This document shows, in pieces, positions 1 to 64,000 of a stretch of DNA of 64,000 bases (position 1 is its first letter; the number at the start of each line of letters is the position of its first letter). Under the pieces are notes generated by a model. That model did not search any database. It was not told the origin of the DNA and saw only the letters and a program-made list of their open reading frames with translations. The position numbers and the translations under genes are program-made. Source of the DNA: Kalmanozyma brasiliensis GHG001 (Eukaryota; Basidiomycota; Ustilaginomycetes; Ustilaginales); the NCBI RefSeq assembly GCF_000497045.1, contig NW_015961961.1:372001-436000 (forward strand), given 5' to 3'.

Positions 1-1569
1 CGAAATCTGCCGCCCCTTGCCGTCTGTCATCGTCCCGATTGATGGGGAAAGGTAGCGGCTCAGCGTCGTCGGAGACGTCGATCTGGAGAACATAGTCGTA
101 GGACTTGCCGTCGTGCATCTGACCTGGCTCGTCGGGGGAGGCTTCGGTGGACGACTCCTTTGCTTGTGTTGCAAGAGTGAGTTGCGCCTGAACGTCCTGC
201 GCTCTCTGTACTTCATCAGCCAGTTCGGATTCTGACAGTGGCGCGCCGGAGAACTCGCTGTCTGCTGCTGATGGCGGACAGGGTCGGCGGGAGTAGATGC
301 GCACCAGGCCGTCACTGCACCCCGCGACGACGTCTTGTGTCTGAGGAAGGACAGAGATAGACCACACCGAGACCACCGGCACTGGAACTGTCTGCAGTAG
401 CTTGCCCGAGACCCAGTCCCACACGCGAAATGAGCCATCTTCGCCGCTACTCACCAATCTCGGCTGACCCGTACCGCGCTCGATGTAGGCAGCCACGTCG
501 TAGACGAGCGAAGTGTGGCCGTGGAGCACGCCAAGAGCTTCTCCGCCATTTCCGGGGTTTGGGCTACGGCGGGCGTCGAGCGACCAGATGCGAATGGTGC
601 CGTCGTTGGATGTCGATGCGAAAAGCTGTTCGTCTGGGTAGAACGGTGGCCTCGCATCATTCTTAGCAGGTTCCTCTGCCTCTACGTCTGCGATGTGCGA
701 AGAGGGCAAGGTTGGTAAGATGTGCAACGAGCGAACGACGTCCGTGTGCCCGGCGTAGACGGCATACAGCTGCTCGCCGTGGAAGAGGCGGATGAAGAGG
801 TCTGCGGAAGAGGTGAGGTACCTGCCCTGGTTAGGAAGCTCTGGATCTCCTTCCAGGACAGCCGATGATGGAGGCTCGACAATCTGCACTCCCCACACGG
901 CCTCGTCGTGACCACGCAGCACCAACCTGCTCTTCCACTTGCCTTCTACAGGATCCCATATCCACACTCTGGCTGTCTTGTCCCAGCTCGCCGAGATAAA
1001 CACCGGTACTGCCGTCTCCCCTTCTGTCCGATGTCGATACGCCTTGAGCACGGAGACGTTGTCCCAGTGATCCGAGAGCACCTGCAGCGGCTTATCCGCA
1101 CGAAGAGGGTCGAAGCAGCGGATCTGCGAGTCGAGACTACCCATCAGGATCTGTCCTTGTGGCAGTTCGAATGAGGGCGAAGGCGTCACGAAGTCGACAG
1201 CATTGCAGAAGCGGTGTCCGTGGAAGATGGCGCCCCTCTCGAAGCCAGCGTTGGGATTCGAGGATGGACCGGAGGGGTTGACGGATCGAGACCAGTACGT
1301 AGCTGTCTCGTCTCTGGAGCCTGAAAGCAAGGCTTCGCGAACTGAGAGGCTGTCAAAGGTCGTTGCGACGGATCGCACCTATGCGTAACACAGAGAACAA
1401 GTCAAAATGGTCAGCCTTGGCCTCCATCGCAATCACGGTTCGAGACACTCACATCAGACGTGTGACCTCGTAGAACGTGCGTCAATCGGAAGCCTTGCGG
1501 TGCAGCCACCGATGCAGTACCAGACACATCCGAACTGCTGGACACTGCGAGTACTTCAGCTTTCGTCAT
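1..1569 (-). CDS. DOA1: DOA1/UFD3 (PLAA) family WD40 ubiquitin-binding protein, 3' end outside window
   Basis: Partial gene with two exons in view: 1569..1453 and 1378..<1, with a 74-nt intron (gtgagt...tag) that joins GHTSD to VRSV in phase 0. The ATG at 1567-1569 gives an N-terminus that reaches the first propeller strand quickly, as in yeast Doa1. Several WD40 blades can be read (motifs such as GSRDETATYW, SASWDKTARVW, LRGHDEAVWGV, STSNDGTIRIW, SSGEDGSFRVWDW). After the propeller the frame reaches YDYVLQIDV and LPFPINRDDD, which resemble the start of the PFU ubiquitin-binding domain. The PUL domain that binds Cdc48 would lie beyond the window edge. Family knowledge: Doa1/PLAA works with Cdc48/p97 in ubiquitin-dependent degradation and ubiquitin homeostasis. 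The gene is divergent from PCNA. Family assignment is confident. Confidence 0.85.
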
Positions 1570-2075
1570 GCTCGCTTTGCGAGGTCGACTGCAGCAATGA
1601 CAACGAGAGTGAACGTCAAGAACATGTGTTGGTCTCGTCGGACCTGGTTGCCGCACGAGAAGCTTCAGGGTCCAATTTCTGAGAAAGCGCAGACACGCGA
1701 GGCGAGCTGGAAGCACGTTGCTGAGCCTCAGGCTAAGGCATAGGAAAAAGATCAACACTTTTGGCTCTGCGAAAATTACTCAGCAGCGCGTCGTGGGCTT
1801 CGCGTAGAGTGGACTTGCGCAGAGAACACGCGCGCAGCACCAGGCGACCGCGTAGTAGAACCTGAGAAGACACTGCGACGCAAGGCAAGAGCTTCCAGGC
1901 CCAGCACAGCGCAGTGTGCCCTCGAGCCAAGGAGCAAGAGGAAGGCAGATCAACAGCCTTGCGAGCGCTGATCAATTCGTTCCACTTCTTCCACCTTTCT
2001 CCTCTTCTCTCTCCACACCTCTCACGGCCATCTCAGCGCGACCTACCACCGCACCCCATCACATCACTCGCAATC
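1570..2075. promoter_or_regulatory. Shared promoter between DOA1 (-) and PCNA (+) with MCB-core-like motifs
   Basis: This 506-bp gene-free stretch separates two divergent genes. Five ACGCG or CGCGT pentamers lie within about 160 bp, at 1695-1699, 1787-1791, 1801-1805, 1828-1832 and 1849-1853. They resemble the core of the MluI cell-cycle box (ACGCGT) bound by MBF at S-phase genes in ascomycete yeasts, although no perfect hexamer is present. A pyrimidine-rich stretch (about 1980-2045) precedes the PCNA start. Any regulatory role is inferred. Confidence 0.4.
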
Positions 2076-3105
2076 ATGTTGGAAGCTCGTCTCCGTGAAG
2101 CTGTCCTTGTAAGTTCAGCACCCTCGAAGAGCAAGTGATTGCGAAATGATACTGACACACACGCCTCTTCTCCCCCTTGGACACCTGCAGCTCAAGAAGG
2201 TGCTCGACGCCGTGCGCGAGCTCATCACCGATGCCAACTTCGAGTGCTCCGAGGACGGAATCGTAAGTCATCATCGTCGCTCGTCACCGTTTCGTTTTGC
2301 TCTGACTGACACTCCTCCCTCTCGCCCTAAACCCCTTCGACTCACACAGCGTCTGCAAGCGATGGACAACTCGCACGTGGCCCTCTCCGCCATCGAGCTG
2401 CGCACCGACTGCTTCGAGGAGTTCCGATGCGACCGACCCATGTCGATCGGCGTCTCGCTCTCTTCGCTCGGTAAGATCCTCAAGGGCGCCAACAACGACG
2501 ACGTCCTCTCGCTCAAGAAGTCCGACGACGGCGACACGCTGCAGATGACCTTCGAGTCGCCCAAGTCGGACCGTGTCGGCGAGTTCGAGATGAAGCTCAT
2601 GGACATCGACAGCGAGCACCTCGGCATTCCCGACACGCAGTACGACGCTGTAGTCAAGATGTCCTCGGGTGAATTCGGGCGCATTTGCAGGGACCTCACC
2701 AACATCGGTGAGAGCGTCAAGATCGAAGTCTCCAAAGAAGGTGTCTCTTTCTCATCCGAAGGTGAAATTGGTGCTGCACGAATGACCCTCAAGCAAGGCA
2801 GCGGGACTGCTGTCCTCGCCGATGAGGATGAGGACGACGACGAGGACGTCAAGCCCGCCAAGAAGAAGCGCAAGGCCGACTCGTCCACCAGCGGCGGCCA
2901 GGTTCCCGTCAAGATCGAAATGCAACAGGCGGTCAACCTCACCTTCTCGCTCAAGTACCTTAGCAACTTTGCCAAGGCCGCGCCGTTGGCGGACGAGGTG
3001 CAGCTGCACATGTCCAACGAGGTGCCCCTGCTGTGCGAGTTCGGGTTCGAGAATGGATACGTGAGGTTCTACCTCGCGCCCAAGCTCAGCGAGGACGATG
3101 ACTAG
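2076..3105 (+). CDS. Proliferating cell nuclear antigen (PCNA) with an acidic/NLS-like insertion
   Basis: Three exons: 2076..2108, 2191..2262 and 2350..3105. Introns of 82 and 87 nt start with gtaagt and end in cag. The joined protein has 286 aa, against about 258-261 for typical eukaryotic PCNA. It starts MLEARLREA and contains the near-invariant stretches LQAMDNSHVAL, CDRPMSIGV, LMDIDSEHLGIPDTQY and YLAPKL. Lys164, the Rad6/Rad18 ubiquitination and SUMO site in other PCNAs, is kept at exactly position 164. The extra length is one insertion at about residues 190-219, in the loop equivalent to human residues 186-195: an acidic run, then PAKKKRK, then a Ser/Gly linker. PCNA is the homotrimeric sliding clamp for DNA polymerases delta and epsilon. 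The C-terminus is acidic, as usual. The gene is divergent from DOA1 and convergent with the next gene. Confidence 0.95.
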
Positions 3106-3277
3106 ACGTCGGATAGCGCTTGACCTCGCGCTTGCCAAGTTCACTTTGCCCTGTTGCGTCTCTTCTGTACATCATCTCCCACACACACACACAGTTCACG
3201 AAATCACCCACGCTCGTTTGGTCCACATTGACGCTTTCACACCCGATTCTACACATGGCTGAGCGGAATCACTGAGA

Positions 3278-3886
3278 TTACGACCGGTCAACGACGGAGA
3301 TGCTGAAGAGCCTTGGCTTTTTGGGTTCTGCCGTTGTTGGCGCAGCACTTTCTGTCTGTGCATCTGGGTGGTCGATGAGTTTTGGCGCGCTTGCTGGTTG
3401 AGTCTGTCCAGCTGCGCCAGGGCGGATGGCCTTGTTGTTGCGGGCGGGGAAAAGCTCCTCGAGCTTGTCCGCAGCTAGCAGTCCTAGCACCGCAAACACT
3501 GTTTTTCCATATTTATAAGATGTCAGCACTCTGCCTTTCGAAGTCAAGCGGAAGGGAAGGAACGTACCTGCGCCGCCGGTCCAAAAGACCAACTTTGTAT
3601 TGTAGGGTAGTGCCTTATAGGAGGCGTAGATTGAGCCTGGCTTGCCGCCGCTACGAGTTGGTGGTGGGGTTGGTGATGGAGCTGATGGGAGCGATGGTGA
3701 TGGGCGAGGCGAAGGGCTGGGTCGGGCAGGTGGGGAAGGTGCGGGCCGTGCATCGCCTTTGAGCACGGGTTGCGAGGCCGACGGCGAGGCTGGGCCGCGC
3801 GGTCGAAGAGCGGACTGGCGAGCCGTCGTGCGAAGACCTCGTATCGCAAGTGATGTCATGCTGGAAGCGGACCTTGGCAACGCCAT
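3278..3886 (-). CDS. Small putative mitochondrial membrane protein, unrecognised family
   Basis: Two exons: 3886..3568 and 3498..3278, with a 69-nt intron (gtacgt...acag). Splicing joins FWTGGA to VFAVLGLLAADK and gives 179 aa. The chosen ATG at 3886 starts an Arg/Ser/Ala-rich segment without acidic residues (MALPRSASSMTSLAIRGLRT), typical of a mitochondrial presequence. A second ATG lies at 3859. A Pro/Ser-rich low-complexity linker follows (about residues 30-75). Next comes a short conserved-looking core with Tyr-Lys residues and one hydrophobic helix (about residues 95-120), then a polar Pro/Ala tail. The frame stays open upstream of 3886 but has no convincing coding character. I do not recognise the family. 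Location in a mitochondrial membrane is inferred from the presequence and helix only. Confidence 0.6.
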   Translation of the reverse strand: MALPRSASSMTSLAIRGLRTTARQSALRPRGPASPSASQPVLKGDARPAPSPPARPSPSPRPSPSLPSAPSPTPPPTRSGGKPGSIYASYKALPYNTKLVFWTGGAGTFLPFRLTSKGRVLTSYKYGKTVFAVLGLLAADKLEELFPARNNKAIRPGAAGQTQPASAPKLIDHPDAQTESAAPTTAEPKKPRLFSISVVDRS

Positions 3887-4219
3887 CGTGGAAGCAGCTC
3901 GTGACAAGGCGCACGGTGGAAACGATCGAAGAGAACGGGAACGGTCGAGTTGAGAAGAACGCCTTCCAAAAAGTGTTTGGCGTGGCGAGGGTCCACTTCC
4001 GCAAGCCGAATAATTTGCCGATGCCCTCATGAAGGGTTTTCGACAGCACCGGCTGACGGCCTCGTTTGAAGCACTCAACACCCACTGCCTCCTGGAGCTC
4101 ATACCAACACAGTCACTTGTATCACCCCACACAGCTCATGTTCAGAGGTTGAAAGATGGAAGACAAGGATCTCTGTTTCCGATGGACCTCTATGACTTTA
4201 TGGCGGATCAAGCCTGTCA

Positions 4220-7018
4220 TCACAGCGACAGCACCTTGCCCCACTCGCCCCTCACTCTCTCTGTCGTTCTATCGACCGCATTGACTTCACCAGCGTCAGC
4301 CGGCTTCATCTCAATGAAGGTCGCATACGCCTGAGTCACCTTCGCTACGACACCAGCGACGATGAGCCTCTGCACCTCCCGGTCCTCCACCCAGAGCGTC
4401 ACCTTGCCTGCCTTTTCGGGGGTGATGCTCTCGATGCACGTCTCGAACGCTTGGTAGGTGCTCGTGAACTTGGCTGCGTTTGCTTCAGCTGCGCTCTGGT
4501 CGATGTAGACGCGCAACGGAAGGATGATCGAGTCGGCCCACAGCTTGGAGACCTGTTCGACCAGCGTTTGGAGCTTGAATGCAACGTTGGAGGTGCATGG
4601 CTCCATATCGAGTTGTGTCGATGTCAGGCTGTCGGCTTCGGCCGCGTCAACATTAGTCGTCGGATAGAAGAGGCGACCTGTGTTGGTCCAGAGCGAATTG
4701 ATGGCGGCGATGAGCGAGGAGAGATCGACGAGCGCTGCTGTCGTTCCAGCATTCAGCTGGGAATCGGAACGGGCCCGACCCTTTCCATCGGCCGCAACAT
4801 CACCTCCAGCGTTCTGCTGCTCGTACGCTTGCTTGAGCACGAGATCCGCGGAGACGACCGTCTCTCGCAGAATCTCGAGCTGACGAATTTCGAATAGCCA
4901 TCCGTCCTCGCGTTCCAGGCTGTCCCCCTTTGTGCGCTTCACCAAGGCCTGCGACCCGGTGCTGACGCTGGCGAGGCATGCTTCGACGGCTGCAATGGCA
5001 ATGCGGCGGAACGCGCTCGCTGGTACACGAGCCTGCAGATTGAAGAGCAACTCGAGCATGTACTCGATTGGCGCATAGTAGGTCGACAGCAAGGCAGCGG
5101 GGAGCGTGAAAAGCTCCACCTTTTCCTGCTGCGTCTTGGAAGTGGAAGCTGCATGTGATGTTGGGAGGGCTGCATCGAGCAGACCAGCGCCCGACTTGCC
5201 GCGGCGGTGTGACCCCTTGACGACAGTGGCTGTCGATGTCGTCGTCACTGTTTCAGTGCCGAGGCTAGCGAGTGATGCTTTGTACGTTCTGATACGCTCC
5301 GGAAACTCGAGGTCGCCGCGCTCTTCGCGTGCGGTGAAGCTCGCGATGTCGGACGATATGACGACTTGTGCTCGGGCAATGAGACGCGATTGAGCCTCGT
5401 TGACAACTGGCTGCAAGCTCCGCACCCACGGTGTCTTGCGTTCATCGGCGAGGACCGTGTCAGAGACGACGGCAGAGGTCTGAGACAGCACCACGAGATT
5501 CTCCTCCTTGAACAATCTCGGACGCAGTCGAGCTGTGAACGTTTCTGCGATTTCGGACAGGTACGCTGCCAGGGCCGGATCGGATTCTTGCTCGGGAGTA
5601 GAAGCTGGGAGAGACGGGTCGCCGCCGAAAAACTGCTGGTAGAGGTCGTGCTCCCTCTGCAAGACGAATCGAACAAGGTGAGTGCCGGAGCGAGCGAATT
5701 GAACGACCGGATGCGAGGTCTCGCCACCTGCCTGCGAGCTGGTGGGTTGTGCCTCGATCTCGGTGACGCCCTGTGCGAGCGTTCGTGAGAGTAGAGGACG
5801 ACGGTATTGAAACCAGGCGGCCCTGCATTCCTGCAGAAGGGACTCGTATTCTGCTGATGTAGATGCGTTGGCGGAGGAGGAGGAAGCTGCATTGCTCGCG
5901 CGTCTCTGCAGCTCAAAGATGAGCGGACGAAGCTTTGCGACTTGATGTTCTGCACCGCCGAACAGGGCCTCGGCCGTCTCCGTGGGAATCGCAGATTCGG
6001 AAAGACCGATGGCTGAGTCGTGTGTGACTTCGCGGCCCTTTCCTTTGGCGTCCAAGCCAGCTTCTGCAGCCGTCGCTGCACTGGTACCGTCTGAATTACG
6101 ACTGGAATCTAGCTGTTTCAGCTTGTCTGCTGTGCATTCTGACTCTGCTCTAAACTCGCGCACCACCGCCAGCTTTGCAAGGGTGGCTGCCCTGGTGACG
6201 CACTGCGCATACCGCATACGGTAGAGAGCAGCATCGTGGTAGGATGCTGCGGGCTCTTGTTGCAGGAAGAGGAGCGCCATCTCGAGCTGGTCCATGAGAT
6301 CGAGAAAGGACTGAGAGTAGACGATGGTCGAGTCGGGGGAGCTGAGCATGTTGGTAGCATAGGGAAGCAAGGTAAAGAAAGAGAGGCGAGAGGCGATCTC
6401 TTCTGCGAGGGTGTCGAGGTGGGTCTGTGAGTCGAGGAGTGATTGCGCCTGTTCGCGGATGCCTCTCGACGAGTCTTGAACGAAGGCGGTGCCTGCACGG
6501 AGCTCTGATACATTGACCTGGCACGCCTCGAGCTGAGCCAAGAGGTTGTCTGCGGTGGAAGTGGTGTCCGAGATGCGCTGCAATGCTTGGCGATGCGAGG
6601 TCTGCGTGGAGGATGTGATCGAGTCGGAAAGCTGCGTGTACCAAGCAAGGAAGCTCTGCGCCGAGGCTAGTGGGACTCCAGCTTCTGGAAGCGAGACTGC
6701 CTCGCTGCCTTTGGTGCTTGTGAGGTCAAGAGTGCTTATCGGTGCGGTGTCATCGATGTCGGTCGGATCGGCTGCGGCCGGTGGTCCGCTGGAGCCATTG
6801 CCTGGCTGAGATGGTGGAACTTGGCGCTGTTGGTCATTCTGAGGCTTGAAATCGGACGAGTTGCGATGAAGCCATTCTGCGAGACGATTGACGGAGGCGC
6901 GTTGTGAGGAAGTGAGAGGTGCCTTTGTGTTTGCCCATTGGTCAAGCTGCAACGGTCTTGCTGACGAGCTCGCCATGGATGGTGGCTGCGCCGCCTGGGC
7001 GATCGAAGGAGCGTACAT
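4220..7018 (-). CDS. COG3: Conserved oligomeric Golgi complex subunit 3 (COG3/Sec34)
   Basis: Single-exon gene of 932 aa. A polar N-terminal region (about 1-115) precedes the Sec34-like domain. There the heptad-rich segment around residues 120-300 includes SFLAWYTQLSDSI, LLAQLEACQ, LAEEIASRLSFFTLLP and LDLMDQLEMALLFL, matching the conserved start of COG3 proteins. The C-terminal half is helical. Family knowledge: COG3 belongs to lobe A of the COG tethering complex, which captures retrograde intra-Golgi vesicles. Low-complexity inserts (poly-Ser/Ala around 375-395) are likely disordered loops. The ATG at 7018 is the first in frame, and a second lies at 6976. The gene is divergent from ARP2. 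Confidence 0.85.
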   Translation of the reverse strand: MYAPSIAQAAQPPSMASSSARPLQLDQWANTKAPLTSSQRASVNRLAEWLHRNSSDFKPQNDQQRQVPPSQPGNGSSGPPAAADPTDIDDTAPISTLDLTSTKGSEAVSLPEAGVPLASAQSFLAWYTQLSDSITSSTQTSHRQALQRISDTTSTADNLLAQLEACQVNVSELRAGTAFVQDSSRGIREQAQSLLDSQTHLDTLAEEIASRLSFFTLLPYATNMLSSPDSTIVYSQSFLDLMDQLEMALLFLQQEPAASYHDAALYRMRYAQCVTRAATLAKLAVVREFRAESECTADKLKQLDSSRNSDGTSAATAAEAGLDAKGKGREVTHDSAIGLSESAIPTETAEALFGGAEHQVAKLRPLIFELQRRASNAASSSSANASTSAEYESLLQECRAAWFQYRRPLLSRTLAQGVTEIEAQPTSSQAGGETSHPVVQFARSGTHLVRFVLQREHDLYQQFFGGDPSLPASTPEQESDPALAAYLSEIAETFTARLRPRLFKEENLVVLSQTSAVVSDTVLADERKTPWVRSLQPVVNEAQSRLIARAQVVISSDIASFTAREERGDLEFPERIRTYKASLASLGTETVTTTSTATVVKGSHRRGKSGAGLLDAALPTSHAASTSKTQQEKVELFTLPAALLSTYYAPIEYMLELLFNLQARVPASAFRRIAIAAVEACLASVSTGSQALVKRTKGDSLEREDGWLFEIRQLEILRETVVSADLVLKQAYEQQNAGGDVAADGKGRARSDSQLNAGTTAALVDLSSLIAAINSLWTNTGRLFYPTTNVDAAEADSLTSTQLDMEPCTSNVAFKLQTLVEQVSKLWADSIILPLRVYIDQSAAEANAAKFTSTYQAFETCIESITPEKAGKVTLWVEDREVQRLIVAGVVAKVTQAYATFIEMKPADAGEVNAVDRTTERVRGEWGKVLSL

Positions 7019-7599
7019 GTTTGCTTCTTCCGTCGCTCAGCTGTGCAGGCTGCCCCTTCGGCTGAGTCGAGCCCAGATGGAGATCGCTGGGAGGAGGATG
7101 GAAGCGTGATTGGTGTCGAGGTGGACCCTGAGTGTGTGAGTGTTATGTTCTTCTCACTTGGTCATGACTAAGCCTGACATGCCGGCAATGACAAGCACAG
7201 GCCATCCAGGCGGCTTCGCACAGCCCAGCCAGAGGGCGTGTGGAGTTGCCAAGTGGAATATCGCCAATTCCAACCTCAGAAAAGGTGTGCCCTCTCCGCA
7301 TCGCCGCGTGCTGCCGTCCAACTCGAATCGGCTGACCCTGCCAAATCGAATTGGCCGTGCGTGATTGACGATTCCTTCTCAGCCATCCACCATCCGCATC
7401 CACGCCCTATTCCCTCATCCTAGTGTGGTCGGCTGCAAGTTAGCCTCATTCGCCGTCGCATCACGCAAATTCGAGCTATTGCTAGCAAGGCCAGTTCTCA
7501 CAGGCAGAAACGCTCGATTGGATCGACTTGAACGACTCACAAATCAAGGACAAGCGTCTCGACTGCCCTGGGCTTCACCGACATAGAGCAACTCCCACC
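7019..7599. promoter_or_regulatory. Shared intergenic promoter of COG3 (-) and ARP2 (+)
   Basis: A 581-bp divergent intergenic region. Only short shadow frames occur. I see no clear TATA box or repeat. The ARP2 start has a strong context (cccaccATGg). Confidence 0.4.
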
Positions 7600-8787
7600 A
7601 TGGCGGATCAAAGACCCGTCGTCGTCGACAATGGTACCGGTTTCGTCAAGGTCGGCTACGCCGGCTCCAACTTTCCCGAGCACGTCTTCCCATCTATCGT
7701 TGGTCGTCCCATCCTCCGTTCCGAAGAGCGCAATGATATCTCGAGCAATACTGGCACCCAGATCAAAGACATCATGGTCGGCACAGAAGCAGAGGAGCTC
7801 CGCAACTATCTGCAGATCAACCAGCCTATGGAACATGGTATCGTAAAGGACTTTGGCGACATGCGTCACGTTTGGAACTACACCTTCGACGAGAAGCTCC
7901 GCATCGACCCACAAGGGCGCAAGATTCTGCTCACCGAACCTCCCATGAACCCCAAGAAGAACCGCGAGGAGATGTGCCAGATCATGTTTGAGGAGTACGG
8001 ATTTGACGGTGTTTACGTGGCCATCCAGGCCGTCCTGACGCTCTACGCTCAGGGCTTGCAGACCGGTGTCGTGGTCGACTCGGGTGACGGTGTCACCCAC
8101 GTCGTCCCCGTCTTCGAAGGCTTTGCGCTTCCACATCTCACCAAGCGTCTCGATGTGGCCGGTCGTGATGTCACGCGCTACCTCATCAAGCTCCTTCTCA
8201 TGCGCGGCTATGCCTTCAACCGTACTGCCGATTTCGACACGGTGCGTCAGATCAAGGAGAAGCTCTGCTACGTCAGTTACGACCTCGACCTTGACAAGAA
8301 GCTCGCCGAGGAGACCACCACACTGGTCGAGTCGTACACGCTGCCAGATGGACGAGTCATCAAGGTCGGATCCGAGCGCTTCGAGGCGCCCGAATGCATG
8401 TTCCAGCCCCACTTGGTCGATGTCGAACAAGCGGGTGTCGCTGAACTCCTCTTCAACACCATCCAGTCCGCTGCCGTTGATACTCGTTCGGAGCTGTACA
8501 AGCACATTGTGCTATCCGGTGGTTCGTCGATGTATCCCGGTCTGCCAAGTCGACTGGAGAAGGAGATGAAGCAGCTCTATCTCACCCGAGTGCTCAACGG
8601 TGATGGCTCGAGGTTGAAGAACTTCAAGATTCGCATCGAAGACCCACCTAGGAGAAAGCACATGGTCTTCTTGGGAGGCGCCGTGCTGGCGGACATCATG
8701 AAGAACAGGGAGAGCTTCTGGATCTCGCGTGCAGAGTGGTACGAGCAGGGCAAGGCGTGTCTCGACCGACTCGGACGTCATTCTTAG
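7600..8787 (+). CDS. ARP2: Actin-related protein 2 (ARP2)
   Basis: Single-exon gene of 395 aa starting [17 protein letters not shown] at an ATG in a strong context (CCCACCATGG). The upstream in-frame extension from 7528 lacks an ATG and is leader. The actin fold is visible throughout: phosphate-binding loop 1 ([13 protein letters not shown]), the ARP2-type segment [31 protein letters not shown], the second nucleotide loop ([14 protein letters not shown]) and [16 protein letters not shown] near the C-terminus. ARP2 pairs with ARP3 in the seven-subunit Arp2/3 complex that nucleates branched actin at endocytic patches. AIP1, another actin regulator, lies 30 kb away. Length is normal and no anomalies were seen. 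Confidence 0.95.
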
Positions 8788-9222
8788 GCGTCATTGCATC
8801 TACATGCTTGACCCTGTCACTGCTGCAATACACAATGATGAATCGGATCAAGAGATGGGAGCGTGGATGTGATTGTGACTGTGAGGTTGATCGTATGACA
8901 GCGCCCAAATGGGCATGACAGTGTGGCTCCAAAGGTCGATACAGGCTCTGCAGAGACGTGGCTGGATTTGGGCCTTTTCAGCCAAGCGAGCCCTTTGTCG
9001 GTGCCTGTTCAACCTTGATCTTGACAATGCCGCCGACTGTTGGTTGAGAAATGGCCCGCCTTGGTCGCGGACGTCTATCTCAATTGATTCAGAGCGGGCC
9101 GCCAGCTCATTTTGTTGTGGTTCCGGGCTCTCTCTCGATTGTGTGAGTCGCCTTGCTGCAGAATTGTTGTTTCATGACGACGGATGCGAACAGCCGATGC
9201 GACTGGATGAGTGCGAATGGTG
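8788..9222. other. Convergent 3' intergenic region, ARP2/RSA3-like
   Basis: A 435-bp space between two convergent genes. It contains only short shadow frames and no motif that I can support. Confidence 0.4.
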
Positions 9223-10199
9223 CTACTTTTTCGTTGGAGTGGATCTGGTCGCCAGCGCCATTTCGTCGATGGTTCCAGCGTTGGTGCTCGGAGTCGATTT
9301 GGAAGTGAACAGCTCGGAACCGGCTGCCAGTGCATCGATGAAAAGCGGAAGCCTCGTACCGCCATCGGCGCCTAGCGTGGGTTCGCGCGTTCGAATCGCA
9401 TCCAGCTCGCCGCCAAACTCGTCTGCAACCGCTCTGAGCCACAACGAGCGGAACGCCTGTTGACGACGCTCCTTCTGCGCCTGGGTTTGCTGTGATGCAG
9501 TCTTGTCGGTATTGTGCGCGGAATTTTTCGCCGAAAGCGGAGAGTTCTTGATGTCGACAATGCGCTGCAAGTGCGGAGGAAGCGTCGGTGTCGCTGGTTG
9601 GAGCGATTCGAGAATGGCTCTTTGCGTGCGGCTCTCCTTGTCGAGTCGTTTCGCGCGAGGCGCATTCGGATCTGGCTCGGGCGTTAGGCGGAAGACGTGT
9701 TTCTTTTTGCTACCTGGACCGGGCAATTCGGCGGCTTCGGCTGCGCTGCGACGCTTTGAGGTGCGCTGACGTGCTACTGATCGATCAGAGTCGGACGACG
9801 ATGAGGACGACGATGAGGACGAAGATGACGAGGACGAAGATGAGGACGAAGATGATGATGAAGAGGAGGAGGAGCTGCCTGACGAAGACGACGATGAAGA
9901 CGAAGATGACGCCGACGACTCGCGGCGCCGACGCACGCTGATGATCGACTGCTTCGGTCGCTGTGCTTCGACTTCGAATTCGCTGTCGCTAGACGATGAA
10001 GAAGAGGAGGAGGAGGAGGAGGAGGAGGAGGAGGNCTGTCGCTAGACGATGAAGAAGAGGAGGAGGAGGAGGAGGAGGAGGAGGAGGAGGAGGAGGAGGA
10101 ATCGTCGTCTGAAGAAACGCCGAGAGTCCTGGTCTTCCTTTGACGTCGTCGTCGAGGAGCCGCCGACGAGCTGCCGGCCTTTCGCTTTGCTGGCGCCAT
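9223..10199 (-). CDS. RSA3-like ribosome-assembly protein with a long poly-Ser tract; frame broken by an assembly gap
   Basis: The ATG at 10199 starts a basic N-terminus (MAPAKRKAGSSSAAPRRRRQ), followed by alternating Asp and long Ser runs. The C-terminal domain (about the last 110 residues) has FRSLWLRAVADEFGGELDAI and LPLFIDALAAGSELF, which fits the fungal Rsa3 domain (60S assembly factor linked to Dbp6). Yeast Rsa3 has a similar basic/Ser/acidic N-terminus. One undetermined base (n) at 10035 sits between two copies of the same contig end (9983 onward and 10036 onward), which shift the frame. The copies are 53 nt apart, and collapsing one of them restores a single open frame across both halves. 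The gene is therefore probably intact in the organism. The tract is encoded partly by mixed TCN codons and partly by a pure (GGA)n/(TCC)n microsatellite. Confidence 0.7.
9960..10105. repeat. (GGA)n coding microsatellite with duplicated contig ends around an n
   Basis: Two near-identical blocks begin with ctgtcgctagacgatgaag at 9983 and 10036, and each runs into a (GGA)n array. The single n at 10035 separates them. This is the pattern of two overlapping contig ends placed side by side, not a true tandem duplication. Confidence 0.75.
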
Positions 10200-10593
10200 T
10201 GTGTGTGCGTGCTAAAGATTTGAGTCGATTCTTTGCGAGCACGATGGGCCGAACGAGACGAGATTCGCTGCTATGACGGAAGGTGTCGAGCAAGCAGCAG
10301 TCGAAACTTTTTTCCTCGAGCAAGCGGCCAGGGTTCAGCAGCGCAGCATCCGACATCCGCATTTCACCCCTTGCCCCTGCATCTTAACAAATATTATTAA
10401 TACAAGCATCATCATCGGCAAGCACTTGGACCCTGACCACCACCCTTCACGCCGTCATCATCCGCCGTCATCTCATCCTTGAACAACATTGGGCCACTAC
10501 TCTGCGAGGCACTACTAGGCCAGCGTTGCCCTTGACTTTCGCCATCGCAGATCAGCATCACATCTGCCGCACTACCAGCCCTGTAACGCAACC
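10200..10593. promoter_or_regulatory. Shared intergenic promoter of RSA3-like (-) and VAM7-like (+) genes
   Basis: A 394-bp divergent region. A short AT-rich patch (aaatattattaat, about 10389-10401) is the most distinctive element. No coding signal was seen. Confidence 0.35.
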
Positions 10594-11502
10594 ATGGCGC
10601 AAGCACAGCCTCTCCAAGGCATCTCGATACCTCGCTACGAGTCTCGCTCTGGCACCGCCTCGTCCTACATTGTCTATGCCGTCGTGATTCAGCTCCCAGT
10701 TCGCTCATGGACGGTCTATCGACGCTACTCCGAGTTCGTTCGACTCGACAAGAACCTTGCTGCATCTCCCAACGGTCCTGCCGCTACTGGCAGTGGAGAG
10801 CCAGGCGGAGCGGGTAGACCCCCACCTCGCACGCTCCCACCGAGGGAACGCGCACGAGAATGGAAGAAGACTTTCTCCGGCTTCCTCTCCTTCGCATCTG
10901 GTGATCAGTCTGGAGACGGCTTCGACGACGAGGTGTGGCTGAAGGAGCGGATGCAGTCGTTGGAAACGTATCTCAAGGCGATCGTGATGGACGAGGATGC
11001 GGGATGGCGAGAATCCGAGGCGTTCAAGATGTTTATCGAGTGGCCGATGAGCATTCGGATGGTCACAGCGACCGCGTCGTCCTCGACAGCATCACCACGA
11101 GTGCCACGGGTCACAGCTGCACAGCGCACACCGGGGAGCATGCCAGGCGCCCTGCCTCCAGGTACAAGGACACTCGGCGCACCAGCACCAGCCGCGCCCA
11201 GACCACCAGCAGAAGAGACGGATTCGACTCGCCCGCTCAACAACACCCAGCTCTTCCAGTCCCAGACAGACGCCATGGACCAACAGGACGAACAGCTGCT
11301 CAACCTCGCCGCGATTCTACGTAGACAACGGCAGATGGGCGAAGCGATCAACCAAGAGCTCGGCGAGCAGACCGAGTTGCTGAGTCAACTGGACTCCGAG
11401 GTGGAAGGCACGCAGGCTAAGCTCAGCAAGGCGGATCAGAAGATGGATCATTTTGACGGAGGGAAGGCCAAGCGCAAGGTGGGCATCGGGCGAAAGTTCT
11501 GA
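10594..11502 (+). CDS. PX-domain Qc-SNARE, VAM7-like
   Basis: Single-exon gene of 302 aa. The N-terminal PX domain (about 5-160) shows the WTVYRRYSEFVRLDKNL block of phosphoinositide-binding PX folds, a Gly/Pro-rich inserted loop (about 60-85) and LPPRERAREW. A Pro/Ala-rich linker follows. The C-terminal SNARE motif (about 225-290) is a heptad-repeat helix (LLNLAAILRRQRQMGEAINQ, with further leucine positions) that contains the central Gln expected of a Qc-SNARE. The protein lacks a transmembrane helix, as in yeast Vam7, which is held on the vacuole by PX binding to PI3P. Inferred role: homotypic vacuole and late endosome fusion with HOPS. The start context is aaccATGg. Confidence 0.85.
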   Translation: MAQAQPLQGISIPRYESRSGTASSYIVYAVVIQLPVRSWTVYRRYSEFVRLDKNLAASPNGPAATGSGEPGGAGRPPPRTLPPRERAREWKKTFSGFLSFASGDQSGDGFDDEVWLKERMQSLETYLKAIVMDEDAGWRESEAFKMFIEWPMSIRMVTATASSSTASPRVPRVTAAQRTPGSMPGALPPGTRTLGAPAPAAPRPPAEETDSTRPLNNTQLFQSQTDAMDQQDEQLLNLAAILRRQRQMGEAINQELGEQTELLSQLDSEVEGTQAKLSKADQKMDHFDGGKAKRKVGIGRKF

Positions 11503-12062
11503 AGCTGGTAACGTAAGATCAATCACAACAACGTATACCCGCTTACGAGTTCGGTTGAAGCCTGAACCACCGAGCACAGGTTGATGGCTCGACTGCGTGT
11601 CGATCAAGGAGTGACTACGTTTCGTGAGCTGCTCGTGCATACCAGCTTGGTCCACAATCAACATCACTTGCTGAGCCGGCATTGCAACCTTCCCCGATGA
11701 GCTGTGAATGACACTTCGAGCCACCCTCCTCATCGTCGCTGACGACAAAGCGAATGCGCTTGTCTGTACGGCACGGACTCACAGCGACCTCGTCGTCGCC
11801 ATTGGAAGGTAGCGCTTGCTTGGCTGACGGACTGCCGCATTAGTACTGAGTCTGCTCATTTGAACTTCGCACACCGTCTCAACCGATGACGACGGAATGC
11901 GATTCGAAACGGGTCGTTTTCTTCTTGTATCTTTTCATAGCCCAGTCCCGCGATGGACTTCGCTGTGACGACGAGGATGTCCAGCCTCCACGAACAGTCC
12001 GGAGTGCGATCAGATCACAGCTACGTTTCGTGAACTCGCCTACAGGCACAGAATGATAAGTT
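11503..12062. other. Convergent 3' intergenic region, VAM7/deacetylase
   Basis: A 560-bp gap between two genes transcribed towards each other. It contains only short frames without domain-like content, and I can support nothing here. Confidence 0.35.
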
Positions 12063-12947
12063 TCAGGCGTCGACAGGCGCCTTATTGCGGCTTCGGAAAT
12101 CCTTGTTCATCTCGTCGAAGGTGCACCACTGCACGCCCTCGTGGGTGTTAATCCAGTCGATGAAGCGTTCGTGCATCGCAAGCACCTGCGGGCGACCCGA
12201 AACGTCCGGATGAACCGTGATAGGGAAGACAAAATCGCCCTCGTTCTCGTAAAGCCAAGTGAACATCTCCTTCCACATGTCCTCAATATCCCTCGGGTTC
12301 ACGTAACCATGACTCGTCTGCGAAGTCTTAATGAACATCATCGGGGGGATGTCATCAACGTACCAGTTCGCCGGGATCTCCACGAGTCCTGTCGTCTTTC
12401 CACGCACCAGCGGCTTCATCCAGGTCTCTGCCTTGGCCTTATAATCGATTTTGGTCCATTGGTCCCCGGTCCTGAGCCAGTAGCACTGACTATCGTGATG
12501 GTGCATGCTGTGGTCGTACTCGATGCCGTACTCGAGCAGCAGATCTGCGTTCTCCTCCGAGGTCTCCCACCACGGAGCGACGCTGCCGGTTGGTGGCTTG
12601 CCCACAAAGTCGGTGAGCAGCTTGAAGGTCTTTGCTAGGATGTCGCGTTGCTGCTCAAGAGTCATGGCGTTGGGATTCTCGTGGGTGTAGCCGTGCAGAC
12701 CAACCTCGTGGCCCGCATCGACGATGGCTCTGCACTCGTTCGGAAAAGACTCGAGTGTATGGCCAGGGATGAACCAGGTCGCCTTGATGTTCTTCTTGTG
12801 GAACATCTTGAGCATGCGAGGGACGCCCACTTCCGCGGCAAAGATGCCGCGAGAGACGTCCGAGACGGAATCTTCTCCGCCGTAGGAGCCGAGCCAGCCG
12901 GCGACTGCATCGATGTCGACGCCGTAGGATACAAGAACGCGAGGCAT
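12063..12947 (-). CDS. Cytoplasmic-type polysaccharide deacetylase (NodB fold), HP0310/PuuE-like
   Basis: Single-exon gene of 294 aa, with no signal peptide and no chitin-binding module. The NodB fold is recognised by [19 protein letters not shown] (metal-binding Asp11/Asp13 region), [14 protein letters not shown], then [14 protein letters not shown] with metal ligands His85 and His89, VAPWWE, and the late [14 protein letters not shown] motif that supplies the catalytic His. The pattern is much closer to the bacterial peptidoglycan deacetylase-like group (Helicobacter HP0310) and PuuE allantoinase-like proteins than to secreted fungal chitin deacetylases. The substrate cannot be told from sequence: cyclic imides, allantoin-like amides or N-acetyl sugars are possible. 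A bacterial origin by ancient transfer is an inference. It is divergent from the ALDH transcript. Confidence 0.8.
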
Positions 12948-13503
12948 GTTGAGTGGATCAAGTGTGCAGAGATGGACGCCAGAAGGGAAGAGCGTCTGAT
13001 ACTCGAGCTAGCTCAAAAAGATAAGCACTTCCAACAACGCACAGACTCTCGGCGACTTTCCCCACACTGGAAGCGTGACTCAATTCGGCCTCGATGCTTC
13101 TATCTTCGGGTCGAACATGGGAGGCTCCTTCTCTCATCGCATTACCCCGCACTGCTTGGATCATGGGATGGCTTGAGCGCATGGCAGGTAGGACAAAAGC
13201 GAGCCAAGGTTGGATAGCCGTGCCATGGTGGAGGCCGGCCAGGTCGCCGGACTTCACCCACGGAAAATGACGATGTAACATCCTTGAAGAAGCCACGGCC
13301 GAAAGCGAATTGGGCCGCGACACACATGATCTGTGCGTGCAGAGCGCAAAGAAATTTGGTCGCTTTCAATGCCGCAAGAGAGACCCTTGGACTCGAGCAA
13401 CCTTCCCATCATTCCACGACGTGCCGCGCTTCATCTCTCCTCCCTCTCGTTCCGGACGACCAACCTATATAGTCCAGGCGGTTTCGAAGGTACAAGCTCA
13501 TAC
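12948..13503. promoter_or_regulatory. Divergent promoter region between deacetylase (-) and ALDH (+), with TATA element
   Basis: A gene-free stretch. A TATATAG element at 13466-13472 lies about 35 nt before the ATG at 13504, which opens a presequence-like exon discussed under the ALDH. Nothing else was recognised. Confidence 0.4.
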
Positions 13504-13593
13504 ATGTCGATTCTCCCCATTCGGACATCAAGAAGCCTCCTTCGAGCGATCTCTTCCTCCGCGCCTGCCATCTTTGCGCCGACAAACTTCAAA
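13504..13593 (+). other. Candidate alternative first exon encoding a mitochondrial presequence for the ALDH
   Basis: An ATG at 13504 opens 30 codons (MSILPIRTSRSLLRAISSSA and onward) rich in Arg, Ser, Leu and Ala with no acidic residue. They are followed directly by donor-like gtaggt/gtagac sites at 13594 or 13598. The downstream ALDH frame is open upstream of its own ATG with another presequence-like stretch (RRFVSTASRIDP). One possible splice, from after 13597 to the acceptor after aacag near 13916, would join the two in frame, but its roughly 320-nt intron would be longer than the others here. The splice is unproven. Confidence 0.3.
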
Positions 13594-13959
13594 GTAGGTA
13601 GACCTCTTCGTCAACACCAGAACACCGACGACTCGACTCGAAGCAACTCCATCCAAATGATGAGGACCATTCTAAATCATGTGAACAATCCAACACTTAG
13701 GAGGTCATCAGCCTCACACTGTGCGGAGTATAGATTAACCAGACTCTGAACCCCTTGCTTCGAGTCGACGTTGGCTAGCTCAAGGTGCAGCGAATCGCGA
13801 CGAACGAGACATGCTGATTCTCATCTTCGTTGCTTTGTACACCAGTCACAGCTTCCGTATCGAGGTCCTTCTTTCGGCCTCGCATTTCGAACGAATCGCC
13901 GCTTCGTGTCAACAGCAAGCAGAATCGATCCCGCCGCCATCGCATCCCACCTCAGCAGC

Positions 13960-15534
13960 ATGGCATCCACTTCGAAAACACCGGCGCCTGAGCCAACGCT
14001 CTACATCGACGGCAAGTGGACGCACGCCAAGGCCGGACACACACGACCGATCATCAATCCATACGACAGCTCCACGATCACTGTGATCGACGAAGCCGGT
14101 AGCGACGATGCGCTCGCGGCTATCAACTCTGCAGTCAAATTCTTCCGCACTTCGTCTTGGCCACATCAGACGTGCACTGAGCGTACATCGCTGCTCACCA
14201 GGGTAGCCGATCTGTTGCAACGAGACAAGGATGTCATTGCCGAGATCGAGACCAAGGACACGGGCAAGACGCTCGAAGAGAGCAAGGTGGATGTCGACGA
14301 CGTCACCAACGTGTTTCGCTTCTACGCCGAGGAAGCCAAGAAGCTGGACGAGCCCAAGAAGATCAAGTCGGACGTGATCCCTGATTCGGTAGAGAGCACC
14401 ACATCGCACGTCCCTGTGGGCGTCTGCGTGCTGATCGCACCTTGGAACTATCCACTCCTGCAGATCTGCTGGAAGGTAGCACCGGCTCTGGCAACGGGCA
14501 ACGCTGTCATCATCAAGCCGTCCGAGGTGACGCCGCTTTCGACAGTGCACTTTGTCAAGCTGCTGATCGAGGCTGGCGCACCTATAGGGTCAGTACAGCT
14601 GCTCACGGCGGGAGGTGCATCTGTGGGTCCCACCCTCACCGAGCACCCCGACGTCGACCTCGTTTCATTCACCGGTGGCCTGGACACGGGCCGTCGAATC
14701 ATCTCTTCGTGCGCGGCGACCGTCAAGCGATGCACGGTCGAGCTGGGTGGCAAGAACCCTAACGTGGTGTTTGCCGACTGCGATCTGGAATGGGCCATCG
14801 ACACGGTGGTAACAGCCGTGTTCCTGCACTCGGGCCAGGTCTGCTCATCTGGAGCGAGACTGATCGTGGAAGAGTCGATCGCAGACAAGCTGGTCGCCGG
14901 CGTGGTGGAGCGTGCCAAGCGCATTCACATGGGCAACGGCATGGATCCCGCATCGGAGACCGGTCCCCTCGTGTCTGCAGCGCATCTCTCGAAGGTGGAA
15001 GCGTTCGTTCAGCTGGGCGTCTCAGAAGGAGCCAAGCTGCTCGTGGGAGGGTCTCGTCCCGATCCCAAGCAGCATCCCGAACTGGCGAAAGGCTTCTTCT
15101 TCTGCCCGACCGTGTTCGACCACTGCCACCGCGACATGCGCATCGTCCAAGAAGAGACTTTCGGTCCCATTCTCACCGTAGAACGATTCAAAGACGGCGA
15201 TGAGGAGCACGCGATCTACCTCGCCAACGACACCAAGTACGGTCTGGCCGGCGGCGTGCAGTCGGGCAACGTGGAGCGAGCACAAAGGATTGCCAAGCGT
15301 CTACGACACGGCACGGTGTGGGTCAACACGTACGGCTCATACACGCCTGCGGCCGAATGGGGCGGCTTCGGCATGAGCGGCAACGGGAGAGAGCTGGGCA
15401 GCAAAGGGCTGGACGAGTACATCGAGACGAGGCACGAGTGGGTCGAGACCAACCCGGCCAAGCCTGGATGGTTCAAGGGCCAAGGCAAGGCGCTGCAGCC
15501 TTCCAACTCCAGTGCGATCAAGGCCAAATTGTGA
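13960..15534 (+). CDS. NAD-dependent aldehyde dehydrogenase, betaine/aminoaldehyde type, C-terminal PTS1
   Basis: 524 aa from the ATG at 13960. ALDH superfamily marks: APWNYPLLQICWKVAPALA (cofactor region), SFTGGLDTG (coenzyme-binding turn), general base Glu261 in ELGGKNPN, catalytic Cys295 in HSGQVCSSG, and EETFGPIL. Several features (KWTHAKAG near the start, WVNTYG, EWGGFGMSGNGRELG) fit the betaine-aldehyde/aminoaldehyde dehydrogenase branch. The protein ends in A-K-L, a canonical type-1 peroxisomal signal. The frame stays open for 63 codons upstream of the ATG, and a TATA-preceded presequence-like exon lies at 13504, so a longer mitochondrial form is possible. Inferred role: oxidation of an amino- or fatty aldehyde. 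The exact substrate is unknown. Confidence 0.85.
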   Translation: MASTSKTPAPEPTLYIDGKWTHAKAGHTRPIINPYDSSTITVIDEAGSDDALAAINSAVKFFRTSSWPHQTCTERTSLLTRVADLLQRDKDVIAEIETKDTGKTLEESKVDVDDVTNVFRFYAEEAKKLDEPKKIKSDVIPDSVESTTSHVPVGVCVLIAPWNYPLLQICWKVAPALATGNAVIIKPSEVTPLSTVHFVKLLIEAGAPIGSVQLLTAGGASVGPTLTEHPDVDLVSFTGGLDTGRRIISSCAATVKRCTVELGGKNPNVVFADCDLEWAIDTVVTAVFLHSGQVCSSGARLIVEESIADKLVAGVVERAKRIHMGNGMDPASETGPLVSAAHLSKVEAFVQLGVSEGAKLLVGGSRPDPKQHPELAKGFFFCPTVFDHCHRDMRIVQEETFGPILTVERFKDGDEEHAIYLANDTKYGLAGGVQSGNVERAQRIAKRLRHGTVWVNTYGSYTPAAEWGGFGMSGNGRELGSKGLDEYIETRHEWVETNPAKPGWFKGQGKALQPSNSSAIKAKL

Positions 15535-16118
15535 TGTTCTGTATGTTGATACCATGTTTGGAAATGTATACCTATTCGAGTCAGAGATGGTGTGAGCTGA
15601 GTCGCCCCCTTGAGAGCCCCTTTCTGCGATGCTCGAAGCCTGGGAATTTTGTGCGTGAAATTGCTTCTCAAAACTCCACTTTGGAGTGGTTGCACCCCGC
15701 AGACGCTCGCATCGCACAGCACAGCACCGCACAGCTCAGCCTTCTGAATCGCTGCACAGCACAGACGCGATCCGAGGCCATGGCTCAATCTACTCACTCA
15801 CACCCACACTCCTATCACATCACATTTTGGCATCGCCTTCTTCTTCTTCCTCCCTACAATCACCTTCCGTGTTCCGGACATCCGTCATAGCGGCACATGC
15901 ATCACCAGCGATTCCCCAGTTCGTCTTTCTCGACTGTCCCTGCATCCACCACTCTCGACGTCGCCGACGGACAGTAAATTCGTCGCTCAGCCATTGTCGC
16001 ACTTAGATAGCGGATTCAGCTCGGTGACGATCCTCAGTCTTACCTCGCGACCTCCTAGGCACCGGATCGCTTCCATTCACCACTTCTCACGCCGTCTGGC
16101 TGTGCTACTACCGCAATC
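15535..16118. promoter_or_regulatory. Intergenic region upstream of the DOA4-like gene
   Basis: A 584-bp tandem intergenic region holding the ALDH terminator region and the deubiquitinase promoter and leader. It has pyrimidine-rich stretches (15830-15890) but no clear TATA box and no coding signal. Confidence 0.35.
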
Positions 16119-19100
16119 ATGCCCGCCGCGGTGGGCACTAGCAACGGCGCTGCCGGCACCAGCTTCCTCTCCGCCAACCACCCACTCAACCTTCGCAAGC
16201 AAGCGCAACCCAAACTTGACTCGAGCTTCAGCGTCAAAACCTATATCGGTGCTGCAAATGCATTGCTCGACAAGGCCAGAGCCGCCGACGCACAGGACCA
16301 GATCGAGGTCGCCTTTGTCAACTACCTCAAAGCTGCCAATGTCGCTGCCTTCATTGCCAAGCACGATGACTGGCCGAGGATAGCAAAGGCGCGAGGTTCC
16401 GTCTACCAGGCATACAACGAGCTCATGAAGCAGGCTCCCGCTTTCATCGACCGCACAAAACGCCTCGAATCTCAGCTTGCCGTCAGAGAAGAACGCAATG
16501 CCAAGGCTCATGCAGAAGCTGCAGCGGAACAAGCTCAAAATGCGCTGCGCCAACGGGAAGCTCAACCGCCAGGCGATTCGGCTCTCCGCAGCGAGGTCTC
16601 CAACCACTCGGCTGCTGGTGCTACCATGACCTCTGGCGCTGATTCGGATGAGGACCACTCCGCGCATGGCACAGATGCGGAGCCCATCGACCATCACGCG
16701 ACAGGCAGACGTACCGGAAGCTCGCTAGCAGATCGTCTCCAAGCCCTTCGCAACTCGGCTGCTCATGATCCAGCAGAACTTCGCAATCGTTCTGATAGTC
16801 AACGGTCTGGTGACGTCGCTGCTCGTCTCGAAGCTCTTGCCGAAGATTCTTCCAGCGATGGTGCCTTCTCCACGCATGACCTGAGACAGGCCTTGCCAGA
16901 TACGTCGAACGGCGGCCCCAGCTTTCCTGACATTCCGACGGCGTCCGAGTTCAACTCATCCTATCCGACCATCGATCAGTTCGAGAGCAACTCGCCGCAT
17001 CAGGCTGACAGCGACTCTGCCGGCTTTCCGGCACCACCGACGCACCCTGTTGGCAAGGCGAAGCGTCCACTGCCTGCGCCTCCATCCACCAGCTCCACCG
17101 ATGTCGCTCGCGAGTTCGCCTTGGCACGCGACGTTCCTGAGCCTTTCGATCCCAGCTCACAACCAGCACCCTCAGCACAACCGCAACCACCACCACGGCA
17201 GCGTCAGATCGACGGACTGCCAAATCAGGACTCGCATCGCTTCAGCTTACCGTCGCAGAGCTCGCGCTACTCGAACAGCTCGGCAGGACATCAACCATCA
17301 GCATCCAACCGCAACTCGGCTTCCGCAGGCGCTGCTTCCTTGGACCCAACGGCGATCCCTCGCTCGCTCATGGTCGGCGCCAAACCAGCTCTGCCCATGA
17401 AGAACCACATATCGGTCGAAGAGCTCTTTTCCTATCTCAACCCTGGCTTCCAAGAGTTCACCGATGCACAAGGTCAGCGCAAGATTGGCAAGAAGGTCGG
17501 GCTCAACGTGCTGCTGCTCGATGTGCGCAGTCGAGCCGAGTTCGAGGCGGGTCGTATCTCCGGCGCCAAGGCTGTCTGTATCGAGCCCATCACCTTGCGT
17601 GAGGGCATGAGCTCAGCAGACATCGAGGACAAGCTGCTCCTCTCCTCTTCTGAAGAGCAGGCAGCTTTCGCGTCGCGCAACCGCTTCGACCTGGTGGTGC
17701 TCTATGACCGCAACCTTCGTGCTCTCCGTGGAAGCTCCTCGTCGGACAACATCCCTCAGGATCCGACGGCGCAGGCGAGGATGGACGTTCTCATCAGGGC
17801 CATCTACGAGAACGAATTCACAAAGACGTTGGCGCATCAGCCCGTTTTGCTGGTCGGAGGGTTCGAAAGATGGGCGCAGAAGCTTGGCGAGAAGTGTGTC
17901 CTCCGCAGTGGCGCGAATGGAGCAGGGCAATTGACGGCAGAACAGGCGCGAGAGCAGGAGCTCAAGCGCGCCAGGCGGCAGCATCAGGTCTTTGCTGACG
18001 GGACCGGCGCCTCTTCGCCGCATCCGCCCTCCTCTGCGCCTGCGTCCCCACCCATGGCACCGAGGACAGGCATGCAGCCCGGCGGCGTCTACCCGAGTCG
18101 AGCCATGAACGGCGCGAGCTCTCCCTTCGCAGCCGGCTCCATCGACGGCGGGTTCGGGGGTCCCTCGCTTCCCGCTCGAGCATACCAAGGCGCACCCTCG
18201 TTCCCACCTGCAGCAGCCTATCGTCCGCCATCATCGCGCTCCAATTCGACCACGAACTTCGACTACCCGCAACTCAAGCCAAATTCGGTCGCCGGCGCCG
18301 TCTCTGCCTACGGCATGCCTGCACCACAGCCTCCGCCTACGGCTGCCTCGACTGCGACACCGACAGCAGCTACCATCGGCTCACGCGATCGCTCGCCCTC
18401 CGCCGCCTCCGGACCTCCCATTCCCGGCACCGGCTCCGCTGGCGGCAACGATCCATCCAAAAAGCAAGTCATGGCGCCCGGCTACGCAGGCCATCTCAGC
18501 ACACAAACCTCTCGCATGTACGCCAGCCCGACCAACGGCCGCAGCGCCGACGAGATCAAGATCGGTCTCACTGGTCTCAAGAACCTCGGCAATTCGTGCT
18601 ACATGAACTCGACATTGCAGTGTCTCTCCGCGACCATCCCGCTGGCTCGATTCCTGCTGGACGGCTCGTACAAATCGGCGATCAACCGGACGAACCCCTT
18701 GGGAACGCAGGGGCAGCTGGCGACGGCGCTTGCCGGGCTCGTGCATGTGATGTGGGGCGAGAAGTACGCGTTCGTCTCACCGGTCACGTTTAGGGAGGCC
18801 ATGGCGAAATTCGCGCCCAGCTTCCGAGGCTACGACCAGCACGATTCGCAGGAGTTTCTCGCGATTCTGCTCGATGGCATGCACGAGGACCTCAACTACG
18901 TCACCACGCGACCACCAGCGATCGAGATGACACCGGAGCGCGAACACGAGCTGGAGACGCTGCCGCAGCAGATCGCATCGGTCAAAGAATGGAGCATCTA
19001 CCGCATGCGAAATGACAGTCTCGTCGTCGACTGGTTCCAAGGACAGTTCCGGAACAAGCTCACCTGCCTCACGTGTAGCAAGACGAGCACGACGTACGAG

Positions 19101-19649
19101 GCGTATACGTATCTGTCGTTGCCGGTGGAGCACGGGCGCGGGGTGAGCAAGGTATCGCTCGGCGCATGCCTCGACGCCTTTGTCAAGACTGAAGTGCTGG
19201 ACAAGGGGGATATGTGGAATTGTCCTCGGTGCAAGAAGCCGAGGAAAGCGACGAAGCAGCTCTCCATCTCGCGATTGCCCCAGATCCTTCTCATCCACCT
19301 CAAGCGGTTCAGCTTCAAAGGCCCGTTTACGGATAAGATCGATACCACCGTCACCTTCCCCACCAACACATCGCTCGATTTGACCAACTACATGCCCCCT
19401 CCCCTACCCCCAGGGACAAGCGCAAAGATGGGCGTCCAACAGAGCATCTCCCAAACCCCACCGTACCTGTACGATTTGTACGCGGTCACGCACCACTTTG
19501 GCAGCCTGAACACGGGTCACTACACTGCGACGGTCAGGAGCAACAAGGAGTGGTGGTACTGCGACGACAGCCGGATTGCGAGGGGGGATGATAGACAGCT
19601 GCACACCAACTCGCCGTACGTTTTGTGGTTCAGACGGAAGCCGAATTAG
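16119..19649 (+). CDS. Ubiquitin carboxyl-terminal hydrolase, DOA4/USP8-like, with rhodanese domain
   Basis: Single-exon gene of 1176 aa. Domain order: an N-terminal USP8-dimer/MIT-like helical region (about 25-125, TYIGAANALLDKARAADAQD), long Ser/Pro/Gln-rich disordered stretches, a rhodanese-like domain (about 425-600, VLLLDVRSRAEFEAGRISGA), another Pro-rich linker, and a USP catalytic domain (about 810-1176). Catalytic Cys827 lies in NLGNSCYMNS. The His box LNTGHYTA holds His1134, followed by WWYCDDSRI. A zinc-binding CxxC pair occurs in LTCLTCSKTS and a second in NCPRCKKP. The architecture matches Doa4/Ubp5 and USP8, which strip ubiquitin from cargo at multivesicular bodies. The rhodanese segment lacks an obvious catalytic Cys loop and is probably structural. 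Pro-rich motifs could bind SH3 or Bro1 partners. Confidence 0.9.
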   Translation: MPAAVGTSNGAAGTSFLSANHPLNLRKQAQPKLDSSFSVKTYIGAANALLDKARAADAQDQIEVAFVNYLKAANVAAFIAKHDDWPRIAKARGSVYQAYNELMKQAPAFIDRTKRLESQLAVREERNAKAHAEAAAEQAQNALRQREAQPPGDSALRSEVSNHSAAGATMTSGADSDEDHSAHGTDAEPIDHHATGRRTGSSLADRLQALRNSAAHDPAELRNRSDSQRSGDVAARLEALAEDSSSDGAFSTHDLRQALPDTSNGGPSFPDIPTASEFNSSYPTIDQFESNSPHQADSDSAGFPAPPTHPVGKAKRPLPAPPSTSSTDVAREFALARDVPEPFDPSSQPAPSAQPQPPPRQRQIDGLPNQDSHRFSLPSQSSRYSNSSAGHQPSASNRNSASAGAASLDPTAIPRSLMVGAKPALPMKNHISVEELFSYLNPGFQEFTDAQGQRKIGKKVGLNVLLLDVRSRAEFEAGRISGAKAVCIEPITLREGMSSADIEDKLLLSSSEEQAAFASRNRFDLVVLYDRNLRALRGSSSSDNIPQDPTAQARMDVLIRAIYENEFTKTLAHQPVLLVGGFERWAQKLGEKCVLRSGANGAGQLTAEQAREQELKRARRQHQVFADGTGASSPHPPSSAPASPPMAPRTGMQPGGVYPSRAMNGASSPFAAGSIDGGFGGPSLPARAYQGAPSFPPAAAYRPPSSRSNSTTNFDYPQLKPNSVAGAVSAYGMPAPQPPPTAASTATPTAATIGSRDRSPSAASGPPIPGTGSAGGNDPSKKQVMAPGYAGHLSTQTSRMYASPTNGRSADEIKIGLTGLKNLGNSCYMNSTLQCLSATIPLARFLLDGSYKSAINRTNPLGTQGQLATALAGLVHVMWGEKYAFVSPVTFREAMAKFAPSFRGYDQHDSQEFLAILLDGMHEDLNYVTTRPPAIEMTPEREHELETLPQQIASVKEWSIYRMRNDSLVVDWFQGQFRNKLTCLTCSKTSTTYEAYTYLSLPVEHGRGVSKVSLGACLDAFVKTEVLDKGDMWNCPRCKKPRKATKQLSISRLPQILLIHLKRFSFKGPFTDKIDTTVTFPTNTSLDLTNYMPPPLPPGTSAKMGVQQSISQTPPYLYDLYAVTHHFGSLNTGHYTATVRSNKEWWYCDDSRIARGDDRQLHTNSPYVLWFRRKPN

Positions 19650-19713
19650 TAGGTGGGTCGATGCAATGATGATTTATTCGCACGGGAAGGGACCAAAGAG
19701 TGTGATGTGTGGT

Positions 19714-20960
19714 CTACGCAGCTTCTGACTGGAAAGTGCGAATCTCTTCGACGAGGCTCTGCAACAGCGCGGGGAAAGAGCCGGGAACGTCCTGGAACTC
19801 TTGCTCCTCCGCCTGCGCTTCATTGTCCCTGTCGTCCTTTGCATCCCCTTTGGGGCCATTGTTTGCGTGTGGATCGGCGAAAGATTGAGTCGCGACGACG
19901 ACGTCTTGCTTGGCCTTGTCAGCAGAGTCCCACGACTAGCCACGGCCGTAGGAGCAGCCAACCTTTTGCGCGGCGCCCAACTTTTGCTCCTTCCCAATTC
20001 TGCGTTGAACGTATTCCTGCGGTTGAACACGACGATTCTGACTAAAGGGGCCGAGGATCTTGCATTGGGAATCGAAGCGGCCTTTGGCGCCGCATCTGGC
20101 ACAGATCAATCGTGGGCATTCGGCAAGCAGATGACGCTCGTCAAGCTGCTGCGCCGCCCACTTGCAGAATTGGCAGACTCGAACTTGCCCGGGAAGAAGA
20201 GGTGGACGTTGACTTTGTTACGCCAAAGGACCCAAGCGGGCCAGTAGTGGACCAGGTCGTAGAAGCGTCCACTGCCTGGGAGGGGGGCGGTGAATTCGAC
20301 AAGAACCACAAGCGACTGGGCGTAGAGCCAGATCGGCTCGTCACTGGCCTTCATCGAGACAGATCCCTCCATCTGCCACACGTCGACGATGCGGAGCGAG
20401 ATCGAGGCATCGTTGAACTGAGCGAAGAAGGATGGCAGCGAGGTGATAAATTCGTCGACGTGGTTGAGCGGGATGTTGTCGAGCTTGACGGGGAAAAGCA
20501 GATCGCTGGTCGGGAGACCGACACACAAAGGAAGACCAATGGGGATTTTGCCCACCTTCCACCCCTGCTCGAGCGCAGCCTGGACGATGTCATCCGCATG
20601 GACGTTGTCGTATGGCGTCTCGATGTCGATGTGCCGATAGCCTTGCTGGTTCTCGAACAGATGTACCCGCGGCAGCTTCTTGCCTGGGAAGGCGGCACAG
20701 AAGGCCGTCTCGAGCTGCACCTGCACGTACTTCCACTGTTGCGGCTTCAATGCAGGCGACATGCGGTACCGAATGACATTGGGGTTGAGAGCAAACCAGA
20801 CGGTGTGGAACATGGACATGAGCTGCTTCCATCCAACGGCTGGTGCGTTGCCCAAGCTGCGGATGAGTACGCCTCGGCGGTCCCGGCCAGCTGGATGTGG
20901 GTCATCGTACTGGATAACCGTGCCCTCGGAATGAGCCATGGTCTCTCCTAGTCCGGTCAT
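19714..20960 (-). pseudogene. Degenerate member of a Gag-like tandem zinc-knuckle gene pair (copy A)
   Basis: From ATG 20960 (or 20939) one frame runs to a stop at 20106 and matches copy B at 23866 over its whole N-terminal domain (shared blocks APAV-W-L, ETP/DTP..NV..DDIV/GDIV, VGLPTSDLL versus VGIPTNELL, LRIVDVW versus LQIVDIW, WPAW versus WPGW). Just before the zinc knuckles (about 20176-20182) the matching sequence moves to another frame, as expected for a one-base loss. That frame encodes C-x2-C-x10-H-x4-C and C-x2-C-x4-R-x4-C, then meets UAG at 19936-19938. Coding-like acidic sequence continues in the same frame to a stop at 19714. It may be a decaying gene, or sequencing errors may have broken an intact one. 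I do not know its function. A 75-nt intron that would remove the UAG is possible but has a weak donor. Confidence 0.55.
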
Positions 20961-21867
20961 TTTGGCGATTGTGCCTCGGTCTGGCGTCCGGGAGGAAGGA
21001 GCGCTCGAAGTAGCTAGAAAGTAGTAAGTGGACGAGAGGAACAAGAAATCGCGCTGCTCAAGCTCTCATACGATGCACAGCCTTCCTGAGCTGCGCTCTG
21101 AGGAGCAAACTCAGTCGTCATTCGAAGTTGTGACTGCGCAGAGATCTCCAAGAAGCTTTCTTGTGCGATGCATTCTGACTGCATCACCTCATGCGCAAGT
21201 GTTGACCGAGCAAAAGTAATACCAAATGAGATCTCAAGAGCAGCGCAAAGGAGGAATCGAAGCACGAGCGAGGACAACGCGCAGTGAAGCGGGGCGCAAG
21301 CTTTTCATCAAGCCAACACATCATTCTATTGTTGCACCGCCAGCTTCATGTCGGATCGCTCTCACATCGCAACCCACTCCGCTTCGCCGTTGAGGACATC
21401 CGGCTTCTTCCAGGATTGTATTGCGGCCCTCAGCTCGCTTTGCCCTGTCCCGCGACTCTCGCGAGCGTGACAAACACCGATCGACGGCGAGAGCGACCCT
21501 CATGCGCAGTTGCCCATCGCCCAGGCAGGCCAAGCTTGACGTTTGACAGCTCGCGGTGTGTGATTTTTTTTAGCTCGAAGCAAGAAGCTGGGCTCTAACA
21601 ACGCTCGCTTCCCCGAAAATAGATTTCGCGCGATAAAACCGGGCTCTAGGACCCCTCTTTCTTCCAGGTGTTGCGATCGCACCTTTGCATGCAGTTCGGT
21701 CGACTTCGCTTGCTTCTGTGCCAACTTCCACCATCCACCTCTCGACAGTTCGGCGCAGTCTTTCACGTTGCTATCAACACCATCACTAGACACGTCGTAT
21801 CAATCAGGGCTCATCTGCGCTCAGATACAGCGCCTCTTCCCTACATCGCACACCACCGCACGCAACC
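20961..21867. promoter_or_regulatory. Divergent intergenic region between copy A (-) and RTF1 (+)
   Basis: A 907-bp region. Only short frames occur, with no domain-like content. A run of T (gattttttttag, about 21561-21572) is the only simple-sequence feature. Confidence 0.35.
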
Positions 21868-23628
21868 ATGGCAGGCGGAGGACTAGACGACGAGCTGCTC
21901 GAGCTCGCAGGCGGCTCTGCTCGACAGATCGACCTTAGCTCCGATGATGAAGGCGACCGCGTCCGAACAGGCTCGAAACGCGACTCCAAACCATCCACAT
22001 CCTCCTCGCTCGCCAAGAAGCGTCGACTGGATCTGCTCGATGAGTCCGCCTCAGGGTCGGACGCAGATGCTCCAGGCTCCGACGATGATGCCGCTGGATC
22101 CTCAGCAGACGAGCGAGGCGATCCGTATCCGTACCATGGCATCTACAAGTCGGCAAGGGACATGGAGCAGCTGATGGCGATGAACGAGTTGGAGCGCGAA
22201 GACATCCTGGCCAGGCGTAGAGACGAGATCAACACGCGCAGGCAGAAGTCCGAGCTCGCGGCGCTCGTGAGGGCGCAGAAGGCGGCAGCTGGTGCGACTA
22301 AGAAAGCTGTCTCCAAGAAGCGTGTCGTCCGGGGCGGTCGAGGCGGTAGGAAGGGAGCAGACTCGGACCTGAGTGAGCAGAGCGAGGATGACGACGAGGA
22401 CGAAGAGGAGGATGCCGATGGCGATTCCGACTTTGCCTACGGCGGTGCAGCAACAGCGGCCAAGAGCAGGAAGAAGAAGCTACCCGGTCAGACCGACGCC
22501 AAATCCGCCAAGCTCTCGGAACTGCGCAAGAAGCGACAGCAGAAAGCGGCTGGCGTGTCGCGCACCGCCGGCCTCGACTCGGACGACGACGCTGCCGCCG
22601 CCCCATCCAAATCGCGTCGTCGAGGGTACGCCTCGTCCGACGACGAAGTGTCCTACTCTGACTATTCGGACGAGGACGACTACCCACGTCGCTCGCGTCC
22701 ATCCAAACCGGACCTCTCGTCGTCGCGCGACTCCTCCGACCCACCGACCTTGGCGGATCTTAACGCAGCCCGCATCACGCGCGACAACGTCGAGTCGCGT
22801 CTCTACGCCCCACGCTTCCGCGAAGCGCTCATCGGCGGCTTTATCCGCTACAACTGGGGCACGCGTCCCTCGACGTCCAACCCGGGTCGCACCGAAACCG
22901 TCTACCGCATCCATCAGATCACCGACGTTCACGAGGCACCCGGCAAGTTCTACGACCTTTCCGACGACCGTTCGGGCAAGTGGTGCAACGTCTACCTCAC
23001 GTTCGAGCACGATGGAGAGGAGCACCAGGCCAAGATCAACATGCTGAGTCGTGGCGAGTTCAGCGAGTCGGAGCGCGAGAGGTGGATCGCCTTTGTCAAG
23101 GCCAAGGGCAACTTGCCTGGCAAGGGGAGGGTGGGGAGGAAGGCGGATGAGCTGGAGAAGTTCTTCACCAGCCCACTGACCGAGGCGGACATCAAGGGGA
23201 TTCTGGAGACCAAAAAGCGATTGAGGACCGAAGCGGAGAGTGTGATGGGCAAGAGCGTCGATGGTCCTCGTGGAGGGCTCAACACGCCGGGTGTCGCAAC
23301 ACCTACGGCAGCAGGCGGGGATGTCCAGCCTCAGAGCCTGGAGGCGCGACTCGCCGCGGTGAACGAGCGCAACCGTGCCCTGGATAGGAGCAAGCAGTCG
23401 GACGTGGAGAGGAAGGCGAGGAACAACAAGCTCGCCGCCTTCCAAGCTGCCAAAGCGCAACAGCAGCGGGAGGAACGTCAGGCTCAGCAGGGTGAGGTCA
23501 AGGACGGGGAGGCGGACGGCGGCGTGCAGCTGACGAACGAGAAGGTGGGTCACACCGGCATGGGCAACGGCTTCGTCGCGGTCAAGAACTACGCCACGCT
23601 GGTCGAGGTCGATCTGGGCGACTTTTGA
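21868..23628 (+). CDS. RTF1: RTF1, Paf1 complex subunit (Plus3 domain)
   Basis: Single-exon gene of 586 aa. The N-terminal half is highly charged and disordered (Asp/Glu/Ser clusters and Lys/Arg runs) and contains a short block around 84-135 with MEQLMAMNELEREDILARRR, typical of the Rtf1 histone-modification region. The Plus3 domain begins near residue 292 (ARITRDNVESRLYAPRFREA) and continues through FIRYNWGTRP, TVYRIHQITDV and the FYDLSDDRSGKWCNVYLTFE block. Plus3 binds phosphorylated Spt5. Family knowledge: Rtf1 couples the Paf1 complex to RNA polymerase II elongation and H2B ubiquitination. It is flanked on both sides by the Gag-like pair, both on the opposite strand. Confidence 0.92.
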   Translation: MAGGGLDDELLELAGGSARQIDLSSDDEGDRVRTGSKRDSKPSTSSSLAKKRRLDLLDESASGSDADAPGSDDDAAGSSADERGDPYPYHGIYKSARDMEQLMAMNELEREDILARRRDEINTRRQKSELAALVRAQKAAAGATKKAVSKKRVVRGGRGGRKGADSDLSEQSEDDDEDEEEDADGDSDFAYGGAATAAKSRKKKLPGQTDAKSAKLSELRKKRQQKAAGVSRTAGLDSDDDAAAAPSKSRRRGYASSDDEVSYSDYSDEDDYPRRSRPSKPDLSSSRDSSDPPTLADLNAARITRDNVESRLYAPRFREALIGGFIRYNWGTRPSTSNPGRTETVYRIHQITDVHEAPGKFYDLSDDRSGKWCNVYLTFEHDGEEHQAKINMLSRGEFSESERERWIAFVKAKGNLPGKGRVGRKADELEKFFTSPLTEADIKGILETKKRLRTEAESVMGKSVDGPRGGLNTPGVATPTAAGGDVQPQSLEARLAAVNERNRALDRSKQSDVERKARNNKLAAFQAAKAQQQREERQAQQGEVKDGEADGGVQLTNEKVGHTGMGNGFVAVKNYATLVEVDLGDF

Positions 23629-23865
23629 GCGGATCGCGGATGGATACGAACTAGGATGCACTCGAGTCTACACATGCATAAATCTTACGGCAATTTACAT
23701 TTGATTGAAGAAGACGAGACTTGACATGTAATGCCGCTTTGTGCGGGCCAGGAGAGAGTGGTGGAGTGAAGCAGCTCGCCGTCGAGCTGTTTGAGGGGGT
23801 TGAGGAAGACCTTGTGTTGACGAGTCACAACGTGATTGTCGATAGGTCGATGAGGGATTGAATGC

Positions 23866-25212
23866 TTACAGCGATTCTTCGACCTTGACCTCGGCCTCGT
23901 TGTCGTCGCCTTCTCCCTCAGGCCCGGCGGCGTTGTCCTTGCTGGCAGCGTCCTGGCCCTTCTCCGTGGCCGCTTCGGTCGCCCCTTCGGCACCCTTCTC
24001 TTGGACCTCGTCCTCGTCGTTACCCTCGACGTCTTTCTCGACCTCTGCGCCTGTTGGCGTCGTGTCCGCAGACGAGGCGCCGGCAGCGTCGTCGGCCGTC
24101 TTGGCTGTTCCTTCCTCTTCAGCCTTCTTCCTGGCCTCCTCCTCTTCGGCTGCCTTCCTGGCAGCTTCCTCCTCAGCTGCTCTTTTCTCGTTTTCAATCC
24201 TCTGTCTCTTGCGAGCTTCCTCTCTTTCCTCGTTCCTTCTCTTCTTTCCCTGTTCGCAGGCCTTCTTGTTCTCCCCGTCTGGGTCCGGCTTGCCCTCGGC
24301 GCTATTGTGGCCAATGTGGCCGCAAACGCCGCATGTGATCTTGATACAGGCTTTGTCCGTGTGACGTTGATTGGGACCGGATAGATCTTGAGCGGTGTGC
24401 AGGCAAAACTCGCAGAACTTGAAGCGGCTGGGGTACTGGAGCTTGATAAGACACTCGTCCTCGAAATGGAACCACCCAGGCCAGTTGCTGGCGATGTGAT
24501 TAACACACGTGATCGAGGGGTCGGGGTCAGTGTCGGTGACCGCGACGAGGGCAAGGACCCTGCCGTCAAAAGTCCAAGGTGACTCTTGCGACCGTCGCGA
24601 CTGCGACTCCCATATGTCGACGATCTGGAGGGCCTCGTATGGATCGAGCTCCGTTGTGAGGTATTCCGGCAAGGCGTCGATGAAGCGCTCTTTGCAAGCC
24701 TCGGGCACTCCGAGGAACTGGACCGGTAGGAGCAGTTCGTTGGTCGGAATGCCTACGTACCAAGGTTTTCCAAGCAGATGACCGTCTGCCTTCCATTCGT
24801 ACGTAGCAGCAGCAGCTACTATGTCGCCAGAACGCACGTTGGTGCTGGGTGTATCGAAGCCGACATAGGTTCCCTTCTTGCCACGTGAATTGCCGTGATT
24901 CATTCTGATGCGCGGCTCCTCTGTGAACGGAAAGGCGATCTGAAAAAGAGTACGAAGACTGTCACGCACCTTGTCGAATCCGCTGGCATCGATCGTGTGT
25001 GGCACATGAAAGCCAACGAAGTTGAGTCTCGTGTGATTGGGATCGAATTGTTCCACCAGCCTGTACCATGGGACCGCAGGTGCTTCCCTTGAGGATGCGC
25101 GGAGAACTCCTCGCTGTAGCGGCGGGCTGGAAACATCGGGTTTGTAACTGATGAGGTTTCCATTCTCATCCTTGAGTGGCCAGTCGTCCACGGAGAATGC
25201 GTAGTTCGACAT
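23866..25212 (-). CDS. Gag-like protein with tandem CCHC zinc knuckles (copy B), unrecognised family
   Basis: Single-exon gene of 448 aa from ATG 25212 (MSNYAFSVDDWPLKDENG). A TATATAAA element at 25304-25311 (minus sense) lies about 95 nt upstream. The N-terminal region (about 50-265) is an alpha/beta-looking domain shared with copy A. Two knuckles follow: C-x2-C-x13-H-x4-C and then C-x2-C-x4-H, where the last Cys is missing. The C-terminal third is a Lys/Arg-Glu coiled coil (about 315-370), then an acidic Ala/Glu/Asp tail. Tandem CCHC after an RNA-binding-like domain is the layout of LINE ORF1 or retroelement Gag proteins. No reverse transcriptase or terminal repeat is nearby, so a domesticated gene is one inference. 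Function is unknown. Confidence 0.75.
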   Translation of the reverse strand: MSNYAFSVDDWPLKDENGNLISYKPDVSSPPLQRGVLRASSREAPAVPWYRLVEQFDPNHTRLNFVGFHVPHTIDASGFDKVRDSLRTLFQIAFPFTEEPRIRMNHGNSRGKKGTYVGFDTPSTNVRSGDIVAAAATYEWKADGHLLGKPWYVGIPTNELLLPVQFLGVPEACKERFIDALPEYLTTELDPYEALQIVDIWESQSRRSQESPWTFDGRVLALVAVTDTDPDPSITCVNHIASNWPGWFHFEDECLIKLQYPSRFKFCEFCLHTAQDLSGPNQRHTDKACIKITCGVCGHIGHNSAEGKPDPDGENKKACEQGKKRRNEEREEARKRQRIENEKRAAEEEAARKAAEEEEARKKAEEEGTAKTADDAAGASSADTTPTGAEVEKDVEGNDEDEVQEKGAEGATEAATEKGQDAASKDNAAGPEGEGDDNEAEVKVEESL

Positions 25213-25898
25213 GTTGGTCTGCTGCCTCAGACCACGGTAGAGAACGGGCAGGCTGAATCTTCGATATGGTCGGGAGAGAAGGGAAGAATTGCCTCGGGTC
25301 TTGTTTATATACTTTGCCGATGACGCCCCTTTGAGGAGTTTAGACTTTGGCACGCACTTGCTGAGCATCTCGAATTGACTTAAGGAGACAAAAGGGATCC
25401 GTGCTTGCTCACAAGCCGCTTCTTCACCTCGAAAGCGTCCAATCATGGTCGGATGAGCCTCCAAGACAATGGGGCCATGCACGCAACGGCCCACCTGCAT
25501 CACCCCTTCATTTCCCTAATCACACTTCCTGCAAATCCTATCAACATGTCACACTTGTCACAGAAAGTGGGAGAACATTCGATGATGAGATTGTAGAGTA
25601 GAGCGAGCGGTGGCGTGACCGAGCTTGTTGTCGGAAAAATGAAGCCGGCGCAGCGTGATGCGGAACAGAGCGGAGGGCAGCAGCGCGCGATCTGGTCGCG
25701 GCCGATATGCAATTTGCGCTTTTGCGACGCGTAAAGACGCACAAACAAAGGGACGCTGCTCAGCCGTGCGCCGTGCAGATGCATATGCAAAGACATCGAC
25801 GGTAAAGAGATAAGAGTTACATCGATGTTGCGGGAGCGTCATGGCAACGCAGATAGTGTGACATGAGCCTTCAAGTCTTCATGCGTGTGAATATGCGA
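25213..25898. promoter_or_regulatory. Intergenic region with TATA element upstream of copy B
   Basis: 686 bp between the PUS1 stop and copy B's start, both on the minus strand. TATATAAA lies at 25304-25311 (minus sense). The frame of copy B stays open to 25503 but lacks coding character. Nothing else was supported. Confidence 0.4.
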
Positions 25899-27635
25899 TC
25901 ATCCCTCGTACTCATCGAGCTGTGCACCCTTCATGCCGTACGCCTCGCTGTCCTCCTCCTCTTCGTCTTCCGCGCCATTCTCTCCGGCAGCATCCTTGTC
26001 TTGGGCCTCCTTCTTCCTGCGCAACTGATCCCTGTGAAACTCGCCGACCTTCACGATCGCTTCCGGGGGAATCACGCCTTTGGGGTTCAAGAACTCAAAG
26101 TCGGGACCCTGGAAGACATCGAGGTAGTTCAACCACTTGCCAAACTCGTTGGTCTCGTGCTCGGTGGCGATGATGCGGTCGTAGATCCACTGCTGCTTGA
26201 ACGTCTCCATCGCCGACGTATGCGAGTTGTACGAGATGAACTCGCGCAGCTCATCTTGCAGCGACGAGGCTTTGCCCGCTTCCGACTGGTCCGATTTCGA
26301 CTCGGTGGGCGGCGCTTCCGTCTCTGCCTCTGACTTGGATTGCGACTTTTTGCGCATGAGCCTCGAGATCTTGTCGTTGTTGTTGCGGATCCTCGTGTTG
26401 TAGGCATCAAAGATGGGACGCTCCAAAAGCAGGCCCAGACCTGGTGCTTTGGGGATATGCACGCGCGCAGGACCGAAGCACTCGTCCACCAACCCCTCTC
26501 CAGCGCCTGTCCTGCCTACCAAAACCAGCAGGCCGATCATTTTGCGAATCTGATGCAGCATGAAGCTCTGACCGTGGAACTTGATGCTCACCCACTCGGC
26601 GTCCTGGATCATCTTGGGGTCCGAGATGGTGAGCTGCTTCATGAAGCGGTGGCACGAGCGATCGCGGAACTCCTTGCCGACGGTAAAGTTGTGGAAGTTG
26701 TGCGAGCCAGAGTAGTGGGCGAAGATGCTGCGAATGCGCTGGAGCGCTGCTGGAGGCAGGCGATACTTCTTCTTGGCAGCAATGTCGGTGGAAAAGTCGT
26801 GCGAGGTGCCCTGCTCGGCCCAGAAGGGGTGCTCGACAATGTCGTCCAGCTTCGACTTGCCATCTGAGCCCTCCTTGGCAAGCTCTTCGGTGCGCATGCG
26901 GAGGAGCATGTCGTGCATGGTGCTTCCTGGCTTGGGCGGGATGAAGACGTAGGTGGGTAGGAGGTACTCGTACATCCTGCTGTCACAACTCTGCCGCGCG
27001 TTGAAGCCGTTCTGCACGCGAGTGATCCCCCATATCCTGATGAACTCAGGTAGCAAGCTGTTGACCTTGTCGACGAGTGTTTCTCCCTCCTTCAAGCCCT
27101 CTGGCTGCAAGATGAGCTTCAAGCTAAGTAGGTTGCCCGCAGCATGCACGCCGCGGTCGGTACGAGCTGCACGTTGAAGACCAACCTTGTTGGGGTTGAC
27201 GGCATTGTCTGCCGAAACTGCACCGGCAGTGCAGAAAGCTTCGAAGATGTCGCCCTCGATGGTCTTGACGCCTGGGTTGATCTGAAGACCAGAGTAGCCG
27301 ATGCCGCAGTAGCCGAACTTGACGGCGACCTTGCGTTTGGGGAGGCGGTCCGCGGAGGAGCTGGAGGAGGAAGGATCCGAGGCGGTATTCTCCTCAGAGC
27401 GACCGGTTCCACGACGGTCTCTTCGCTCCCACTTCTTCTTGCCGTCCTTGTTGCGAGTGACGCTGTCGTCAAAACGCGCGCGTTTGGCGCCTGCTTCATC
27501 TGTGACAACGTCCTCGTTTGTGACCGGGGCGGCGCCAGTGGTGGTGGACTCGGGGTCGAGCTGTCGCTTTTGTGAACGAATTTCGTCCGTGCCAGCCGCG
27601 GCTGCAACCACTTCCTGTTCCAGTCGCTCTGTCAT
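25899..27635 (-). CDS. PUS1: tRNA pseudouridine synthase, PUS1 (TruA family)
   Basis: 578 aa from the first ATG at 27635 (MTERLEQEVV). The TruA fold is clear: VKFGYCGIGYSGLQ, catalytic Asp in ARTDRGVHAAGN, FNARQSCDSRMYEYLLPTY, then SHNFHNFT and FMLHQIRKMIGLLV. The long N-terminal Ser/Lys-rich region and acidic C-terminal tail fit eukaryotic Pus1, which modifies cytosolic tRNAs and U2/U6 snRNA. The frame stays open upstream of 27635 for more than 60 codons without any ATG. It encodes a presequence-like stretch, so a longer mitochondrial form from a near-cognate start (for example GTG at 27818) is possible. A downstream Asp-rich tail ends the protein. The gene is divergent from the J-protein gene. 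Confidence 0.88.
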   Translation of the reverse strand: MTERLEQEVVAAAAGTDEIRSQKRQLDPESTTTGAAPVTNEDVVTDEAGAKRARFDDSVTRNKDGKKKWERRDRRGTGRSEENTASDPSSSSSSADRLPKRKVAVKFGYCGIGYSGLQINPGVKTIEGDIFEAFCTAGAVSADNAVNPNKVGLQRAARTDRGVHAAGNLLSLKLILQPEGLKEGETLVDKVNSLLPEFIRIWGITRVQNGFNARQSCDSRMYEYLLPTYVFIPPKPGSTMHDMLLRMRTEELAKEGSDGKSKLDDIVEHPFWAEQGTSHDFSTDIAAKKKYRLPPAALQRIRSIFAHYSGSHNFHNFTVGKEFRDRSCHRFMKQLTISDPKMIQDAEWVSIKFHGQSFMLHQIRKMIGLLVLVGRTGAGEGLVDECFGPARVHIPKAPGLGLLLERPIFDAYNTRIRNNNDKISRLMRKKSQSKSEAETEAPPTESKSDQSEAGKASSLQDELREFISYNSHTSAMETFKQQWIYDRIIATEHETNEFGKWLNYLDVFQGPDFEFLNPKGVIPPEAIVKVGEFHRDQLRRKKEAQDKDAAGENGAEDEEEEDSEAYGMKGAQLDEYEG

Positions 27636-28309
27636 GCTTTTGATCTTGGCGAGCTTTTCGTCGAGTGAGTCCGAGTAGAGAACGGTTCGCTGTACGGGCA
27701 CTCGTTGACCTTTGCCGATGCCGAGAGCGATGAACCAGTCGTAGGCTGACGGGCGAGAAGGTACCGAGAGTGAGACGTGAAAGGAGCGGCTTGGTGGAGC
27801 TGCTACTGCTGTGCGCACTAACGCGAGCGATGACCAAATGAAAGGACGGATCTTGACGAGTGTTCACAGCGCAATTGCAAGCTGTCAGTGGTCGTCGTTG
27901 GCGTAGGTGGTGAAGGTGAAAGTTGCAAGCAGCAACCTTCCGCTGAGTCTGTGTTGCTTCTCACTTTTTCTTCTCAAATTCGCCGAAGGGCCGGGAAAAA
28001 GGCGTAAGTGTGAGATTGTACATCGGCGATCCACAGTTACAGCTCCCGATGTGCGCGGAGAGAGAAGCGAGAAGAAACGGCGCTTTGCGAGAAAGAAGAT
28101 TTTGAAAGTGCGCAGGAAGAAGCCGACTGGCTCAGCTCGCTCCCTCTCTCTTCAATCACAATCACACGACCAACACACATCGCCCTTCCTGAGATCACCT
28201 CGTTCACCGACTACCACTTCAGCCTCGTACACTCATACAAACAGTGATACCAGGAACGGTCTTAAGCTCGCCAAGTGCGCAGGTTCGCGCTCAACTCCCT
28301 TCTTCCACC
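27636..28309. promoter_or_regulatory. Divergent promoter region of PUS1 (-) and J-protein (+), including the open PUS1 extension
   Basis: A 674-bp region. The first 180 bp or so (27636-27818) read open in the PUS1 frame (see PUS1). The rest carries pyrimidine-rich promoter-like sequence leading to the J-protein ATG (ccaccATGg). No TATA box was seen. Confidence 0.4.
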
Positions 28310-30049
28310 ATGGCGTCCACTTCTCGCTCGCCCTCTCCCATGGACGAGGATCCGCAATCACACATTAACGGCAACGGCAACACCAACGGTGCAACTGCCT
28401 CCTCATCGTCAGCAGGCATGAACGGCGCAACTTCGTCTGCACCTGCAGAGCCGACACCGGAGGAGAAGCAGCAGGCGCAGCAGCTGAAAGCGCAGGGAAA
28501 CTTGAGATTCTCATCCAAGGAGTACTCAAAGGCCATCGAGGCCTTTACACGAGCTTACGAGCTCGATCCTACCGACTCGACCTTCCTCACTAACCGTGCT
28601 GCTGCCAAGATGAGCCTCAAAATGTACAAGGCGGCGCTCTCGGATTGTCAGCTCGCCAAGGATGTTCAGGCAAAGCAGTCGACGGATGGTATCGCACAGC
28701 CCAAGACGCTCGTTCGACTGGCGAGGTGCCATCTCTATCTCGGCAACCCATCTGGTGCGCTTTCCGTGCTCAAGCCCGTCGTCAGCATGCGTGGGCTGGA
28801 CGACGCAACGCTCAAGCAGGCCACTCAGCTTCAGAACCAGGCCAACAGTGTCGCAGACCACCTCGCATCCTTCCAGAATCTCTCAACACAAGGCGATTGG
28901 TCTGTCGCAGGCTTTGCGCTCGACCAGGCTCAAACACAGGCCGGCATCTCGGAGGGCGACGTGCCGCTCACGTGGAGGATCATGCGAGCTACCGTCCATC
29001 TGCACAAGAACAACCTCGACCAAGCCAACAGCGTCATCGCAGACGCGCTTCGTGCCGACTCGAGCAACCCAGAAGCTCTCCTGGTACGAGCACGCATCCT
29101 GCTCGCCAAAGGTGACATCGCCAAAGCAGTTGCCCACTGCCAAGCTGCACTGCGCTCTGACCCAGAACAGTCGGGCGCCAGGGACCTGCTCAAGAAGTGC
29201 CGTCGACTGGAAGCCAAGAAGGAGGAGGGAAACACGTCGTTCAAGCAAGGCGACAATGCTGCCGCCGTCCAGCACTTTACTGAAGCACTGCAGATCGCCG
29301 ACGAGCGATCCGACCGCGATGGACCCGCACAAGGCTTCAAGGCGATTCTCTACTCGAACCGTGCCACTGCCAACTCGAAGAACGGCGACCACGCGGCTGC
29401 CATTGCCGACTGCGACGCTGCGCTCCAACTCGACTCTGGCTACGTCAAAGCGCTTCGCACACGCGCACGAGCCCTTCTCGCCTCGGAGCAGTACGAAGAT
29501 GCCGTGCGCGACTTCAAGAAGGCGCTCGAAGAGGCCTCCGTTAGTGGCGGCCGTGAAGCCGAGCAGCTGCAACGCGAGCTGCGCTCCGCGGAAATCGACC
29601 TCAAACGATCCAAGAAGAAGGACTACTACAAGATCCTCAACGTGGCCAAAGACGCCTCGGACAGCGAGATCAAGAAGGCGTACCGCAAAGAGTCGCTCAA
29701 GCACCACCCGGACAAGGGCGGCGATGAGGAGAAGTTCAAGCTGTGCAGCGAGGCGTACAACGTGCTGAGCGACGAGAACAAGCGAAGGCGGTACGATGCA
29801 GGTGCGGATGATTTGGAGTCGGATGGGATGGGCATGGGTGGCTTCCCCGGTGGTATGGGTGGGTTTGGCGGTCCAGGTGGCGTCGAGATCAATCTGGCTG
29901 ATCTGTTTGGTGCTGGTGGTGGGATGGGAGGCATGGGAGGTATGGGCGGCATGGGAGGCATGGGAGGTATGGGTGGAATGGGTGGGTTCCCAGGTGGTGG
30001 TGGACAGAGGAGGGGAGGTCGTCCCCCGCCTGGCTTCCACTTTGGTTGA
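28310..30049 (+). CDS. TPR and J-domain co-chaperone, DNAJC7-like
   Basis: 579 aa from an ATG in strong context. After a Ser/Asn-rich head, TPR repeats start at about residue 50 ([20 protein letters not shown], then [19 protein letters not shown]) and continue in two further blocks to about 430 ([40 protein letters not shown]). A C-terminal J domain (about 438-505) begins [20 protein letters not shown] and has the Hsp70-stimulating HPD in KHHPDKGG. The tail is Gly/Met-rich with tandem GGM units. The arrangement matches DNAJC7/TPR2, which moves clients between Hsp70 and Hsp90. The upstream in-frame codons from 28244 are leader. A long opposite-strand frame here is a codon-bias shadow. Confidence 0.9.
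29918..30000 (+). repeat. Tandem Gly-Gly-Met coding minisatellite
   Basis: Repeated 9-bp units (ggcatggga/ggtatgggc variants) encode (GGM)n in the C-terminal tail of the J-protein. Unit number is likely to vary between strains. Confidence 0.7.
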
Positions 30050-30242
30050 TCGTTGTGCTGACAGCTTCACGCATGCCATTGACTTCTCATCATACAAAAG
30101 CATTTGCACGAACAAGATCTCTGTAAAGCTCGCGGTGTGTCTGACATTGCATACGAAAGGCTCGATAACGACAATTCCAGAATCTGCACTGAGTGCCAGG
30201 GGCGTTCGAAAAGAGATCAGGAGCAAATCCTGCGATGCTGGC

Positions 30243-30619
30243 TCAGCCATTGAGCCTCTTGAACACGTTGTAGGTAGGGAAACCGACGATGAGCTGGGTG
30301 ACGCCGTACTGGAGAGTGGTGACCAGGTCGGCGCCGCGGTAGAGACAGTAACCGACCATGGCGACAGCCTCAGCGATGTGCAGGTTGACGACGAGGTTGA
30401 GCACCTTGTCAATGTTCTGGCGACCACCGAAGAGGTTGGCAAAGTCGCGGTTGTCGCGGCCGAAGTAGGCGGCGGCGAATAGGCCGACGATGACGACGGC
30501 AGGACGTTGAGGGAAAGCGTAACGAATCTGATGCATCACGCGGACGTGAATGACAGACAAGTCAGTATACATGTGCCGAATCATCGAGAGAACTCTCTGA
30601 TACTCACAGGTCTGGACAT
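30243..30619 (-). CDS. Small integral membrane protein, unrecognised
   Basis: Two exons: 30619..30608 (only MSRP) and 30527..30243, with an 80-nt intron (gtgagt...cag). The 98-aa product has a hydrophobic helix at about residues 12-29 (AVVIVGLFAAAYFGRD), a central Asn/Arg-rich segment, and two further hydrophobic stretches (about 45-63 and 70-88). The C-terminus is NVFKRLNG. The very short first exon would be missed by simple frame searches. It is supported by a good donor and acceptor and by the absence of any in-frame ATG close upstream of exon 2. Length and topology suggest an organelle or ER membrane protein. I do not recognise the family. Confidence 0.6.
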
Positions 30620-31406
30620 GTTGGGCAAAGTTAAGATGATGGTGTGGTCGAAAGGATCCCGATGACGGACGAGGCTGAGGATGAGGTGTGGATCGTGTGA
30701 CGCATCCATCCATCACACAGGCAGGCGGCGCCTCCTCCACTTTTGGGGCGGCAACCGTCTTTGAGAATGCTATTTCGGGCACCTCCGGCCCACATGTAGC
30801 CGTGTCACAAATGGTCCCCACCGTCGTGGATAGGCGGTGACGCTGGCCCTCCTTGTCGGTATATCCGGTGTCAGACCTCGTGATGAGATCGGAAGGCATC
30901 GCCGATCCATCGGAAGCCTGCCCGAAGAGAGCCACACACGGATATCGCGCTTAGGTGGTGTGAGAAAGTCGTCCGTCGGACTGGATCCGCGGTCGGAGAG
31001 CGTCCGAAAAAGCTAAATTTGGCCGGTGCGCTGCCTGTCAATTGCGGGGTCAGCAAAAGGTGCATGTGACAGCTCGAGAAGACTCATCGGCTATCCAAGG
31101 CGGACAGTCCGAAACAAGGGTCCTGGCGAGAGAGCCTTGTTGCTTGCTTGGTTGACGTGACTGGTTGCAGAGTCAATCCTCAACACTCAGACTCGTCTTG
31201 GCGCTAACCTAGGCCCCACGCTGATGTTCCGCCGTGTGGATCAAGGCTGACAAGGATCGAGCCTCGAGTGTTCGGACAAGATGCGCGAGCCCGGACCCTC
31301 TCCGTCCAGCATGCACAGACGCAACGCTACCTCGTCCACATATAAGCAGCCTAGGCTGAGGCCTCGTTGCGCCTCATTCACCCCTGACAACACCGAATAG
31401 ATCACC
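30620..31406. promoter_or_regulatory. Divergent promoter region; TATA box for the decarboxylase
   Basis: A 787-bp region. TATAAG at 31341-31346 lies 66 nt before the decarboxylase ATG, a compact arrangement typical of strongly regulated fungal genes. No coding signal was seen elsewhere. Confidence 0.5.
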
Positions 31407-32477
<1,071 letters not shown>

Positions 32478-32587
32478 CGCGATCTGTACACTTCTACCCC
32501 TGCACAGTCTATGTCGTCGAACATGTAGCAATGCAAGATCGCTTGTCACCAGTCTATACATTGTGAAGGTCTGTAACGGTGGGCCGT

Positions 32588-33074
32588 TCAGGTCTCGCGA
32601 GGGATGCCGTCCTGCTCCGACGCTGAGCCGTCATGTGGTGATGTCTCGATCTCGTGGTGCTCGGAGTCGACCTTGCTGTTCAGCAAGTCTCTCTGTTTAG
32701 CAAGAGCTGCGACCTCCGTCTTCAGTTGATGCTCGGCGACTCCGCCGTCGGCCTTCGCTTCTGCTGCCCCCCGAAGTCCAGTGACGACTCCAGCCGCAAC
32801 GACCATGACCAACTGAACGAACCCCATGATCGCAATGAACAGTCCATGATAGAGAATGGCGTTGCTCTTGCATAGCAACGTGCAGCCTGACACGCCAATG
32901 ATCGATGTAGCGCTGTATGTGCCCTCGGGACAGGGTGGACACTTAGCGTCTGCCATCGCAGGCGATGTTCTTGGTGACAGTGTAGACACGTTCGAAGAGG
33001 AGTACGAGCAGAAGGACGTAGACCAGGGACGCGAGGTTGCGATCGGCAAAGCCTACGAGGATGACCTTGTCCAT
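32588..33074 (-). CDS. Small two-helix membrane protein, apparently split over two overlapping frames
   Basis: The first ATG after a TATATAAT element (33165-33172, minus sense) is at 33074. It opens 43 codons with one hydrophobic helix (LASLVYVLLLVLLFERVY) and ends in TAA at 32943-32945. A second ATG at 32956, in another frame and overlapping by 14 nt, opens 122 codons (MADAKCPPCPEGTY and onward). These have a Cys-rich loop (CPPCP, GCTLLC), a hydrophobic helix (about residues 37-57), and a polar coiled-coil-like tail. The two read naturally as one protein: helix, Cys-rich loop, helix, cytoplasmic coil. A single-base insertion in the assembly, an unrecognised tiny intron, or a real upstream frame are all possible. 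I do not recognise the family. Confidence 0.5.
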
Positions 33075-33672
33075 GAGTGAGGAGCGCGAGGGTAGAGAAG
33101 CTGGTCGAGACCGAGTCTGTGGTGAGTGAGTGGACGGGACAGCAGACGACGTCTCGAGTGGGCCATTATATAGGCTCGTATCTGGGCATCAAGGCTACTG
33201 CGTGTGGGTCAGGGAGCTGTTCGCCATTGTTGCGCCAAGCTCATCTGAACCAAAGCTTGCGCATGCGAGAATCGACTAGATGATCTGAATAAGGATCTTC
33301 ATCTGCGTGTTCTATTGTGGTTCAGCAGCGTTCTGCAGTTCGACTGAAAGCGAAGCTCGATGCAGCTGCTCAGAATGTTGTCGACCCTCGAATGAGCCCT
33401 CGGGAAGCCTCTGGTCCGCCGACCATCTCCACGCCAGTGCAGCAAGAGCTCAAAGTCAGTCGAATCTCTCTGCTCAGCGACGGAAGAACTTTCGATTTCA
33501 GAATCAAGGATGACATTGTCGATGCTCCTGTCTTCTTGCACGACCGCACACCACCCTTCCATCCCGAGCACGAAGTCGAGCACAACCTTCTTTGCCTTCG
33601 CCATCCTTCCGACGATGCAGCATGGGGTAGTGACCATCAGCCCATGCACGCCGAGCACTTCAATCGCGCGCT
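33075..33672. other. Intergenic region with TATA element (minus) and an orphan plus-strand frame
   Basis: TATATAAT lies at 33165-33172 in minus sense, about 90 nt upstream of the small membrane protein. On the plus strand a frame open from 33317 (internal ATG 33392) to 33730 shows C-rich third positions but no recognisable domain. It overlaps the 3' end of the large precursor gene on the other strand. I do not call it a gene. Confidence 0.35.
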
Positions 33673-36600
33673 TTACGTCACTGGTCTGCCAGAGTCATTT
33701 CGAACGACGGCGTCGTGGGCACGCTTGTGAAGGTCATTGGCGCCGTTGAACGCCGCTCCGTTCGCATGCGGCCCATCTTCTTTCGACGTGTGCCTCGAGA
33801 CCAACCACGTGATGCCAGCACCAGCAGCAAGGACCGTCATCATAGCCGTGCAGTAGGCAACGAAGCCCTTACCAAACTCGGCCGCGTCCTGCTTCCACCG
33901 CACCCATCGAGGGTCAACAGCTTCTTCGCGTGCAGCTGCCATTTCGATCTCGGTGACGGGGTTGACCAAGGCACGCTTGTCGAGGTGCTTTGACGATGAT
34001 TCGTCGAGCATGTGGTGATCCGGAGAGGCGCTGACGCCCTTTTTGAAAGCTCGAAGCTGCTCTCGCTGCTGCCACTGGCGCTCCTTCTCCCTTGTCTCGG
34101 AGTTGATCAGCTTGTAGAAGAGGTAAGTGAACCCGGCCTCGGCGGCAGCGATCGCTCCCGTGAGCATAGCCCACTTGCGCACCTTTTGCGCTCGAATTCT
34201 CCTCTCAGTCCATGTGAGCGCATGTCTCTGTGGAACAATGTTGAGCCTTTCACCAGCGTTGCGCCACAAGTCGGAGAGGATCTTTTTCGACCAGCGCTTG
34301 GACAACGGTCTGTCCAGAATTGCATCGCGCTTCTTGAGGCCAGGGTCGTCGGGGGCCTTCGTCTGCTGCTCGTCCCGTTGGCGCTCCGCTTGCAGCCGCT
34401 GTTGCTCCTTCTCCCGCGCCTTGGCACTAGTCAGCCTGTAGTAGAGGTAGGCCAACGCGCTCTCAGCACTGACGAACGCTCCAGTCACGAGGATGAACCA
34501 GTTGCGCGCCCTTCGCTCTCGAGCTCTGAACTCTGCGTGACTGAGAGGCAGTCGTCTCTGAGCGACATTAAAGTCTTCTGGCGCCATTCGCCACATCTCC
34601 ACGAGCGCATCTTTCAACGAGCGCCTGGATAGATGCTCTTCACCGACTTCGTCCCGTTTCATGACTGTGGGGCGGTGAACGGGCTCGACGTGAGTCTCGT
34701 GTTGTTGACGTTCTTGCTCCAACAGCCGCTGTCGCTCATCCTTCCTTGCTCGAGCGTCAACGACTTTATAAAAGAGGTAAGCTTTGGCAGCTTCGAAAGC
34801 GGCAGCCGCACCACCGAGGAGGGCGTACTTGCGCAAACGCTGTGCTCGTGCTTGCATCTCCATTGGTGTCAGCGGCGTTCTGTTGATCAAGGTCTTGAAG
34901 TCTGCCTCCGCCAACTTAGCCATCTCTGTGATATCTTTCAGCGAGCGCTTCGACAGAGACGCCTCGGAGCCTTCGTCGTTGTTTCGATTGACATCGCTCT
35001 CGATCGGTCCTGTGTACTGCTTGCGTTGTGGACGTCGTTTTCGACGAAGCCGCTGAAAGCCTTTCTTTTTCACGCCGTGATCCGCCGTTACCAGTTCTAA
35101 CAGCAGATACGCATTGGTAGCTTCGAACGTTGTGGCAGCACCACCAGAAAGAGCATAGGTGCGAAATCGCTTCGCTCGAGCTTTTCGCTGACTCGCGCTG
35201 AGCGATGTCTTCCTCACCAAGCTTTTTAAGTCCTTTCCAACCACTTTGGCCATTTTGGAAAGATCTTTGAGCGAGCGCTTGGACAGTGTCGCGCCACCTT
35301 CTTCGCGTTGGCCTTGATCGAAACGATGAGAGTCTGCGACCGTCGGCTGCTCGTGCCGCAGGCGTTTCTTCTTGGACTGCTGACGCTCCTGACTGATAGC
35401 CTGGTGGATGGGCTCCTTGAAGCTTGAGTAGAGCTTGAAAGCTGCCGCGCGGCCGATGGGGATCGCTACGAAGGCGTAGTCTTCAAACCTCTCGGCGTCC
35501 TCTTGCTCTTGTAGGGGCCCGATCTGCATCTTGGCAGCCAAAGTCTCCATGTCCTGTCCCGCCTCACCGAGCCTAGTTACGCCGACTGCGCGCTTGAAGA
35601 CCGGCGGGTGGCTTGGATTGTCGACCGACTGATTTTGCGGGTGCTTCTTGTTGTAAGCGACAATGAAGCCGACAAGCCCACCAAATGTGGCAACAGTGGC
35701 GGCGAAAACAGGAATGGCAAGCACCCAAGGGCTCAGCTCGCGGGTAGCCTCGACAGCATCCGCCGGCAGCTCCATGTCGAGCGGAACGATCTGTGCCGTG
35801 GCGCGTCCGTCTGCCAGATTGTTGTTCGCTCCTCCGGCATGTGGGTTGAACATGCGTTTCGCGAGATGCTCGTTTGCTACGGAGCCAGGCCGGTCCTGAC
35901 GAGTCACTTCTAACCGCTTGAAGATCATCGTGTGGATTTTCGAATCAGCGAGAACAGTGTTTGGCGTAGTCCGATGAGCTTCCGAAAGATTGGCTGGAGC
36001 AGGCGGAGGTGCATCATGCTTGGTATCCTTCGTGGAGCCAATCCATAGAAAAGCCCCTGCGACTGCAGTCAGAGCTCCAGCGCCGAGGAGGGACTTGACG
36101 ATCATCTGGTTGCTCTCGGAAGGGTATCGCTGCAAGATCATCTGAAAGTCTCGAGCGCCTCCCGCCGCGGGCGTGTTTGCAATCACGGCCCGAGCTGCTG
36201 CGAAAGGGTTAAAGCGCTTCACGAGGAGAGGACTCGCTTCGCTCTCCCTTTCGGATATAATCGTTGGTGTTCCGCGGCGACGAAGACCAGAATGGCTGGG
36301 AGCAGCGGCAGCACGAGCCTCGTTCTGAGCGACGGCTTGCTGGACTTGCGCCTCCTGCTGAGCCTGCGACTCGGCCACTTGCGCGTTGAGGTTCTGGATC
36401 GCTTCTTGATCTCGGTGCATTTTCTGACCTATGAGCAACGCCGAGCCTGCGCTGACGGCAGCAGCAACGGCCATACGAGGTCGTTGCTTGGGATCCTGCC
36501 AGAAATGGCTGTACACCTTTTTGCCGCCTTCAAGGCCTGTGTCCGTGGCATCAGCAGCGGGTTGAGATTGGAGAGATGGCCTGTCGTACAGTCTAGCCCG

Positions 36601-37128
36601 AATCAGAGCTTGATCCGCATCGCCAGTGTAGCCAGCCTCGGTGCCGGCGAAGCGGAAGGGTCGTCGAAGACGTTGTGGTGAAGAAGGCGCTTCGGAGGCT
36701 TCTTCAAAAGAGAGCCGACCGGGTCGAGGAAAGGGTTTTGGTGTCGATGCTTCGATACCGGACTCCGTAGCTTCAGCAGCTTCAGCAGCCTCAGCAGCGA
36801 CGTTCTTGTTGCCCCGAATACGCCGACCGAGGCGAGCAAAGATGTCAGCGATGGCTTCCGAAGCCTGCGAGAGACCTTCAACGCGCTGTTTCGTCAATCA
36901 TTCCAGGAATGGAATTGAGTTAGCCTAGTCGCATTGCGAAGCACATCATGGCTGAGACGGTTCCGGTCTGCTTACGCGTTTGACTTTTGGTCCGGATGGT
37001 CCGGCCGCCTTGGTAGGGCGTGAAGTCTTGCGAGCCAGCTCAAGATCCGACTTTGCCTCTCGTAGAGGCTGGCACGCAACGGCCGCGATCAATAGATACA
37101 CAGCCACAAATAGAAAAAGAAGCCTCAT
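33673..37128 (-). CDS. Secretory modular precursor with repeated helix units and Kex2-type sites (unrecognised)
   Basis: Two exons: 37128..36976 and 36885..33673, with a 90-nt intron (gtaagc...cag), give 1121 aa. Exon 1 encodes a signal peptide (MRLLFLFVAVYLLIAAVAC) and ends ...KVKR. Exon 2 has no ATG of its own at its start. L/V/I-x-K/R-R processing-type sites end at residues about 51, 275, 375, 395, 483, 588, 698, 795, 806, 904, 915, 1022 and 1106. Four clear tandem repeats (about 589-1022) begin SLKD or WSKK, share an Arg-rich stretch followed by a hydrophobic helix (for example KYALLGGAAAAFEAAKAYLF), and end L-[SD]-[KR]-R. Spacing is 107-110 residues. Earlier units (276-588) keep a 100-108 spacing and a helix, with weaker sequence likeness. 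The pattern resembles Kex2-processed repeat proteins of fungi, but each unit carries a membrane-type helix. Function is unknown. Confidence 0.75.
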
Positions 37129-37981
37129 CGCCGTGGATCGTGACTGCAGTCAGCAAGGTGATGAGTGACTGAGGAGGTGTGTGAAGCAGCATGCGAAGAT
37201 CAACTTCGAGGTGAGAAGAGTACCGAGGCGCAAGAACAGAAAGGACTTTGGCGGGGTCGTAGATGCAGGCATCAGCTCCTCATATACCCTGAAAAGTGGG
37301 CTAGTGGCGTGTATATTTGGGCCCCACATGAAGGCCGTCATCGTCCAGGCAGTGGGTGGCTAATCCAGGCAACGAACGTCGAGCGAAAACTTCGACTTCA
37401 TTTGCAGGAACAAATCTGCTAAAAGGGTCGAGTGATGCGGACTCGGCGGATATGAGTATGGGCGTGCGATGATCAGGCACCGAAAGCAATAGAAGATCTA
37501 GCTCGACGAGACGAGTTGACAACGCTTGTCCCTGAAAAGCACGATATTGAACGAGTTTCCGCAAGACGGGGTCTTTCGACTTAGTTGGAGTCAGCTGATC
37601 AGTCCGGTCTCGACGTTCGACTGGCGCAAATGAATCAAGCGGGGCCGTCTGATATAGGACCGATGACTTCAAGCCGTCGACGCCTCTCGACGTTGGCAGC
37701 TCGGCTGCTGTCATGGGATCAAGTCGGCGATATACAAAACAAGCGGCGACTTGGTGGCGACCTCGCTCGACCGAAGCAGCTCCGCTGTTGCTTCGCTTTA
37801 ACAAATACCAAAAATGGAGCGCACGGACGCGAAGGTGTTGATCTTCCTATGATATTCGGCTGTGCTGCGTGTTCATGCAGCTGAAAGGGGGAGTGTCACC
37901 CTCCACCACTGTGCATCCATCCTTCCATCCATATCCTCCTCTTCGTCGACCCGTAGCTGTCTCTGCACTCGCTCTGACGTC
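37129..37981. promoter_or_regulatory. Divergent region between the modular precursor (-) and AIP1 (+)
   Basis: An 853-bp region. A weak TATA-like element (gtatatg, minus sense, near 37282-37288) lies about 155 nt upstream of the precursor ATG. No coding signal was seen. Confidence 0.35.
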
Positions 37982-39805
37982 ATGTCGGCCACGCTACAGA
38001 ACGTGCTCCCGGGCAACCCTGCCACCATCCGAGCTCAATCCACCAAGATCTCGGTGGATCCCAAAGGCGAAAAGGTCGTCTACTGCCAGAACCGCACTGT
38101 CTTCATTCGCTCCATCACCGACCCCAACAAACCCGCCATCGCCTACTCGCAGCACTCGCAGCCCACCACAGCAGCGCGCATCTCGCCCACCGGCTACTAC
38201 TGCGCATCCGCGGACCAAGCTGGCAACGTCCGCGTATGGGACCTGGTCGGTGACGAGCAGATCCTCAAGAACGAGGTCAAGGTCATCGCTGGACGCATCA
38301 ACGACCTTGCGTGGGACGGCGAGTCGAAGCGCATCATTGCCGTCGGTGACGGTCGCGAGAGGTTCGGACACGCCTTTTCATTCGACAGCGGATCGAGTGT
38401 GGGAGAGATCACGGGTCACAGTCGACAGATCAACGCGGTGGCCATCCGCAAAGACCGCCCCTTCCGCGCTGTCACCGCAGGAGACGACAACGCGCTCGTC
38501 TTCTACCACGGTGCGCCGTACAAGTACAACAAGACCATCAACACACACACTCGCTTCGTTCAGGATGTTGCCTATGCGCCCAACGGAGATCACTTTGTTT
38601 CGGTCGGTTCGGACAGCAAAGTCTTCGTCTACGATGGAAAGACGGGCGACACGGTCGTCGAACTCTCCGAAAAGGCGTCCGGTGGACACACGGGGACCAT
38701 CTTTGCCGTCGACTACTCGCCCGACAGCAAGAGGATCGCTACGGCGGGCGCGGATGGCTTTGTGAAAGTGTGGGACATCGCAGCTGCCAAAGTCGAGGCA
38801 TCACACGACTTGAGCAGTCAGAGCAGCCAGAAGGTGGACGATCAGCAGGTGGGACTCGTGTGGGCAGGCAGTCGCATCATCTCGCTCAGCTTCGCAGGCG
38901 CGTTGAACGTCATCGAGGAGGGCGGAAAGGTCAACAAGCTCTATGGCGCATGCAAGAGCTTTGGTGTGCGATCGCTGGATCTCGCCGAGGACGGCAAGAC
39001 GCTCGTTGGTGGCAGCTACGACGGACGCGTGCTGTCATGGTCGCCAGATGGAACTTGCAAGCCGATCACGGGTGGCGAAACTTTGACGGCTGCTGTGCTG
39101 GGTGTCCACTCGACCCGCGATGGTGTCGTTGTGGCAAGCATGGACGATTCGGTGCGCAAGATCTCGGGTGGCAAGTACGACGGTGCAGCTGTAGCTGCTT
39201 CGAGCCAGCCCAAGGGGACCGCAGCTTCGACTAGCGGCGTCGTCGTCATCGCCGGTGCGCAGGGGATCGACATCATCGAAAACGGCAAAAAGACACATCA
39301 CGCTACCACCTACACGCCCTCCTCAGCGGCCATCTCGGCAGACGCATCGCACGTCGCTGTCGGAGCTGAAGACGGAAAGGTGCATCTGTACACACACTCA
39401 TCCGGCTCGCTCAAGGAGAACGGTACGCTGACCAACAACCGATCGGCCGTCACGGCGCTTGCCTTTGACCCTCAGCTCTCGCTGCTCGCTGCTGGCGAAT
39501 CCACCGGCAAAATCCAGGTCTACGACCTCGCCAGCAAGTCGCTCAAGATCGCGCACTGGGTGTACCACTCCGCGCGCATCAACGACATCCGCTTCTCGCC
39601 CGATGGCACCCACGCGGTCTCGGCGAGCTTGGACACCCACGTCTACGTGTGGAGCGTCAAGAAGCCGATGAAGAACATTGCGATCAAGAATGCGCACGCC
39701 AATGGCGCGCAGGCGGTGACATGGTTGGCCGACAACGAGTTTGCCAGCGCCGGTGCGGATGCGGTGGTGCGGACGTGGAAGGTGAGGCGTCACGAAGGGG
39801 CGTGA
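37982..39805 (+). CDS. AIP1: Actin-interacting protein 1 (AIP1/WDR1)
   Basis: 607 aa from ATG 37982 (MSATLQNVLPGNPATIRAQS). WD repeats fill the protein and form two seven-bladed propellers in known AIP1 structures. Diagnostic blocks include the N-terminal ISVDPKGEKVVYCQNRTVFI, WDLVGDEQILKNEVKVIAGR, GHSRQINAVAIRKDRPFR, FVKVWDIA, and the C-terminal VYHSARINDIRFSPDGTH and WSVKKPMKNI. Family knowledge: AIP1 enhances cofilin-driven actin filament disassembly and caps severed barbed ends at cortical patches. In-frame codons upstream from 37862 are leader. Length is typical. Confidence 0.95.
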   Translation: MSATLQNVLPGNPATIRAQSTKISVDPKGEKVVYCQNRTVFIRSITDPNKPAIAYSQHSQPTTAARISPTGYYCASADQAGNVRVWDLVGDEQILKNEVKVIAGRINDLAWDGESKRIIAVGDGRERFGHAFSFDSGSSVGEITGHSRQINAVAIRKDRPFRAVTAGDDNALVFYHGAPYKYNKTINTHTRFVQDVAYAPNGDHFVSVGSDSKVFVYDGKTGDTVVELSEKASGGHTGTIFAVDYSPDSKRIATAGADGFVKVWDIAAAKVEASHDLSSQSSQKVDDQQVGLVWAGSRIISLSFAGALNVIEEGGKVNKLYGACKSFGVRSLDLAEDGKTLVGGSYDGRVLSWSPDGTCKPITGGETLTAAVLGVHSTRDGVVVASMDDSVRKISGGKYDGAAVAASSQPKGTAASTSGVVVIAGAQGIDIIENGKKTHHATTYTPSSAAISADASHVAVGAEDGKVHLYTHSSGSLKENGTLTNNRSAVTALAFDPQLSLLAAGESTGKIQVYDLASKSLKIAHWVYHSARINDIRFSPDGTHAVSASLDTHVYVWSVKKPMKNIAIKNAHANGAQAVTWLADNEFASAGADAVVRTWKVRRHEGA

Positions 39806-40283
39806 GCTTGGATGCCGCTCTAGACCATGTTGTAGCAAATACACTTTTGTTCACGGGCATCTCTGTGTTGGGCAAATGGCGTTCAGCGATCGAGCCGCCA
39901 GTCGCATTTGCCTTGGAGAAACGAAGCGGCCTTGCTCGTTGGCGTCTGATGAGCAAATCACTCATTGACAGGCGGGTCTGATCACTGCGGCTCCTTTTCG
40001 TGGTAGACTGAAGCGTGATACAGTAGCTTCCTTGGTCGGCGGCCAATTCGCCTCGAGAACGAACAGAGGCCACTCGACGAGACGTCTCCTGGAGCACTGG
40101 AATCTCACTCTCATCGATGCATATAAGAAGGGAAGGTAGTTTGGCCTCTTTTCGTCCATGGTTACCCACTCGCTCGCCCCACAGAACTCGCCAGTACATT
40201 CCTTTGCATCCTTCGCTCCCTCCTCTGTACCCTCACTCGTTCGCCTCGAACATCCACACCAACCGGGGATTCGCTTGCCAAGA
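39806..40283. promoter_or_regulatory. Promoter region of the secreted peroxygenase with TATA element
   Basis: A 478-bp region. ATATAAG at 40121-40127 lies about 157 nt before the chosen ATG. The peroxygenase frame is open from 40158, but the signal peptide starts at 40284. Confidence 0.45.
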
Positions 40284-41546
40284 ATGCGATTCGCCATCCG
40301 ATATGCGTGCTCGCTGCTCTCGTTCATCTTTCTCGTCGTCCCCTCAATGGCTCTGCCCAACATTGGCGCTCTGATGAAGCGGGGTCCCGACGGCGAGCCG
40401 TCGCACTTCGAAAGACGTCTTCTCTCGGCAGACCCCATCTCGCTGCACACCATGATCACCAGTCTCCGCGACACGGTGTCCGAGCTGAACAATCGAACTT
40501 CCGTTCCCGAAGCAGACGATTTGATGCGGACGCCCGTGAGGCAGGTTACATCAGACCAGATCTACCGCGCGTTCAACATCCAGCCCTCGGACGCGATGGC
40601 TGACTACTACCGGCGACGCAGCCTCATGCCTCTAGGAGAAGACTCTTCGCATGCGTACCAGCCTCCTGCGCAGGGGGCACGACGTGGGCCGTGTCCAGGA
40701 TTAAACACGATTGCTAACCACGGCTATTTACCCCGAAACGGCATCGTCAACCCGATCCAGCTCGTCGTTGGCACATTCGAAGGCCTGAACCTCAGTCCGG
40801 ACCTAGCCGGCATCCTCGCCGCAATCTCCTTTATCGGCATGGGCGATCTCCTCCAAATGCAGCTGTCCATCGGCGCCAAATCCGGCCTGGGCGACGGACT
40901 CAACCACCACGGCATCCTCGAAGGCGACGGCTCCGTCACCCGCCTCGACCACTACTTTGGCAACAGCTGGGATGCCAACCCCGCCCTTGTGGAGATGTTC
41001 ATCAACGAGACCAACACCTGGGGTCATGGGGATGTGACACCGTATTCGCTGGCTCACTCGCGCTATCGTGCCTGGGACTATGGACGCAAGTCCAACCCAG
41101 TGTTCGATTTCAACCCGTGGCGAATGCTCGTGGCGTATGCAGAGAGCGGATTTGTGCACCAGCTACTGCGTGGATCGCTGAGTCGTTTTGACGAAATCGC
41201 CATTCGCAGTTGGTTTGTCCAAGAACGCTTTCCGGAAGGTTGGAGCAAGCGTTTGGTGCCGTTCAGCACACCAGAGATCCTCGCTTGGGCAGGTCTCATT
41301 GCGGGACTCAAACCGATCATTCCAGGAACCGGCGATGGTCACGGGGGGTTTGTGCCGACGCCCAACACCGATCCTGCATATAGCAAGATGGCCGGCATGA
41401 TGGGCAACAAGTACGCAAATACGACGGTGGGCGACCTGCTCTGCTACGCCGGGAACGAGGTGCTCGGCTTCATCCCCTCGCAGTTGATCAACATCGTCGG
41501 CGCTTTGGGTCTCAAGGGGGTGAGCACCGAGATAAAGTGCAAATAA
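40284..41546 (+). CDS. Secreted heme-thiolate peroxidase (chloroperoxidase/unspecific peroxygenase family)
   Basis: 420 aa from ATG 40284, chosen because it starts a signal peptide (MRFAIRYACSLLSFIFLVV, ending near SMALP). A propeptide-like stretch ends at LMKR. The family mark is RGPCPGLNTIANHGYLPRNG, in which the Cys of PCP is the proximal heme ligand. Distal-side motifs follow: GLNHHGILEGDGSVTRLDHY contains the EGD-S-x-x-R pattern of unspecific peroxygenases, where Glu acts as acid/base and Arg positions it. ETNTWGHGD follows. Family knowledge: such enzymes use hydrogen peroxide to oxygenate or halogenate varied substrates outside the cell. The long N-terminal region before the Cys motif (about 130 residues) marks the long-type group. 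It is convergent with the arrestin gene. Confidence 0.87.
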   Translation: MRFAIRYACSLLSFIFLVVPSMALPNIGALMKRGPDGEPSHFERRLLSADPISLHTMITSLRDTVSELNNRTSVPEADDLMRTPVRQVTSDQIYRAFNIQPSDAMADYYRRRSLMPLGEDSSHAYQPPAQGARRGPCPGLNTIANHGYLPRNGIVNPIQLVVGTFEGLNLSPDLAGILAAISFIGMGDLLQMQLSIGAKSGLGDGLNHHGILEGDGSVTRLDHYFGNSWDANPALVEMFINETNTWGHGDVTPYSLAHSRYRAWDYGRKSNPVFDFNPWRMLVAYAESGFVHQLLRGSLSRFDEIAIRSWFVQERFPEGWSKRLVPFSTPEILAWAGLIAGLKPIIPGTGDGHGGFVPTPNTDPAYSKMAGMMGNKYANTTVGDLLCYAGNEVLGFIPSQLINIVGALGLKGVSTEIKCK

Positions 41547-41709
41547 GACTCGTGCGCGCACACGCACACACGCTTTCCTATACTTCTCCTTGCAAATTAC
41601 TTCCCTCTGCGCCGCCCAAGACCAGCTTAAATACAGTCCTTTCGATTCCCTGTGTCCGTTCGTGCTTAGCATCCTGTTCGAATGATGCGAGCTTTGTTCC
41701 GAATGAAAA

Positions 41710-44235
41710 TCACCCATCGTCATCCTCCTCCGCCCCATGTACGGCTTCAAAATAGCTCGGCGGGAGATCGAGTTCCATCTCCTCGCCATACATCGCATCG
41801 TCCGTTTCGAAAAGCGCCGAGTCGTCCATAAGCGTCGTCTCGTGGGCGTTTGCTGCTGGTGCAAACGCTGGTGGTGGAGACAGTGTGTTTGTTGGTGAAG
41901 GAGGTCGAATTGCTGCTGTCGATGGGGGGATGGGAAGGGGTCTGCTGGTTGACGCAGCGGCTGGGTTGCGTCGACGTGAAGTTGAGCCGCTTTCGGGACG
42001 TTGCTTGTCAGTCCGCTTCTGACGGGGTTTTCGACGAGATGCAGAACCGCCCACGAGCGCATTCGCTTGCTCGCGGGCTGATGTCGACGCACTGGCCGGA
42101 ATGCGGGGCAGATCTTCGGCGTTGGTCACGAACAGCCCGCGTCGAGTGTGTCCACCATCCGAGGAAGCACCCAGGTCCAGTGAGCCGGTCTTCTCCTGCA
42201 TGGCGGCAAATCGCATCGCATCTGGGTCGATCGAAGAGCGTCTCGAGCCACCAGCTTCGGCGAGCGGTGCGGCGCCCGATGCCGAATATCGAGTCTGTCG
42301 CCGACTGCTCGCGATGGACGCCGTGTCGCTCATATCGGCTGCGGCGAGGGTCGTGTCGGGTTGCGAGCCGCGCTTGGTTGACGAGGCAGGACCGGCTCGC
42401 AATGATGCTGGCGCCAGACCCTGCTCTCGGACAGGGTCGAGGTTGCCCGTAAACTGCATGTAGCCCAAACCCGATGCACCCGCCGAAGACGCAGGTGGTG
42501 GATTCGACATGCCCGCCAGACCCATCGGTGCAGCCCCTGCAGTGGCACCGGTATTGGTGGAATGGCTCAACGTGCTCGCTGCAGACCCGTGTAAGTTCGA
42601 ATCGGTCGAGCCGCTGCGGTACGATCGGAAGGAGGGAGCCACTGACGTGCGCCTACTCGTCCCGTGAGCGCTAGACGAGCTCGAACTGGCCATGCTGCTG
42701 AAGCTCGGCCGTGCTCGCGACGACAACGATGGCGACATCCCCGCCGATACTTCCGACCGCGGTGCAAGGGGTGGCGAATAATCGTCGCTCGACGAGGGCG
42801 ATGGTTGTGGCGATAGCGCTGCCGTTCTCGCCTCGCGCCACGCGAGACCGGACGGATAGGGTCCATACGCAGTCCTCGGCTCGACAGGCGGAGGACAGGC
42901 CAAGTTGACAGCCTCCTTATGCAGCACCGCACCATCGTGCAGTCGCACCACGGCGACGTAGTAGTCGAGCGCCAGATTGTGCATCTCAAAGTTGGGCACG
43001 CAGTTGGGTGGGAGCGAGATGATGCCGTTGATGCGATGAACGCCGCGCGCCTCGACGGCATATCGCAGGGCTGCCTCAGCAACGGGTTCCTGTTGCATGG
43101 CGATGGCGCGCTGCTTCTTGCCCGTCAGCAGACGCACCCTTCGATAAAGTCGAAACGCGAGCGGCGAGGAGCCGCTGAGATCGATGGGCTTGTTGGTGGT
43201 GCAGCGCACAATGAAGGGGATCGCGGAGCGAAGCGGGAACGAAGAGCGACCACTCATCGGCATCGAGAGCGTCCAAGCTTCGTGCCAATGCACCACATCC
43301 TGCTTCTTAGGTCCGCTGAAGAGGCCGGATAGAAAACCTCCTTTCTTCTCCGGTCCGCCAACGAGCTTCTGTGGACCGTTGGGCGATGTGAGGAACGAGA
43401 GCGGGCGTTGGCGCCACTCTTCTGGCGTCTCGATCGGCTGACAGCCATCGCCTTGACGTTGCAGCACGATCGCTGCCATGGACGCTCCGAGCGCTCGTCG
43501 TTGAAGCAGTAGGGATGCGGCGGCGGTCGGCGGGGGCGGCAGATAGACGAACGGTGCATAGCTGCGAAGATTGCGCTTCAGCAGGCCGGATCGTTGAACG
43601 GTCAGCTTGAGCTGATACTTGACCGTCACCCACGCCGGTCGGACTACATCTTTGCCTTTCGACTTGCCAAAGATGCCCGAGGAGGCTTGACGAGCTTTTG
43701 CTTCGCTGGGTCCCAGAATCAACGGCTCGATGACGCACGAGGGTGGCAGGAGCGGTGCATTCTTCTTCTCCTTATTGCCCAAGAGAGGCAGCTCGATGCT
43801 GAACGGGTACGAATGCTTGCCCTGGGGCAGCAGATTGTAGTCTGCGTCGCCGGTCTTGAGCGGCTCAAAGAGAACCTGCTCGAGTTGGAGGAGCGTGACC
43901 TCTTTGGTCTTGGTCTCGTCCGGATCGATGGCCATGCGATCGAGCGCAGAGGGCGCATCTGTCGATGCCGTTTTGGGCACGGTAGTGGTTTGTGTGGCGG
44001 TAAGCGTGAGCTTGATGGCGTTGATGCGGTCGCCCGACGGTTCGGTGACCTGGATATCGACCGTGCCGGCTAATGGACCCCATCCGCGCTCGTAGCTGCC
44101 GCCCATGAAGGTGGGCACACGCTGCGGATACGAGAAGATGCTGAGAGACGCATTGCCGGTCTTGGTGGGGTAGGTATGGACCGTCTTAAGAGGCACGGGC
44201 TTGAGGGGCACGGGTGCCCTTGCAGCCCGTACCAT
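41710..44235 (-). CDS. Alpha-arrestin-like (ART family) trafficking adaptor
   Basis: 841 aa in one frame from ATG 44235. An arrestin N-domain (about 25-240) includes FMGGSYERGWGPLAGTVDIQ, INAIKLTLTATQ and LPQGKHSYPFSIELPLL. The C-domain (about 300-470) includes IPFIVRCTTNKPIDLSGSSP and ISLPPNCVPNFEMHNLALDY. The last 350 residues are Ser/Pro/Ala-rich and disordered. A PPxY motif (LPPSYFEA) near the extreme C-terminus fits recruitment of the Rsp5 ubiquitin ligase. Family knowledge: ARTs link Rsp5 to plasma-membrane transporters for endocytosis. The first strand of the N-domain is weak. A short open frame at 44186-44431 in another frame might hold an alternative 5' exon, but I found no convincing splice. 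Confidence 0.8.
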   Translation of the reverse strand: MVRAARAPVPLKPVPLKTVHTYPTKTGNASLSIFSYPQRVPTFMGGSYERGWGPLAGTVDIQVTEPSGDRINAIKLTLTATQTTTVPKTASTDAPSALDRMAIDPDETKTKEVTLLQLEQVLFEPLKTGDADYNLLPQGKHSYPFSIELPLLGNKEKKNAPLLPPSCVIEPLILGPSEAKARQASSGIFGKSKGKDVVRPAWVTVKYQLKLTVQRSGLLKRNLRSYAPFVYLPPPPTAAASLLLQRRALGASMAAIVLQRQGDGCQPIETPEEWRQRPLSFLTSPNGPQKLVGGPEKKGGFLSGLFSGPKKQDVVHWHEAWTLSMPMSGRSSFPLRSAIPFIVRCTTNKPIDLSGSSPLAFRLYRRVRLLTGKKQRAIAMQQEPVAEAALRYAVEARGVHRINGIISLPPNCVPNFEMHNLALDYYVAVVRLHDGAVLHKEAVNLACPPPVEPRTAYGPYPSGLAWREARTAALSPQPSPSSSDDYSPPLAPRSEVSAGMSPSLSSRARPSFSSMASSSSSSAHGTSRRTSVAPSFRSYRSGSTDSNLHGSAASTLSHSTNTGATAGAAPMGLAGMSNPPPASSAGASGLGYMQFTGNLDPVREQGLAPASLRAGPASSTKRGSQPDTTLAAADMSDTASIASSRRQTRYSASGAAPLAEAGGSRRSSIDPDAMRFAAMQEKTGSLDLGASSDGGHTRRGLFVTNAEDLPRIPASASTSAREQANALVGGSASRRKPRQKRTDKQRPESGSTSRRRNPAAASTSRPLPIPPSTAAIRPPSPTNTLSPPPAFAPAANAHETTLMDDSALFETDDAMYGEEMELDLPPSYFEAVHGAEEDDDG

Positions 44236-44686
44236 ATCTGCATGCTAGGAGCGGACAAGCTCGTGATGGACGCTGAAGATGCTGGTGGATGCGCAGATGC
44301 TCCCGAGTAGACGGCAGCCGCTCCTCAAGCGTAGCTCGGGCCGAACAGCGCACGGGCAAGGTGCCGGCAATGGAGATGGTGGAAGGAGGATCGACAAAAG
44401 GATAAAGCTCGAACGAGAGAGGTCCCTGCATGACATCTGGGATTGTCGCGGCAAAATCTGGCAGATGTGAGCGTGTGGAGAAGGGATTGCATCACTTTAG
44501 GGCTCACCTCGCTTCCAAGACTGCCGCGAGGTCATCTTGGCTCATGGACCCCCGCCACGAAATGTCTTGGCACCTTAGTACGCTTGCAAGCATGCTCATT
44601 CGTTTATACCCATGCCTCAGGATCCGCAACGAAGACGGGCAATCACAGGGAATCGCAAGCTCAGGAACTCGGTGTCAGCCTTGGTA
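44236..44686. other. Intergenic region upstream of the arrestin gene / downstream of the secreted protein
   Basis: 451 bp. It contains an unspliced open frame (44186-44431, minus) that begins MQGPLSFELYPFVDPPSTIS. It could be a 5' exon of the arrestin gene or a shadow. Nothing else was seen. Confidence 0.3.
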
Positions 44687-45184
44687 TTAGCAGACATTGA
44701 CTGGCACATCGACTGGAATGCTGCTAGGCTTCTGCGTCTTGCCCCAGCGTTGCGAATCTACTGTGACGATAGAAGCTGTTGGGTCGATCCTGGAGCCGAT
44801 GACCATCCCATCCGCAACCTCGTCCTGCGCCTCGGGCAAGTCGGAACGCTCTTGGTAAAAGACCGGGGGGCTGCCGAGCAGGATGAGACAATTGACCATG
44901 GCGGGGAACTGTTCATTATCCCTGTGCATCAGCACAAACATGTCGTCTTCCGTGTATTCGAGACGGTAGGGGCCTGTACCGGCCAGACAGGCGGCAATGT
45001 CGGTCGCAGTGGTGCCGTTGTCGCTGATGGGCGGAGGATTGGGGACTGGGGACGTGACGCCGTCCCACAGCCAGCCGTGAGTGGCGGCAAGCGTTGCCAA
45101 GGTGGACGAGCTTGAGGAGGCAGGAAGGGCACTCGCTGTCGCCAAGATGCATGCCAGGAGGCATGCGAGCTTGAATACGAGCAT
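44687..45184 (-). CDS. Small secreted protein, candidate effector, no recognised domain
   Basis: Single-exon gene of 165 aa. The N-terminus (MLVFKLACLLACILATASA) is a textbook signal peptide, with cleavage expected after ASA. A short Ser run follows. The mature part has three cysteines (CLAG, NCLILL and the C-terminal residue), an acidic surface-type composition and no membrane helix. I recognise no catalytic motif or family. Small secreted proteins of this size are common among smut effectors, so that role is plausible but inferred. It lies between an arrestin gene and phosphoglucomutase, not within an obvious effector cluster. Confidence 0.65.
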   Translation of the reverse strand: MLVFKLACLLACILATASALPASSSSSTLATLAATHGWLWDGVTSPVPNPPPISDNGTTATDIAACLAGTGPYRLEYTEDDMFVLMHRDNEQFPAMVNCLILLGSPPVFYQERSDLPEAQDEVADGMVIGSRIDPTASIVTVDSQRWGKTQKPSSIPVDVPVNVC

Positions 45185-45630
45185 GATAGTTGCGGAGAGA
45201 CCGTTGACCAGCTTGACGAAGAACAGCAGATACGCAGTGCCGGCCTTGGAAGGTGGCGCTCGAGGATGTTAGCGAAAGAATCAAGAGACTCGAGACGATT
45301 AGAATGCGATCTCCTGGCTGTCAATGGTAGAAACAGACGATCGTGCTGTGTCTGTATGATCTGAAGACGCTTAGGGTGAGGAAGTCTATTGCACAAGAGC
45401 TCATTCTGGTCGCACGCTGGTCCGGCGTCGAGCTGGTGGGTCATTTTCGGCAAGCTGCATGATCCCACCTGATTCAGAACTCGGTCCCCTAGGGCGCTTG
45501 TCTGGCACGTTTGCAATGAGAACGTTCTTCTAGATGTAGTCACTCCCAGCCGGCTCGGCAGTACACACTCACACGCACGCCAGCAAATCTTTGGCGCGGG
45601 CAGTATCGCATTTCTGTTGAGCGCAGTGGA
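45185..45630. promoter_or_regulatory. Intergenic region upstream of the small secreted protein
   Basis: 446 bp between two minus-strand genes. Only short shadow frames occur, with no clear TATA box. Confidence 0.3.
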
Positions 45631-47567
45631 CTAGCTCATCCAACCCCAAAACGCCTCGACCACCTCTTCCAGCTCCCTGGTCACCCGCTTCACCGCATCA
45701 TCGTACCTCTCTCCCTCCCTGATCTGGCCCAGCGCCTCGGTGTAGATCTTGACTTTAGGCTCTGTCCCCGAAGGACGAACGATAATTCGTATATCGCCTA
45801 GCATGATCTCCTGCTCATCGCGCTTGCCCGCAGAAGTCGTGTCGATGTGGCTAGGTGCGACGTAGAAGCGGAGCACGTCGTTGCGCGGAATCGATAGATC
45901 TCCCGCTTCCGCCTTGGCCTCGTCGTACTTCGGTCTCGTCGACAGATCATCCACCAGACTGAAGGGGTACGATTTACCCTCCTTGGAAACGACCTTGTCC
46001 TTGCCGGAGTCGAGATCCGCGCGGAGCCTAGTCATCACGTCCGTGCCCCTCATGTCGGGACTCAGCTGAATGATCTTTTGCATCGTAACACTCACCCCCA
46101 CCAACCGATGCAGTTCCTCCAATCGATCCCACAAGGTCTTTCCCTCCCTCGCCAAATCAAAGGCCATCGAGACGACAAGCAGATAGGATGAGAGACCGTC
46201 TTTGTCCCACACCGAACTGGCCGCCATGTATCCCAGCGCCTCTTCGTATCCAAATCCGAACGAGCCGGTGCCTTTTCGGGATTCGATCGACCGAGCTACG
46301 TTGCCGAGCCATTTGAAGCCGGTGAGCGTTTCGACGTGCGTTCCGCCCCAATGGCCGGAGAGACGCGCCAGCAGTCGGGAGGAAACGATGGTGCTCAACG
46401 TCCACACTCCCGCTTTGCCAGCGTTGGACTTGGAGGCGCGTCGAAGGATCTCGTCCCCGAGCAGAGCGCCGAGTTGGTCGCCTGTGAGGGCCCGAAGTTT
46501 GCCGGTTTGGTCGCGAGCGGACACGGCGAGACGGTCCGCATCTGGGTCGTTGACAATGGCTAGGCCCGTGTGGTGTTGCTCCGAGAGCGCGTGCACCCGC
46601 TCCAGCGTCGACAGCTCTTCAGGATCTGCGATGGCAAATGAGGAAGAACATCGGTTGTCAGTACGAGCACTCATCGTCTGTGAAAGAGGCGCATCTACCT
46701 ACTAGGAAACTCGAGCGTGGGAAACGCCCCATCTGGCACCCTCTGCTCTGGCGAGATCCAAAAGTTGACTCCTTCGGTAAGACCGATGACCTCCTTGGAC
46801 AATCGATCGATCGAGTGCGCACCCACGCCGTGAAGCGGACTGTAGGCGATGCTGATCGGCGCGTCCTTCCCATGTACAGGGGTTGCAGTAAAAGTATGAA
46901 GAGCCTGAACATCCTTGATGTAGCTGGTGAGCATCTCGTCGTCGAACTCCTTGATCGTGCCATTGCGCTTGCATTGCTCGAGATCCGCCAGCGTCGGTGG
47001 CTGGGTCTCTTGCGCCACTTTGAGGATTTCATCGGCGATCTGGCCGTCGACGGGGGTGTTGATCTGCGTACCAGCAGGACCGTACACCTTGTAACCGTTG
47101 TACTCTTTGGGATTGTGGCTCGCGGTGACGACGATGCCGCCTGCCAGGCCGAGCTTCTTGACTGCGTAGCCGCACATGGGTGTCGGGGTGGGCGTCGGGT
47201 AGATGTGCGACGGGATGCCGCGGTAGGCAAAGTGCTGCGCAGACGAGTAGGCAAACTCCCTGCTGCCGAAACGACCGTCAAAGGCGATAGCGACGCCCTT
47301 GGTGGTGGCTTTGTCCTTGTCGCTCTTGAGCAGGTGTTCGGCCAGTCCCGCCGTCGTCTCGAGAACGGTGAGGAGGTTCATTTTGCTGGGCCCGACGCCC
47401 ATGACACCGCGCAGACCAGCAGTGCCGAACTCGAGTCGACCACGAAAGCTCGACTGGAGCTCTTTGATGTTGTTGGAATCGATGAGCTTGGCGAGCTGAT
47501 CCTTTGTCGTCGGATCAGGGTCCTTTTCGAGCCAGGCTTTGGCCTGCGTGAGCAGCTCGGAAGACAT
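45631..47567 (-). CDS. Phosphoglucomutase/phosphopentomutase (PGM2/PRM15-type alpha-D-phosphohexomutase)
   Basis: Two exons: 47567..46703 and 46625..45631, with a 77-nt intron (gtaggt...cgcag) that splits the Asn codon in FPNPEEL. Total 619 aa, normal for this branch. Key sites: the start-side LEFGTAGLRGVMG substrate loop, the active-site Ser loop TASHNPKEYNGYKV, the metal-binding loop NDPDADRLAV, the sugar-binding GFGYEEALGYM, and the phosphate-binding RPSGTEPKVKIY near the C-terminus. The GTAGLRG start and length place it with human PGM2 and yeast Prm15, which act on ribose- and deoxyribose-1-phosphates as well as glucose phosphates. The ATG at 47567 follows 13 leader codons in the same frame. 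It acts in the cytosol. Confidence 0.93.
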
Positions 47568-48052
47568 TTTTGCAAAGCAGAGGTGAGCTGACGCTGGGTA
47601 GGTCAAGATCGGTGGCGGTGAGAAGCAAATGAAGCGCTATGCTTTGGAGCGTATGATTTGGCGACTCGATTGGCTTCGATGTGTGGTGGAAGCAAAGGAC
47701 GATGCCGCTCCGGATGCTCGGGCCATACTTCAACCTTTTCTTCTCGGAGATCGCCGGCCGCGAAATCCTTGCCCGAAAAGCATCGTCGACGTAACAGTTT
47801 GCAAGTTTTCATCAGTTTCGAGGCGTGTCCTCATGGCCAAGATACGAGACTCATCTGGCCGCTGCATCACGTCTACATGGCTCAATTGGCAGACAAGTAG
47901 CACGACGGCGATGTGCAAAGGTAGATTCACATTGTCATACTGGCATATTACGGCCTTTTGTTCTACAAGTTTTGGATGATGATGCTGGGCGCACGATGCT
48001 AATAGCCGGGCACGGCGCCATCGGTAGAGAGAAGCAGCTTCAAAGGCGACGC
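47568..48052. other. Intergenic region between invertase stop and phosphoglucomutase start
   Basis: 485 bp, promoter of the phosphoglucomutase and 3' flank of the invertase. No element recognised. Confidence 0.3.
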
Positions 48053-49837
48053 TCACTCCTTGCAGTCGGCCCAGATCGAATCGAGCGCCCGGACCCTGAG
48101 ACTGACCAGCTCCAGCTTATCGTCTCCGATCGACACCTTCAGCTGGCTTGGCGTCTGGTCGTTGTCAAAGAAGAACACCGACGTGCCCGCCAGCTCGCCG
48201 TCGTTGACAAACACCTCGATGACGCTCCTGTCCACCACGGCTTGCAGCTTGATATATTGATCCCTGCCCGTGGTGGAGAGGTGCGCGCTTGGAGGGAGGG
48301 GGCCTAGAATGTGCTGCTCAGACGTGTAGTTGGCTTCGTAACGGATGATGCCGGACGTCTTGTCGGTGAAGAAGGGGTTGTCGGCTGCGAACGAGGGACC
48401 GGCAGCACGGCGGTCGATAAAGGCGACGGCTGGCTCTCCCATCTGAATGCCGGTTTTGACGCTCTGTTGGCCGTCGCCAGAGGAGATCTCGAACGAACCA
48501 ATCGTGTTGTACGTCGCATTCGTGCCAGCGGGGAGCTTGAAGGTGGCGACAATGTTGAACGCGCCTTCGCCAGTCAGCGCAACAGTCTGGTTGCCGAGGT
48601 TGCCTGTGCCGTTGGACCTGTACAGCGTCTGCCCACCGAGGGCCGAGAGGTTGGCAGGCTTGTTGTTGAGGATCAGATCGCCAAACTGCGGAGCGGGACG
48701 GTAGTACTTGAGCGTGAGCTCACGCGGCAGACTCTGGATCGACCGGAACGGCGTGGTAGGCACAACGTTGGTGTACTGCCAGTTGCTCGCCCATGCCACC
48801 GCGTAGGCCTTTTTGCCCGGACTGTTGTTCCAGCTGCTAAAAGCGTAGAAGTCCTTGCTAAAGTCCATCGTCCTGACGGCGTTATCGCGTGGCGTGAATT
48901 TGGATCCGTCCCAGTCGCCGACCCAGTACTGGACGAAGGAACCTCCGACAGGCGCGCCGGGGTTGATCGAGATGGCCAGCACCCACATCATCTTGCCGTC
49001 ATCCGGACCACCCTCGACGGGAACCTGGAACAGATCGGGACATTCGTACTGGTAGCCCAGAATGCCGTACGACTGGAAACGGCTCACCTCAGTCCAATCC
49101 TTCATGTTGGGCGACGAGTAGAAGACGATGCCGAACTCCTGCGAGAGAGCAAGCGCGACGATCCAGCGCGACGAGGTCTCGTCCCAGAAGGCCTTGGGAT
49201 CGCGGAACTGCGTCTGGTTGCGCGAGATCACCGCGGGCGGATACTTGGTGAAGTTGACGCCATCCGAGGAGTAGGCCAGGTGCTGCGTCTGAGATGTCGG
49301 CGTGTTGAGCGTGTAGAAGGCGACGATGCGTTGATCCTTGGGGGTCGACTCGTCGAAGAACCCTGTGGTGTTTTCGAAGTCGATGACGGCGTTTCCGCTG
49401 AAGATGCCGTGACCTTCCTCTTCGGGAGCGATGGCAATGGGCAGGTTCTCCCAGTGATACAGGTCTTTCGAGACGGCATGGCCCCAGTGCTGGTTGCCAG
49501 CTACGTTCTGAGTCGGGTTGTACTGGTAGAAAAGATGCCAGGTTCCGTTGCTGTAGACGAGACCGTTGGGATCGTTCATAAAGTTCACCGTGGGGGAGAA
49601 GTGGATCTGGGGTCGAAGCGGCTCGGTGTAAAGGGGAGGCTGGTAGCCCTGGAGCGAGCTGCCGTTGGAGTTGCGACACTGGCCATTGTTGTTGCTGGCG
49701 CCATTGTTCATCCTGGGAAACAGGTCGCGCGGCGAGTGGCGAAGGTCGAAGGGGTTGGCGGGCGAGGGAGCGGCGGAGACACACGCGGCAGCGGCGGCGA
49801 GCGTGGCCAGAGCAGCGCTGAAGAAGGTAGCCTTCAT
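48053..49837 (-). CDS. SUC2: Secreted invertase (GH32 beta-fructofuranosidase)
   Basis: 594 aa, single exon. A signal peptide opens the protein (MKATFFSAALATLAAAAA to about residue 22). A Ser/Asn-rich stretch leads to the five-bladed propeller. GH32 catalytic residues are visible: the nucleophile Asp in FMNDPNG, the transition-state Asp in QFRDPKAFWDE, and the acid/base Glu in YECPDLFQVP. FYQYNP and GIFSGNAV also match. The C-terminal beta-sandwich includes QAVVDRSVIEVFVNDGE. It splits sucrose, and possibly other fructosides, outside the cell. Many N-x-S/T sequons fit glycosylation. A TATA element lies far upstream (50168-50174), which implies a leader of about 300 nt. In plant-associated smuts this enzyme competes for apoplastic sucrose, but a secreted transporter partner is not in view. 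Confidence 0.95.
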   Translation of the reverse strand: MKATFFSAALATLAAAAACVSAAPSPANPFDLRHSPRDLFPRMNNGASNNNGQCRNSNGSSLQGYQPPLYTEPLRPQIHFSPTVNFMNDPNGLVYSNGTWHLFYQYNPTQNVAGNQHWGHAVSKDLYHWENLPIAIAPEEEGHGIFSGNAVIDFENTTGFFDESTPKDQRIVAFYTLNTPTSQTQHLAYSSDGVNFTKYPPAVISRNQTQFRDPKAFWDETSSRWIVALALSQEFGIVFYSSPNMKDWTEVSRFQSYGILGYQYECPDLFQVPVEGGPDDGKMMWVLAISINPGAPVGGSFVQYWVGDWDGSKFTPRDNAVRTMDFSKDFYAFSSWNNSPGKKAYAVAWASNWQYTNVVPTTPFRSIQSLPRELTLKYYRPAPQFGDLILNNKPANLSALGGQTLYRSNGTGNLGNQTVALTGEGAFNIVATFKLPAGTNATYNTIGSFEISSGDGQQSVKTGIQMGEPAVAFIDRRAAGPSFAADNPFFTDKTSGIIRYEANYTSEQHILGPLPPSAHLSTTGRDQYIKLQAVVDRSVIEVFVNDGELAGTSVFFFDNDQTPSQLKVSIGDDKLELVSLRVRALDSIWADCKE

Positions 49838-52155
49838 TGCGAATGGAGCGGAAGGAAGGTGGTGAAGCGAGGATCAGAGACTCTGAAGGAGAGGGGACAG
49901 CGGGGATCTCGATCGCGGCGAGGCTGTTGACGGCGGACTTGGAATCGGATCGACGAGGAGTGGCCGGCTATGGAATTCGAAGGGACCCTTGTCGGAGCGT
50001 AAATGTGCTTGGGATCGACGCCAGGATCGGAGACGAAAGGGCTACTGTCCGCTTCGATGGGGTCAGGTACTGTCCTGGAGTAGCAACGCGCGCAAGTGGG
50101 TTGGACGAAGGAGGACGAAAGTCTGATGAGATGGGGCGACCACTGCGACAAGGAGATGGACAGATCGTTATATAGACGTCAGGGAGAGGAGCGCCCAAGG
50201 AGGCGGTTGCTGGGGAGGGGGCTGTCTACCTGGGCAAGGACGAGGGTTTGTGGAGAGGCTGGCCGACCGAGACAAGACCATTGGCGCAGAAGCGAGGCCA
50301 TTGTCGTTGAGCTAGCCGAGACCAAAGATGAAGCAGGGGCCTACGCTCGGTCGTCGTGTGCTCACCAAGCTGCACAGTCGACGGAAGATCCGTGAGACCA
50401 ACTTGGCAGGACCGCCACAGACGGTCAGGGCAGCATTGTCTGGCAGGATTCATGGCGCTGCAACGGCCCGTACTTGCCACGACTGGTCGCCCATCTTGAG
50501 CCAATGTTGGCAGCTTTGCCGAAATGAAATGCACCAGTGTATTGTTTGGTGTGGCACAACAGCCTCAGCCAGCCTCCTGTGCCCCCACATGAAGTTGACG
50601 TGCGGGAACAGCAGCTCTGGATTCAATGGAGAGACGTCAGAGCGGGGCTTGGCAAAGGTACACGATGAGACAGAGAAGAAGAGTGAGGGGTACGAGCGAT
50701 GGCAAGGTCGGCGGTCAAAAACCCCGAAGAAGGGGTACATGCATGCATGCATGCATGCATGATGATGACGTGCGACGATCAGCAGCAATCTCGTGCATCC
50801 TGTGCACAAATTGCTGTGGGGTTACTGCAGATTTGGGCATTGTGCGGGGGCAAGGCCACGCGATTGGCCGGTCAATTAGGAGCGAGCAGAATTGCAAAGA
50901 GTTGGTCAAGACACGGCAGCCCATGTGCAAATGACCGGAGACTGCAGCCATGGAGCAAAGATTTGACAACGATGGTCCTCTGCCGGGTATCGATGAGACA
51001 TGTCGTCTCTTAGTGGCGAAAGCGGCGACCACGGCTGCGAGAGGGGCGGCAAACGAGGAAAGCGAGGCAGAGTCGAGAAAACTCTTGGAAGCCGAGGATG
51101 CGAGCACCGAGAGTCTAAGCGAGATGCCTTGGAGAGCGAGATTGCTCCGTGGTTGCAGCTCGCTTCGAAGACAAAGACCGCACTGTTACCTCGTTGGTGT
51201 CGAGCTTGGGTCGACTCGGGCGGGTCCGTTTCCGGTTCGAGCCGGCTTCAGGATGCTGCGCAAGAGGATGGCGAACAATGCATCGTCTGCATCGAGAAAT
51301 TGAACTAAGAAGATGAGGTCGACTGGGTATGGTCATTTCGGCTCAAGATGCCACGCTTGGTGGCTCGGTCAAAGATCGGGTGCCTGTCGCTGTGACAGGC
51401 TCCACTGTGCGGCAATGCACAGAGCTTGAGTCTGTTGTTCAAGCTTAGACACTTGGACCCAAGGCTGTGGAAGCAAACGCTTGTTGATCCGTGCCGATTC
51501 GGATGCATACGTATCGAACGCGATCTTGCATTTTGCAAAGCCCTTCGAGGTGGCCGGCTAGGATGACCGCGTCAGGGTGCAGGGGATGACTGCGCAGATG
51601 CTGTCAGCGTTCGCGGACGCGAGAGCCACTGTCGTCGAGCAACAAGCAAGCCGTGTCTTGCGGCTCGATCCATCTTGCCAAGCGCGAGAGCGCCGCCGTG
51701 CCTGCGCATGTTTCAGCCATCCATTGTCATCTCAGTGGTGGCAACCGTGCAAGAATGGAGCTTAATCCTGTGTGAACGGCCGAGAGAGGTCCGATGGTGG
51801 ATCAACAGACAATAGCAGCATCGTCAGCATTCCCCACGAGCGCAAAAACGGTGAGGTGCGAGCTGGATCACGTCGGCAAGTGTCGAGACCGAGCAGACCA
51901 TCATCGCCATCATGGCTGAGTTTTTTGGTTCCCTTTTCTCGAGTGGGTCTTTGTGGCCGCAATTTCACTGGGCTCTGAGCTGGACGCGGATCGAGATCTG
52001 ACGGTGCAGTGGGTTAGTCAGATTCAGGGTCCAGTGTGCGCACCAGCCATCCTTCGAAGCTCCACTTTGTCCGACCCATCTTCTTGACACCATCTCGGAG
52101 TCGTCCACATTCATTCGCTTCGAACCGCATCCCTTCCATCAAGCACACCGCAAAG
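49838..52155. promoter_or_regulatory. Long intergenic region between invertase (-) and aldo-keto reductase (+)
   Basis: The longest gene-poor stretch (2318 bp). The invertase side holds TATATAA (50168-50174, minus sense) and a GCGGGG at 49900-49905 that resembles a Mig1-type site, though one short match is weak evidence. A (CATG)6 tract lies at 50738-50761. Short frames occur on both strands, but none has a recognisable domain. I see no RNA gene. Confidence 0.4.
50738..50761. repeat. (CATG)6 microsatellite
   Basis: Six perfect CATG units. Each unit is its own reverse complement, so the tract is a self-complementary palindrome. Confidence 0.9.
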
Positions 52156-53087
52156 ATGAGCAAGCTCACTCTCCAGTCGACCTACACCCTTTTGGGCGAT
52201 GCGGGCGTCGAAATGCCCGTCCTCGGTTTCGGTGTTTACAAGAGTCCGGCCGATGTCACCGAGCGCTCCGTGACGACGGCGCTCAAGACTGGGTATCGAC
52301 ACATTGGTGAGTCTTCCTCAGATTGACGCTCGCTCTCATTCAGCTTGCACTGACATCCGATCTCGCATCGACTCTGGCAGATAGTGCGCAATACTACGAG
52401 AACGAGGCGGAGGTGGGCCACGCCGTGCGCGCTTGGTGTGCCGAAACCCATTCTTCTCGTCGCGACGTCTTTGTGACGACCAAGATCATCTTCCCCTCCG
52501 AGACTCCGGAGGAGACGCTGGCGTCGTTGCGCGAATCGGTCCGCAAGATCAACCTGGACGGATACGTCGATTGCTTTCTCATCCACACACCCACGTCCGG
52601 GCCCGCTGGTCGCAAGCACCTGTGGGAAGCCCTCAAGACGCTTCGTTCCGAAGGCAAAGTTGTTACCATCGGCGTGAGCAACTTTGGCGTCAAGCACCTG
52701 GGCGAACTCATCGATGCGGGTGAGACCCCGGCGGTGAACCAGATCGAACTCCACCCCTGGTGTCAACAACGCCCCATCGTCGAGCTGTGCAAGAAACACG
52801 GCATCGTCCTCCAAGCCTACTGCCCCATCGTGCGTGGCGAACATGCGGATGATCCAGATGTGTTGGAGATCGCCAAGAAGCACAAGGTGGATTGGTCCCA
52901 GGTCTTGCTCCGCTGGTCCCTGCAGAAGGGGTTCGTTCCGCTGCCCAAGTCGGATACGCCCAAGAGGATCGAGAGCAATGCAGATCTATACGGGTTCGAG
53001 CTGGATGAGGAGGATATGAAGATCCTCGATGGTAAGGATCAGGGTGCCAAGGGTGCCGTGGCGCCTAACCCGGTTGATTGCGAGTAG
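52156..53087 (+). CDS. Aldo-keto reductase
   Basis: Two exons: 52156..52306 and 52381..53087. The 74-nt intron (gtgagt...ggcag) splits the catalytic Asp codon of GYRHIDSAQYY. Total 285 aa. The AKR tetrad is complete: Asp in HIDSAQ, Tyr in QYYENE, Lys in VTTKIIF, His in FLIHTP. The barrel signature [10 protein letters not shown] and NQIELHPW follow, and the C-terminal phosphate-binding [14 protein letters not shown] loop (Lys-Ser..Arg..Asn) favours NADPH. Size and the VLGFGVYKS start fit the short AKR group (2,5-diketogluconate/GCY1-like reductases). The carbonyl substrate cannot be assigned from sequence. It is convergent with the MATE transporter. Confidence 0.93.
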
Positions 53088-53227
53088 AAGACAGCACGCA
53101 AACGTCGTCTTGCCCAAAACATCCGCGCGATCGCGACCAATTCAACGATTACGGAAGGACATGCAAGGATTGGATCGTTGATGCTACCGAAATGATATAT
53201 TGCAAATGGAACGTGTAATGCAGTGAG

Positions 53228-55585
53228 TTAGATAGACAGATCCTCCTCCTCTTCCTCGTCGATGACGCTGCCCGCGATGGACGAAGCGACGAGGCCGAGC
53301 GGGCTGAATGCCGCGGCGTCCCCACTATTGATAGCATCCACCGCCGACGTGGTCTGAGCCAACCTCGGTCCTGTTGCACATTCGACATCTGGCTTTGCCG
53401 CGTCGTGCGTTGCCGCACCAGCCGCCGAAGGATCATCGACCGCCATTCGCAGCTGCACCTTCTTGACCTCCCATTCCCAATCCGTGATGCTGATCAGCCA
53501 GAACATGCCTGCGCTTCCAAACAGCAGCGCAATCGTCAAGCCCCACCACAGACCCGCCAGACCCAGATTGATCCGGGTGAAGGTCAGCACAAGACCGATG
53601 GGGATACCGATGATGTAATACGAGATCATGTTGATGCCTGCACCAGCAGCTTGACGACCGGTACCACGGAGAACACCACCGCAAATGCCGCAAATGCCAT
53701 CGGCGACCTGGAAGAAGGCGAGCAGGGGCAAGATGTGCTCCACCAGCTGGATCACTTCGACATCCGAGCTGAAGAGCCAGCCCCACTGCTTGCGGAAGAT
53801 GAGGAAGAGCGCCGAGTTGAGCCCGCCCATAGCAAGGGAGAGGATGAGACTGACGCGGCTCGAGATCTTAGCTTCGTCGGGACGGTTGGCGCCGAGCAAG
53901 TTGCCAATACGAACCGCCGCCGCTACCGAGGCACCAAAGGGAAGCTGATAGGTGATGGAGGAGCTGACGAGGAGCACGGACTGAGCAGCCAGAGCTACGA
54001 CGCCAAGCTGACTCGTCACCAACCCAACGATCTCCCAAGCCCACCATTCGGCTGCGAGACTCACCATGCCGGCGAACCCGAGGGAGAGCACGGGCTTGAT
54101 GCCCTCCCACTTGAAGGCGGCGCGCGTGAAACCATCCCATGCATCGCGTGGACCAAGCACGCACTGGAAGAAGCACAGAATCGCCATGAGCCACATGGAC
54201 AGCGCCGAAGCGAGAGGCGCACCGATGAAGCCCAGTCGGATCGACTCGGGCCCCCACACCAGCAGGTAGTTGGCAATTGCGTTGAGGGGTGAGACGAACA
54301 TGAGCACGATGGTGGGGGCGTGCATGAGACCTTGCGCCTGGAGATATCGACGGCAGACTTCGAAAAGAGCGTAACCGGGCAAACCAATGGAGAGGACAGC
54401 AAGGTAGCGACCGGCGAGATAGGCGACTTGAGGGTCTTGACCGATGCGAACGAGGATGGCTTCGGCGTTGAGCCAGACGGCAAAGATGAGTGGCAAAATG
54501 GCAGCGAGGATGACGCCCATGCGCTGCGTCCACAGCCCAACCGACTTGGGCTGCTGCGTATAGGCGGAAGGGAGAAGCGTGTCCAATGCCGAAATGAAGC
54601 CGGAGAGAACGCTGAAGCCAGAGACGTTGGCGGTCATGCTGGAGAGGGATGCAGCGGCGAGCTCGACGGTGCCGAGATGGCCGAGCGAGAAAACGGAAGC
54701 GACCGAGAGAGAGAGCTCCAGCAAGTGGGTTGCGAAAATGGGGATGGTGTAGCCGGTAAGCACCCTCGCCTCCCTCCATGCGATGTTGTCGTGTGGTTCG
54801 CGGGCGATGGACGCGACCTGCTCGACGCCTGGCAGTGGTGCTTCACGGATGAGGTTGGCAGCCGCCCAGCCACTGACGCCAGGACCACCAGTGCTGAGGA
54901 TGCTGGCACCGTCGAACGAAGGACGGCGCACCGCACCGTACGAACTCGAGGCCGCGCCAGGTGCTTGAGGAGGATGAGTGTCTGAGGTACGGCGGCCGAG
55001 TAGTGAAGTTGCTTCGTTCGCATCGAGCTCCTCGCTCCTACGTTCTGCGCCGGCCTCTTGTGATGCACGGGCTGGTTTTTGTGATGTGTTGTGAGTAGCG
55101 TCAGCAGGAGCCGGAGCCCCGAGGGAGATGTTGGATGCTGTGCCCGGGTTGTGTGTTGGCGGTGGAACGGCAGTGCCACCAAGCAGATACTCGGAAGGAA
55201 TACCTGCGATCTGAGTGTAGGCATTGACGCTGGGCCGACGATTGCGTGAAGAGGTGATGGGGGTGATGGCTAGTCGATTTGAGCGCCCGAAAGCGGGTGA
55301 GTTGGGTACAGCTGCGTGGTTGGGTGGAAGCGAGATGTTACTGAGACCGTTATCGGTAGCATCATCGACGTGAATCGATGAGGTCGAGGCTGATGTGGAA
55401 GCATCGTTGTCGTCGAGGCTGTTGTCGCCGAGTGCATTCTGATCGTGATGGTCAGCGTGTTGATTGGCTGCTCCACGAGGCTGGCTTGTTGCGAGCGCTC
55501 CAAAGTGCTGATAAGTGCTTGGATGACCTTGAAGGAGGGTATAGTCTCTGGTGACGGATGAGCCGTAGCGTGGAGTGAAGCTCAT
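53228..55585 (-). CDS. MATE-family multidrug and organic-cation efflux transporter
   Basis: 785 aa, single exon. A long Ser/Asn/Ala-rich cytosolic head (about 1-265) is followed by the 12-helix MATE core: two related halves, with LPGYALFEVCRRYLQAQGLM at the end of the first half and VLRGTGRQAAGAGINMISYY in the second, both characteristic of eukaryotic MATE proteins. A polar tail follows and ends in an acidic stretch. Family knowledge: these are vacuolar or plasma-membrane antiporters that export organic cations or xenobiotics in exchange for protons. The 265-residue head is longer than in plant and animal members and is likely regulatory. The substrate is unknown. Confidence 0.9.
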   Translation of the reverse strand: MSFTPRYGSSVTRDYTLLQGHPSTYQHFGALATSQPRGAANQHADHHDQNALGDNSLDDNDASTSASTSSIHVDDATDNGLSNISLPPNHAAVPNSPAFGRSNRLAITPITSSRNRRPSVNAYTQIAGIPSEYLLGGTAVPPPTHNPGTASNISLGAPAPADATHNTSQKPARASQEAGAERRSEELDANEATSLLGRRTSDTHPPQAPGAASSSYGAVRRPSFDGASILSTGGPGVSGWAAANLIREAPLPGVEQVASIAREPHDNIAWREARVLTGYTIPIFATHLLELSLSVASVFSLGHLGTVELAAASLSSMTANVSGFSVLSGFISALDTLLPSAYTQQPKSVGLWTQRMGVILAAILPLIFAVWLNAEAILVRIGQDPQVAYLAGRYLAVLSIGLPGYALFEVCRRYLQAQGLMHAPTIVLMFVSPLNAIANYLLVWGPESIRLGFIGAPLASALSMWLMAILCFFQCVLGPRDAWDGFTRAAFKWEGIKPVLSLGFAGMVSLAAEWWAWEIVGLVTSQLGVVALAAQSVLLVSSSITYQLPFGASVAAAVRIGNLLGANRPDEAKISSRVSLILSLAMGGLNSALFLIFRKQWGWLFSSDVEVIQLVEHILPLLAFFQVADGICGICGGVLRGTGRQAAGAGINMISYYIIGIPIGLVLTFTRINLGLAGLWWGLTIALLFGSAGMFWLISITDWEWEVKKVQLRMAVDDPSAAGAATHDAAKPDVECATGPRLAQTTSAVDAINSGDAAAFSPLGLVASSIAGSVIDEEEEEDLSI

Positions 55586-56138
55586 GCTTTGCGATGCTAG
55601 CTCACTCGTTCGAGGTTGGCGTGGTGGTCACAAAGATAGAGGACAACGAGGGGGTCGAACGTCGAACAAAGGAAGAGAAGATGGAAATTTGCTGCATCAT
55701 TTCCTATGTGGCGCCATCGAGCCCACCGCAACCGAGCAACACACACACGGAGACGCGCCCTCTCTAACATCCTGAGACAAGAAGAAAGATTTTGTGCTGA
55801 TGCTGCTGCTGCTGCTGCGCGTCTCGCTTTTGGCTGAAATTCGAGAAGAAAGGCTGAGCGCGCTACGGTCGGCTACTGTATCAGCAGGGCAACAGCTGTC
55901 GAGACCCTAAGCCAACGGCGCCCAGAACCAAACAGCTGGACCGCGGCCAGCAATCGTTCCAAAATCGCCGGTCTGCAGACGAGTCTTGTTTGCCGTCCAA
56001 GAGGCCGACCATGATCCGCTCGTTTGGCTCCCTTTCATGTTACTAGCGAGGTGACGGTGGCAAACGTCCCCTTCCTGCCTTTCACTGCTAGGCAGGTCGA
56101 CAAATTACTCTTCAAGATCGGTCTCATTTGTGCCGGCA
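55586..56138. promoter_or_regulatory. Divergent region between MATE transporter (-) and acetyltransferase (+)
   Basis: A 553-bp region. A short (GCT)n tract at about 55801-55818 is the only simple repeat. No other element was recognised. Confidence 0.35.
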
Positions 56139-56627
56139 ATGGCAGGCTCTCTCAGAGTCGAGCAAGTCGACTGGGATCATCCCGACGCCTGCGATCTTCG
56201 ACAGCAGCAGCGCATCGACATTGCAGCTCTCTACGAGCGTGTCGACTCGGAGCCAGGAACAATACCGACGGCGGGTGACATGACCTGCTTTTGCGTCGCC
56301 TACCAGGACGGCCAACCTGTCGGCTGCGGGGGTCTCCGACGGCTGGATCACGACTCGGCCGAGCTCAAAAGGATGTTTGTCACCAAGGCTGCTCGCGGCA
56401 AAGGCGCCGCCATCGCCATCCTCGACTTTCTCGAACGCACATCGCTCAGGCTTGGCATGCACCGCTTGCTCCTCGAGACCGGTGACAAGCTCATGGAAGC
56501 TTATCGCTTCTATACTCGCAACGGCTACAAGGTCATCCCCAACTTTGGATACTATCAGGGCGTAGACACCTCGATCTGCATGGAGAAGCTTCTCGTCGAC
56601 GAGTCAATAGACGTTGACCACAAATGA
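56139..56627 (+). CDS. GNAT-family N-acetyltransferase
   Basis: 162 aa from ATG 56139 (MAGSLRVEQVDW). The GNAT fold is read from VAYQDGQPVGCGGLRRLD (strand 2-3), ELKRMFVTKAARGKGAAIAI (motif A, in which R-G-x-G-A takes the place of Q/R-x-x-G-x-G/A for acetyl-CoA pyrophosphate), and LETGDKLMEAYRFYTRNGYK (motif B region). The compact size is usual for single-domain members. The acceptor (amine, amino acid or small toxin-like amine) cannot be assigned. It is convergent with the GH93 gene, with only 99 bp between stops. Confidence 0.85.
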   Translation: MAGSLRVEQVDWDHPDACDLRQQQRIDIAALYERVDSEPGTIPTAGDMTCFCVAYQDGQPVGCGGLRRLDHDSAELKRMFVTKAARGKGAAIAILDFLERTSLRLGMHRLLLETGDKLMEAYRFYTRNGYKVIPNFGYYQGVDTSICMEKLLVDESIDVDHK

Positions 56628-56726
56628 AGAAATACAGCATACATTCATACATTCAAGCATTGTATTTCCACCACTGTGTGCCCGAAAGCATCTTGATCTA
56701 CTGACCATGTCGTCATGAAACTACGA

Positions 56727-57964
56727 TCAGCAGGTGCTGCAGCCGTTGACGTCTCTGGCGCTGAAGGTGACGTGGTTGGTCGAGCCCTGGCCGAGCGAGC
56801 CGCCGCCGAGAATGACAATGTCCTTGGGGTTGAAGCCCTTTGTGACCTCGCGCGAGTAAGCCGCGGGGGCGTTGGATACGGCGAGTCGGGTCCAGGCATT
56901 GGCAGCGCCGTTGGCGCGGTTGACGTACAGCCCTGTGTCCGAGTAGGCGCTGACGACGACGGTGCCATTTGCGGTCGTACCGGCGCTCGATCCAATGGGC
57001 GTCCACATGACGTACGGGCTCGAGCGCGGTACAGTTCCATCGTTCGCCTTGAGCACCTGCTGCGCCTTGTTGCCCCAGCTCGCCGGGTCGTTCGAAATCT
57101 TGTAGTACACCGAGAAATCGCCCTCGGGAGCTCCACCGTATTCGAACGTCATAATGTAGTTCCCATTGCCCATCTGTGCCACAACAGGCATGCCGGGACG
57201 AGCAGAATAAGCAGATTCGGTAACATCGTTGACCACCGCACCCCAGTTCTTCAAATCCGTCGTCGTCTGATGCACGATCTTCTGCCCATATGCGCTATCG
57301 CGCTGGTCCGAGTAGTAGCAGATTAGCTGCCCATTGTTGACCAACAGGAAGGGCTCCCAGACAGGCGTCTCGCCGTTGTTGGGTACCGCTTTGCCACCGG
57401 CCGCAATGTGCGAGAGGAACTTCCACGTCTTGCCCTTGTCCGTGCTGATGTACAGGTCCAGCTGCGTCTTGGAGAGGTCTTCGGGGATCGAGTTGCCTGC
57501 AAGGAGGATCGAGCCCGCGGGATAGCCGGCAAAGCTCTGCTTGAGCTCATACAGGAATGGCTGGTAGCGAAGTCCCCAGCCGTTGACCTGATCCGTCACT
57601 GTCGAAAAGGGTGACCACGTGTAGCCGTGATCCGTCGAACGGTAGATCGGGAACCACGTCTTGCCGCCCGAGTAGTTCTCCCAGGTAGACAAAAGCGTGC
57701 CAGTGTTCTGCAAGGTTCAAATGACGCAAGAGGTGGCTGTCAGCAAGTGAACCATGAGCGTATCGGCGAAAAGGTCGACTTTGGGGAGCTTACATCGTTG
57801 ACGGTGAGCATGAGAGACCGAGCGTAGAGCGAGCGGTCGCTAGTGTAGTTGCTCGGTGGCGTGTAAATCGTCACCGGGCCAAAGTCACGCTTTTGAAGTG
57901 GCGAGGCGCTGATGAGCGACAGCGCCACGCTCACAAGCCCCATAGCCTGAGTGAAGAAACGCAT
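56727..57964 (-). CDS. Secreted GH93 exo-1,5-alpha-L-arabinanase
   Basis: Two exons: 57964..57794 and 57707..56727, with an 86-nt intron (gtaagc...ttgcag) between VND and NTGTLLS. Total 383 aa. A signal peptide (MRFFTQAMGLVSVALSLISA) is followed by a Lys-Arg site (LQKR). The six-bladed BNR-type propeller and blocks such as TWENYSGGKTWFPIYRSTDH, QVNGWGLRYQPFLYEL, ILLAGNSIPEDLSKTQLDLY and PNNGETPVWEPFL match the fungal GH93 family, whose members release arabinobiose from linear arabinan ends. A GATATAA element at 58081-58087 (minus sense) lies about 117 nt upstream. It shares a neighbourhood with a sugar transporter and a GH51 enzyme. Confidence 0.92.
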
Positions 57965-59465
57965 CTTGACGAAAAGGTGCCTGACGTTGGGTGTTGCGGA
58001 GGTTGCCGAGGTGTGATCCTGGAGAAGTGTTGAGATGGGGTGCGATTTGGCTGGTCGATGGCTTCTCCAAATCAGCGTCCTTATATCCTCATCGCCTCGA
58101 CTCAAATCGTCAACTCAAGTAGCGAGCTCCAAAGGCGGGTCCTTGGATCCGCTTGCACGGGAATCATGCTCCCGAGGTGACACGAGGCGCTAAGCGAACT
58201 GGTGGTCAAAGGTCATGTCCGAGCGTCCAATTCCCACGAGCTGCGTCTGGTAGAACAAGTAACAAGGTTGCGTCTCCGGTCGCATGTCTGCATGACCTCG
58301 GCTGGAGAACTCGACATGACGGGCAAGCAGAAGATGTCCGTCCTCGCTCCCTGGAAGAATTTGGCGTGAGCGCTCGCTCATCAGAGCTGCAACCACGCGG
58401 ACCTCGGCAATGTCTGTGTCGAGAAAGGTCAAGGGATGAAAATCGGGACGGACGTGGCCTCATGACCGGGCATACTGCGTGAACGACAAGCGCGGATCGT
58501 GCAAGAGATATGCGTACTTGAGTGAATGGTGGGGAGGAGCCCCGCATTCTTACCCCAGATTCTCTTCTGTCTTTCGGTACTGACAGCAATCATACGAAGG
58601 GTTTGATACGGCAATCTCGTGCAGCGTTCAGAGCGAGATGTCCGGACTCAAGGTAGATTGCCGCTCGGTCAAGCACAAGCAAGCTTGCACCTCCGTGTCA
58701 CCCGTAACGGGGCTCGAGACGGGTAGTCAATCGCAACTTTCGGTGTAGGGCATCCAGCGGCGTCTGCAACGGTCCGAACGCGACCGAGCACGTTTGTTTT
58801 CCCCTCGCTCGCTTAGCAGAGAAACCTTAGCGAGATGGTCTCGCAGGGTCTTGCCAACACGCGGCCAATTCTCATATGGCGGGGTCTGAGTCCAACAAAA
58901 GACGCGGAGAGAAGATTCAAGCTCCGCTGCGGGAATCTCTCTGTCACGCAGCAGCTCGGTCGAACTCAGCAGAAGCGCTTCAAGCGGAAAAGTGGCTTCC
59001 GCTCGACGGCGAAGAGAGCAAGCTGAGATCGTCCGCGGCGGGCCATCCACGGCCATCTAGTCACTGGTCCGCAAGTCTTTCCCAGATTCTCGCACGCAAC
59101 GATGAATCAAACCCTTCAAAGCCGTGTGCGACGGCAATCGCCTCCTGTAGCTGCCGTTGTCTTTAGCGATCGAGTGCGAGGGCCTGAACCTGCACTGTGT
59201 CGTCTGAGAATTCCAAGTCTGCGTTCGCGCGTGCCAACAGCAAGTCGGACGGCTGAACTCGTTTCCGACATCCAACAGGTATCGTGTGCATGTTTCTTGC
59301 GGTCGGAAGCGTTCACCAGGAATGCTCACACGGAGACAGGTACAGACAGGACCAACAAAGGTATCATGATCAAGTACATTGCGATTCGTGACAACAAAAG
59401 GCTAAAAGAGAACAGGACGTGTCGGTAAAGCGAGCAAAGACGATATGGAATCAAGAAGAATTTGC
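57965..59465. promoter_or_regulatory. Gene-poor region between GH93 (-) and the sugar transporter (-), with TATA element
   Basis: A 1501-bp region. GATATAA at 58081-58087 serves GH93. The remainder contains short frames without domain content. I see no RNA gene or repeat. Confidence 0.4.
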
Positions 59466-61118
59466 TTAATGCTTCTCGAGATCGTGGCTGTGGTTGCTCG
59501 TCTTCATGCCATCGATTTTGTCGTCGGTGCTTGAGGTCTCGTAAATGTCGGGCTGGGCGCCTTGAACATGCACAACACCACGACGAAGCTCCTCCTCGCG
59601 CTCCTTGGTGTTGATGCTGGTGTTGTGGAAGGCGACGATCCAGGGCGTGTTCTCCATGAACTCGTCCATCTCCTCGAGCGTTCGACCTTTGGTCTCGGGC
59701 AGGATCAACCAGAAGGTCAAGGCGTTGCTGAAACCGCCGACGGCAAAGAGGATGTAGTACTTCCAGCCGACGCTCTCGAGCGCCTTGGGCGTGACCTGGC
59801 CAATCATAAAGTTGGCGATCCAGCAACTCATGCTGGTGAGAGCGGTTCCCTTGGCTCGGATGTTGGTGTTGAGCAGCTCGACCGGTACCGCCCACGAAAG
59901 CGGACCGATACCGGCGCTGAAGAAAAAGTTAAAGATCCAGATCATGGCGATGAAGGCTCCACCGGCGGCCGAGGAGAAGCGCGGGCTGTCGGCAGGGTAA
60001 ATGGCCTGCAGCGCCGTGGCGACCGCAAAACAAGCACCCGCCATGGCGTTGCACACAATCAACGGCCATCGACGACCCAGCTTGTCGACAAACAACACGC
60101 ATGCTCCCTCGCCAGCCAGCGCGATGATCGAGTTGATGCTCTGCAGCAGGAAGATGCGGTTGTTCGAGTAGCCAAACGCACCAAAGATCTCCGGTGCGTA
60201 GTACTGAATCGCAGCCACACCCGTCATCTGGACCGAGAACTGAAGAATGACGCCGATGGCCACCTTGCGAATGTTCTGCGAGCTGTTGAAGATCTCACCC
60301 CAACCACTGGCGGTGCCCTTCTCGACGGCGAGCTGCGCCTTGATCTCGGCCAGCTCGGCGCGGACAAAGACGTCGGAGGTGTCCCCACGAGCGTGGAGAC
60401 GAGCGAGAGAGCGAAGCGCCTCCTCCTCGCGACCCTTGGACATGAGCCATCGCGGCGACTCGGGGAAGAGCATGATGAGGAACGCGAGCGGCACGGCAGG
60501 CGCAATCTGAAGACCGAGAGGGAATCGCCACTCGAACACGGTGTTGTGGTGGTGCAGGTTGGTTCCGTAGACGACGAAGCTGGCAATGAGCGCACCGATG
60601 CCGAGGAAGAATTGCTGAAGCGTCGTGAGCCTTCCTCGAATCGAGGGATGCGCGATCTCGGATTGGTAGAGCGGTGCAAGCATGGAAAGCATTCCAATGC
60701 CGACGCCGGCGAAAAAGCGGCCTGCCATCATCATGCCCTGGTTCTGAGCAGCGGTCTGCAAGACACCGCCGAGGATGAAGACGATGGCACCGACCATGAT
60801 GGCGAAACGCCGCGAGAAGGAATCGGCGATAAGCGAGGCAGGGATGCATCCTACGAGCGCACCGAGCAGCATGGAGCTGACGATGAAACCAATGTAGTCG
60901 GAACTGGGGTTCTTGGTGACGCGGAGGAAGTCCGGTGCGACAATGACACCGGCAATGACACCAAGATCTGTCGGAGCGAAAACATGCGAGTGTCAGTGGA
61001 TCGTGAGGCGATGCGATGAAGAATGTGAATAGGAAAGCTTACCATAACCGAAGAGAATGGAGCCGAGGGCTGCAAAGCAGCCGCAAAGCCATGTGTACAG
61101 CTTAGGAGGGAGCGCCAT
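59466..61118 (-). CDS. MFS sugar transporter (sugar porter family)
   Basis: Two exons: 61118..61043 and 60967..59466, with a 75-nt intron (gtaagc...gacag) that completes the Asp codon of FGYDLGVIAG, the classic helix-1 motif. Total 525 aa with 12 predicted helices. Sugar-porter signatures are present: GRFFAGVGIGM, PESPRWLMSKGREEEAL (end of the first half), QFSVQMTGVAAIQYYAPEIF, DKLGRRWPL, and PETKGRTLEEMDEFM at the end of the second half. The long central cytosolic loop and C-terminal tail are usual. CATATAAT at 61203-61210 (minus sense) lies about 85 nt upstream. Together with the GH93 and GH51 genes on either side, arabinose or arabino-oligosaccharide uptake is a reasonable inference. Confidence 0.92.
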
Positions 61119-62895
61119 GATGGGACGGAGAGTATGGCTGGAGGAATTGGGTGAAGGGTGGTTGGGGGACAGCCGGAAACGAGAAGCGCGAAGTTGTGGG
61201 GGATTATATGGTCATTCGATGTCGTACATGCTCACGAAGTCTCTTATTGCTCAAACGTGGGGGCCCGCAACGACCACATGGTGCAGATGCGGGGGACGAT
61301 GGGGCTGACGAGGAGGAGAAGGAGGTGCGTGGACGCGAGCGACTCAGGAACAGCAGGCGTGCATCGTCAAGCGGTCGGAGAACCTCAGCTCAGTTGCAAA
61401 GCCACAGCGGCACATGTGGTCTCAGAGTGATTGAAGATGCGCGACCAATGGCAACCTCAAAGGCAAGGTGATACCCGAGGAGCGAGGACAATAGACTCGC
61501 CACTCGAGCTAACTTACCGAAGCGGGGCAGCTGGCGAGTCGTGACCGGAGAGTATTTCTGCTGTCTCTTTCCGCGCTCGCTCAAGTTGACACTCCGACTG
61601 ACAGATTGCCGAAAACTGGTTTAAGCGGTCGAACCGCCGCTTGCACAGACGACGAGCCGATACCATGGCACCTCTCTCACCAGCCAACCATCGTCGCTGT
61701 TAGCAAGACAGATCGCCTTGACGCGATGAGCGAGCGATAGTTAAGGCTGACAAGGTCTGAAACCGGCGCGAGAATTCGCTGGCAGCAGCAGAGGCAGAAC
61801 TTGCCCCGGAGACCTCTCTGAACAGTGTCGCGCGGGGAGATTCGTTGGAAGCGAGCTGCTGGCCTGCACGAGCGGGATGCCAACCTCAACGGAGAGATTT
61901 GCGAGGACAGGACTGACCGCTTTCTCACTCCGATCCGGTAATTTGTCCATCCCCGGCTATACCGGTTGCTTTTGATTGCCCATGTTCCGGTTCGATCCCA
62001 CCTTGTGAGACCCTTAAGCTAGCTCTTCCACATGCTCATTGCTCGGCAATCTCTCACTTCTTGTTTGGGCATGCTTCATCGTGCCATCATGTGATGGCCT
62101 CGTGGCATCGCAAAGCACATCCTGAGTCGGAGCGTGACTCTTTCATCGAATCCTTCTTACGACATCGTGCCACCGAGGTCAGCCCTTCAGCCCTTCGCTT
62201 GCGGTGCATCGCTCGGCTATCTCGTCATATAGCAGCTCCTTTTCCGAACCAGCACACTGCTATGAGCGATCGCTAGGTCGGTCTCGTACCTGACGGAGGA
62301 TCACCGCAAGCGAGTCTACTAGTAGTGGTTCCTGCAGCACACATGTCATCCCAGACATGCTCCGAGGGTCAGTCTCGCTCGGTCGATGTTCGCCGACGCC
62401 GACGATCAGACCTCCTTGCCAAGAGCCGCAGCCAGAACTTAGTCGGTCCATGCTAAGGCTCGCGCGTTGTTTCAATGTCAAAGCGTCTCAGCCAGCTGCC
62501 TTAAACCCCCTCTTCGGCAATCTTGATGACGACCGAATACGAAGAACAATAGAGCACCTCCTCGGACGAGAGATCTCCGAAACAGAGTTTGCCGAGCCGA
62601 CCGATGGCCATGAGACTTCGGTGAATTTGCAGCCAAGTAAGGGTTCTCGCTTGCTTGCTCGTGTTGTTCTCGAAGACCCTTCTTAGCCTTGTTGGACCGC
62701 GGGGCTCCCATGGGTGCATCCTTGTCCTTCGGCGGCCCCTGCTTGTCCATCTCCCCACCCGCGAAGCCTTGCGTGTCGACGTGGGCGACGCTCAGGCCTT
62801 GGAAGAGCTCGTGCATCCTTCTTAATACCCATCGCACTCTAACTTCCCTTCCTTTCATCCATCTCCTCCCACGACAGTGAGCTCTCAAATCCGAT
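61119..62895. promoter_or_regulatory. Divergent region between the sugar transporter (-) and GH51 (+)
   Basis: 1777 bp. Contents: CATATAAT at 61203-61210 (transporter), G-rich blocks matching GCGGGG near 61289-61295 that resemble carbon-catabolite-repressor sites, and a TTAGCC (reverse of GGCTAA) near 62682-62687. GGCTAA is a pentose-regulator site in ascomycetes. None is proven here. Minus-strand frames at 62478-62999 and 62501-62758 have short coding-like stretches but no model I can support. Confidence 0.35.
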
Positions 62896-64000
62896 ATGGC
62901 TGGTGTCAACCCGTACGCTGCGGGCTCGGACTCGCCCGCCTCGCTGCGAAAGGACAGCTTCCAGCACCCGGCGCAGCTCACCAGCGAGCTCCTCCGCATT
63001 CATCCACACTCGCTCACCCACCCGCGAACCACGCCCTTGATCAGCGACAAACTCTACTCTGGCTTCGTCGAGCACCTCGGCCGCGGGATCTACGGTGGAA
63101 TTGTTGATGACCCCAAGAGGCCCAGTCCAGCGTCCATCCTCGAGAAGCAAGACAAGGGCGATGATCGCACCAAGGGTCGTTTGGCGTGGCGCAAGGATGT
63201 CGCCAAGATCCTCTCCAGCGATGGCGAGCTCGAGATGCCCATCCTTCGCTGGCCGGGTGGTAACTTTGTTTCAAATTACCATTGGCAAGATGGCATCGGA
63301 CCCATCTCGCAACGGCCGAAGCGAGTCGAGCTGGCTTGGCTGTCGACCGAGACGAACCACTTTGGTACGGACGAGTTCATCGACTACTGCCGCGAACTCA
63401 AGGTGGAGCCCTACTTCTGCATCAACATGGGGACAGGAACGTACGAGGAGGCGCTCGCGTGGCTCGAATACTGCAACGGTACCGGTGACACCTACTGGGC
63501 CAACCTTCGACGCAAGAACACGGGTCGTGACGAGCCGCACAACGTCAAACTCTGGGGCCTTGGCAACGAGATGCACGGTCCGTGGCAAGTCGGTTTTCTC
63601 AATGCCACCGACTACACCAAGATGGCCAAACGGTGGGCGCACGGTATGAAGCTCGTCGATCCATCCATCAAGCTCGTCTCGTGCGGCAACCAGGGCAATT
63701 CGGAATGGGATCGTGAGGTTCTCAACGGTCTCATCGGCGTAGTCGACTACCACTCGATCCATCTCTACTCGATGCTGGGTCACGAACACTACAGCACGCT
63801 CTCCGGGTTTGAGTATGAGAAAAACGTCTTTGGCCCTGCCGCGGCGGAGAGAGGGATTGAGATCTGCGCCTCGCTCATCGACCTGGCCAAGATCGACAAG
63901 GCGTCTTCGTTGCTGGACTGGAACAATCGCGATCAGAAGGTTGCCGCGCGCGACATCAAGATCTGCTACGACGAGTGGAACGTTTGGGACGAAGTGAAAG
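62896..64000 (+). CDS. GH51 alpha-L-arabinofuranosidase, intracellular type, 3' end outside window
   Basis: 368 codons are visible from ATG 62896 (MAGVNPYAAGSDSPASLRKD) and the frame is open to the window end. There is no signal peptide. The family blocks are clear: FVEHLGRGIYGGIVDD, PILRWPGGNFVSNYHWQDGIG, DEFIDYCRELKVEPYFCIN, KLWGLGNEMHGPWQVGF with the acid/base Glu of the NE pair, and CYDEWNVW with the Glu expected to act as nucleophile. GH51 enzymes remove terminal arabinofuranosyl units. The missing 3' part would hold the C-terminal beta-sandwich. Near the GH93 and MFS genes, it fits as the last step of arabinan or arabino-oligosaccharide breakdown inside the cell. Confidence 0.93.
   Translation, partial: MAGVNPYAAGSDSPASLRKDSFQHPAQLTSELLRIHPHSLTHPRTTPLISDKLYSGFVEHLGRGIYGGIVDDPKRPSPASILEKQDKGDDRTKGRLAWRKDVAKILSSDGELEMPILRWPGGNFVSNYHWQDGIGPISQRPKRVELAWLSTETNHFGTDEFIDYCRELKVEPYFCINMGTGTYEEALAWLEYCNGTGDTYWANLRRKNTGRDEPHNVKLWGLGNEMHGPWQVGFLNATDYTKMAKRWAHGMKLVDPSIKLVSCGNQGNSEWDREVLNGLIGVVDYHSIHLYSMLGHEHYSTLSGFEYEKNVFGPAAAERGIEICASLIDLAKIDKASSLLDWNNRDQKVAARDIKICYDEWNVWDEVK

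Follow-up and report, generated by a model that had tools for sequence, protein, structure and literature searches.

Introduction

Several fungal proteins are described as long secreted precursors in which repeats or peptides are bounded by sites for Kex2, a protease reported to favour Lys-Arg (P2–P1) together with a P4 residue that is Leu or otherwise aliphatic (PMC8528282). In Ustilago maydis, as summarized in PMC4617103, Rep1 (652 aa) has 12 amphipathic repeats of 34–55 aa, Hum3 (828 aa) has 17 repeats of 31–36 aa and the repeats of Rsp1 are hydrophilic and only 18 or 21 aa long. The Kex2-cut amphipathic peptides of Rep1 are reported to form surface-active, amyloid-like fibrils (PMC4617103, PMC8528282), and PMC8528282 counts 15 repeat-containing proteins in U. 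maydis, of which 8 appear to be Kex2 substrates. Ece1p of Candida albicans, the candidalysin precursor, is described as a 271-aa protein giving eight short Kex2 peptides, one of which is a membrane-active helix (PMC12153327); its maturation is reported to take two steps, Kex2 and then Kex1 (PMC5784256, PMC12153327). Such proteins (KEPs) were surveyed by Le Marquer (2019) and Umemura (2020). From the descriptions of these pipelines, the former discarded TMHMM-positive proteins (PMC6339444), and the latter accepted only proteins annotated with a signal peptide and admitted no repeat longer than 100 aa (PMC7329392).

Here we describe PSEUBRA_003402, a gene of Kalmanozyma brasiliensis GHG001, which probably encodes a Kex2-processed secretory precursor of unusual make-up. 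K. brasiliensis is a yeast-like member of the Ustilaginales, and this strain is a gut isolate from a chrysomelid larva that lived on sugarcane roots (PMC3868848). The gene is located on contig C14 (genome size 17.27 Mb), in what is called below the window, i.e. the whole stretch of 64,000 nucleotides that was analysed; all coordinates refer to this stretch. Its neighbour is a WD40 gene (37862–39805).

Gene model and signal peptide

Splicing of two exons on the minus strand gives a product of 1121 aa. The coordinates (33673..37128), the 90-nt intron and the protein length proposed in a first-pass annotation of the DNA were all reproduced on splicing and translation. The elements of the gene model are:

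36976..37128, minus strand: exon 1, residues 1–51, with a signal-peptide-like start at about residues 1–20 (splicing, translation and our own heuristics; KD19 2.5)
36886..36975, minus strand: 90-nt intron, GTAAGC...AAACAG, with a CTAAC branch-like motif at 36923
33673..36885, minus strand: exon 2, residues 52–1121 and stop, identical to the deposited protein from the latter's residue 15
37288..37329, minus strand: deposited alternative first exon, 14 codons, no signal peptide, with a 402-nt intron and the same acceptor
37282..37286, minus strand: TATA-like motif TATAT, 158 nt upstream of the signal-peptide ATG (consensus match only)

The deposited PSEUBRA_003402 protein is 1084 aa long and shares its exon 2 part with the 1121-aa model; an ER signal peptide is predicted in the spliced 1121-aa model by our heuristics and absent from the deposited one. 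Signal-peptide-like starts were called from hydropathy, charge and cleavage motifs by these heuristics and not by SignalP. On these terms the window, with 1974 ATGs, has 7 such starts, and that of exon 1 belongs to them; it is also one of the 2 among those 7 that have a phase-0 GTRAGY donor. The position −3 of the ATG is G for the signal-peptide exon and T for the deposited first exon, their donors are GTAAGC and GTATAT, respectively, and the TATA-like motif sits between the two candidate ATGs, with the deposited first exon upstream of it. Because of the rarity of such a start, the phase-0 donor, the G at −3, the GTAAGC donor and the position of the TATA-like motif, we infer that the signal-peptide exon is to be preferred.

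If the deposited model were right, translation would start at 37329, the protein would be cytosolic or mitochondrial and its LxKR motifs would never meet Kex2. That model is the one present in NCBI/UniRef, and residues 58–75 (1121-aa numbering) form an N-terminal basic stretch with a high hydrophobic moment (muH 0.68, z 2.0), although this stretch also contains acidic residues. Besides the less favourable −3 position and donor, what speaks against it is that the 2013 genome annotation was ab initio (GeneMark, Augustus and a third gene finder in MAKER, CEGMA-trained; PMC3868848), and that the excess, placement and conservation of the sites described below would be left unexplained. We consider it highly doubtful. 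The tag PSEUBRA_003402 is unlike the scaffold-based tag style of the 2013 genome paper (PMC3868848); therefore the deposited model may stem from a later annotation that rests on other evidence. A literature search found no transcriptome work evidently on strain GHG001 and, in the open-licence literature, no paper evidently on the PSEUBRA_003402 protein and no mention of its locus tag.

Number, spacing and placement of Kex2-type sites

The thirteen dibasic sites counted in the first-pass annotation turned out to be an undercount: [KR]R pairs total 26, and 15 of them carry L, V or I at P4, where Leu is common. The Kex2-type sites exceed chance. Residues 21–1121 contain 11 [LVI]xKR sites, matching the Kex2 preference given in the Introduction, against 1.14 expected, and none of 20,000 composition shuffles reached 11. 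The wider pattern [LVI]x[KR]R occurs 15 times in the same residues (2.84 expected; 15 reached in 0 of 20,000 shuffles). Bare KR is about twofold enriched there (15 against 6.97 expected) and RR is unenriched (11 against 10.5 expected).

As a background set we took 85 single-frame ORFs of at least 300 aa, chosen as the longest non-overlapping ones, some of which may not be genes, from 264 kb of the same genome (200 kb of contig C1 and the window). [LVI]xKR is found 11 times in PSEUBRA_003402, twice in one ORF, once in 25 ORFs and not at all in 58.

The strikingly even intervals reported earlier for the sites from 275 to 1106 were confirmed: the coefficient of variation (CV) is 0.108, whereas randomly placed sites give 0.64 on average and were as even in a fraction of 2e-5 of 50,000 trials; pairs less than 25 aa apart were merged in this test, and the start at 275 was picked after the data had been seen. 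With the site at 73 included the CV is 0.284 (p 0.0025). The sites are also placed regularly with respect to hydrophobicity: every one of the nine hydrophobic segments of the chain is followed by a gap with at least one site, and 0 of the 9 segments contain an [LVI]xKR site. A candidate protease is encoded in the same genome, which has one match to the proprotein-convertase P-domain, adjoining a subtilase domain, i.e. a kexin-type gene.

Units and repeats

When the chain is divided at the sites, the following units are obtained:

36214..36885, minus strand: N-terminal piece, exon 2 part, residues 52–275; segment 187–205 moderately hydrophobic; ends LVKR
35854..36213, minus strand: unit U1, residues 276–395; TM-like helix 313–335; sites IFKR 375 and LAKR 395
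35590..35853, minus strand: unit U2, residues 396–483; TM-like helix 440–462; site VFKR 483
35275..35589, minus strand: repeat R0, residues 484–588; diverged fifth copy; ends LSKR
34945..35274, minus strand: repeat R1, residues 589–698; net charge +15; ends LSKR
34621..34944, minus strand: repeat R2, residues 699–806; sites VMKR 795 and LSRR 806
34294..34620, minus strand: repeat R3, residues 807–915; sites LKKR 904 and LSKR 915
33973..34293, minus strand: repeat R4, residues 916–1022; ends LDKR
33721..33972, minus strand: last unit, residues 1023–1106; TM-like helix 1059–1081; ends LHKR
33676..33720, minus strand: C-terminal 15-residue tail, residues 1107–1121

Residues 484–1022 are filled by five homologous units of 105–110 aa (R0–R4). 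Four of them (589–1022) had been recognized at first pass, and R0 (484–588) has to be added. R0 matches R2 with a z of 11.1, R1 with 6.8 and R4 with 4.3, and R3 with only 1.6 (Smith–Waterman, 300 shuffles), and its locus was found at E 1.2e-4 when the genome itself was searched with R2–R3. Identity to R2 among the repeats is 31–42%. In all 10 repeat pairs dS (NG86/JC) lies between 1.2 and infinity, near or at saturation, with dN of 0.50–1.30. A spurious ORF was considered and rejected, because this frame has been deposited as a gene and pN is lower than pS in every one of the 10 repeat pairs. The non-repeat units (N-terminus, 276–375, 396–483 and 1023–1106) showed no homology to each other or to R0–R4 (best z 2.1, Smith–Waterman, 300 shuffles). 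Asn-Pro occurs within five residues after KR in three non-repeat units.

Since no ortholog was found (see below), conservation of the sites could be tested only between the repeats of this one gene. With the units cut at the sites, the L-x-[KR]-R site is the best conserved 5-mer window (2.98), the next being YLFYK in helix 3 (2.8). Because cutting at the sites could force their conservation, the units were re-cut inside helix 3 or helix 1. The site still came first in the four units so obtained (LSKRS, 3.4), and the best window off the site scored 2.67 and 2.2 in the two helix-cut alignments. The ends of R0–R4 read LSKR, LSKR, LSRR, LSKR and LDKR, so that two of the five deviate: LSRR at 806, and LDKR at 1022 with Asp at P3, a residue reported to be unfavourable for Kex2 at this position (PMC8528282). 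After trimming of the basic ends R0, R1 and R4 would be 103, 108 and 105 aa long, respectively; R2 and R3 would be 95 aa long, only if their inner sites are used.

Hydrophobic segments and the membrane protein alternative

The free-energy, hydropathy and moment scales were used in a simplified form, and their values are to be read as ranks only. Only three segments reach transporter-like hydropathy: 313–335, 440–462 and 1059–1081 have KD19 values of 1.75, 2.06 and 1.63, which match those of transporter segments of the same window, and their hydrophobicity would suffice for insertion as ordinary TM helices. The other segments are weaker. The highest soluble-protein chunk has a KD19 of 1.42, if one leaves aside the first chunk of a GH32 protein (1.87), taken as the N-terminal hydrophobic segment of that protein; R3 (1.51) is slightly above this limit, 187–205 (1.33) just below it, and R0, R1, R2 and R4 (0.87–1.18) are inside the soluble range. 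By approximate insertion energy R3, R4 and 187–205 (2.1–2.9) fall just outside the soluble range (lowest value 3.0), and R0–R2 (4.3–5.7) inside it. The earlier suggestion that nearly every unit holds one hydrophobic helix is therefore only partly sustained: the helix is strong in three units, moderate in the 187–205 segment, in 807–915 and in 916–1022 (in the last by approximate free energy only), and weak in the rest.

These values could also be those of an ordinary polytopic membrane protein with a signal peptide, TM segments 313–335, 440–462 and 1059–1081, and the repeats forming a single helical domain on the lumenal or extracellular side; LxKR would then be incidental, or only the lumenal sites would be used, as in a partly processed membrane protein. 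The transporter-like hydropathy of the three segments agrees with such a topology, and so does the position of R0, R1, R2 and R4 within the soluble hydropathy range, as expected for one soluble domain. However, the would-be cytosolic loops (336–439 and 1082–1121) contain three [LVI]xKR sites where 0.14 would be expected (three are reached in 6 of 20,000 shuffles), and comparison of the repeats shows the site to be better conserved than the helix windows. A polytopic protein is in our view distinctly unlikely.

The AlphaFold2 model of R2, built from a five-row alignment, is of low confidence (pLDDT 61.7, pTM 0.28); it has helices at 2–22, 27–44 and 46–85, followed by a non-helical end in which the site lies. 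The single-helix fragments foreseen in the first-pass annotation thus hold only in part, since this repeat is predicted as three helices. The description of the fragments as Arg-rich in the same annotation applies mainly to the units at 589 (R1, net charge +15) and 916 (R4, +8); the six other modules range from −3 to +4, with U2 and the last unit at −3. Amphipathicity above that of shuffled sequence (z about 2) was found only in the N-terminal piece and R1. Amphipathic peptides as a general property of the products were rejected, the maximal hydrophobic moment being at shuffle level in all other units. The whole chain has two cysteines, at 19 (in the signal peptide) and at 1063.

Searches for relatives

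About 5.8 billion proteins were searched with a method that needs shared 5-residue words and similar length, so that absence from other smuts is not proved by these results. The whole protein, with E up to 0.001, found only itself (7989 candidates scored, i.e. only those sharing most words); the same was true of R4 with the last unit, with E up to 1 (2090 candidates scored), and of R1, R2 and the start of R3, with E up to 10 (7010 candidates scored). Rep1 and Hum3 were not brought up by these searches. In its own genome the gene has no paralog beyond itself, when the whole protein and three pieces of it served as queries: the stretch with the deposited first exon gave E 0.002, and the only other places had E 0.13 and 0.72. 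Sequence searches of Pfam, NCBIfam and PDB with the deposited protein brought no significant match (best E 1.3, 0.064 and 2.9, respectively).

Comparison with described precursors and surveys

The first-pass annotation had called the precursor unlike any class known to it. This was too strong, since Ece1p and Rep1/Hum3 are precursors of the same kind. As with KEPs, there is a predicted signal peptide (in the spliced model) and there are at least three homologous repeats between Kex2 sites; as with Rep1 and Hum3, found in the same order, a long, probably secreted precursor has repeats bounded by such sites (PMC4617103); repeats with Kex2 motifs are a likeness to the Rsp1 and Rsp3 proteins of U. 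maydis, as described; and non-identical peptides between KR sites on one chain are, by its description, also the plan of Ece1p. PSEUBRA_003402 is set apart from Ece1p and Rep1/Hum3 by module length, heterogeneity and TM-like helices. Set against the published descriptions, its repeats are about 105–110 aa long and predicted to be helical, whereas those of Rep1 and Hum3 are amphipathic and of 31–55 aa, and three further units, unrelated to the repeats, carry TM-like helices. Unlike Ece1p, it is 1121 aa long and comprises eight modules of 82–108 aa and an N-terminal piece, with helices in units of about 100 aa.

Both survey pipelines, as described, are expected to miss this gene because of the TM filter, the 100-aa repeat limit and the requirement for an annotated signal peptide. 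Exclusion by TMHMM is expected from the three segments with transporter-like hydropathy, and the whole repeats, at 105–110 aa, exceed the limit of Umemura (2020). The five repeats do come within the rule of the same survey that asks for three or more tandem repeats, each of 8 aa or longer, bounded by Kex2 sites, and its published repeat scoring might reject repeats at 31–42% identity.

Discussion

PSEUBRA_003402 is best seen as a new variant among the known Kex2-processed (KEP/Rep1/Ece1-like) precursors, known from one gene only. That its product is a Kex2-processed secretory polyprotein, as the first-pass annotation had proposed, is the reading that we find probable from its sequence, and it is well supported by the excess of sites, their placement, their conservation between repeats and the kexin-type gene of the same genome. 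Counterpoints are the deposited model without a signal peptide, the three TM-grade segments, the LSRR and LDKR deviations, the uncertain R2 model and the limited amphipathicity.

The chain would enter the ER by its N-terminal signal peptide and would pass entirely to the lumenal side, because six of the nine hydrophobic segments do not seem strong enough to halt translocation and because tandem homologous one-helix units could not all share one membrane orientation. In the late Golgi the kexin of this genome would cleave after the observed L/V/I-x-K-R sites in the linkers, and Kex1-type trimming would leave eight cysteine-poor modules (82–108 residues each), one N-terminal piece about 200 residues long and a few short spacers (9–18 residues). 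Five of the modules would be diverged copies of one helical design, and three others would carry a TM-like helix. The most likely place of the products would be at a surface or membrane outside the cell, as a coat on the hyphal wall or inserted into the membranes of competitors or hosts. Surface or membrane action was chosen since this is where the closest precedents, Rep1 and Ece1p, do their work; resting on this analogy, it is a tentative proposal, quite possible yet short of probable.

Compatible with such a processed precursor, and different only in the job of its products, is a structural role, in which the modules would coat hyphae or aerial structures like the repellents of U. maydis and would not act on foreign membranes. 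Rep1, from the same order, is the closest functional precedent as described (PMC4617103, PMC8528282), and the units of PSEUBRA_003402 are cysteine-poor and heterogeneous. The Rep1 repeats, however, are reported to be amphipathic and 34–55 aa long (PMC4617103), whereas the units here are of 84–120 aa with moments mostly at shuffle level, most of them not amphipathic above chance, and the one modelled unit (R2) is alpha-helical. We see a structural coat as possible, on the unlikely side. That PSEUBRA_003402 represents a distinct precursor class, a polyprotein delivering different hydrophobic-helix modules of about 100 residues, several of them TM-ready, as a membrane-acting cocktail, seems unlikely.

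If the Kex2-type precursor is cut as its sites suggest, fungi secrete, besides short peptides, whole helical modules from one precursor, some of them TM-like, and the question is raised how tandem one-helix units stay accessible to a lumenal protease. The gene also suggests that surveys of fungal secreted peptides overlook precursors because of TM and repeat-length filters and of predicted first exons. Should the distinct class be real, more such genes may be present in fungal genomes and missing from KEP catalogues, since TM proteins, long repeats and proteins whose annotation lacks a signal peptide were filtered out of the surveys.

Other genes in the window

40158-41546, plus strand: Peroxidase_2 gene
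44929-45184, minus strand: P0002, an 85-residue ORF with a signal-peptide-like start
48053-49837, minus strand: GH32 gene
59466-60872, minus strand: sugar transporter gene

The Peroxidase_2 gene, presumably of the unspecific-peroxygenase type, is located past the WD40 gene that adjoins PSEUBRA_003402 (the putative Kex2-processed secretory precursor) and has a start resembling a signal peptide at 40284. P0002 is possibly a small secreted protein or a first exon; no Pfam match was found for the longer ORF containing it. Some 10 kb separates the GH32 gene from the sugar transporter gene, and a MATE transporter gene is situated in between.

First exon and spacers of PSEUBRA_003402

The deposited first exon lies at 37288-37329 (minus strand). 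It may bypass the signal-peptide exon, and the annotation of the gene may require correction.

Four short spacers, each between paired Kex2-type sites (minus strand; lengths are those after trimming):
36214-36273, 18 aa
35854-35913, 18 aa
34621-34653, 9 aa
34294-34326, 9 aa

The net charge of these spacers ranges from -1 to -4, and both 9-residue spacers begin with Asp. Given cutting at the paired sites, the spacers would be released as small peptides.
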